64,000 nt of DNA from Glandiceps talaboti (lineage: Eukaryota; Hemichordata; Enteropneusta; Spengelidae), in NCBI RefSeq assembly GCF_964340395.1, contig NC_135551.1, positions 29,116,880-29,180,879 on the forward strand, read 5' to 3'. Made by a program: the position numbers and the translations under genes. The notes beneath the pieces are model-generated. The model was not told the DNA's origin, ran no database searches, and saw only the letters and a list, made by a program, of their open reading frames with translations. This document shows, piece by piece, positions 1 through 64,000 of the stretch; position 1 is the stretch's first letter, and the number at the start of each line of letters is the position of its first letter.

Positions 1-69
1 TGTTATGGAAAGATGAAGGTGTGAATATTTTGGTATTGACAAGATTTTTTGGTGGGTTTGAAATACACA

Positions 70-225
70 GGCTTGACCTCTGTAGAAGACAAGCTCTCTC
101 TCCACACAGCCTGTGAATTCTGTAATGAATACTCAGTAATTATGACCTCTGTACTTGTAGGCTGGAGCAAGTCTTCTCTCCATGCAGCCTGTGAACTTGG
201 TAATAAAGATGCAGTAACTTTTGGT
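70..225 (+). repeat. Two-copy imperfect tandem repeat, faintly ankyrin-like when translated
   Basis: Two copies 69-78 bp apart share the words GACCTCTGTA, CTCTC(T)CCA and AGCCTGTGAA. Read from position 49 the frame gives SLHTACEFCN and then SLHAACELGNKDAV, which resembles the helix-turn-helix core of ankyrin repeats (xLHxAaexGnxdaV). The spacing, about 26 residues, is shorter than the usual 33, and no exon signals are obvious. It may be a decayed ankyrin-coding remnant or chance. Confidence 0.25.
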
Positions 226-1981
226 ATAATCTCATCAGTAATTGTGAAGAAAAAATAATTAAACTTGCGAATCCCAGGTCAACCTTTTTGATCATTTGTA
301 CCAAAGGTCACACATCCTGGTAATTTGTTACAAACTAAAATACTAGTAGGCATCTTGGATTTAATTCATCCAATCAGCTTCTACGCTGAAAATTTATTAC
401 AGAGATTGCAGGCTGTGTGGAGAGAATGTTTGCTATGTTAATCATCAGGCTAGTTTCACTTTCCAAACTCTGTGACTATACTTCTTCAGTAAGTGTGAAC
501 AAGCAGCAAAGCAGCAAGTGGTGGTGAATGTGACTTGTCACCTTCTCAAGGCTTTGCCGCTCTATGTTCTTCAGAATTAGGAAGACCTGTAGTCTGTAGC
601 CTGGCAAGTGAAACTACAATCGTGCCTACTACAGAGCTAATACAGACTAAGAACACAACACAACACAACTTGATATATTCACTGATTGATAAATGAAATG
701 TATTTGTACCTTTCAGAGAGAGACGAAGAGGACTTGACAGACATTACTTCATTGACCTACAGCTGAATACACACAAGAGACAAAGTTATATTTTTTTAAA
801 TACTGGCAATTTTTTTACGGCAATAAACAATGCAAGTGTGATTACAAAACCAATGTATTAAGACTATGCCATGCTTAGCCAGCAGCATTCACATATTAAC
901 ATCTACAGCTGAATTAACTTAAATTTGTATAGCATCTAAACGTCACACTGCAGCTAAGTTGAAGAATTCCTTGCAATGTAGCTCTATTTTGTCAGATCTA
1001 AGGTGCAAAAAGTAACATTTACTCTTTAAAGGTTCCTGTGTGATATCTTAGTAAACTTTGCTCATCAAGAGTTACCTACATACTACCCAATATTTTTATA
1101 CTGTAAGAAGGGAATGTATCACGACAAGAGGCTGCTGTCCTGGGGAACTGGACATGTGTATGAAGAAGGTTCCTTTATATCAAATGTATTTACTTTGGTT
1201 GAATAAGAAAAATAACTCAATGATATCTGATAATACATTGCCGAATAGCATTCACATTTTATTCAACTGCCAAAGTGGGCAATTTGCAACTTGAAAACTT
1301 GTACTGTGGTGATTTTGTGATGAGAAGCATGGCAATTGAAAAAGTCGATATATAGGTAAACTGTGAAATGCAGTAGGGGATAAAGTTCCATGTTTTCCAC
1401 TACACGCATAGTGTATTACAGACTTTGGACACTATCATAAAATGACCCTACACAGTATCGTACAGTTTATGTAGTAGGGAGTATGGAATGCATTTGACAA
1501 GACCATGGAACTCGATGCTCTCTTATCTAATGGACCAAGTCATAATTATCTTGACTTTGTAGTCTTAGAAAGAATGATGGTGTAGAAGCCACCTTTGTAT
1601 AGATTTCTTTGTACATGTTTAACAGTTCACTAGAATATCAACTCCCCACAATCAAGGCATACAGCTCTTCTCTGGCAATGCAATTCAAATTTTGATCTCG
1701 GTCCAAAGCTGCTTATCCCCCGAAAGGAAGTGTTTCATTCCATGGCATACCATACCATAGAGTAATTCAAATTGTGTGTATTTATAGCATGGATGTTTAT
1801 TAGAAAGTCTGTTAACACACATACACAGACTTAAATGACAGACTGATAATTCATAAAATTATGAACATAAGCAAATTTGGGTATTAGATCACCTCCCAAA
1901 CCATTCAATTCAATTCAATTGAATGACTTTATTGTGTATATAAATGCAGAAATTTGTCTTTAGGCTCAAAATAAACAAATG

Positions 1982-2010
1982 GCATTACATTACATTACAT
2001 TACATTACAG
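1982..2010. repeat. (ATTAC)n pentanucleotide microsatellite
   Basis: About five uninterrupted ATTAC units, with no adjacent gene. Confidence 0.85.
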
Positions 2011-3453
2011 TACAAAGATTCCTAAGGTATGGTCCAATATCAAAAATAATGGCATGAAGGGTAACAGATCCTTGATGAGATAATCCACACTCCTTGCTTT
2101 CTGGTCCACACCAGTCCAAACAAAATGAAGCATGTCAATGGCCAATTACTACAGAAATAGAAGTAGATTTATTTGACAACAACACCCCCCCCCCCCCCTC
2201 CCCCTCCCCCAACAAGACTTTTGTAGCAGCCTGATTATATATGTGCATAGTGAACATAGTAGCCAGTATGTTAGATGCAGTTTGATTTACATAAAGTATT
2301 TTTAATATGTCAAGACTGCCGAGGTAGGTATGTAAGCTAACCCACCCATTGCCCTGGAATGGAAATCATTATTTTGTAAAATAAAAAGTGAAATACAAAT
2401 AGTTGTGTGTTTGTGTTTGTTCCCACCACACACTTGTGTCGCAGACTTTATTTGTTGGTTTGGTTTGTTGAATGGATGAGGTAGTGTCTGGAAAGTTCAC
2501 CTTGTTGCTTCAGTCAAATCACTCAAGAAAGTGGGAGAGTATATTGTGCTTAAATGATTGAAACTTATCTCTGAGATTAGCCTTATGTGTGAAAATGTGT
2601 GATTGCTTACTGACCATAATGCCTGTAAAGATGTCACCTGAGCACCACTTACAACATAGACAGTGGAGGGTCTATGCTTACAATAAGCTTTGCCTGTGAA
2701 GACGTCACCTGAGCACTGCTTTGCCAGTGGAGATGTCACCTGAATATGGCTTAAAATAAGCTTTGCCTGTCAGGATGTCATCTGAAACAAAAAGCTGTTC
2801 ATCTTGTGGCCTATTCTGAATGTACGGTATAGTGTCCGTGTGTGCGTGTGTGTGTAGCAATTATTGTCATTGAAAGAATGCATCAATAATTACATGGAAG
2901 AAATTTCACATTTAATCAAGTGAAATACAAAGTATTTTGACAGGGGTAGCCTGTCTACATTGGTGATAAAATAAGGGGAAAAGAGCCTTAACACCAACTA
3001 ATGAAAGTTAATGTCGAGGGTAGAAGTAGGGGAGTGGTTCAAGAGATGAAAATGTGATAGAGATGCTGAAAACCATGAAGTGTGGAAGACGGTCAACCAT
3101 GATTGCCAATGCATAATGGAGGCATGATAGTGAGAGAGAGTCTCTGGGGTAGGTAAAACAGTCAAGTATGCAAACAAACAAGCCTGCAAGACAATTGAAG
3201 ATCATGACTCCAAATAATAAGGATGTCAGGGAGGACAGGTTATTATACTAGTGGTTGCTTTACAATGTAATACTGTGTGGGATTGAAAGCTTTTCATTTC
3301 TCTACCAATTTTAACAACTCAATGTGGGTAGAGGTATATAATTATGATACAATCAGAATTGTTTTTCGCCTTTATTATGATAAATACACTGTAGACGCAT
3401 GTATACAGGTGGGCATGTATAAATACATCATATCAATATAATGTGAATATACG

Positions 3454-3604
3454 GCTCAGTTTCTTTATTTACCTTGATTTCTCTTGTCATTATTGTCTTG
3501 TTATTGTCATTTGTTTGTTATTAATTGTTCCAAGAGTAATAACTCCTGGAACTACAAAATTGAAAACAATAAATTAAGGAAATACAGGTAAAGAAACCGA
3601 GCTG
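3454..3604. mobile_element. Foldback (MITE-like) element, about 150 bp
   Basis: The left end GCTCAGTTTCTTTATTTACC is matched in inverted orientation by GGTAAAGAAACCGAGCT at the right end. Inner parts (TTGTTCCAAGAG...CTCCTGGAAC and TTATTGTC...AACAATAA) are also partly complementary. There is no coding capacity. A sequence of similar design, with TTTCTNTATNTACCT at one end and AGGTAAATACAGAAA at the other, occurs at about 56030-56200. Confidence 0.5.
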
Positions 3605-3639
3605 TTAATAATTCACAATATCAGATGTTAATTAGATTG

Positions 3640-3880
3640 ACTTGTATATATATGCATAAGTAAGCACATACATATACATCATATATACATAGTGATACAA
3701 TATAGTACACATACATACATACATACACACATACACATACATCATATAGACAGTGATAAAATATAGTATACATGCATACATACATACATACATACATACA
3801 TACACACACATACATCATATACACAGTGATACAATATAGTACACATACATACACACACAAACTTGGTATACATACATTAT
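3640..3880. repeat. ACAT/CATA-rich microsatellite with about 110-bp higher-order copies
   Basis: Runs of ACATACAT are separated by a repeated word (ATCATATA...CAGTGATA...AATATAGTA) that recurs about three times, so short runs and a longer unit are combined. No gene is apparent. Confidence 0.7.
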
Positions 3881-4507
3881 AAAATACAGTTTATATACAG
3901 TACATGTGTATGTGTTTATGTGCATGCATACACACTTAGCATTTATATTAGCAATGTCATGAATGTAGACAGGCTAATAGTATGGCGATTGCCTGGAGGG
4001 TCAGTCAGTATTATTCCTACAAGTAGCAAGGTATGAATGTCAACATATGTTTTTAATAGTAGATGATGTACATAATAATTAGTCGTCAGTTGAAAACTAA
4101 CATTTGACTTATTTGCACTTTTGTTCAAAATTACCATTAATTACTTTTAATAATCACATATTCCCCCCCCCCCCTTGCCAAAATGAACCAAATGAATGCA
4201 TCAAATTAAATTAAATGTACAAATACTTTCTATCTTAAGGATGGAGGGTTTGGTGGAAAAACATTTTAAGTATTAAAATAGTTCCAGAAATATGATTATG
4301 AAAGATATTATGTAAACAAAATTATATGATAATTGATATTACATGTGATTGCCATAGAAGATTAACATCATGTAGTTCATACACACGTCATAGAAAATTA
4401 GTCTAAAGTACATAGAATATAGTATACTGGTAGGGAAAAGAAAGCAGTTCATGATAATCTTAGAAAAAGACGCCAAATCTATAATTTCAGAGATGCAAAA
4501 GAGCTAC

Positions 4508-4579
4508 TGACCCCGACGTGATTTGAACACGCAACCTTCTGATCTGGAGTCAGACGCGCTGCCGTTGCGCCACGGAGTC
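4508..4579 (-). tRNA. tRNA-Trp (anticodon CCA)
   Basis: Read on the minus strand this is a 72-nt cloverleaf. The acceptor stem pairs GACTCCG with CGGGGTC (one G-U pair), the discriminator base is A, the D-arm contains GGCGCAACGG, the anticodon loop is CTCCAGA with anticodon CCA, and the T-loop word is GTTCAAATC. No intron is present. A T4 run (AAAA at about 4496-4499 on the plus strand) just past the 3' end would serve as the Pol III terminator. The internal A and B boxes look intact, so this is probably a working nuclear gene and not a SINE head. Confidence 0.93.
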
Positions 4580-4841
4580 ATTGCTGGGTGAAGAGGTTGA
4601 TTACTTAAATATAAAGTATAGAATGTGTATAATTTAGCCTTTCTTGGGTGCGTGATTTCTGTTCATTGATCGAAATTTTGGGATATATTTTTAGACATGT
4701 CAAATAAGAAAAACTAAATTTATTCATGCAATGCTGATAATGTAAATTCATATCGATAGCACGTATTACCACTAGAGGGCGTGAACTCGAGGAAATATAT
4801 TTCGAACACACAATGTATCCGACATTTTGATTCACGTTGTG

Positions 4842-6026
4842 ACGAGTATAAAGTTGGCGTCAGATTCAGATTCAGATTCAGCTAGCGTCATATTGAGCGT
4901 CAGATTCAGCGTCAGATAGCGTCAGATCCGAAGACACCCGACGGACTCAATGAAACCTGAAATAATACTGTTGAGACTACAGGGAAAGATTCCGCTTCAC
5001 AGCCTATTGATGGAAGTTGGATTGTCTCTGCTTGCACAATTTTTATTTGGGAAAAATATGTGAAATAGAGTTGAAATACTTACAACCGAGACATTGATAG
5101 ACGAGTATAAAGTTGGCGTCAGATTCAGATTCAGATTCAGCTAGCGTCATATTGAGCGTCAGATTCAGCGTCAGATAGCGTCAGATCCGAAGACACCCGA
5201 CGGACTCAATCAAACCTGAAATAATACTGTTGAGACTACAGGGAAAGATTCCGCTTCACAGCCTTTTGATGGAAGTTGGAATGTCTCTGCTTGCACAATT
5301 TTTATTTGGGAAAAATATGTGAAATAGAGTTGAAATACTTACAACCGAGACATTGATAGCCCCAAGTTCAGTCACTGTATGTTCGTTGGTTGATACGTTT
5401 TGCCAATAATGTACATGGTGTCAGTAAAAGCTAAGTTTACGTATACTAATATGTTGTCATTTTTAAAAATTTGAATTTAAAATTTAAAAATTGTGCAAGC
5501 AGAGACATTCCATCTTCCATCAAAACGTTGTGAAGCAGAATCTTTCCCTGTAGTCTCAACGGTATTATTTCAGGTTTGATTGAGTTCGTCGGGTGTCTTC
5601 GGATCTGAGGCTATCTGACGCTGAATCTGACGCTCAATATGACGCTAGCTGAATCTGAATCTGAATCTGACGCCAACTTTATACTCGTCATTGATAGCCC
5701 CAAGTTCAGTCACTGTATGTTCGTTGGTTGATACGTTTTGCCAATAATGTACATGGTGTCAGTAAAAGCTAAGTTTACGTATACTAATATGTTGTCATTT
5801 TTAAAAATTTGAATTTAAAATTTAAAAATTGTGCAAGCAGAGACATTCCATCTTCCATCAAAAGGTTGTGAAGCAGAATCTTTCCCTGTAGTCTCAACGG
5901 TATTATTTCAGGTTTGATTGAGTCCGTCGGGTGTCTTCGGATCTGAGGCTATCTGACGCTGAATCTGACGCTCAATATGACGCTAGCTGAATCTGAATCT
6001 GAATCTGACGCCAACTTTATACTCGT
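4842..6026. mobile_element. Outer copy of a 588-bp long-TIR transposon (Mutator-like by TSD), interrupted by a second copy
   Basis: The ends are ACGAGTATAAAG and CTTTATACTCGT with inverted terminal repeats of about 204 bp, and the insertion is flanked by CACGTTGTG on both sides (4833-4841 and 6027-6035), a 9-bp target duplication. Removing the inner copy (588 bp) and its 9-bp duplication leaves exactly 588 bp. The arms carry repeats of GCGTCAGATTCAG, as expected of subterminal transposase-binding sites. There is no coding region, so it is non-autonomous. Long TIRs plus a 9-bp duplication suggest the Mutator-like superfamily, but no transposase is present to confirm this. It ends 63 bp before the SF3A3 start codon. 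Confidence 0.93.
5101..5688. mobile_element. Inner copy of the same 588-bp transposon, inserted into its own sibling
   Basis: It begins ACGAGTATAAAG at 5101 and ends CTTTATACTCGT at 5688. CATTGATAG flanks it at 5092-5100 and 5689-5697 as a 9-bp target duplication. Its left and right arms and the central spacer (CCCCAAGTTCAGTCACTG...) match the outer copy with only scattered substitutions, in the same orientation, so both insertions look recent. Confidence 0.93.
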
Positions 6027-6089
6027 CACGTTGTGTTGTCGTTGCCATTTCTACTGCTGTTGTATCACTGATATTACAATCTCAAAAAT

Positions 6090-15113
<9,024 letters not shown>

Positions 15114-15186
15114 AGTGTTTATGTCTTATTATTGCAAACCAAGTTGTTGATGTTCAAGTTTAAACTTTATTCAGTCTGTCACAACA

Positions 15187-15400
15187 GTGTGTCTACATCA
15201 TCTGCTCTTGAGTACTTAGTCAGAGAATGTGTCTACATCATCAGCTCTTGAGTACTTAGTCAGAGAATGTGTCTACATCATCAGCTCTTGAGTACTTAGA
15301 GAATGTATCTACACCATCAGCTCTTGAGTACTTAGAGAATGTAGCTACGTCATCAGTTTTTGTGTTCTATGTCACAACAACATATGTCTATGTCATCAAA
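15187..15400. repeat. Tandem repeat of about 40 bp in the SF3A3 3' UTR
   Basis: About five copies of a unit with GTGTCTACATCATCAGCTCT and TGAGTACTTAG(TCAG)AGAAT follow the stop codon by some 75 bp. The last copies drift into TCTATGTCACAACAACATAT, a form that also occurs at about 36330 and resembles the 43-bp units at 38290-39010. The array is probably transcribed. Confidence 0.8.
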
Positions 15401-15974
15401 TCTGCAGAGCAACATTTTAGAATGTTTATATTTCTTTCATTTTCAGCATATTTAAAAAAAAAAAGCTTACAGATATGTTTCTCAATCCCCAGTGTTTCCT
15501 TCATTGAGTAAGGGTTGTCACATGTAATAATTACTACTTTTGTTTTACATTTAATTCTCTCCTGATAAAGGAAGTAAATTTTGATATTATGTTAGCATTT
15601 TTCATGACATGTAATTCTTTGTGTGATAATACATGTTTATTAGTATTTGTAGATGTCAATTAGTATCTCTCTTAATACAGATTCTTTAACCAGATCGTAC
15701 ACACTTTGGACATTTTTCTTCCAAGTTACTGTGGGATGATTGACTATTGCTGTGAATTAGTGTATTTTAACATGAACAATTTTATATGAACCATCTCCCT
15801 TTTCAAATGTAAAATCAAACAAGGTCAGATTTGACCAGCCCCATCTTTGAATATTCATGAATTTAGTCAGCTGGCATTTGATAATTAAACTGTGTTTACA
15901 AGTGTTCCACACACTTCAGCCATTCCATGGTAGTCCCTGGAAGGAAGAGTAACTAATAAATGTTATGTAACAGT

Positions 15975-16100
15975 AATGCAGTAACTTGGTCACCTGGTTT
16001 TAGGTTTTGGACCAATCAGGTTTGAAGGGGTTGTACAATAAGTTGGTCACCTGGTTTTAGGCTTTGGACCAATCAGGTTTGAAGGGGGTTGTACAAATAA
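15975..16100. repeat. Two-copy tandem repeat, about 64 bp
   Basis: TTGGTCACCTGGTTTTAGG, TTTGGACCAATCAGGTTTGA and a G-run followed by TTGTACAA occur twice. The CCAAT-like word is part of the unit. Confidence 0.8.
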
Positions 16101-17953
16101 CGGAGACCAGTTGAACAAATCAGGTACAAAAAAGGATCATTTCTGAAGAGATCTGAGGAATTTATGATAAAAAATGTTTTACTTTATCATCTTGACCATG
16201 TTGAAAGGAAAGTTAGAATGAAAACTCCACTATACATGTATATGGAGGTAACTATTTCACTGTTTGAGAAATATATGTAAAATATACACTGCCACTCCAA
16301 AGCCTCCCTTATACAATTTCTTTGTCAAGTTTTAGTTTTGCCCCAAAGAAATACTTGCTTTATTGAGTAATTGATATGTTTTGATAATGTCGTGATGAAA
16401 ATAGTTATTAAAGTGTCTGTATTATTCTACAGAGAGAAATAAAATACTCCAAACCTTAACATATAAATGTGTGTTTGTCTTAAACTTTTGTATAGAATGT
16501 TTCTCCCCTAATAGTCATTTTCAAGCAAGATGAGTGATTTCAGGATTAAACCTGTTGTGATATGTTAGCTAACCTGTCCCTAGCATGGATCTGCTACACT
16601 ATGCTACAAACTGTCATAGTAGAGCAGAGCTAATGTAGTTGTAGATCCAGCACTGTGGAGAGTCCATGAGTCCAGCTTACAGTTTTTGTACTGAACACTC
16701 CCATCATGCACCACCACCACCACCACCACCACCTGGTTATTGTACAGTCAAGGAAGGGTGATGATTGGGTGGGTGGAAAAGAGTACTTTGTTGACTGATA
16801 AAGTAACCAAACCTGAGTAATGAATGACTACACACTACTAATCATATTGTCAAACTTCTAAATGTACTGTATTAATTATAAAAATAGTACAAAATGCGGT
16901 CTGTATGGTTACTAACTTTGATAATACCATTCTGTGTTGCTATATTGGTTGAGGGCTTCTATGCTATATTTCTCTGGCCAGATCATATAAAAACATAACT
17001 CTACTGGTGATAAGATGGTGACAACAGAAGTATGTATATGGGCAAAAATTATTGCTTAATGCAGAAATTCAGGACCTTTAATATAATTTTTTGTTATATT
17101 ATTTCTGTCTCAGCTGACTTTGTAATTGCTAAGATGTTATCCATACTGTTGAAAGTATGATTATGAAGGTATCACAAACATGAACTGGTACACAGACATT
17201 GTACTTACTTATATGGTAACTTTTTCCAAGTGATCACCCTACCCATTGTTTCTATGATTTTACAATGAGAAATAACAATTTCAATCTAAAATATACAACA
17301 GCAATAACCACAATAGCAATGTGTGTATCGGTAATAGCAGAGTGACTCCTGCAACTGTTACCAAAACTTTTCAAAAGTATTACTATGTGAATCAATGCTA
17401 AAGTGATTTGTAGCCCCAAGGGAAGATATCAACAGGAAAAAGAAAATGAATTGTACTGCAAGTCATGTTGGTGATTCATGCAACTTGCACCTGTATTCAT
17501 ATCAAGCATTTATATATCGAACGCCTGTTGCTGTCACATCGCCCTCTAGTGATTGCCATTGGAAATGTTTCAAGATGTCTGCCAACATGGACACTAAGTC
17601 AACTCGAGCTCCTCCCCATTTTTTGTTGATTTAGCTTACAAGGGAGGTGAGACTATATACAAAGACGATCGGACGATTGGACTGGTATTTATCAACGTAC
17701 ACGACAATAGAAGTGTGTGTGTACTGTCGGAGTATCACAGAAATTTCACTTTGGACCAACATAATCAGCTGTTTCCGATGTGGGATGGTCCGAGAACATA
17801 CGTGTATATCAGTAACAACATACTTGCCGGGTTGTAACATCATCGCACACTGAGACTCACTGTCTGCTTTGCTGTGATTTCCCAGAAATAATCTAATTGA
17901 TCTGTGTTTTTCCGTTGAAATCAGAAAACGTGTAACAGGAGACAGCCGGAAAA

Positions 17954-20900
17954 ATGGATGCGTCTTCGGCCGTCCAGGAAAACTTGAATCCCGGCGAAAG
18001 ATGTGTAGTTATATCCTTTTAAATACTCTTTATTCCCCATTCCAATATTTATAATTGTTCTATCAAGGAATATGTCCATAAATTTTTTGTATATTGTATT
18101 ATTGATAATAATAGTTTATCATATATTGTGGGTTTACCATTTTCACAATAGCCAAAGTAATTACCTTCCTGTGGTACTATTATTGTATATTTCATCCTTC
18201 CAGTTCGACAACATCATGAAAATAATTAATTGAAGGAATATAAAACTAAAATACCTGCTCTCTGACAATCCCCCCTTCTTTTCCTCCCCATTTTCAAATG
18301 AGCCATTCTGAACTAACACCTAACTAGACATTACATTACATTAAACTCGTAGTACAATATCATATAATAATTGTTGAGATTTGTGTAAATTAAGGTCTTT
18401 CCATATATTTCTTATAATAAACATAAGCCTTCATCAATATTTGATTATTTCAGAAATAAATCATAAGCAAATAATAACGTAATGATAATTTTAATGATAT
18501 TAGAAAATCAACACCATGATAACCGTTTATTGTAAAACACTACAGTTCAAAAGTGGTGCTCTAAATTTTAACCACGTCATTGTTTTGGTATCAATTTTCG
18601 TTGAACTGGGTTTTTTCATGGTTTATTTGTAGACCAATCAATACATTATGTATGCTCAGTTTGCTGATAGTTATGGACAATACTTTGATTCATAGGATTT
18701 GGTACACAGCATCAAAAGTGGAAAAAATCTGTTATGGTGTATAGCAAATAGTATACACATAAAACAGATACAGTAGTACCAGTAACATAGAAGCTCACTC
18801 ATTGTATAGACCATAATTAGTTTGTTGAACACATATGGTTCTACACATGTCATGGTTTCCAGGTGAACTAAAATATGTCATCACAAGATATTGACAAGTT
18901 TGGCCAGAATGTATAAATGCATGTAAGTTTGATTAGGAATTATCATATTTTATTGCCATTTATGTTCATTGGGAGTAATGAGAAATAGTTGGCTTTGCTC
19001 TGTGCATAACAAAAACACAAATGTATGGATGATTGGAGTAACCTGACCATGTACTGCCTTGCCATACCAACCCTACCCTAGTCTAGTTCTTCTACAGTAT
19101 CGTTATGATTTACACCCCATGGTTTAGTTAGAGACCATGCTGGTATCCAGAATATACTAACTCAGAATATTATATGTCAGCCTCCTGACTATGCATCATT
19201 TCATGGATCTGGAACTAAATCCATGATTATTTGTGTTACATGATATAAGTTTTTGATGAATATTTGCCAACTAATAGATGAATGATATGAAGGTGTGATC
19301 ATTTCTGTATCATCACTTCAAAATCATGATGGCCAAATCATTATTTATAGGCCACTAAAACTTAACAGTATTGTGAAATCAAAGTGCAATGTCAGTACCA
19401 TATGTAGGTCAATCATTTACCTGAGGACCCCAGATGTCACAATGGGGTCACAAACAAAATTATAATACACGTTTTTGGAAGTTCATATAAGTTGTTGTTT
19501 TTATTTCTCCCTCTATTACCAAACCTTAGCACAAACATCGAATGTGTAAAAAGACAAGTTTAGAAGACATACACACAAAAAAGAGAATGGTCTTTCCTAC
19601 CACTCCAGTTTTGAAAACTATAAATATTGGAACTGCTTGTGACACCTGCTTATCATAATGAGCATGTACTATCAATAACCATGCATAAAACAGTGTTAGT
19701 ATTGCCATGCAGTGATTCACATCAACAAATCTACATGTACATATACTTCATATAGCTACCATAACACTGTTAAGTTGAGATAAATAGTATTTTTAAAGAG
19801 TGTCAAGTGAAGTGGGTCATGAAAGTACTCCGCAGATTAGGAAGGAAGGCATCTTTGTTGTGTAAATAGTGTTTTATTTGAGACCTTTTATGCAAATTGA
19901 CAACAATACCATTGACAACAAAGACTTGAAGATCGTGTAAACTATTCACCCTACATGTACTATTGTAGGGTCTGTATGTAGACTATGAAAAATAATCCCT
20001 ATACTGTAAACCTGGACATTTCCGCTGAAGTAAACTTAGTAAAAGTTCACTTATTTTGCTGGAAAACAAAAACACCAAAATAAGTAGCGACTAAAATGCC
20101 TTCTTGTACATGAACACAATGTACCAGTCTGGCAATTAGTAAAAATTAGTCTTTGAGAACTTGCTGAAGACTGTAAAATTGCAACACTTTGTAGTGAAAA
20201 TATCTAGGTTTACAATATCTGATAGTCATGGTACAAGTAAATAGTCATAGACAGTAAAACCTATAAAACCTGACAATTCCAAGATATTTTGTATAACTAT
20301 GTCTATTTTCCTAAAACAAGACTATGATCTCCACTTTCTCAAGTGTGTGTACAGACACAGTTTTTCATCATTAATGACTTATTCCTAGTAACTCAGAAAT
20401 AGATCAATTACCAAGACCTGCCTTGTCTGTGAACAGTCTGCACTTTCTCTTACTGTGGTCAAGAACTTGGCACATGTATCAACATTTTTAGTTAAATCAG
20501 TCTCCAGGGTGTACTTACCTGTTGACAGTATTATTGATTTGACTTTGTTATAATTGATACTGATAGTGTCTTCTATTCATAGTTTTAATAGGATTACTTT
20601 ACACTCTATATTTATAGGTCTGTTTGATATCACCTCATTTAACACGTACAGTATCACTTTCTCCATAGAATGGAAATTGGATTGACAATTCATGGTAATT
20701 CTGAGACCCTATGAATAGTCAGAGTGAAAAGGAAAGTGCATAGACATTAAATTGGTCATTTTTTTTAATTTCAAAGTATATCTGAATAAATAATGTAACT
20801 TAAAACTATTGTGACATTTTTCTTTCAACATTGTTTTGGTAAGACGAAAGGTGGTAAAATTCACATGATAGATTCTTGTTACCATAGGTTTTTGTTTTCC

Positions 20901-23900
20901 TAGTGCATCCCCCCACCCCACCCCACCCCCACCCCCACCCCTAGTAGAACCTGACAGCAGAAATTAAATTGCAGATCAATCTTAATGTTCGTTGTCTTTG
21001 CCATTGTAACCAAAATGATAGAATCTGTACTGTTGCCAACTATATTCAGTGTACAGTCTTCAGACCCGTACTTGTCTGTGGTAACAGAAGTAAACATGAT
21101 AAAATGTGCAGTGACAGTGTAAAATAAACCATTCCATTGATTACTGTTTTTACATTGTAGTGACTAGAGATAGTGACCACAAGACAATGAACTTGATATA
21201 GGCTTTAAAGTGTTATAGTTTGACAACAATCAACATGACATAATTCTGTATCTAGTTCATGTTACCATGACTACTAACCTGTACTTTTGTTGGCAGCAGT
21301 AAAAGATCAAATCTACCTAAGTTCACCAACCATTGTAATGTTGTTCCATTCTATAGTTATGGAGGGATGTACTGGAAACTGTCAATTTTAGCAGATCATC
21401 CCCTCTCTGTCTGGATGTACCAAGCAAATAGAATTTTCTTTGTTTTATCTGTTTAATCATGTTAATTTTCTTATTCTTTACAGCTAAAAAGAAGTTTATA
21501 AAGATATTACTGCATTTTGCAATATACATGTATTACCCTATGAGGTTACCTGATTATTGAACAACCCCCAACCCCCCCCCCCCCCCCCCCCAACCCCAGC
21601 TGTTGCAAATGGAAATATTGTGGAGTGCATGGTGTGTACATGTCTGGGTATAAAATGAAGGTAGTTGACCTTAAAACACAGGGTGTATACTAGGAGTAAG
21701 TCACTGTATCTAAGTGAAACTGATAGTGGCAAGCTTTCATATCAGCATAGCATTCTAGTTCTATGGTATGCAATTTTTATGATTGTAGACAGTCTGTAGA
21801 GTAGTTGTGAGAAAGGAGTGGGTCATCAAAGCAAGATAAAATATATTAAGGTATAAAAATAATTTAGATTAAGGCCTTCAAGATATATATATATAAATAG
21901 ATGTATATAGTTTACTATTCCTGGAGTTGAACTAGAGGTGTTGTCTAGGAGACATTCTACATGTATCACTTACTTGAAAACATAATAAAATTCCAAGAGG
22001 AATTACTTAAATGTTACAAAAACTCAAATGAAATTAAACTAAGAGTGTTTGTCATGTGGCTGGTAGGCAAGCTTGGCAAGAGTATTGTACATTTTCCATG
22101 CTAATGGTTATAAAAATACACAGTAACAAGTGTATAGAAAATATGCAAATGAGAATGGTGATGTCACTATCTAGGGTCATCAACTAGATAACTGTTCCCA
22201 TGGAAACAGGACTGATCCTGACATGTCACACCACATGGATGAATTATGAACTTCACAATGGTGATGACATAGTATAGTTTATACCAGCAATAGGTGGAGG
22301 TTTACTCAGCAATTATTCATTCCATATTTATTTACACAGATCAAATACATATATAGTACTGCTACCAGTGTTAATTATAAACTAACTGATGTCAATAAAT
22401 TACTAATATTGTAATCTGTGGTAGTAAAAGGAATCTGTGATTTTGTATTTGTGGTAAATTTTCTATACTGAAATTACAAACATATCAAGTAGTAAATGTA
22501 CTATTTTGAGTTAAACCATAATAAGTAAACTTACATACCACACGCATGCCATTTTTTAAACAAAATTCTGATTCAAGATACATAAATTTTGTAAAAGTTT
22601 ATTTTTCTTATTTGATAGAGTATTGGTTGTTGGTGTGTAACGCTTAGATTATGTATTTATGATATAAATTACAACAGATAACAGCTGTTCAAAGGGAAAA
22701 TATAAATATTAGTAATAATCATAACCTTGGTACTTAGTTAAAATAGCTTGCATAACTTATACAATTAGATCTATTGTGCAATTGATAATTAATGTATGTC
22801 TTTTTGCTGGAAGACATAATTTTCTGAAATTATGGTGTCATATTTTGTCAATGGACATTACACATAGCACAGGAACGTAGCTCAATATACTGCTAGCTCA
22901 ACTTCAGATGACTGACATTGTCAAGCAAGATAACAAGGTCCCTGGGCTGTATTTCATACTAGTGTTACATGCTATAGAATAAAATTAGATACAAAATGGA
23001 TGTTTTTTTTATTACATTCCTTGACCGATAATGTTCACTCTGTGGAAGCCACTCTTGTACAGGATTGGTTGAGAAGTAGTCGACTTTTATCCATTGTGGA
23101 TTGTGCTGGTGAACAGGCGTAAGTAAACATAGATTCATTTGGAACCAGAATGTAAATTTGACCAGTTTATTATGTAGAACTTCGAAGATCTAAAAGATCT
23201 AAAAGATGACCCTAGAAACTAAAGTGTCATCACACTGTCTTTAGCCAAATATCCATAAAAATATCCATAATTATGTTCAAAGAATAATTTCCAATTTCTT
23301 TTCTTCAGATTATTTATTTACACCTGCAGTAAAACACCAGTGATATGTGCTGATGACATCACATTGGAGACAGCTCTACCAATAAAAGGAGACTTTGTTT
23401 GCAATGTTGGTGAGTATGACCTTACAATCTGACCTCTCAGGTCAAAGTTCAAACAAAGAATCAAATCCCAGTAGTATTAAGTTGTCAGTTAGGTGACATG
23501 ACGTGATGATTTGAAGGATTTACTGGTAACTCAACTATTTGGATTAATATAAAAATGAGAATCCTGCTATTATTGACACAATTGATGGACAATGTGGGTC
23601 ACAAAGTGAAATATATCATTTATGTAAATTAGCTACCATCCTTTGACTCTACATTGCAAAGATAGTAGCTAATTTGCACAATAATTTACATATCAGTATA
23701 TTAATTTGCATATTTGCATAAAGTCCATTTAGTAATCTTTTGCCATTTATTGAGATACTAACAAGAACTTCTTTGTTATTTGTACACAAAAACTACAAAT
23801 TGGGAAAAACAGAACTACTAATAAATTGTAACTATAAAATATCATAGGTACCCCTGGTTTATCACTGTGGACATTCAAGATACACTGTATATTGAATATC

Positions 23901-26900
23901 ATCCTTGTAAATAGATAGTATGTTCCCCAGGGAGTTGAGGAAAACTAAAGGGCCGTTGTGCCGTTCTGATCCGAGCCAGGGGTAATAATTGTAAAGCGCT
24001 TTGAGCACGGCGTGGGAAAGCGCTATATAAGAACCCAACATTATTATTATTAAATGAGTTTATATTCAAGAGTAAAAAGTGTATGAACTCGGCTGATGCC
24101 ACATTAACAATTCTCTTCGAGAATATGGAGAATCTGCTGTGAGTATAATTCAGCGTTATTTGAAGACACAATACCTGTGTTGTAGCCAAGACTCCAGAAA
24201 ATCTTGTCATGGAAACCAACCACATAATGACCAAAAGCATTCAATACACCAGCAGTAGTACGGTAACAGGAATCAACACCTATCAGCTGATCTTTCACAA
24301 CTTCCTGTCTTCCTAAATTACTCATAAGAAACGGTGATCTCTCAAAGCATTGGTTTCTATCTAAACATTCCGCTGTGATTTCTACATCACTATCATTGGT
24401 ACCTTTCACCATGGAAGGTGACTTCTGTAGCTCTAAAGGTATTTTGCTTGAAATACGGCTGTGTACTTCTTCATGTATGTTGCAGGCTAGTTGCCAAAAA
24501 TCTTGTGTTAGTAATGAGTTCGGCATTATTGATGTGCTGAGAGGAAGGTAGGATGGGTAATTCCCCAAGTTGTTTGTATTTGTATCTTCAAAATATCTTC
24601 TGAGAGACACCATTACCGTACAGTGTAAGACCTCCCTCGTGGTCACTTTACCATCTCGTATCATAGATATCATTGCCAATATTGCTGCAGCTGTCAGAAC
24701 ACCATTTAATCCAATACCATATTCCTTTGCTTTTTGTACCAATCGTGCTGTTAGATTTTTTTGAATAATGAAAGGATGGATTCGATCCTGTGCTTGTATG
24801 GAGCTGTCTGTCAAAGTTTCAGGTGGAAATCGCTCTAGAAAATGTGTTGTTGCTTCTTCTACATGTATGTCTTGGACTGCAGAAGGAACTACACTCATTG
24901 CATCCTTGTTTTGTTCTGAAATTAACTCTTTACATGATGGAGGGAATTGCTGACTTTTAATCACACTATGGTTTTCTCCCATGGCTATCAGGTTAAGGTT
25001 TTTGACCACTTGTTGGCACAGTTGCCATAGAGATATACCATCTAGAATTGAGTGATGAGATGTGAAAACAAAGCCTGTCCTGTAAACTCTAGTTTCACAG
25101 TCTTCGGTGTCCAAATCAGACCAGTTTCCTTGTAATAACCTACACCTCCATAATGGTCCGAGAGCCGAATCAACAGGTATTCCCAACTCACGTGAAATCA
25201 CAGCTCCCCAATCATCCACACTCTCAGACACCATGTGTAAATCTACAGTACCTTCATTGGGCATATCTTGGAAATATCTCTTGAACCCAACACCATGTGG
25301 CACTTTAGTAATTCGAGCTCTCAAAGAAGGGTGAAGTTGTCTCACCATATCCAGTGCTTTCTGCATATGTTTGACTGTTAGTGCAATCTTACACTTTAGT
25401 AAGATAGCTATGGAGGGACATCCTAAACCCCATCCATGGATTTTATCTAGGTATGCTTCGTAGTCATCCAGCCTACGATGGTACCCTTCTTCAGCCATTA
25501 CGCTGACAGTGACACCCTGTACTTAGGGTGCAATGTACAAAGTACAGTTACCAGTCTGTAGTGTTGCAGTACGTGACTCATATTTTCTGACTTGATACAC
25601 ATTTTGCAAGTGACCTTGTCATAGTTATATATGCAGTATGTTAACTTATGTGATCCTGTGTTATTGGATCCCTTGTGCGTATTATTGACCAAAGTATGTC
25701 AATATTATACAATTGCTCTAGAAAGTGTGTAGTTACTTCTTCAATGTGATGGACTGCAGAAGGAACTACACTAATAAGTCAGTTTGAACAGATAATTATA
25801 AGTACATGTACTAGAAGTAAGTATTTTGTGTCAGTCAAAGACACTCTTCTGTTATGACACTCAAAATTCCATGACTAATCATAATCAGTGTGAAAAGATG
25901 ATTTGTGTGGAGTTTGAAGACTTGGTGATGTTACTCAGACTTACCTCAGATAGCCATGACAACCACAAGTACAATGCAAGTAACTCACACTGTCACTATT
26001 TAGCACATAATTGACAACATTCTACTAAATACTGTATAGATATACAATGTATGGGTATATCATTTATGGGGGTTATATCAGTGTCAACTGAATGGTTGCC
26101 ATATTTGCCATGTAAACCCTCTATGGTCTACAGTACTAGTTGAGATGCTATCTATGGCATCTAAGAGGGGAAGAGAGATTTTGAAAATGGGGGGGGGGGG
26201 ATCTTGAGATTGGGGGGGGAAGAGAGATCTTGAGATTGAGGGGAAGAGAAATGTTGAGATTGAGGGGAAGAGAAATCTTGGGGGGAAGAGAGATCTTGAG
26301 ATTGAGGGGAAGAGAGATCTTGAGATGGGGGGGGGGGAGATCTTGAGATTGAGGGGAAGAGAGATCTTAAGATTGAGGGGAAGAGAGATCTTGAGATTTG
26401 ATGATGGCATCTAGAATACTATAATTACTGGGTCACGCATATCATCTACATGTATCGTTGTATGTTGTTTTCAGAATCAGAATCTTCAATGGTATTGCTC
26501 GTTCTTTTACCAAATATTACAGGGTCACACTTGTCATCTCTGTTGTTTTCAGAATCAGAATCTTCAATGGTATTACTCGTTCTTTTACCAAATATTACAG
26601 GGTCACACTTGTCATCTCTGTTGTTTTCAGAATCAGAATCTTCAATGGTATTACTCGTTCTTTTACCAAATATTACAGGGTCACACTTGTCATCTCTGTT
26701 GTTTTCAGAATCAGAATCTTCAATGGCATTACCAGGTGCCGATGTACCGGTCCGAATCACAACCAATGAAACAGACGTTGTATTTGAATTGCCGTTTGGA
26801 TCCAAAGCAACTATATTTTTAAATGAACTCAACAAGGCAATGGGCAGTAAGTCACATCATTACATTTATATATTACAAAACACTAGATGACAAGTATCAT

Positions 26901-29900
26901 CTTCCACGTGTGATTATGTTGGATATCCATAGATTCTATGAGTGAATAATTGTAAGAATAATAATCGCATGAATTATTTAACCAGATCAAACATCAGGAC
27001 AGCATGATCTGATCATGTTGTCATGCCAACTAATAAGGTCATGGTCCCCATATCTTGAGGTCATAAGTCAGAGGTCACCATCCTTATCTAAGGTCTTGAA
27101 AAATGTCATTTGAGTTGCAGTTTGAGCTGTAAGTGTTTCTTGGGCTGATATTCAGAAAACACGTGGCACCATACTCTCAATACAATCATCAGGTATTCAG
27201 TGTTTGCATACTAGGGACGTGTGAGGAAATGGAAATAAATATGAAATGTAAATAGTGAAATTTTAAAAACAAAAATACAGAGGAAATGTGAGAATCTAGG
27301 AAATGATTAATATCTGAATACTAGAAATTTGTGCTTATAATCTAACTACTGTTATATGGTTTAATCAATCAGTAGAAAGTGTCTAGAGTAAAGAGATATA
27401 TTTGTATCATTTCAGTTTACTATCTTGTTACTGCAAAATGTTGTAGATAGCTAAAATAGATTGTAACATACAGTATCTGATGTTAGTTGTTAATTTTGTG
27501 ATTTAGTATAGCAACTAGATTTCATAAATTGTGAATGATATTTGAGAAGAAAGTCAAGTAAATAATCCTTGCTAAGATATAATGTGTATTGCAGTACAAT
27601 GTTTTTGCTGAGGTTTTACAACCTCAATAATATGGTGGGTGGGGGGGGGGGTGTCTGGTAAAACTTTTATTGTATCTTTTACATAATAGATTTATACTCT
27701 GACTGTCAAGGGGGGTAGTAACTACTGTATAATGAATGGGGAACTAGGTAGATACAATACATAAAGCTGTACTGGCTGTAACTGATACTTACTACCCTTA
27801 ACAAAAATACTAGTAGGGAACTCTGGTAAAGTGATTGGTGAATCCAGGGAAATTTTACCTACTTTCATACTGAACAGCCTTAACAAAAGCACTGGTAGGG
27901 AACCCTGGTAAAATAACTAGTGAACACAGGTACATTTTACTTACTTATCACCCTTAACATAAACACTGGTAAGGGAACCCTGATAAAATGACTGTGGAAC
28001 TCTGGTAGAATTTACCTCCTTACCACTCTTAGCAAAAACACTGGTAGGGAACCCTGGTGAAATGACTGTGGAACTCTGACCAACTCAGGTACATTTTACC
28101 TCCTTACCACCCTTAACAAAAATGTTAACCCTTAAAAATAAAGAATTAGTCAGTACATATCAAAAGGGCATAGGCTAGGTATTTTCATCTTTGTTATTGT
28201 CATTGAGGCATAACTTGAAAAGCTACACAATTTGTCATTGTGATAGATGTTGTAAAGTGCATTGTTAGCCAGGGATGGAATTGCCAGTGTTCACTCAGAC
28301 ATATTGTACAATGAAATCAAATCATCAGATTATCTTAATTTCTATCATTTAGATCTCTAGAATGCATAATATGTACTACGTGTTTTGCATTACTGAGATC
28401 TAACCTACAGTATGTAGGCATTATTTGATAGAATAGTGTGAGTTGTAGTTGACTTACTATATTGATATTTCATGATAAGTTTACTGTACATAATTAAATC
28501 AAAATAACTCAAAGCAGTGTTTTGTTGTAATTATGTTGTTATTAATATTATATTAACAGAGTATTAGTAAATCAAGAAAGTTACTTTTATAAATTATAGT
28601 TGATTTTGTTTTCTTTGTTTTCTCTCTGCTATCATAGTTTATCATATGTCATGGGGGTAGGGGGGAGATATTTGTTTCAACAATTTTTCATCCAAGATAT
28701 GAACTATTATTTGTTGTTTCTAGGGGTCAGATGTGATTAGCAGAACTATTTTCTGATTTCTGTTTTCTCAGTTTGTTTTTTTCTTTTCAATGTGAATATC
28801 ATTCAATTCCATTCAATATAAAATTATGATGACAAATTTAAATCATGTGTATTGATTAATTTTAGGTAATGGTTTGATGTTGATTTCATTTGTCTTTCTT
28901 ATCACCAAGCTGTCCATTTCAAATTAAATAGATATGATAAAAATGTACGAGTCAATTAGTATATACTGTACTGCTGTTACCAATAAACAGAAATTGAAAA
29001 TGAGTGAAATATTATAAATTGTAAAAGGGATTTAAAATATATAAATGGAGCCAGTCGTGATAAATCACTTTATAACCCTTGCAGCGGCTGGTACGTTTGA
29101 ATATACAGTACAAACACACAAAAAATACACCAATGGTACATTGCCAGCTTTAGAAAGACATGCTTCAATGGCCAGCGACCTGCTTACATGCATGGGGCAA
29201 AGGTCATGACCTTAATTTACATATCTGTACGAGAGTGATGCACGGAATAACTAATGATGTTGATGAAACCTGAAACGTTTAGGTATAACATGAATGGTGG
29301 GAGAGGTATTGAGTTTGTTAATGTATTGTCAGCAAAATGCTGTGTTAACATTTCAACTCACAGCGTCAAACAGATTTTCTAAAAAACAAATCCCAAATTG
29401 TCAATGATGTCACTGAGCATTATCAGGGGTTTACAATGCTGATGAGTTGTCGCCAAAAACTGGGATTTGCTTCTAAATAATATTTAGATTCTTCTGAAAG
29501 TAGAACTTTTCATTTGATACTGTGAATCCAGAATCTATGACCATTCATTCTCATATTACATGTAGTTGAAAACAGTTTGTGTTTGCAGTTTTTGTATAGT
29601 ACAGTAAAAACTTTGAATATCAACTAATATAAACATTTTTATTTTGGTGCATTAAAATTTTGGTGGAATATTTTTGTAGGACATGTCAAGCACACTTTAT
29701 TTTGGCAGACAGTGCAAGGGGAAATTAGACACTACTTGTAAATAATTTATCCAACTAACCACTTTATACTAGTATGTGTATTTAGTGCAACGGGTGTTGA
29801 CATCTTTTACAAGAGGTGAATATAAAAATATGTCACAATTTGCCTACTGTACTGTAAGTTAGCAGGAGTTATTTCCATGGAAATCAACTTTTGTCAGTAC

Positions 29901-32900
29901 TCAGCTAAAATAACCCAGCCTAGAAATAAATACATGTATAGACGAACCATCAGAATAATTCACTTTTGTCTTGATTTGAATTTATCAATGTACTACTGTT
30001 CCTTAACTTTATAGTACCATATCATTTTATTGAAATCAGTAATTGGTTGTGTCTAAGGGGTCAAGTAACAGTTCCCTATCGTCTAGTCATTAACAATTAT
30101 TTGTATCTTACAAAATAATGCCATTACATATCACATATAGTCCCTGGTTGCAAAGACTTCCTGGAAGAAAAACAAGCATGAATGCTTATAGGAAACTATG
30201 AATTTCCTTGTAATAGAACATGATTTTCTGTAACATAGAATATCATATGTCAATTAGTACTACTGGGCAAACATCCCCTTCAGTTCAGCACCCAAATCAT
30301 CAACTTTACTAAAATATTGCCATGGTAACAGACATGAGATGAACAGAGTTCAGAAGTTTATGATTGGATTAGGCTTTAAGATGGTCTAAAATTGGGTATT
30401 GGGTTTTGGTCAAAATGGGTCTAAATTGGGGTCTGGGGTTGGCAGCATTGGCCTCACACCACTACCAGACCTGGCCAGTGGTACTCTAGCTCCCCCCCCC
30501 CCCACCCCACCTCCAATTCATTTTACTTTCCTTGTATGTAACAGATTTTGTTTGTCCACAGTCTGATGTCCATAGTAGTATATAGTTTTCAGTTATAAAA
30601 CACTTCCTTGTTTATACAGTGTTCTTACAGAGAGCCAGTCGTGGTGTTTCATTAACATTTAACTGGGTTGAGAGGTACAGACAACAAATCCAGGAAGCTT
30701 CTCATGACAGGATACACCAAGATTTCTTTGGTTTGAATGATCTCAACCCAACGACAACTGTTACTCACCAACCTACCATAGAACAACCACAAGACAACAA
30801 TCAACAACAACAACAACAACAAGGTATAGTAGTATTTTATTTCTGACATTTGTTTATGGTAATATAGTTTATACATGTAGTTTACAGTTTTTGACGCTAG
30901 TGTAGCTCAGCAGCCATGGGGAAGTATTTCTCATACAAACAAGTAAAGTGGACAGTATAACACTCACATCATAACTATACACATTCTTTGACCCAGTATG
31001 TAGACATCTTTCACAATAAATTAATTGTACTGTTAATTACCATGGTGTTTATTTTCCTTGTTTAATGTAATTAAAAAATAGTCAAAGAGTAATTACATGT
31101 ATATTTTTGATAAGACTGACATTTACATGTATGTTAACATTTACGTAAAATTTTTACAAAGGACTTCAGTCGTATCATGGTTAACCTTACTAATACTATG
31201 CCAAGTTCAAGTATATATTGTATCTTTTCAAGTACATGTACACTTTTTACATCAAAATGCCACCAGCTTGTGTTGAAATCACTTATTTCATAGCTAATAG
31301 TCACATATATGTGTTTCTAGTTTACATGAATATTAGCTGTCTGATACTTGGTATATGTGGTATGTGGTGATTGTCATGCAATGTATATTCATAATGTTGG
31401 TGTGGTTGTCAAAATTCAGTGAAATAAAAATACTAATACATGTCACTGTATTTGAAATAAACACAAGCTGAAATAAACACAGGGAATATTACTTCCAGGA
31501 TATGACTTTAGGACACAGGACTCAAACTAAGGCTGTTTTACTTGTCCTGGACAAGTGATTTGAAGCACTGGACAAGTGATTTTTAGAAAGTACTTGTCCC
31601 AGTGGACTAGTAGAATTTCTCATGGTTTTCAATTTAAAACCTCTGCTTTCTCATTCTTGTATAAGTAAAAACTTTCTTGTACCTGCAGAAACATTCAAAG
31701 TGATATTTTAATAATGAATAGATACATACAAATGATTAGTGTACTTAGATTTCCTGAGTTTACTCAAACTGGAAGTAACGTCGTGGCAACTCGCTTGGCG
31801 ACAAAAACTGATCGAAAGGGACATCTCAATCAAACATCTCAATAAAATTTATACAAAAAAATATTTACTTTGTGGACAAGTACTTTCTGATTTGGACAAA
31901 ATTTTTAAATTTTTAGTAAAATATAGTATTATGAGTAAAAACTTACAAACAATCAATAAATGTTTCCATTTCAGGTATATATATGTGAGGCATATAAACT
32001 GAATTAGTGGCCATGTGACACACCTGTCTACATCCATGTCATTCATTGTATATAAACTAGTGACAAGTGACTTGAATTCACCATTGTTGCTTCAACTCCA
32101 AAGTAGTGTAGCTACCATATGTAGCAAATATATGGTCTCTTCTTATCAACTGTAGGTGGCATGTTACTTGTAATCTACTACCACTAGTAGTAGTTGCTGC
32201 CAGCTTTATTCACTGACATTGTCACCCCTTGGCATTGCTTCCCTACAGACTGGCCATGGTCTAGTATAATAACTCCAAGTAGTGATGGTACAACACCTGT
32301 AGCATGTAAGTGGTTTATTCACCTGTTAGCTGTCCATCATAGAGGGCGTGCTTCATTGCTTGTCTAACTTTGCTACCCAGAGGGCGCCCTCTGCTGATAT
32401 CTCAGACAGCATGTTCTAGACACTCTCCCAAAGCACCTTCTGCTATTTATCTTGCAGGAAATCCCTATGCACATTTCTTTAAATTAATGCACCATGTATA
32501 CTTTCCCACTTTCTAACCAGTTTTCTTTCTTTTTTAAAAAGTAATGAATGGATTGAAGTGTGCAATAATTCTTAAAAAGTTTTTGCTTCAATTTAATCCT
32601 GTGCTTTGAGATTTTCTTTCATCCTACTTCCTGCACTTATTTCCATGTCCGTTGTATACAGTGGTAAAAATGTTGTTACGTAAAGATAATTGACAACTGA
32701 AAGCTCTGACATTTTGACTCGGTCGACTTTTTCTAACAACATTATGACGACCGCTCACATCAAGTTTGGATAGTTGTACACTTTAGTGTAGGCTGTAAGA
32801 TTACGTCATGACGTTCTGCCCTCACCGGCCTCCTCTCACGATGTGTGAGGGCGCCCTGTCACGGCATACCTTACAGACTAACTTTAGTGAAAATATGTTT

Positions 32901-35900
32901 GACCAAGCAAAGCACCGCAACAATTACCTCAATCAAAATATTATCACTCTTTCTGTTTGAAAGCATTAAAATATAGATTAGTTAGAATTAAAGTGTACAA
33001 CTTCTTCTGTTTAGAATATTGAGAATAACTGGCTATTGTAAAGGATATTGACTGACCCATAATGTCTGTACCTTTAGTAGACAAAATCAGCCATACTCCT
33101 GTCATTGCAGTTGTTGCTACACTAGAATCCAGTCATGTGGAGATTTTACTCTAATTTTTTCCCTACATGTACCACGTCTGGCATTTCCTTATATGGTCGT
33201 ATATTCAAACCTAAAATCAGATTATGATTAGAGACAGAGACATTAGCCCCATCTACACGACACTAAAAATCCTACCTCAGGTAGGATTCAGGATAGTTTG
33301 AAGCGCGTGTTGACGCAAACATGTCCTGAACCTGTCCTGAAACCGTCCTGACTTAGGACACCTTTCAACATCTATGCAACATCTATGCCGTAACCTTCCT
33401 ATGTGTAGACACAAACCTCTCCTACCTCAGGTAGCACTCGGAACTGCCTCAGGTAGGATGACCCATAGACGGGGCTACTGAATATGGTAATCATGTTTAC
33501 ATCGTACATCTCAGCCCTTCTAGTTGGGTTCTAATCACTTGGCGATACTATTGACACCATCTCATGGTGGGAAGAATAAGAATTTGCATCTGTTTTCTAG
33601 TCGTAGCTTCCATACATCAGTATGTCACTAATGAAATACCAGGTATGGTAAAAAAAACAAGATCAAAACCTCCACATGGCTGACCTCTAGGCTATTGATG
33701 CAACACAATTGAGAATTGAATGTTAATGTATGTGTAGATGTTGGTAAAGTACTGATACTGATTAGCATATCAAGTCAAAGGTTGAAGTGTTGATACTGAT
33801 TAGCATATCAGGTTGAAGTGCTGATACTTATTAGCATATTAGGTCAAAGGTTACAGATATTGCTCAAGTACAGCAAGATTTTTCTTGGTTCTTATCTTAC
33901 CTCTAGTAAATTAAATGATAACACCTACATGTAATATTTCACAGGAAAAGAGGAATTCATCAATGATACTAGTATGCAATATTTTGTGATGCAAATTTCC
34001 CCAAATTTTGTCAATTTTTTGTTTGATATCACCATTCTCTGATCTTTCTGTATAGTCTTAGTTATATATAATAGCATATTTCCAGTGAAGGCAATACTTG
34101 ACTGTTGTCATGGTTACAGTTATGAAATGTAGGGCAGTCTAGTAACAGTACAGGAGAGTTAAAGATTTCAGTTAAGAGGGTGATAACACAGCTGTACACT
34201 CCCACAATAAAGTGGATACTATCATGTAAGTCTATTAAACACAAGTGTGACTCCAGATTTAAATTTGTTAATTCCACCAGTATCTAAGTATACATTATGG
34301 GTCATTCAATTCTTGAAATCTTTGTAATCTTAAATGTAATATGAAATAATTTGCAATTTATCTTATTGAAATTATTGCTAAAAGTCAGCATCACATCACT
34401 GGAGAGTTTCTTTACAGTTCCAGAGACGGAAGGATTTGGATTCGACGACAACTTTGCCGATCTGAATTTGAAAGACATGCCATCAGACAACAGTAGTCAG
34501 AGACCGCTCAGTCATGCATCTAAAGATAGCAGGGGTTCAAGAGAGAGTTTCACAACATCGTAAGTAATATATATCATTCTGTAGAGGAAAATCTGTAGTC
34601 ACAACTATAATATAAGTATCTATTTGTAGAAGTTCAGCTACTTTTCATCTGGATATTATGTTGACCTGTATACTTGAAGTTTTCACATCTACAAAATTAC
34701 TTTGCACAGTGATATTAAAGTGCTTTTTGCTGAGTTTTTAGAAGTACAATAACAGAGGAGAAATCTGATAAAATTTTCATAGATTTTCAGTTCATTGTCT
34801 CTATCGGCATCAGTTGTCTATTTTTTCACTGTACAGAGTGATTTCTTTAAAACATCCATTCCATTACATTCATTCATATCTTCATCTATTGTTATGAAAA
34901 CATAGAAACAGTGTGTTTTGTTTTTTCAACAAATTGTAATTATTATAAAAATATAGAGGAAAAAGAGTTATGTTTCATAAACTTTATGTGATTACTGTTG
35001 TGTATACTGTCAGTTTGTGTGTGCCATATTATAAAATGAATGGTCTGAAAGGTTCAACTGCTTATGTAATCTCACTCTCCACCCCATTTCTGTGAGTGCA
35101 TTACAACTGTCTACATCAGACATCAGACCAGACCGTGGCCGAATGGAACCTGTTACAAACACAGAAAGTAAACAAATGAATTGGATTAATAACACTTGGC
35201 TCAGCATGTTTGAAGTACAGAGACTTGTATTACACATTATAGTTTGATAAGAACAGTTTTATGGCCTCTTTATGTGTACATAAAATGCCAGGGGAACTGG
35301 AAATTTGTTTTTGAATGTGAACTACAATGCAAAGTGGCCATAAAACTGTTCTTATCAAATGATGGAATGTAATACAAGTCTCTATATAAACATGCTATGG
35401 CAAGTGTTATTAATCCAATTCAGTTGTTTACATTCCCATATCTGTCAGGCCAATCAAACTGTTGATATGAGGCTGCAAATAGCGCCCTCTATATAAGGAA
35501 ATGCTCATTGTAGCATGTAACTGTGTACTACAGAGTCAAGTACCTCTCCATCTTCTATGGTTCTTGTTTACTACATATTTTAATAGAATTGTTCAGTTTG
35601 ACTTTTCTAGGAAATTGACATCATTTTCTGTGTCTCATTGCATCTGTTGTCTTTCAAAATTACCTTTCCCTCTCGAAGTGAAAACCTTCAATAGAAATTA
35701 CAAAATAATACAATGTACAGTGATGAAATGAATAAAATAATTGAAATTCTGTTCCACAGCACTACTACTTCATTATCAGACAGATTGTAATATGTCTTTA
35801 TTTTCCAATGTTGTCAATTTGACTTTATATCAATCATTGTTATTCTTGTTTTGTTAGTAACCATATGGTGTTGGGTTTTTGGTTTGAATAATTTTATGCA

Positions 35901-38900
35901 AATGACATGGTGCCAATGATTATAACCAGACATGACTTGGATGGCAAATATTTGGTCAAGACTCAATACAGAGACAATAATTTAAATTCATTTTACATAT
36001 AACTCAGTTGACATATGGATTAGTGTCATCACAATATTTGGATGATAATTATTTTGTGTGGAATTCAATTTATGTAACTGTCTGTACTGAGATGTATATG
36101 ATAATTTATCAGTGGAGTTTTTGTGGACTGAATACCGTTGGAAGTCCTGACACAATTGATAAGGTTTGAAATATGTTTACTTTTAAACTATAATGAAAAT
36201 TTTATTAGTTACAGTGTACAATATTTCCTGATTGACAGATATTGAAAGACATGTACCGGGTACTGTTTCAATGATTATACCATGCACAAGCCAGGTTCAA
36301 CAAACAATATGGAATATATACTCTGGTGATTCTATGTCACAACAACGTGTGTCTATGTCATTGGTTCTGCTGTGTGTGTAATATAAGTCAAAATGCTCAA
36401 AATTGCAATTATTTTCTGCAATTTTTTTCATATTACTGGCACTGGTATAATTATATTATTGCCCAATATTTTTCTTCATTCAACCAGAAAAAAACTTGTG
36501 TAGACCAATATCATTTATCAGTCTAGGAACCACAGTGTCACTTTAACTAGGCCAAAATTATGAATTGGAAAGAATGTGGTCTAGTTGTATTTGTCAGATT
36601 TTACATATACATGTACATTGATTCAGGATTAGAGTTCAGTCCCCCACCTTTGTCCAAAAATTCACTTTGCTGTATCTTCATTTTTGTTCTACTACAGAAT
36701 ACAAAATAAATTTTTGTATTTGTTTAATTTTGTGTTACAAGAATAATCAGCATTGTTGTGTTCAGAGTACAAATAGACTTCAATAACTTGTGTGTGTAGT
36801 TTACCATCACCCATGGTTACCATCACCCATGGTTACCATCACCCATGGTTACCAATGTTAGGGTTAGTCATTAAATTTAGTGTATTATCTGTACCATAGA
36901 TGTTTTGGTAATTATACCTCTCTCATTCATTCATTCATTCATTCATTCATTCATTCATTCATTCATTCATTCATTCATTCATTCATTCATCCATTCATTC
37001 ATTCATTCATTCATTCATTCATCCATCCATTTATTCATACCTTCACTTACAAATCCTACATGTAGACATCCTTGCTTGCCAGTTACAATTCCTAAAGCTG
37101 TTACAAACTAAGGCTCAGATTCAGATTGTGAATCTGTCATAGGTCAAGTCCCTGAATAAAATATGCAGACAGAAATAGTTGGTTTGACTATCATAATACA
37201 TTTTACCATGTTTGCCTGGTCAACTCCATTGTTGCCAACTGTGTCTGTTCGAACTAACTATATAAAGTTTTTTTTTTTTTTGATGATTGGTCATACTTCT
37301 GATCGAAATTTGAAGAAAATGGCAAAACTGGAAATGATAAAACTGACTTGTTAACTGATAATGTTTATTTTCCACAGGAGTACTGATGATTTGCCGTCTG
37401 AATCTACTGGAAGTGGTACAGTTAGTGATGTTATGAAGGGTATGGGTGTAACTACTCCTAGACCTGTTGGTGTCAGAGATGGTATCGTAAGACTACACAT
37501 GTCAAAACGAGACAGTGAATTTACAGTTATGAAGCCATTTAGGTGAGTGGGAATTTGTAGTTATGAAGCCCTTTAGGTGAGAGAGAATTTGTAGTTATGA
37601 AGCCCTGTAGGTGAGAGAGAATTTGTAGGTTTGAAGCCATTTAGGTGTGTGAGAATTTGTAGTTATGAAGCCCTTTAGGTGAGAGAGAATTTGTAGGTAT
37701 GAAGCCCTGTAGGTGAGTGAGAATTTGTAGGTTTGAAGCCCTTTAGGTGAGAGAGAATTTGTAGTTATGAAGCCCTTTAGGTATGTGAGAATTTGTAGTT
37801 ATGAAGCCCTTTAGTATTTTAAAACCATATAGATTCTAAAAAGACACAAAAAATGCATTAATTCATTTAATGATGAAAATTTTTATATCTGTATTAAAAA
37901 AACAATTTCCGTATTTTCTCCAGGTTATTTGTAGGAACATGGAATGTGAATGGACAGGTACCAACTGTACACATAGGTGCTTGGCTTTCATCAGATCCAG
38001 AACCACCAGATATCTATGCCGTTGGATTCCAGGAATTAGATTTGAGCAAAGAAGCATTCCTGTTCAACGACTCACCAAGGGAAGAAGAATGGTACAAACG
38101 AGTTGCAGAAGGAATACACCGGAAAGCCAAATACAAAAAGGTAAAGTTATTTTATAGTCAGACTAGTTACCAAGACAACTTATGGCAGTTGAATCTATGC
38201 ACAATTTTATTCTATATTCTTTCAGTGATATAAATGTGACTTTGTTACTAATTCTGTCTCTGTAGGGTACATCATAACAAAAATTGTAAACCATCAGAAC
38301 ATATGTGTCTATGTCATCAGTTTTGTTGTTCTACAGTATGAAAATATGTGTTCATGTCATCAGTTCTGCTGTTCTACATCATGACAATATGTGTACATGT
38401 CATCAGTTTTGTCCTACAGCTTGGTTTATGTGTACATGTCATGTTTTGATGTTCTGCACCATTGCACTATGTGTCGATGTCATAATTTCTGTCCTCTTAC
38501 AGTATTACAATATGTGTATATGTCATTAGTTATGGTGGTCTATGTAATGACAATTTGTGTACACATCATGATCTCTATTCTACATCATGACAATATGTGT
38601 ACATGTCATCAGTTCTGTTGTTTTACATCATGACAATATGTGTACGTGTCATCAGCTCTGTTGTTCTACATCATAACAATATGTGTACATGTCATCAGCT
38701 CTGTTGTTTTACATCATGACAATATGTGTACGTGTCATCAGCTCTGTTGTTCTACATCATAACAATATGTGTACGTGTCATCAGCTCTGTTGTTTTACAT
38801 CATAACAATATGTGTACATGTCATCAGCTCTGTTGTTCTACATCATGACAATATGTGTACATGTCATCAGCTCTGTTGTTTTATATCATGACAATATGTG

Positions 38901-41900
38901 TATATGTCATCAGCTCTTGTTTTACATCATGACAATATGTGTACGCGTCATCAGCTCTGTTGTTCTACATCATGACAATATGTGTACATGTCATCAGTTC
39001 AGTTGTTAAACCAGTTGTACTGTTGATATTTTACCAGGTAAAATTGATACGATTAGTTGGCATGATGTTGATAGTGTTTGCCAAGGAAGAACACATGGAA
39101 TATATTACTGAAGTGGCTGCTGAAACAGTAGGAACAGGTATCATGGGTAAAATGGTAAGTTGGACTTTAATCCTATTTATATCACTGGATAATGATGTAA
39201 TGTAGTATTCCAACTAGCTCCCAGAATATCTCAATGGAATAATATCTTATCCCATTGCTATCACTGGAATGTCACAGTGGAGCAATGTTGTGGTGTCAGC
39301 AAACATTTTAATATCAATAATATTGATATGGTTATTACTTTTCCAGGCCTCCAGCCCATATACAACAATAGAAAAGTACAAACACAAAAAAGTATCAAAA
39401 TCACACAAATAAGACTGATTTGTCATAGATTCATTATTGGTGGTACTCCTGTAAACTGCTACCTCAACATGACGTTGTTTTTAAAGGAATGCAAACAACA
39501 ACAAATCTTTCAGTCTACCTGTTTTGCTCAACTTATAGTTTTTGAGTACAAAGAAAAACCACGCTGATAGAGAGAGGGGATTAATATGATTTTATAAACC
39601 AAGTTCATGTTAAAAACGATTTTAATTATTTTTGTTTTGTACTCTGTAGGGTAACAAAGGAGGTGTTGGAATAAGACTTGTATTTCACAATACATCATTT
39701 ATCTTTGTCAACTCTCATCTCGCTGCACACGTTGAAGAATTTGAAAGAAGAAACCAAGATTATCATGATATCTGTTCTAGGATGTTGTTCAAAGACTTTG
39801 GTTCTCCATTACATATAACCCAGCATGAGTAAGTACTTGTACATGCACATTTAATATTCCTGAGTTGCCTTGCATTGTGTTTCCTTGTACCATGGAGGTG
39901 TCTCTCCTTATACCTCCATGCTAGTACATTTATTTATGACACCACAGGGTAAAGGACAAATAATCGTGATTTTCCAGATTTCTAATATTATTTTCTGTAT
40001 ATTTCAAATAAAGTTTTAAATACTGTTTCCTCTCGTTAATGTGTTAATTTGGGCAAATGGTGAGTTTGTTCTAGCAAGCTACAAATTAATGCAAAGCTGA
40101 TAAACTCAGATAAGACTTTGATATCAGGTAGGAAATAGAAAAAAAACAGTGAGAGGAAACAGCATTTAAAACTTTATTTGAAATATACAGAAAATAATAT
40201 TAGAAATCCGGAAAATCGCGAAAAAAATTGATTATTTGTCCTTTACCCTGTGATGACACTGATAATCCAGACTTCGGTTTACTAAGATAGGATTAAGACA
40301 CAAACTAAATCTACTGTTCTTCAATGAGGAAGATTACACAAGTGGGTGATCGCGGTTTCTCTGTTGTGCAAGCCTAATTACACTGTGATCAACATAGCAT
40401 AAATATTGGCAGTCCCAAAACAGCACTGTAAGTTAATGAAACTCTTAATATACAAATATTCAGAGATGCCTCCCAACTGAGATTATAATTAAACCAATGT
40501 CTGTTCAATAGCTTATCGTTGTTGTATCAACATGTTTCAACAATAGTTTTAGTTTGTGTCTATCTTAGAAAACTGAAGGCTTGACTACCAGGGTAATAAT
40601 TTCTACACATGACTTGAGTTGGCATTTGTTCCAAATTCATGAATATGCAGTGTTCAGCCATTTCATGTTTATGAAGCTAGCTCCATGAGACAATGCATGA
40701 CCACTAATAAGGGCTGCCAGTAAACAATGGATGGCCAATAAGTTTCATTTTGTATTTCTCAGCAATCGTTCGTAATGTAAGTGACGTAAAATGACAAAAT
40801 GACTTTCTGTAACCCAAAGTTTACAAAAATTCCTTTATTTCATGGAGTAGCATTCCCCTTTACTGGTGTATTAATCTAGGTGGTGTCTAACATTTCATTC
40901 TTTGTTTATTGTTTTTCAGTGTTGTATTTTGGCTGGGTGATCTTAATTACAGAATTAGTGACATTCCAGCAGACGAAGTCAAACAACTTATTACAAAGAA
41001 TGCCTTCGATAAACTCTATGAATTTGACCAAGTAAGATTTTATTTCTTGGTAATTAATGAGTATGTTTTTCTTTGTAAAGTAACAAGAAGGATAAACCAA
41101 GTAACTTTCTATACTATAGAACAGCTTTCTTACAACTACAAACTACTGACTATTTTCACTTTGTACAATAATCAGGCAGAACTCAATGCATGTTGTATTT
41201 CCCATGGTGGTGTGTTTTCTAATTTTGTATGTGAGTGCAAAACGTCCCTGATGCTACTTTTCTCTTGAATTAAAACAAATGAGTGATCTTATGTAAAAAG
41301 TAAAATGTAATTGTACAAGTCTTTTATTTTTGATGAATATAGCAAGTTTAACTTGATTTTGTATTTTTGCCATTAAAAATCAAGAAATCCTATTTACCGA
41401 CTTATTTCATATCTTTTTGTCTTATTTTTCCAGTTGAATAAACAAATGAGAATACACAAGGTGTTCACTAATTTCACTGAGGGTAAAATCACTTTTGTGC
41501 CAACCTATAAATATGACCCTGGTACAGATAGCTGGGACACAAGGTAAGGTCAGAGGTCAAAATGTATTTGAAATATACCACTGCATCACTCTATTAGAAA
41601 GACTTGTTGTCTTCTCAAGTTAATAAGGGATTTGACGTCTTGTTGCAGATTTCACAAGATATGCAAATATGCCTAGCAACAACGGTTGTCAAACGTGATC
41701 GCAGTCAAGCTTTCGCCTTGGCCATGTGTGATGATATTGAGAACAATAGTGTTGCTAAGTGTTTGACTCTTTCAGTTTGACCACCCTCACGTGGTTGCTA
41801 TGGACGAATTTGCTCATGCGGGATCTCATGAGATCTGCCGAGAGATGAAAAAACGACATTGTTGTACAGGTTTTATAGATATTTTACAACTTTTTTCCTG

Positions 41901-42561
41901 TTAATTATCAAGCAATGACAAATTTTTATTGCTTTTTCTATTTGTACTCTTAAACTGTTGTAGTATGTCATATATGGTTATTAAACACTCACCATCTTGC
42001 TGTCCTGACCAATTATCAAACAGGATTTTGTAGTAAATTACATACCCTTGCAAATATTATGAAGGGCTCATTTTTAGAAACATGATAGTTTAGAATCATG
42101 TTATTTCTCTACTGACAGTGAAAAGTGCAGAGCTCCAGCATGGTGTGATAGAATCCTGTACAAAGCTACTAATATTGAACAATTGGAGTACAGAAGTCAC
42201 ATGCAACTTAGGATTAGTGATCACAAACCAGTTAGCAGTATTTATGATGTGCAGGTAAGATTTGTCTTAAAGTTGGTAACTATGTAAATCATTTTCTCTC
42301 TGACAAGCAGATTCCATTGAAACAGTGCACAAAGGTGAACCACCATAATGACCCCAAATATATCAGCATTATATATTTCTCTCTGTTTCTCTGTCTGTCT
42401 CTCTGTCTCTCTGTCTCTCTCTCTGACTCTCTCTGTCTCTCTGTCTCTCTGTCTCTCTCTGACTCTCTCTGTCTCTGTCTGTCTGACTGTCTGTCTGTCT
42501 GTCTGTCTCTCTGTCTCTCTGTATCTCTGTCTCTCTGTCTCAGTATCTCTGTCTGTCTGTT

Positions 42562-42649
<88 letters not shown>

Positions 42650-45600
42650 AAACTGTTTCCATTCAAACTTGGCACAAATGTGAGATATATAGTAATCCAA
42701 AACATATCAATAGTTTAGAAAGGAATGTCAGGTCTATGACTACAAATACACAAACCAGCTAAGTACAGATGTATACACATCAAAAATATTGTAAAATAAA
42801 CAAATGTTGAATGATTTTTCAGGTGAAGACAACAGACCATAAGAGATACAAGAAAGTTTATGAAGATGTTATCCGGCAACTTGACAGGCTAGAGAATGAA
42901 TTCCTACCACAAGTTACTCTTACTAAGCTAGATGTAAGTTTCATAACACAGAATAGAGTGATGAGTGTCTGAGTTACTTTTGATACATCTATAAACCTAC
43001 ACATGTCATTTTCGATGTACATATATCAGTATACCAGTTTGGTCATTTCCTATGTTTTACATAATCAAACACATACACACTGTACCAGTTTGGTCATTTC
43101 CTATGTTTTACATAATCAAACACATACACACTGTACCAGTTTGGTCATTTCCTATGTTTTACATAATCAAACACATACACACTATACCAGTTTGGTAATT
43201 TCCTATGTTTTACATAATCAAACACATACACACTGTACCAGTTTAGTCATTTCCTATGTTTTACATAATCAAACACATACACACTGTACCAGTTTGGTCA
43301 TTTCCTATGTTTTACATAATCAAACACATACACACTGTACCAGTTTGGTCATTTCATATGTTTTACATAATCAAACACATACACACTATACCAGTTTGGT
43401 CATTTCCTATGTTTTACATAATCAAACACATACACACTATACCAGTTTGGTAATTTCCTATGTTTTACATAATCAAACACATACACACTGTACCAGTTTA
43501 GTCATTTCCTATGTTTTACATAATCAAACACATACACACTGTACCAGTTTGGTCATTTCCTATGTTTTACATAATCAAACACATACACACTGTACCAGTT
43601 TGGTCATTTCATATGTTTTACATAATCAAACACATACACACTATACCAGTTTGGTCATTTCCTATGTTTTACATAATCAAACACATACACACTATACCAG
43701 TTTGGTCATTTCCTATGTTTTACATAATCAAACACATACACACTATACCAGTTTGGTCATTTCCTATGTTTTACATAATCAAACACATACAAACTGTACC
43801 AGTTTGCACATTACAAGTAAACTAGGTGATAGCATCCAGTCTTCCTTATCTGTGTGTAGTATAGAGGACATACAAGAGTGACACCTACAGGGTGTTTTGT
43901 CATCTTGTTCTCTGTAATACAGTTTATTGTAAAATTATGGAATGTATGGTTAGTTTTGTATTTCACCTCATAATAATAATAATGTTGGGTTCTTATATAG
44001 CACTTTCCCACTCCGTGCTCAAAGCACTTTATAATTATTACCCCTGGCTCGGATCAGAACGGCACAACGGCCCTTTTAGTCTTCCTCAACTCCCGGGGAG
44101 CATACAATCCATTGCAGCCATTTAAGCGCATAGGATTAAAGCCTTCACATTGCAACCTACATCCTACCAGGTCCCTAATTATACAGCTGGGTTGACTGAG
44201 GCACAGTCGTGGATCAAATCTTACCCAAGGACTTTAGCCACTCAGAAACAAACAGCAGGCAGCGACGGAGCTCGAACCAGCAACCTGTAGATTCCAAGCC
44301 GTTCACGCTAACCATTCACCCATCATGACTCCACATGTACAAATGTAGCTACAAAGTGGCAATGTATTTGATAGTCTAGCTAGAAATAAAGCAGACAGAC
44401 AACATTTTGAAATTATAATTTGTTTTCTCTTCCAGTTTGTCTTTAATGATGTAATGTTTATGGAAGATCAGAGTCAGTCACTGGAAGTAATTAACACTGG
44501 TCAAGTACCAGTACAGTTTGAATTCATCAACAAACTAGAAGACAGATCATACTGTAAACCTTGGTTGAAAGTTGAACCATCAATGTGTTTTATTATGCCA
44601 GGTAAGAAATGTGCCCTACAGAACAGTTTGAGTCGGGAACATGTGGCTGTGAGAGAATGAAATTGAATTATCACAATTTGTAAATTGTTGTTGGGTGATA
44701 ATAGCTTATAGCACATATTGATAAGGGAAATTGACTCATCAAATATGAAATGTGTGTAGGGTGGGGATGGGGATGGGGGTGTTACTAGCCACTTACAGCT
44801 AATTGCATCCATGCACAGGAATTTGAATTTTTTGTGGCTGTTAGCAACTGATGATGAAGTCGAGGTTAAACTAATTGTATCATTTACTAGAAATATTAGA
44901 GAAAACGTTTAATTTTGGCTGATAAAAGTTCAAAATTTGTGTTTTCTTTTCACCAGGTGATAAAGTAGAAGTTCAACTTATTGCATCTGTTGACAAGGCA
45001 ACCGCATCACCACTGAATGCAGGAGAAAAGTTGGAAGACATCTTGATTTTACATTTAGATGGCGGCAAAGATTTCTTTATATCCTTTAAATCAGTCTATT
45101 CAACAAACGTCAATGTTTAGAAACTAACATCAAAGGTTTCGTGAGTTTCATTATGATTGATTAAAATATTGTATTTTCATCATGTTGGATCCAGGGGCAT
45201 GAATTATTACTGAGTTAGAAGTAGACTTCTCCTGTGTCTGGTGAAGTCAGTATACAGGGAACATTTTCAGTCAAGCATCATGCATGCATTCCTACCACAC
45301 AGGACTGCTGCAGGACTGTGTGTAATGGCCAAGAGGGGTCAGTCCTGCTGCAGGACTGTGAAGGCCAAGAGGGGTCAATCCTGCTATAGGACTGTGATGG
45401 CCAAGAGGGGTCAGTCCTGCTGCAGGACTGTGTGTGATGGCCAAGAAGGGTCAGTCCTGCTGCAGGACTGTGTGTGATGGCCAAGAGGGGTCAGTCCTGC
45501 TATAGGACTGTGATGGCCAAGAGGGGTCAGTCCTGCTAAAGGACTGTGATGGCCAAGAGGGGTCAGTCCTGCTACAGGACTGAAATTCAGGATTGCTGCT

Positions 45601-48600
45601 GGACTGAAATTCAGTGCTTGCGTGCAGTCCTGAATTTCAGGGCTGCAGCAGCACTGCTACATTGCTATCCCAGCACTGCCACAGGACTGTAGGAAGCTGG
45701 CTGTGTAGTGTTATCATGTAGTCTTAATCAGTACATTGGGTATTTATGAGTTTACAATGGCAAACATAGAGAGAATAAGTCAATCATACGTGATTTACAT
45801 CAGATTTTGTTTTTTCCTTGACTGTGTATGTGTACATTACCATATCAGGCAACTACATTCCTAGCTGTTTTGGTGCGTCAATTGAGGCACTAGTAAGAAT
45901 GCATGGACCAATTAGAGAGATACCACAAGACTTGCTGTTTGAAATGGTAAGTAGTAAGGAACTATATAATTATGTACGTGATAATTCCTAATTTAATAGA
46001 ACAATAGCTCACATTCTTGTGAAGACCTGGTGGACAGTTGAAGATACTAAAATTAACAGATCTTGTTAGTCTTTATAGAACCAACAATCTTGGACAAACT
46101 TGGTACACTTCTCATGTCATCCATGTATTTGGTTTCCATAGCAATCAAAGTCAATTAAATTCTTCTCCATATCTTTTATCTTAGGAGAGAGATCCCAATA
46201 ACTCCATGAAGTCAGTGGAAGCACAGTTTCAGGCATTTGATATTCCTAAGGAAATCTGGATGCTGGTGGATCACCTTTTCAGATATGCAACAAAAGTTGT
46301 AAGTCACTCTTAACCTTTAACCTTTGACCCCAGTTTGCTTTAAGGATATCCCAATTACGTTATTGCCAATGGTTTTTTCTAACATTTTGGAACCCTATAT
46401 GACAGAGGGAGAAAGTATTATAAATTTTGTGCAGACTTCCAGATGTAACATACTCCATAATGTCAAAGGGGAATCCTAGGAACACACACACCATGTAGCA
46501 CAGCAACTTGGCCATCTGACTTAAACAATGCTCAACATTGTCAAGTATATGTGATACTTGCCTTGGGAATACAGGTAGAATTTATCAGTTATATGTACCA
46601 TTCCTCACAAAAGTTCAGATTGTTGACCTTTACCCTTTAACCCCTTGTGACATATATTCAAATTTACCATCCATATTTGACATTTAGCCTGGTATATCTA
46701 GTATACCACACTTACAATTGATACAACTTTATTGCAGACTTTATGTTCTTTATACTATAAGTCTTCTAACCCAGTCTTACTATTTATTTATTTATATTTA
46801 TTGTTTTGTAGAATAATTTATTCAGCCAGGGAGGTCTTCACACTGAGCTGTTACAGATACGAGATTGTCTGGATACTGGAGTACCAGATGAAATGCGTAT
46901 CCTTTTTAATGAAACACAATTTTACATTGAGTTTCTGACTATAAATAATATCATCATGAACCATACAATTCTAACCCAAATATTTCAAAAAAACTGAGCT
47001 CCTCTTTTTTGATGTTTTTTTTAATGAAACATACATACTCAGGATTTAGAAGTACTGTATGGAAAAAATTCAAATAGAAAAGCTGTTTAATGTGCTGCAA
47101 TTGTTGTTTTTTCTGATAATGTTGTAAATTGATTCTCATTACATTTGTACCTGCAATCGAAGCAATGCATATCACCAAAAAAACGATCACACCCGATTTC
47201 TTGGTTGTCACCATGACTTCTGCTACACACACATAACATTTAGCATGCATGAGAATAAGTCAACTGTCTTGGGTCTATTTTGACTCTAGCATGAGGTAAA
47301 ATGTTATTACAGGTACTCAGAATTCAGTTCATTATATGATTATATGTACAGGACTGTGAGATATCTGTAATACATTGGTTACTGACAACTTGACACATTC
47401 CCTTAACTGTATAAATCACAGCTGGTAGTGTGAATTCAGTGGCTGAAGCTTTGTTGGTATTCATTGAGTCTTTAAGAGAACCTGTTATTCCATATGCATA
47501 CTATCATAAATGTTTGGAGTGTGCAAATAACTTCGTCCTCTGTAAACAGGTAAGTTCTCCACATCACTTGCATTTTGCCGAAATCTCATATTTCTTTCAT
47601 TTGTGAAATTTCCATTGTGTTAGTACTGGTGACTGTTTGAGGTATAAGTAATCTATATACATGTACCAATAAAAGGTTACATCAGGTCATAATTTATGTA
47701 CTAGTTCTTCTGCTTATGGAACATTTCATGTTGTGTAAAACTTTGTTTTGCAACGTTACGTCTTTATTTGATAAAGTAAGAATTTATGATATGTACAGTT
47801 GAAATGCGGATTTTTCTATGACACTCTACTTCATGTAGTCTGTATGGTACACCGTGACGGGGCGCCCTCACACATCTGTCAACCCCTACCCTGACAGGAG
47901 GCTGGTGAGGGCGAAACGTCACAATGTATCTTAGTCAACACTTCATGCAGCCTATCCATAGACCCTCCACCAACATGAAGGGTGTATAATACAATTTAAA
48001 AATACTTCCCTTAAGTAAAGAGCACCCTCGCACAATGTACTGGGGTGTAGTTGAATGGTACTGAAAATTAGAAAGTAGAGAGCGCCCTCACAGTGCAGTT
48101 TACAATTATTTAAATAGACCAATGATAAATGTGTCAAACTATAACTCTGTACATACACATAATGGTGAATGAAAACTTCAATGTTTCAGTAATTTGGAGT
48201 GCAAAGATTTATCACCAACATTCAAGCTACATGTAATTTAGTGCGGCCATGTCACAAGAGTGCATCATGTCAAGTGCGTATTCAACAAAACTTTGACTGG
48301 CGAAATATGTTATTGTGTATTTACATGACACATTTCTATAAGTTGACATTGCTTTGTCTTACATTGCAGGTTTTGTCTCAGATACCCAGGAGTCATCGTA
48401 ATGTATTCAAATATCTGACGGCATTTACTAGAGAACTGCTACTCTACCCACAGGAAAACAAGTTAGATGGCAAAACACTAGGTAAAGACATCTTTAGTTT
48501 ATATATCTAGATGTTATTCCCCAATATTTTTCTTAATTCAGCCAAGGAAAATACAAGTCACCTTAAGGATTTTTGTCACTATGACAACCCTTACTAAGGT

Positions 48601-49424
48601 CACTAGTAAGATAAACAGACTATATGATGTAAGTGTCAAGAATATTTTTCTCCAGGATTTTATAAGAAATTGTTACATTTGATAACAGTAATGCGGTACT
48701 AGTAAGAGTTTCCTATATTTCTGTGTTTTGTGCATCAAATCTTTAAAGCTACACTAGCTAGAACATATTGTTTGAAAATGTTTTGAAATGTATGATAACT
48801 TATTCAACATCTTTTTGTAGCTGTATACACACGATAAATCAAAGCAAAATGATTTTTGGGTCTTCAGTGTCCTCAATGGTGATTTTGATTTCAACCTGTT
48901 TCTGTACTGTTAAGTTATGGATGATTTTGACCACTGATTAACATTTTCAGTTTTTTCAGTGAATATATTATGGTTGGCTGATTGAAAAATGTTACTCCGC
49001 TTACACTGTCCAGTACAGTGTTACCATGGTGACAGATTCAAAACCAAACTTGCCACTACACTACCTACAGATAATACTGACCACTAATTAACAGATACAA
49101 TGTCTTTTTTTAAAGAAGTAATTGACCAATTTTAGGTGAATACATCTTTGGTTATTTGATGAGAAAAAATGATCCAGTTGCAGCTAAGGAGGTTTAAGAT
49201 CTTCCAACAGTTTACTCAACACATCTGTTAATAATATCTTTTTTCTGTGTATCTTTTTGATTACATTCACAGCTACACTGTTTGGTGAACTGTTCCTCAG
49301 ACCACCACCAGGCAAAGAAAACATACAATTAGGATCAAACAGAAGACAAGCAGCTCAACAACAAATAGCCAGAAAGAAAGCTACATTTGTCTACAATTTT
49401 ATCACAAATGAATACGATGAGTAA
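17954..49424 (+). CDS. INPP5B: Inositol polyphosphate 5-phosphatase, INPP5B/OCRL type
   Basis: Removes the 5-phosphate from PI(4,5)P2 and PI(3,4,5)P3 on endosomal and Golgi membranes. Exons: 17954-18010, 23039-23118, 23309-23409, 26709-26846, 30620-30823, 32249-32305, 34418-34559, 37378-37542, 37924-38140, 39038-39154, 39650-39828, 40920-41031, 41434-41543, 42119-42254, 42823-42933, 44436-44601, 44957-45078, 45836-45946, 46185-46298, 46812-46896, 47422-47549, 48370-48481, 49273-49424. Phases agree; 971 aa. PH-like region 1-150, FDDNF 221-225 (compare the AP-2 motif FEDNF of OCRL), catalytic WNVNG 321-325, GFQE 349-352, NSH 447-449, WLGDLN 490-495, PAWCDR 566-571 and SDHKPV 593-598, ASH about 643-775, RhoGAP-like 776-971. 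There is no C-terminal CAAX box, unlike human INPP5B. The 57-bp exon at 32249 preserves phase and could be optional. Exons 30620 and 32249 are the least certain. Confidence 0.95.
20001..20218 (+). mobile_element. MITE-like element, family A copy 2 (best preserved)
   Basis: The ends ATACTGTAAACCTGGACATT and ATATCTAGGTTTACAATAT form an imperfect inverted repeat of about 25 bp around a noncoding 170-bp interior. Copies lie at 10816-11020 and 13429-13607. It lies in INPP5B intron 1. Confidence 0.78.
20907..20941. repeat. C-rich (CCCCA)n run
   Basis: CCCCCACCCCACCCC-type sequence; another C-run lies at about 21564-21591. Both are in INPP5B intron 1. The strand-biased G/C runs may form G-quadruplexes on the minus strand. 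Confidence 0.8.
23920..24052 (+). mobile_element. 3' fragment of the tRNA-derived SINE
   Basis: Contains GGAGTTGAGGAAAACTAAAG, GGGCCGTTGTGCCGTTCTGA, AGCGCTATATAAGAACCCAA and a terminal (ATT)n tail. It matches the 3' half of the SINE at 43971-44332 and ends 51 bp from the stop codon of the nested acyltransferase gene. Confidence 0.85.
24104..25498 (-). CDS. Intronless condensation/alcohol-acetyltransferase-like protein, nested antisense in INPP5B
   Basis: A single open frame of 464 aa from [10 protein letters not shown] to HILEENC. Residues 148-154 are HHSILDG, fitting the HHxxxDG active-site motif of the CoA-dependent acyltransferase/condensation superfamily (chloramphenicol acetyltransferase fold, as in yeast alcohol acetyltransferase, NRPS condensation domains and PapA5-like enzymes). 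Upstream, LHPSLRAR at 56-63 fits the N-terminal helix that precedes the substrate tunnel, and GNYPSYLPL near residue 315 is a typical mid-domain segment. The length equals one complete two-lobed domain. The DFGWG motif of condensation domains is not recognisable; [18 protein letters not shown] occupies the C-terminal part. No signal peptide or membrane segment is evident. The catalysed reaction, the acyl donor and the acceptor are unknown. It lies in an intron of INPP5B, on the opposite strand. Confidence 0.85.
   Translation of the reverse strand: MAEEGYHRRLDDYEAYLDKIHGWGLGCPSIAILLKCKIALTVKHMQKALDMVRQLHPSLRARITKVPHGVGFKRYFQDMPNEGTVDLHMVSESVDDWGAVISRELGIPVDSALGPLWRCRLLQGNWSDLDTEDCETRVYRTGFVFTSHHSILDGISLWQLCQQVVKNLNLIAMGENHSVIKSQQFPPSCKELISEQNKDAMSVVPSAVQDIHVEEATTHFLERFPPETLTDSSIQAQDRIHPFIIQKNLTARLVQKAKEYGIGLNGVLTAAAILAMISMIRDGKVTTREVLHCTVMVSLRRYFEDTNTNNLGNYPSYLPLSTSIMPNSLLTQDFWQLACNIHEEVHSRISSKIPLELQKSPSMVKGTNDSDVEITAECLDRNQCFERSPFLMSNLGRQEVVKDQLIGVDSCYRTTAGVLNAFGHYVVGFHDKIFWSLGYNTGIVSSNNAELYSQQILHILEENC
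25705..25776 (-). pseudogene. Decayed fragment resembling the nested acyltransferase gene
   Basis: GCTCTAGAAAGTGTGTAGTT...ACTTCTTCAATGTGATG...GACTGCAGAAGGAACTACAC parallels 24829-24897 inside the gene (GCTCTAGAAAATGTGTTGTT...GGACTGCAGAAGGAACTACAC), in the same orientation, some 200 bp upstream of the start codon. It has substitutions and small deletions. It looks like a remnant of a second copy or a partial duplication. Confidence 0.75.
26163..26402. repeat. Purine-rich minisatellite, unit about 24 bp
   Basis: About nine units of GGGGAAGAGAGATCTTGAGATTGA with G-runs of up to 11. The plus strand is almost pure purine. It lies in an INPP5B intron, upstream of the nested gene on its strand. Confidence 0.9.
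26461..26732 (+). repeat. 78-bp tandem repeat duplicating the 3' splice site of an INPP5B exon
   Basis: Four copies of TTGTTTTCAG followed by AATCAGAATCTTCAATGG place possible exon starts at 26475, 26553, 26631 and 26709. The last copy leads into the conserved exon (LPGADVPV...[11 protein letters not shown]). The other three continue as 54 bp of intron-like sequence before the next acceptor. The period is 26 codons and no copy has a stop, so every acceptor would give an in-frame product. Confidence 0.95.
27780..28140. repeat. Tandem repeat, about 65-70 bp, five or so copies
   Basis: CCCTTAACAAAAA(C/T)ACTGGTAGGGAACCCTGGTAAAATGACT-type units followed by ACATTTTACCTCCTTACCA. Intronic in INPP5B; no coding potential. 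Confidence 0.8.
32789..32880. mobile_element. Short MITE with GGGCGCCCT core, family C copy 2
   Basis: The left TAGGCTGTAAGATTACGTCA is inverted relative to the right TACCTTACAGACTA, 92 bp in all. The inner words GCCCTCAC and GTGAGGGC are also inverted. Other copies are at 14364-14482, 47836-47936 and 53893-54018. Confidence 0.8.
33244..33478. mobile_element. MITE, about 230 bp, TIR beginning GCCCC, probable TA target duplication
   Basis: The left end TAGCCCCATCTAC pairs with the right GTAGACGGGGCTA-like end (CATAGACGGGGCTA). CCTACCTCAGGTAGG occurs near the left end and CCTCAGGTAGGATG near the right. TA flanks both sides. Interior words TCCTGAACC/TCCTGAAACC are repeated. Noncoding, in an INPP5B intron. 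Confidence 0.75.
33758..33850. repeat. Three-copy repeat containing CTGATTAGCATAT
   Basis: The unit of roughly 35-45 bp includes TGATACTGATTAGCATAT(C/T)A and GGTCAAAGGTT. Intronic. Confidence 0.75.
35102..35452. mobile_element. Foldback element, family B copy 2, loop inverted relative to copy 1
   Basis: The arms carry CAGACCGTGG, TGAATTGGATTAATAACACT and CAGAGACTTGTATTACA with mirrored reverse complements. The loop reads ATGCCAGGGGAACTGGAAAT, the reverse complement of that at 13901-14279. It lies in an INPP5B intron. Confidence 0.85.
36457..36505. mobile_element. Fragment of MITE family D
   Basis: TTATTGCCCAATATTTTTCT and TCATTCAACCAG match the end sequence of the element at 62268-62424 and the partial copy at 48512-48620. 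Only one end is recognisable. Confidence 0.45.
36795..36855. repeat. Four-copy repeat of GGTTACCATCACCCAT
   Basis: A 16-bp unit, almost identical in each copy, in an INPP5B intron. Confidence 0.9.
36924..37040. repeat. (ATTC)n tetranucleotide microsatellite
   Basis: About 27 units with a few CATC variants. The Ser-Phe-Ile-His open frames across it are artefacts. Confidence 0.97.
37525..37815 (+). repeat. 34-bp tandem repeat duplicating the 5' splice site of an INPP5B exon
   Basis: The exon end ATGAAGCCATTTAG|GTGAG at 37542/37543 is repeated seven more times, with GT at 37577, 37611, 37645, 37679, 37713, 37747 and 37781, followed by a decayed ninth copy near 37814. Most copies keep AG|GTGAG. 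The exon frame meets TGA directly after the first donor, so use of any later donor would truncate the protein. Confidence 0.95.
38290..39010. repeat. 43-bp minisatellite, about 16 copies
   Basis: The unit is TACATCATGACAATATGTGT followed by ACATGTCATCAGCTCTGTTGTTC, with the period confirmed between 38581, 38624 and 38667. It fills most of the intron between exons ending at 38140 and starting at 39038. The oldest-looking copies are on the left. Confidence 0.95.
39937..40260. mobile_element. Foldback element, about 320 bp with about 110-bp arms
   Basis: The left arm GGGTAAAGGACAAATAATCG...CTAATATTATTTTCTGTATA...AATAAAGTTTTAAATACTGTTTCCTCTC is matched by the right arm in reverse complement with few changes, ending CTTTACCCTGTGATGACAC. 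The loop is about 100 bp. Noncoding, in an INPP5B intron. Confidence 0.9.
40271..40575. mobile_element. MITE-like element adjoining the previous one
   Basis: The left CTTCGGTTTACTAAGATAG...AGACACAAACTAAA is inverted relative to the right TTTAGTTTGTGTCTATCTTAGAAAACTGAAG. The interior is noncoding. It begins about 10 bp after the foldback at 39937-40260. Confidence 0.8.
41650..41822. mobile_element. Possible weak inverted-repeat element
   Basis: ATGCAAATATGCCTAGCAACAA is loosely inverted relative to GTGGTTGCTATGGACGAATTTGCTCAT. The match is imperfect and the ends uncertain. Confidence 0.35.
42377..42649. repeat. (CTGT)n / CTCTGT microsatellite, about 270 bp
   Basis: Mixed CTCTGTCT and pure CTGT runs in the intron after the exon ending at 42254. 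Long Cys-Leu-Ser or Asp-Arg-Gln open frames across it are artefacts. Confidence 0.97.
43027..43806. repeat. 51-bp minisatellite, about 15 copies, with a 5-unit higher-order repeat
   Basis: The unit is TGTACCAGTTTGGTCATTTC followed by CTATGTTTTACATAATCAAACACATACACAC (period 51: 43081, 43132). Variant units TTTGGTAATT (43191, 43446) and TTTAGTCAT (43242, 43497) recur exactly 255 bp apart, so a block of five units was duplicated. Because 51 is a multiple of three, a 292-codon frame stays open (43003-43881), but it lies inside an intron and shows no coding features. Confidence 0.96.
43971..44332 (-). mobile_element. Full-length tRNA-derived SINE, about 360 bp
   Basis: On the minus strand it begins GGAGTCATGATGGGTGAATG, has a tRNA-like head with an A-box-like word (AATGGTTAGCGTG) and a B-box-like word (GGTTCGAGCTCC), a unique body (GTGGCTAAAGTCCTTGGGTA...GGGCCGTTGTGCCGTTCTGA) and ends AAGTGCTATATAAGAACCCA with an (ATT)n tail. 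Partial copies lie at 7733-7850 and 23920-24052. Confidence 0.88.
45079..45835 (+). other. U12-type AT-AC intron in the ASH-domain region of INPP5B
   Basis: The donor ATATCCTTTA follows GGKDFF. The branch sequence TTCCTTGAC is at 45814-45822 and the acceptor AC at 45834-45835, again 14 nt from the branch A. The join gives [17 protein letters not shown], matching KDYF-LTISGNYLPSCFG of human OCRL as I recall it. Neither a GT donor nor an AG acceptor reproduces this conserved join. Confidence 0.95.
45290..45690. repeat. Palindrome-bearing tandem repeat (about 32-40 bp), inside a U12 intron
   Basis: About eight units of GGTCAGTCCTGCTGCAGGAC plus TGTG(TGTGA)TGGCCAAGAGG. AGTCCTGC(T)GCAGGACT is self-complementary, so each unit can form a hairpin. 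The last 100 bp change to ACTGAAATTCAGG-type palindromes. Confidence 0.9.
46897..47421 (+). other. U12-type GT-AG intron in the RhoGAP-like region of INPP5B
   Basis: The donor GTATCCTTTTT fits the U12 GT-AG consensus. The branch-like TCCCTTAAC is at 47399-47407 and the acceptor AG at 47420-47421, 15 nt from the branch A. The join gives [15 protein letters not shown], matching IPGSNHSVAEALL in human OCRL. Using the AC at 47418-47419 instead would bring in a stop. Confidence 0.9.
47836..47936. mobile_element. Short MITE with GGGCGCCCT core, family C copy 3
   Basis: TAGTCTGTATGGTACACCGTGA ... GGGGCGCCCTCACACATC ... GGTGAGGGCG...ACAATGTATCTTAG, in the orientation opposite to 32789-32880. It lies in an INPP5B intron. 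Confidence 0.8.
48512..48620. mobile_element. MITE family D partial copy
   Basis: TTATTCCCCAATATTTTTCT, TTCAGCCAAGGAAAATACA and GTCACTATGACAACCCTTAC match the element at 62268-62424. It lies in the INPP5B intron before the last exon. Confidence 0.6.
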
Positions 49425-49622
49425 CATTGTCGTATGAACACTGGGACCTGTGTGGAGTTATAGGAGGTTTTTACTATGGTAGATACAATAGAAATCATTA
49501 GGTTTCCTCAGGACTCCCTGGACATTGGGTCAGAATCACACAAAGTGTACAAAAGTATCTGTAATATTATCAGCCGTAGAGTCTGGTACTTTGTGAACAG
49601 TCAACAAATACTGAGTTTGTTC

Positions 49623-49890
49623 AGGAGAAGTGAGCATGCTCAGATACATGAAAACTGAGCATGCTCAGATGCAGGGGATTGTGGGATTATTTAAAGTTGG
49701 AGTTATACGTACTCTTGGGTGATTAGAATGATATCCCTTCTGCAACGATCTATGTAACCAAGACTAAGCTGTTTGTAGTGGTTGCAAGCAACAACAAAAT
49801 TCATAACAATAGTAATTGGTTCGTGTTTATCACTAGAATGGTATCCCATTTCCCACAATACATCATTCAAGATGGTGGGTTTTCAAGTTG
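49623..49890. mobile_element. Inverted-repeat element with GAGCATGCTCAG, family E copy 1
   Basis: Contains two copies of GAGCATGCTCAGAT at one side and CATTTCCCACAATACATCAT...AAGATGGTGGGTTTTCAAGT at the other. These match, in reverse, parts of 54074-54317. The boundaries are approximate. It would lie in the INPP5B 3' UTR. Confidence 0.55.
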
Positions 49891-49925
49891 CTTATTGCTA
49901 CATTGTTGCTAGATTTCAAAGTATG

Positions 49926-50386
49926 ATTTGCATACTCAGTACTATTGTCAATTTCAGATAGTATTCCACTGACAAAGGTTCAGAGAATCTTTATCCTTAA
50001 ATTCTTTCTAAGTTGTAGTAGTTATTCTCTCTTTGAGAGTATCATGCAAGCCATGTCAAGCAGGTGTACTTCAATTGAGTATGATTTCATCATTTGTGTC
50101 TAGTAGTAATAAGTGTTGGATGTAGCTGTAAATTTATCTCATACTATACTGCTAATATCAGGGCATTCTTTATAGTGAATAGTATCACTTCTATTCAGAT
50201 CTACATATTCATGAAAATATTTGCATATGATTAGTATGTATCAGTCACATGTCGATGAGATAATTTGCATACAACTCATGTCTCATATTCATGACTTCAT
50301 TTACATATGATCAGTGATTCTTTAATATTCATGACTTCATTTGCATATGACCAGTAGGAGTTTCATATTCACAGCATAATTTGCAT
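49926..50386 (+). promoter_or_regulatory. Cluster of five octamer (ATTTGCAT) motifs
   Basis: Exact ATTTGCAT at 49926, 50219, 50263, 50339 and 50379, most extended to ATTTGCATAT. These fit POU-domain factor sites. Some sit in an imperfect local repeat (CATATTCATGACTTCATTT), which may explain the count without any function. Confidence 0.35.
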
Positions 50387-53300
50387 ATTCAGTGAATTTT
50401 TGTACTCCATTTTATGGCTACAAATGTAATACAAATGCTGGTATCACAGCTCCTTCTCGGAAAAGTGAAATTGTATACACTTTAGTTTGCATGAAAGTGG
50501 TAAAAAAATTATCTCTTTATGAATGTCACATGTGTAGTTCATGAACATTTGAAACTGTGGTAGTCATTAAGATATGTGTTAGCTAGAAATGTACTGTAAT
50601 ATGGCCTTCCCTCTCAAAGTGATCTCAGTGGCGGCCATTTTGAAATCATCTACCTTTGCTGTGATTGGATGTTGTAACTGACTAAACACATATTATTGGG
50701 AAATGAGAGATAAAACAAGTATACTAGGGGAAAGGTATACATGTGTGTTAAAGTTAAGACAACGTTTAATTGCCTGAAAGTGAAACATAGGAGAAAATAT
50801 ACTAGATTTACAAAAGCCATATTGGGTTTCAAGATACAACAAAACTTAACTATCTCATACGAGAAATGAAGGTGTTGTGGTTCCCATATATCAAGTCTAC
50901 CATTCTAGATATTGTTGTGTATGTTCAAATGAATTTCTTGTCATGGGGAATCAGTAAGAAGGGATGAAAACTAAAGATAGAACAGTGTGTGTATATAGTA
51001 AAGGTGTCAAGTGTTATATCCCAGATTAGAAGTACAAAGAAAGTGTGAAGGAAATAATGAAAAGTAAATTTATCAAGATTGTAAACTTTGATTGTAAATT
51101 TATAGATAGTAGAGTCTAGAAATTAAAACAATGGAAGGGAAATTTTAATGAACAAGGAGACAGGGTTTTGCTAGCTAGCAATATAATCGACACCACATAG
51201 TTCATTTTATGTAAATTGTTTTTCCTGTAGTTGGAGCTTCTGAATGGATAATGAAAATGCCACAATTTCTTTTGAAATTATGTTCATCATGAGAACTTTT
51301 TCATACTTAAAATTTATTTCAAAGTGGGTTGTAGTCAAACACATCAGTTGATATCTCTTTGAAAAACTAGACTAAGTTTGTTGTTTTTAGTTTTCGACTG
51401 TTGTTTGTTTTTACTTTGAATGATGCTGCAAAATTTATTCTCATGAACAGCATCTGAGTAGTGTTATTTTTCCAACAGCGCCCTCTCTGGCAGCAACTGT
51501 CATTTAACAACGAGGTACAGACATTTTTCAGTGACAAAATCCTGTTGAAAAGTCATTGGTGTATTGTTAGAAAAGGTTAGCATTAATGATTTTTTTCTAT
51601 CACTCATTTATGTTGCGTGTAGGCTAGTCATGAAAGTTTATTGAACAAAAAACTTTTTTATCCAAATTTAGCATGTCGGTTATAAAACTCATATCCCTTG
51701 ATAGTTTAATTTAAGTGAACTTATTGTAGGATTTGTTTGCATTTGTTTGTTGTCATAATTGCTTCTTTTTGCCAAAAGGAAACTCAAAAAGTTTGATTAG
51801 ATCTTATCAAAGCGTTAGTGGTCTGGAAGGTTTCAGTCTTACAACTTTGATGAAATGATGCAATGATGTTTTTGGGATTTTGTAACATGCAAACTAGTTT
51901 TATATTGAAGACAATGTCTGAACAATTTTGATTGGATGGAGAAAGGTTTAATTAGGTGATTCATCCAATTAGAGAAAGCGAATCAAAAAGATATATTTTC
52001 TGTCTGAACTACTCTTAATGGCCAGTCTAGAGACTTGTCTTCTAAAACTTAATGAGACCCCCCCCCCCACCCCACAAAAAAGGTGTGACATAAATAGACT
52101 TGGACCACATGATGTATGTTTTTAAGTTTCATATCTCTAGTAACTTTTTAAAATCATTTCATAATTATAACTACTCACTTTCAAGTCTTCCCATATACAG
52201 GTTAATATCGATGTATATATTTCCAGTAAAAAGCAAAATTTAGCTTTCTGTTGTCAATTATTAGTAAAGTTATGTTTATGATAATTACACATGGTGATGT
52301 ATAAATTGTTATATATATTGTCACTATAGGCCTTAATTAAGGACTGCTATGAAATCATACAACCATGGAAAGGATCAGAAAGCAGAAACACGCTAAAAAT
52401 ACAAACAATTATTATGATTAATGTGACGAAACACGGCAACATCGATTAAAAACACTTGACTGGCTCTGCACTGGCTCTAAATGGCAAAGATCCAATTCAC
52501 AAACTGGAAAAGCTGGTATTTTAGTTGACTTTGGGTATATGTAAGAAACGTAATCGCATGCCCACAGTAAGACACAAAAGTTTTGAGAAAGAAGCTCACT
52601 GATTGGTTGACTCTGGCTTTTAGATTTGAATGAGAATTTATATTATACAGGGTCAGATGTGGGAAGACAGTGATTACTCCCAAAACAAAACAATGGAAAA
52701 CAAGCTACACAAATAAAGAAATCAAGCCACATTCACCACATCAGATTTTAATCAGATTGGTCAACACTAAACTGTCCATGGTTGTATATTTACATTGTCC
52801 AACATGTCAATAGTAATAATTAATACATAGATAATTGGCCCATTTACAACAAAACATATTAATAAAAATTTAAGTTGTATTTATGTTTTATTTGAAAGTA
52901 GACATATTGTGTATTCAACTATTGCTGAGATATTTCTTTTAACTATTAATTTATTTGTATTTATGTTATATAGAATGAAAGTGATCAAATCTTGACCCAC
53001 TTTTGGCGATGATTTTTGTTTTTATTTTTCATTTATGTTTATTTGCTTCGTAAATGTAAGAAAACACTAGAATCATGATTACAACAATGTTCAACCAACT
53101 GTATCTCTTAGCCTTTCTCAAGCTGTGCTACAACTACCTACTATAGCAGCAAGTTTCTCTATTGATCGCAGTGTAATCTTTCACCCCCTGATGTTTAATT
53201 TAGTGTACATTTCACCAGTTGAGTTTTAAGTAGATTCTACAGGATAGGGACACTGTGGGATATCTAATCTGGTATAATGACAAAGTTGCAATGTTGTATT

Positions 53301-53892
53301 GTGTTCTAGTTGCTAATTTAACATCAAATGTTGGAGTTGTTTGTTTACCATCTGAGTGAGATAGTAAGTGTGTCATATTATCTGTGTAGTGACTAACCAG
53401 CCTTGGTCTATCAACAATTTGTTTACAATTAAACATCAGGAAAGATTTCACTGTGATCAGTAGAAAAACTTACTTGAAGGTAGTTGTAGCACAGCTTGAG
53501 ACAGGCTAAGAGATGCAGTTGGTTCAACATTGTTGTAGAGGACCAAGTTTACTTGTGAGTTGTTATTTCAAAGATTAATTTTGTTTTTTTCCAACTTGCA
53601 GTGTTTTGTCTACAAACAAATGCCCCCCTGGTAGAATGAGGATTACTTGTAGAAAGGTGCAAGTAGCTATGTCTGAATTAGGCAAGTCAATACAAACTTA
53701 GAGAGCAAGTAGAACAGTGTTATCCTATTTAATATGATACAAAGTAGGTGTATGCTAGGGAGTCCCAACCTATCCCCATAACCCTAACTCCCTAGCTTGA
53801 ATACAGTTGTACAGTTGGTGCACTGTTCTACATTCTTGCCCATTTCAATGTAGTTAGAAGGCTTTTTTCACATCACGGACACATCAGACATT

Positions 53893-54018
53893 ACAGTTCA
53901 TAGCTGCTGTGCTTGATATAGAGTGTATGTCGTGTCACTCCACCCTCGCTGTTCTATCTATGTGAAAGGGGTTGACCGATGTGTGAGGATGCCCTGTCAC
54001 AGCATACCTTACAGACTA
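53893..54018. mobile_element. Family C MITE copy 4, divergent
   Basis: GATGTGTGAGGATGCCCTGTCACAGCATACCTTACAGACTA matches the right half of 32789-32880. The left half is expanded and degraded. Confidence 0.6.
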
Positions 54019-54073
54019 CACCCCCAATACAAGGCATGATGTATGTGCTGAAAACTGACTATTAGACTAGATC

Positions 54074-54317
54074 AATAGGGAACTTGCAAACCCGCCATGT
54101 TGAATGTTGCATCGTGGGAAATGTGGTAATAAATATTTACCAATTAGTATAAATAAATTATTGTTACATTGTTTGCAACCACAAATAATCAATTCAGTCA
54201 CCATTATGGAAGGTGTATTTCGTCGGTAGCTCCAGATTAGGTATTACGATAACCACAGATAATCCCATAGACCTTTGTGTCTGAGCATGCTCAGTCTGGA
54301 TTGCAAGTTCCCTATTT
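54074..54317. mobile_element. MITE, about 240 bp, family E copy 2
   Basis: ATAGGGAACTTGCAA at the left is a perfect inverted match of TTGCAAGTTCCCTAT at the right. The interior contains GAGCATGCTCAG and GGGAAATGTGGTAATAAATA. It is noncoding. Confidence 0.85.
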
Positions 54318-55344
54318 GAGCCCACTGTATGACCAATTTAATCACAATATCTACAAATACCCACCTAGTTTCTTGATTATTATGCTGTTTCCAGTTTCAT
54401 CATCACAAAACTATCCCTTTCATGGCATTAATGTACGTTTTGACAACAGAGTGGAATTGAATTGAAAATTTTTGAAAAGTAAGAGTTGTTATTTTGATTT
54501 ACATGTATTCGTAAAGCTGATAATTTAAGACATGGTATACGAGGGATTACTTCTAATCACAATCTTTTTATAATGATTTTTTTGTTTTTCTGTTGTAACT
54601 ATCTTTTTACCTAATAGACATTTTAATCTTGACATGTAATCATGAATGTAGATAACGTAAATTTTACAGGCAGACTGTTTGTAAATACTGACCCACGAAT
54701 GCAATTGTAAGGTTTACAAAAATATTAAAATAAAGAAATGAGAAAATACAATGTTTGTGTACTTACCTATACCTATATACCTGTATATCTATATACCTAC
54801 ACCAGAGAGCTGTTGTATGTTGCCATTATCCATTCTTGAAATTAGACATGAAGCCATATTAAATTACACAACATGAATTTTGGTCACCCATCCAAGTATG
54901 CTACAAAGGTAATTGTAATGTTTGGCTTTGAAGTCACTCGCTACTCCATAAACCGTTGTGATTGTGAAATTTCAGCCCCCTTCGCAATGTAGTTTATAAT
55001 ATTTTTTTGACCAAAATTGAGACCTAATTTGCATATCATTGATGGGATCATCACATGGTGATTACACCTTCATCCACATATCCCAAGATGCATCTCCAGT
55101 ACATTTCAGTCCAATCTGCTCAGTAGTTTTGGACTTAAAGATTTTTGACCAAAAAGACACATTTTAGACCTAACTTGCAGATCACTGATTGGTTCATCAT
55201 GTCATGAACAATTCCTAAGCTACACACCCCTAAGAACGTTCCCACCAAATTTAGACCAATCTGCACAGTAGTTTTGGTGTTTAGGTTTTTTGACCAAAAT
55301 TCACATATTTTGACCCAAAACATACGTCTGATGCGATCATTTAC

Positions 55345-55451
<107 letters not shown>

Positions 55452-56029
55452 GCACACATTGAAAGGACATGGGGGGGGGGGACATTGAAAGGACACAAGA
55501 CAGTGAAACTGGCAAAGGATGAGAGTGTGAATGTCCAAAAAAAAAACGAGACACTAGTCAGACATGAATGGTGAATGACAGTTAACAAGATTGCAGATAA
55601 TTTGTTGTGATGATCAACAAAATTGGGGACATTTTCATTGAGTGAAGACTGTCTTAATGGTTGATGACATACATATACAGTAGTCAATCCACTGATATAT
55701 GATATGATATGATATGATATCTATGATATATATATGATATGATTATGATATATGGAATAAAGCATATTAAATGAACTGCAATGTAGTTTAAACACAACAC
55801 AAAATAAAAAAAGTTTAGTTATAGACATTTATTTAAAAATTATTTTTAAAAAATTACATTACATGTTTGCACTTCACCATGAACCACTATATATTTTCTA
55901 CACACAAAGATAATTTAGCTACCACAAGGCACAACCTGAGAAATAATATCTGAAAATGTGATATATGGGAAAACAAATAGGATACAACTAATCCAATCCA
56001 GTTCAAATGTGATATGATAACTATGAGTC

Positions 56030-56200
56030 AGTTTCTATATCTACCTCTAGTTTCTTTGTTTATTGTTATCTGGTTTTGATTTTTTTGTTTACGGAGTGAT
56101 CGTCCTCTTTCCACAATCAATAAGAAGGTGATCACATCTTGAACAACAAAATCGAAAACAAACAACAATAAACAGAGGAATAGAGGTAAATACAGAAATC
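56030..56200. mobile_element. Foldback-like element resembling the one at 3454-3604
   Basis: TTTCTATATCTACCTCTAGTTTCTTTGTTTATTGTTATCTGGTTTTG is mirrored by AAAACAAACAACAATAAACAGAGGAATAGAGGTAAATACAGAAA. GTGATCGTCC and GGTGATCAC lie near the centre. Noncoding. Confidence 0.65.
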
Positions 56201-57026
56201 AAGTCATATTCTCCACATTACACTGTAATAATTGTAATAATGCTATAGGTACACACAATGTATTACTATTCAATTTCACAATATCCCCATCTGGTAATTT
56301 CCCCTTATTCCATATGCAATAAAGTTTCCCAAATTTCACTAACTGCATGGTCCCTGTCAATCCCCTTTTCATATTTCCCCTTTATTTCATGTGCAATGAA
56401 GTTTCACAAATTTTACTAACTGGTCCCTGTCAATCTGATAGAAAGAGAAAACAGTTTTTGATTTTTTAAATCCACACTTAAAAAATCAATTCTGCATTCA
56501 GGAAAATACATAGTCTAATATTTACTAACTAAAAGCATATCAAATCAAAATAAATGAAATCGGTAAAATTTGAGTGTATTTCTGTTGAAACTATAATTGC
56601 ATAATCTTCAGTGATTCAGAGAGTCGCCAACGTTTTGCACATTTCCTGAAATAATCCCCAAAGTAATATCATTCACAATGGAAATAAAATTGTTTTCAAG
56701 TGTCTATTAGTCCAGTCAATTTGAAAGTAGCTGGAAACTGTTGTCCATTCAACTGTAATTAGTTGATACCATTCAGTTCTTCTGTACACACATAATTGAT
56801 GTAAAAAAAAAACAGGTACAATTTCTTGTAATTGCGGTCACTCTTTCAATAATGAGTTTTTCACAACCAAAATGCATCAAGTGGCAAAGTAATGTTCATG
56901 CTCTGTTTGATACAATTGCACAGAAACCAATAAGAAATTGTAAATTATACATTTGCAGATTTCAAGATGATAATTTCTTGCTATATTTAGTCTTTTATTT
57001 ACAATCAAATCATCTAATTAACACAC

Positions 57027-58229
57027 TAGACATAGACACAGACACACAGACACACTAGACACAGACACACAGACACAGACACACTAGACACAGACACAGA
57101 CACACTAGACAGACACTGACACACTTACACAGACACACAGACACACTAGATAGACACACACACAGACACACTAGATACAGACACAGACACACTTACACAC
57201 ACAGACACAGAGACACACTAGACAGACACACTAGACACAGACACAGACACACTAGACACACTAGACACAGACACACTAGACACAGACAGACACACTTACA
57301 CAGACACAGACACACTAGACACAGACACACTAGACACAGACAGACAGACACACTAGACACAGACACACTAGACACACACTAGACAGACACACTAGACACA
57401 GACACACTAGACACAGACACAGACACAGACAGACACACTAGACACACAGACACACTAGACAGACACACTAGAGACACACTAGACAGACACAGACACAGAC
57501 ACACTAGACACAGACACAGACACAGACACTAGACACACAGACACACTAGACAGACACACTAGACACAGACACAGACACACTAGACACAGACACACTTACA
57601 CAGACACACAGACACACTAGATAGACACACACACAGACACACTAGATACAGACACACTAGAGACACACTAGACAGACACAGACACAGACACACTAGACAC
57701 AGACACAGACACAGACACACACAGACACACTAGATAGACACACACACAGACACACTAGACACAGACACAGACACAGACACACACAGACACACTAGATAGA
57801 CACACACACAGACACACTAGACAGACACACTAGAGACACACTAGACAGACACAGACACAGACACACTAGACACAGACACAGACACAGACACACACAGACA
57901 CACTAGATAGACACACACACAGACACACTAGACACAGACACAGACACAGACACACACAGACACACTAGATAGACACACACACAGACACACTAGACAGACA
58001 CACTAGAGACACACTAGACAGACACAGACACAGACACACTAGACACAGACACAGACACAGACACTAGACACACAGACACACTAGACAGACACACTAGACA
58101 CAGACACAGACACACTAGACACAGACACACTTACACAGACACACTAGACACAGACACACTTACACAGACACACTAGACACAGACACAGACATAGACACAC
58201 AAGACAGACACACACAGACACACAGACAC
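57027..58229. repeat. CACAGA/CACTAGACAC satellite, about 1.2 kb
   Basis: Mixed units of GACACA, GACACACTAGACA and GATAGACACACACACAGACA are arranged in longer duplicated blocks; for example the block with ACTAGATAGACACACACACA recurs at roughly 110-130-bp intervals after 57600. No coding role. Confidence 0.97.
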
Positions 58230-59296
58230 CCATGTTTTGATGTCTGCATTAGATGTCTCCATAGTGGAACATAATTCATAGCATTTAGACAAGACATCGT
58301 TTTCACTCATGCTTGAAAAGATTAGAGAATTGTATATCCCACAATATTTCTTTCAGCCTCCTTCGCAATTTAAATTTCATTCTTTGATCAGGACAAATCA
58401 CATTCATACTCAGAATAATTTAGCAAAGTTTGTATTTTTTGCTTTCCATTTACGCCAAAGTATGATGAACTAATTCTGGTTGTATTTGCTATTAGTATGT
58501 GGATTTGTATGTGCCATTGCTGATTGTCACAACAAACCTCTACACTAGCAGTTTTTTGTATGTATTGATTTCTGTACATTAGACCGGTGGCCACAGTACT
58601 ATGAATAAAGCACATTTTTATATATAATTATTATTCAATCATACTATCTTAAAGTGTAATTTGCAGTTTCTTATTGGTGTCTGCATGGTTGTATCAAACA
58701 GAGAGTTAACAGTGACCTGTAACATGCTGTAAAAGTTTTGTGGTACATAAACATGTACTTGTACACTGAACTTTCTCTAAAATGCAAAACTACTCTGTTT
58801 AAGAATAGAGTTTCTGAGTTGGAATATTTTATCTGTTTCTCCACATTCTATTACATAAAATCTGTCATGATATATGCATCGTAAACTGAGTAGATTCTAC
58901 CCGGCAAGACAGTCATTTGATTAAGACATATTTCACATTGGATTTTCACAATAAATGTAATTAATTTCACCTTTGTTTTCAGTGAGTAATTATAGAATTG
59001 ATCAAGTTTTCATAAGAAATTCATTATTCTATAAATATACCCTGTGCACAAAGTTTTAATTAGTTGCCATGTAAACTATCTGACTGACCTCAAAATATTT
59101 CAATCTATTCTGTGATTGGTTGAATGATGACATGTGATACCAACATGACATCACACCACCACCAATGAAACACTTGCTTTGGTTTCCATACAATTGATAG
59201 CCAAATCTAGTAATTTGAAAGCATAATTCTATAGATGTTACAATTTTATCTAAAAATATGCTATTTTCCTGTGTATATATATTAACCAGGTATATT

Positions 59297-62200
59297 TTAT
59301 GACTCTGTGACGGTGGCTTTGATATGATTACCAGGATCCTCAATGTCTTTCTTGCACTGAATCAACCTAAGTTCAATCTGTCCAACAGTTGGCTTGTTAC
59401 CAGGTCCTGCTAGTTCTGAAAAAAAAAAACATCAAGGAAAACTTATTGACCTTTGAACTCTGTAGATTGAAACTGATTTATCCTTGAAAGAGTGTTGGCT
59501 AGGTGCAAGTTTATATGTCATAATCATCTCTTTACTTTTTCATAAAAGTGTAAATCTTCAATCACAGAGAGTACAACTATAATTTGATGTCTAGTACACT
59601 TTGTTATTTTCTATGTAATTTGTTACGAAATACATGTAAGACATTTATCATAACTTATTATACAACGTGCATAATTTCTCTAAAATATACGGATAAAAAT
59701 ATTTTCCCTACATTTTGTCATTTTTTGGTGTACATTTACTTTAGGAGGATTAGATTTTATCATGTAATTCATAATTGACATGCTATTTATAGGTTTCATA
59801 AACTTTACTGAACAAGTTATCTTTGCCTATATTCCTGTAACAATTTGAAATTGCACATAGCATTGGAGAATATCTTAAACTGATGGATTGTCACAGAACT
59901 CACAATACTTCATTCACGGATTTTTCTGAAGTTTGCCATACTAAATTTTTGGCAAATATACCCATTTTTTGTAACATTATAGGAAAGACTGCAATCAAGT
60001 TAAGGAACAACTTACTTTGTGCTTCATCTAGAGTTTTCTTCAATATTGTTTGCATTGATGATATAGTTTTTTCACATGCAAGCTAGAATCAGAACAAGAT
60101 AAAAATCAAGATGGAATCACTAGCTTTCCAATGCATATGACAAGAGAAAGAGAGAACTATTGAATTGAATCAGTTAACAAAATGTACAGGACCAGTAGAT
60201 TGAAAGGATTTACTGTCAAACATATACACATAGATCTAACACTGTGCAACTCTAAACAGACAGTGTAGCTCTTCTAAGTGATTGTACATTTAGCCAATAT
60301 TTTAATTAGAAATACTTACAGCTAAGTTGTCTGGATGTTTGTGACTCCATACAAGTAGGAGAGCAGTGAAGAGATCTCCTGTACCTGTGTAGTGGGCATC
60401 AAATTTATGCATTTCAAGTCGAATACATTTCTTCTTATCACCTGAATCACAAAAGATTTGAAATGAATAGAGCTGTCATTATCTGACACACATGATCATG
60501 TATGTAAGTATACACACACACACACACATACATACATGCATACACGCACACTTTTATCAGGGTAGAATGGGAACTTGTGTATAATATAGTAGCTTCCTAC
60601 TAGGATATATTGAATACAGTAATTGAATGTGGAGAGTTCATGTTTTGTAGATGTGTAGCCTTACCTATAATCTGACTTCCTAGTAATAGCAAGATATCAT
60701 CTCTATCAGCTAACTCAGTGCTACTTATCACAACATTCTTACATCCCTTGCTATGTAGTATATCCATGCATTTGACAGCATCATCCTCTGTTTTTATGGT
60801 CATTCCGGTCATTAATCTGTAAACACAAACAAACAAACAAACAAACAGATAGATAGGTGATTTATTGTAGTCCATAGCCATCAGCCTAAATTACAATTTA
60901 TTATATTCATGAATTATGTAAAATAGAGTTTCTGCTATAAATTATCTACACAAAGACCAATATAACAAATTCTTTTTGGAGCTGCTGTACACAGGTAAAT
61001 GTCTGAAAATATCGTTTCTCATCTCATTTTTCTTTGCTTGGAATAGGGTGACAATGAAAGACAGTTTTGGGAGTTGTAGGTTTGCTTTGGGAGTGGTCTG
61101 CAATGATTCTGTTCAAGGGACACAGGCTGACTTTATATGTTTTTGGGTATAACTTTTGCTGTGTACGTAAAGATCATCACTTGAAATTGAATGAACCAAA
61201 CCTGGTATCAAGATATAACTTAAACTTAACTTATAATAATAATAAGATGATTTGTAATGCGCCTCATCTCCAAGAGCTTGAAATGCAGAGAAAGAGTGGA
61301 TACAGAAATAGTTAATGGAAATGTGAATTCAAGGTAATGTGTATTAAATAAAATGAGAAAGAAAAACAGTTATTAGCAGTTGAAGAGGTGAGTTTTGAGA
61401 GAATGTCTGAAAGTTGACAAAGATTTGGAATGGCGAAGATCAAAAGGGAGGTGGTTCCATGAAGTAGGGCCAATGTAAGAGAAGGATCTTTCACCAAATG
61501 TTTTGGTTGACACCCTTGGAACACAGAGAAGACGAGAATCAGAAGACGAGCGAAGTGGTCTTCGAGGATTGTATTGATGTAGAAGATCCATGAGATATTG
61601 TGGGCCAATATATAAGCAATTCAACGTATAACAAATGTTGAAGAAATCCTTACTATGCAATCAACTGTTCTAATAATGCTAGAAAACAATTGTAATGTCA
61701 TAATCTAATTCAATAGCTGTGAGAGGAATGGACTTGACTAGTTGCTAGGCAACTAAAGTATGCTGCTCTTTCCCATAGCAATGATACAGTTCAGTATTAT
61801 GATGAAGACTCATTCGTGTAGATTAATAACGACAAATAAATTAAAACTTTATACTGCATCAAATCTAAAGAAGTGAGCCGATACACTTTACCATCTGTCT
61901 GTATTTTGTATTCTGAAGTCACACATGCATAAACAATTCATGACTTCACATCCCTGAAGAAGACCTGAGGACTCGGGTTGAAATTTAGGATTTATCCAAG
62001 TATTTTGGTGAAGTACAAAGTTTTAATTTATTTGTCAGTTCAGAATGAGTTTAAAAACATTGATGTTAATTTACTTTCAAAACTGAGACATAAAGTTTTC
62101 TATTGTTGGTAAGAATTATATTTTATCTATCGTCTTTGAGCAGAAGATATCAATACATGACCTAGTCATTCTACATCACTGCAGTATTCGAAATAAGCAT

Positions 62201-63569
62201 CAAAACATTCTAATACACTTTCTTTTTTACTTCCTATTTTCAATATTTATGCTAGAGGGGGTATGATTACATTATTCCACAATACTTTCCTTCATTCAGT
62301 TGGAAAATACTTGTGATGTAAGGGTTGTCACTACTTTACTTGTCTAAGTGACTCATAGTGACATGGCCCCTTAGGTCACCCATATTTTCCTTGGCTGAAC
62401 GAAGAACAAAATTAGGGAATAATATAAAGTTCTACTTACTCAGCTTCAAACTGGTTTGGTGTAATAATATCAACTATAGGTAACATCTGATCTCTATAGA
62501 TAGGCATCAGTTCCTTGGGTACATAGTATCCAACCCCAAAATCACCAAGTACAGGATCACATACAATTACTGTGTCTGGATATTTAGCTTTCATGTCCTT
62601 GATCACCTTGACAACCTCCAGAAGGAATGATTCAGAACCAACATAACCTGTACAAGAGATGAGTACAGTGGAAGGTGTTAAAACTCAGAACCAACAAAAC
62701 CAGCAGAGACAGGCTTGCTACATCCCTGGTACAGTGCTGTAGCAGGCTACAAAAAAATGTAGGTACATCACTGTTACACACTAGTTACATTCACGTTACA
62801 CTGTAGCATTTCTGTAGCAGGCTGTAGGTACATGTACATAATCATTACTGTTACACACTGGTAACATTCACTTTACAGCACTGTAGGATTTCTATAGCAG
62901 GCTGTAGGTACATGTACATAATCATTACTGTTACACACTGGTAACATTAATGTTACATGATTGCTGAAGTAATGTTACAGGGCTGTTACTGTAGCAGTTC
63001 TAACAGTGATAGAGGAACAGACCAATTATATGACCATGATTATACTGTGCTGTAACATTGGTTTTTAGCAAGGCTGTCACAGCAGTAACATTGTTGTAAC
63101 AGAATAGGAACAAACATAGCAGTGGGTATTATGCTGTAACAGTGATGTTCAACAGTGCCGAAACAGGAATGCTACATGACTGCTACATGTAGACTGCAGT
63201 GGTGTAGGGAGGTAATTCCATAATTGAGTGAGCAATTTTATATCAAGGTTTGCTGTATTTTTGATGGACATAAATAAATAAAAATAGTAAAAAACTTACA
63301 ACTGAGCTTTAAAGTCTGAAACAAAGAAATTATTTGGGCTCTCAAACTCCTGATCTTTACTTAGAGGTGGATTATTCCGGATGAATTTATCACTAAATTA
63401 TTTCCATACCTGTGAGTACATGTGAATATTTATCAATATCGTTCTCTATAAGTCCATCAACCAATGTCCGGAGATCGTCAGCATTTAACACTTGTCCCTT
63501 GAACACTTTGTAACCTGTATGGTTTGACAGTTGTACCGAGTTTATGGCATCCACCTCATAACCAAGAAC
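59297..63569 (-). CDS. PDXK: Pyridoxal kinase, 3' six exons (5' end beyond the window)
   Basis: Phosphorylates pyridoxal, pyridoxine and pyridoxamine in the cytosol using ATP; ribokinase-like fold. Minus-strand exons: 63410-63569, 62440-62647, 60665-60816, 60320-60441, 60016-60082, 59297-59415 (stop at 59297-59299). Phases agree and give 275 residues from [20 protein letters not shown] to ATVTES. Family landmarks are NSVQ.SNHTGY with the substrate-loop region, [26 protein letters not shown] and the ATP/anion-hole motif GTGDLF with its catalytic Asp. About 30 N-terminal residues (the segment ending GYVGN..ATFPLQ in human) are absent between 63570 and 64000, so the first exon or exons must lie to the right. 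The C-terminal tail ([18 protein letters not shown]) matches the human ending in style. Confidence 0.94.
60506..60553. repeat. AC-rich microsatellite
   Basis: ACACACACACACACATACAT-type run in a PDXK intron. A small AAAC repeat (about 60824-60847) lies next to the exon at 60665-60816. Confidence 0.85.
61218..61660 (-). mobile_element. 5'-truncated non-LTR retrotransposon (LINE), end of the reverse-transcriptase ORF and 3' tail
   Basis: The minus-strand frame 61373-61660 reads [20 protein letters not shown] followed by [20 protein letters not shown] and [11 protein letters not shown]. This is the typical C-terminal end of LINE ORF2 proteins (domain after the reverse transcriptase) in L2/CR1/RTE-like groups. 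It is followed by a short 3' UTR with GCGCATTACAAATC and a (TTA)n-rich tail at about 61228-61246. Nothing upstream of this domain remains. It is inserted in a PDXK intron in the same orientation as the gene. Confidence 0.85.
62268..62424. mobile_element. MITE family D, best copy, about 160 bp
   Basis: ATTATTCCACAATACTTTCC...TTCATTCAG is inverted relative to CTGAACGAAGAACAAAATTAGGGAATAAT, and GTTGTCACTACTTTACTTG is loosely mirrored by GTCACCCATATTTTCCTTGG. It ends 16 bp from the PDXK exon at 62440. Confidence 0.7.
62740..63000. repeat. Tandem repeat of about 80 bp with GTTACA/CTGTAGCA words
   Basis: GGCTGTAGGTACATGTACAT...AATCATTACTGTTACACACTGGTAACATT occurs at 62820 and 62900, with a degraded copy before and related words up to about 63190. 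It lies in a PDXK intron. Confidence 0.8.
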
Positions 63570-63726
63570 CTGAACAAGAGAAAACACATTGCACAGTTTT
63601 GTTATCAATGGTAAAGGAAAAAGCCCAGTCGTACATTTTTCTGCCATTGGTACACTTGCATTGCTTACTATCAACGAAAATATGAGTTTGAGAGATAGCA
63701 CACCTCAGTAACTTTGAAATCTACAA

Positions 63727-63919
63727 CTGACATATATTCGGCCATTTTGATTTTTTCCTGCAAGGGTTTATGGGAAAACCTCTTGTGATAACAGCACTTT
63801 ATCTTGACAAATTAATAGAATGTGTCAAGACAAAGAGATTTGGGTATTCATAATGTCATCAAAAGATGTTTTCCCATAAACCTTTGCAGGAAATGTCCTA
63901 ATGGCTGAACACATGTCAA
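63727..63919. mobile_element. Foldback (near-palindromic) element, about 190 bp
   Basis: The left CTGACATATATTCGGCCATT...TTTCCTGCAAGGGTTTATGG...GAAAACCTCTTGTGAT is mirrored by the right ATCAAAAGATGTTTTCCCAT...AAACCTTTGCAGGAAA...AATGGCTGAACACATGTCA. Inner TATCTTGACA and TGTCAAGACA close on a short loop near 63823. It lies in a PDXK intron. Both arms begin, reading outward, with ATGGC(C/T)GAA, which opens short frames by chance. Confidence 0.75.
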
Positions 63920-64000
63920 GTGCAATAGACTACGTTTTTGTTACAAGGTTCCAAAGTTGGGTAAGTTGCCAAGGTACAATTTTATCACCCATAATCATAC

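Follow-up and report, generated by a model that had tools for sequence, protein, structure and literature searches.

Directly upstream of SF3A3, an essential splicing-factor gene, the stretch of DNA analysed here (the window; 64,000 nucleotides, C4:29116880-29180879) contains a 588-bp transposon inserted into another copy of itself, with each copy flanked by its own 9-bp target duplication. The outer insertion came first and the inner one second, because the outer duplication is intact and a word belonging to the outer unit, CATTGATAG, is duplicated around the inner copy. We consider it very probable that this is a non-autonomous transposon of Mutator/Foldback type, presumably moved by a Mutator-like (MULE) transposase, that settled near SF3A3 and was later entered by another element from its own young subfamily. 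Related copies are dispersed through the genome, and most of the 39 read have 9-bp duplications there as well. The nest illustrates cleanly an event of a kind already known; it does not amount to a new system, and nothing in it is categorically new: transposon self-insertion is described in PMC4744444, citing Jiang and Wessler 2001. Its value is as a record of recent activity of a Mutator/Foldback-type family in an animal genome, in which the succession of two insertions next to SF3A3 is dated.

Structure of the nested insertion

The features of the region, in window coordinates, are as follows.

4507..4580, minus strand: tRNA-Trp (CCA) gene, the neighbour upstream of the insertion, outside the element
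4833..4841, plus strand: outer target duplication, left copy, CACGTTGTG, 9 bp
4842..5100, plus strand: outer copy, left part (unit positions 1-259), with the first CATTGATAG at its end
4842..5045, plus strand: left arm of the outer copy, about 204 nt, with period-12 repeats of GCGTCAGATTCA type at 4857-4927
5092..5100, plus strand: inner target duplication, left copy, CATTGATAG, 9 bp, equal to outer unit positions 251-259
5101..5688, plus strand: inner copy, a complete 588-bp element in the same orientation as the outer one, arms at 5101-5304 and 5485-5688
5689..5697, plus strand: inner target duplication, right copy, CATTGATAG
5698..6026, plus strand: outer copy, right part (unit positions 260-588), right arm at 5823-6026
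6027..6035, plus strand: outer target duplication, right copy, CACGTTGTG
6090..6185, plus strand: SF3A3 coding start with the first-exon peptide, from the match to human SF3A3, exon end approximate

The initial annotation had described a nest of two 588-bp copies with two 9-bp duplications, and every coordinate of that description holds on recheck. After subtraction of the inner copy and one 9-bp duplication the outer copy is 588 bp long, and 5 of the 588 positions distinguish the two copies; comparison of the arms assigns three private changes to the left arm of the outer copy and two to the right arm of the inner copy. The arms of about 204 nt are 95-98% complementary across the four arm pairings, and period-12 tandem repeats are present in all four. 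No stop-to-stop open reading frame of at least 110 aa lies within 4842-6026. Because both duplications read C...G, the window by itself would also permit duplications of 7 bp with G/C added to the ends; we rejected this reading on the evidence of the other genomic copies, which fix the duplication at 9 bp and the ends at ACGAGTAT..ATACTCGT.

The distance of 63 bp given earlier between the right end of the nest and the SF3A3 start codon is likewise correct, with the ATG at 6090 and the distance counted from the end of the element, the duplication included. The gene itself is identified by its first-exon peptide (E 2.3e-07 against human SF3A3) and by a later exon at 12345-12677 (E 8.2e-50). It looks unlikely that the insert lies within the leader of the translated SF3A3 mRNA, because its predicted folding energy as RNA is -825.8 kcal/mol, a figure without a shuffle control at such length.

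A dispersed family with 9-bp target duplications

Searching the genome (590 Mb in 47 contigs) with the inner copy gave 475 candidate places. The best 40 of these, which were scored, comprise the copy in the window plus 39 more of 86-99% identity, some not full length, so that the family has at least 40 related copies in the genome. With no coding capacity and many similar short copies (40 places scored), it is MITE-like. Duplications were read from the flanks of all 39 other copies. For the dispersed non-autonomous family that the initial annotation had proposed, copies without 9-bp duplications or with other ends would have been a difficulty; the other copies in the same genome bear the proposal out, with a perfect 9-bp target duplication in 27 of the 39 and the termini ACGAGTAT..ATACTCGT in most. 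Among the remainder, two have 8-bp duplications, two have 9-bp duplications with one mismatch, seven have none and one is unreadable (N); the seven without a duplication speak against the Mutator/Foldback explanation. As a control, the left flank of one copy was paired with the right flank of another; of 1,722 such pairings only 3 matched across the 9 bp with no more than one mismatch. Two of the 39 copies (L031 and L032) belong to one segmental duplication, so the others represent 38 events at most; they are a single insertion present twice on C23, about 240 kb apart, inverted and about 93% alike over 2.6 kb, and read as an inverted segmental duplication. Positions 1 and 9 of the duplications mildly favour G or C (18/30 and 20/30; one-sided binomial P = 0.016 and 0.002, respectively, uncorrected for the nine positions tested).

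The exact terminus occurs 377 times in forward and 362 times in reverse orientation, compared with 0 and 0 for the control. This count is unusable as a copy number, because in 13 of 14 small regions it reflects short copies locked in another repeat. These copies (L080-L084 and L086-L093) share their flanks, are without a 9-bp duplication and measure 64-250 bp where both ends could be located; the repeat that encloses them occurs as 7.4-kb tandem units on C6 (L091, L092 and L094). Another family copy (L079) has an arm interrupted, at 923-3145, by a stretch with a 334-aa open reading frame that by eye resembles a LINE reverse transcriptase.

Both window copies fall into the youngest cluster of the family, together with L009-L013 and L015. 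Each differs from L009 at 3-4 of 588 positions, compared with the 5 positions at which they differ from each other. Since each is thus closer to L009 than to its partner, the inner copy is a second family member that need not derive from the outer copy. The insertion events are probably recent: the step from near identity to recent activity, made in the initial annotation, stands at the level of the family, given that both copies are in its youngest cluster, and descent of the inner copy from the outer one is not required. None of the paper titles listed in the literature searches names the family.

Other self-insertions

A second nest lies at L078 (C6:17210200-17220100). Here an outer copy at 1067-8966 is flanked by TCTCGTTTT (1058-8975 with the duplications included) and contains a 5,770-bp inner element at 3071-8840 that is flanked by TAGTATTTC and has arms longer than 204 nt. 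Going by the assembled sequence, this is a true nest and the second self-nest of the family. The same outer copy also holds an unrelated element of 1.5 kb (1237-2760), whose ends read TAGACTGTCGACAGTC.. and which has, by eye, CCTTTTGAT on both sides.

At a third place (L027 on C20, 1000-1816), two members, one of 599 bp and one of 191 bp, are adjacent, and one 9-bp word, CTTTTCATG, occurs in three copies at 1000, 1608 and 1808, as if one member had inserted exactly at the duplication of the other. Compared over the shared arm, the two members have 167 and 169 of 180 positions in common (93-94%), and the short member agrees with other family copies at 174 of 180; each is nearer to other copies than to its neighbour. 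Given this closer match elsewhere, the short member is not a tandem duplicate of the member beside it.

Because three arrangements fit (the window nest, L078 and L027), there is a hint of self-attraction: a transposase sitting on resident arms might direct insertions into a copy or onto its 9-bp duplication, so that the family would favour its own copies. We regard this as doubtful. By arithmetic, with all 475 candidates taken as insertions of 588 bp in 590 Mb, about 0.2 nests would be expected at random, and the excess over this figure is not a fair count, since such structures were what we looked for and the three cases include the starting finding itself. If the preference were real, the family would offer a natural setting in which to study target choice by MULE transposases.

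Proposed explanation and alternatives

MULEs have target duplications of 8-11 bp, typically 9 bp, and long terminal inverted repeats. Duplications of 9 bp flank both window copies, as they do most of the others, and the arms of the nest are long inverted repeats with the period-12 arrays, internal to the arm, that mark a Foldback element. The element has a non-coding middle between two inverted arms, each about 204 nt long and containing 12-bp repeats. In the explanation we prefer, a MULE-type transposase supplied from elsewhere would cut the target with a 9-bp stagger and insert the element by cut-and-paste. The first copy entered on the upstream side of SF3A3, 63 bp from the start codon, and a further member of the young subfamily then entered the first at unit positions 251-259 in the same orientation. 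The enzyme, encoded elsewhere in the genome, would move the element by binding its repeated arms.

The architecture has described counterparts. Muta1 of Aedes aegypti, a MULE and type 2 Foldback element, has arms of 145 bp with nine subterminal repeats of 12 bp, duplications of 8 or 9 bp and more than 300 non-autonomous derivatives (PMC5225508). The 588-bp family resembles it in arms that combine a terminal motif with subterminal tandem repeats of 12 bp, in 8- or 9-bp duplications without a clear target sequence and in non-coding derivatives that share the arms, of which Muta1 has hundreds; the likeness drawn here is one of architecture, and Muta1 differs in having a known transposase and demonstrated activity. 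Tm1, a Mutator/Foldback element of root-knot nematodes, likewise combines Foldback-like, repeat-bearing arms with mostly 9-bp duplications (8-10 bp in 45 of 53 complete elements) and MITE-like non-coding members (PMC3169594). Its asymmetric 7-bp terminal motifs and repeats of about 14 bp differ from the symmetric ACGAG..CTCGT termini and period of 12 seen here. Tandem arms and nested insertions are also described for plant MULEs (PMC3310237, PMC3903597). As in the plant elements with multiple tandem arms, there are more than two arms per structure, and nested insertion is among the origins listed by those authors; the plant elements have lost their inner duplications and some of the composites have amplified (PMC3310237), whereas in the nest described here both duplications are intact. 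No second copy of the composite was noticed among the best 40 of 475 places.

Membership in another Foldback-like group, such as the P superfamily, is unlikely. Galileo of Drosophila, which has a P-type transposase, shares the long, internally repetitive inverted arms (PMC3573991), and the MULE loci that we read yielded no transposase for the 588-bp family, which would suit such a placement. The duplications speak against it: those of Galileo are 7 bp long (PMC3573991), a length that does not fit the perfect 9-bp duplications of the 27 copies.

Two further alternatives concern the nest itself. It might have arisen by two tandem duplications of 259 bp and 338 bp inside one element, without insertion. 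Tandem Repeats Finder does report arrays of period 259 and 338, and internal arm repeats could favour slippage, as discussed for the plant tandem-arm MULEs (PMC3310237). Yet two events would be needed, with breakpoints exactly at the element ends and at one 9-bp word, whereas a single insertion suffices and would be expected to leave the 9-bp word, a feature shared by the rest of the family; we therefore consider tandem duplication very improbable. An assembly artefact is slightly less credible still. Such inverted and direct repeats make assembly difficult, and one family copy (L015) abuts an N gap, but the copies in the nest carry five differences and two unrelated 9-bp duplications, all in place, and a second nest with two duplications of its own exists at L078. 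Judged from the assembled sequence, the private differences and the two different duplications make an error at this place unlikely. Insertion of one family member into another remains the explanation that we adopt.

MULE loci in the genome

The profile of the MULE domain (PF10551) matches the genome 31 times, always above the cut-off. Thirty MULE loci were read to about 1.5 kb and five of them to 4-5 kb; none has the family terminus over these lengths, and for this reason a MULE transposase as the source of mobility is something we infer. The Mutator-like assignment made at the outset thus gains from duplication length and arm architecture, and these loci, over the lengths read, held no element combining the family terminus with a MULE transposase. 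For 20 of the 31 matches the nearest exact terminus, among the terminus places listed, is at least 38 kb away. This comparison used one hand-entered position per terminus cluster (100 places, omitting C5, which is without a MULE locus), and the other 11 matches are on contigs beyond the places listed. The longest paired-end element seen, the 5,770-bp element of L078, has no long open reading frame outside simple repeats. The 7.4-kb repeat at L094 was also considered as a candidate carrier; by eye its open reading frames resemble pieces of reverse transcriptase, not MULE.

Arrays of 15-bp units, of the type GGACAA(A/C)TGCCCCC or with a slightly variant period, occur at 9 of the 30 MULE loci (L048, L050, L053, L055, L059, L060, L062, L071 and L076). 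In two of the 30 (L062, 1361-2039, and L071, 1121-1844) MULE-domain sequence lies between inverted arrays of this type, so that the domain is flanked on both sides by inverted, tandem-repeated arms. Foldback-type arms thus accompany MULE sequence in this genome, and the two loci represent a different Foldback-type MULE family within it. No convincing 9-bp duplication was seen around the MULE-bearing foldback fragments L053, L055, L062 and L071.

Elsewhere in the window, positions 57021-58229 hold a 1.2-kb tandem array of ACACAG/ACACTAG type with strong strand asymmetry.
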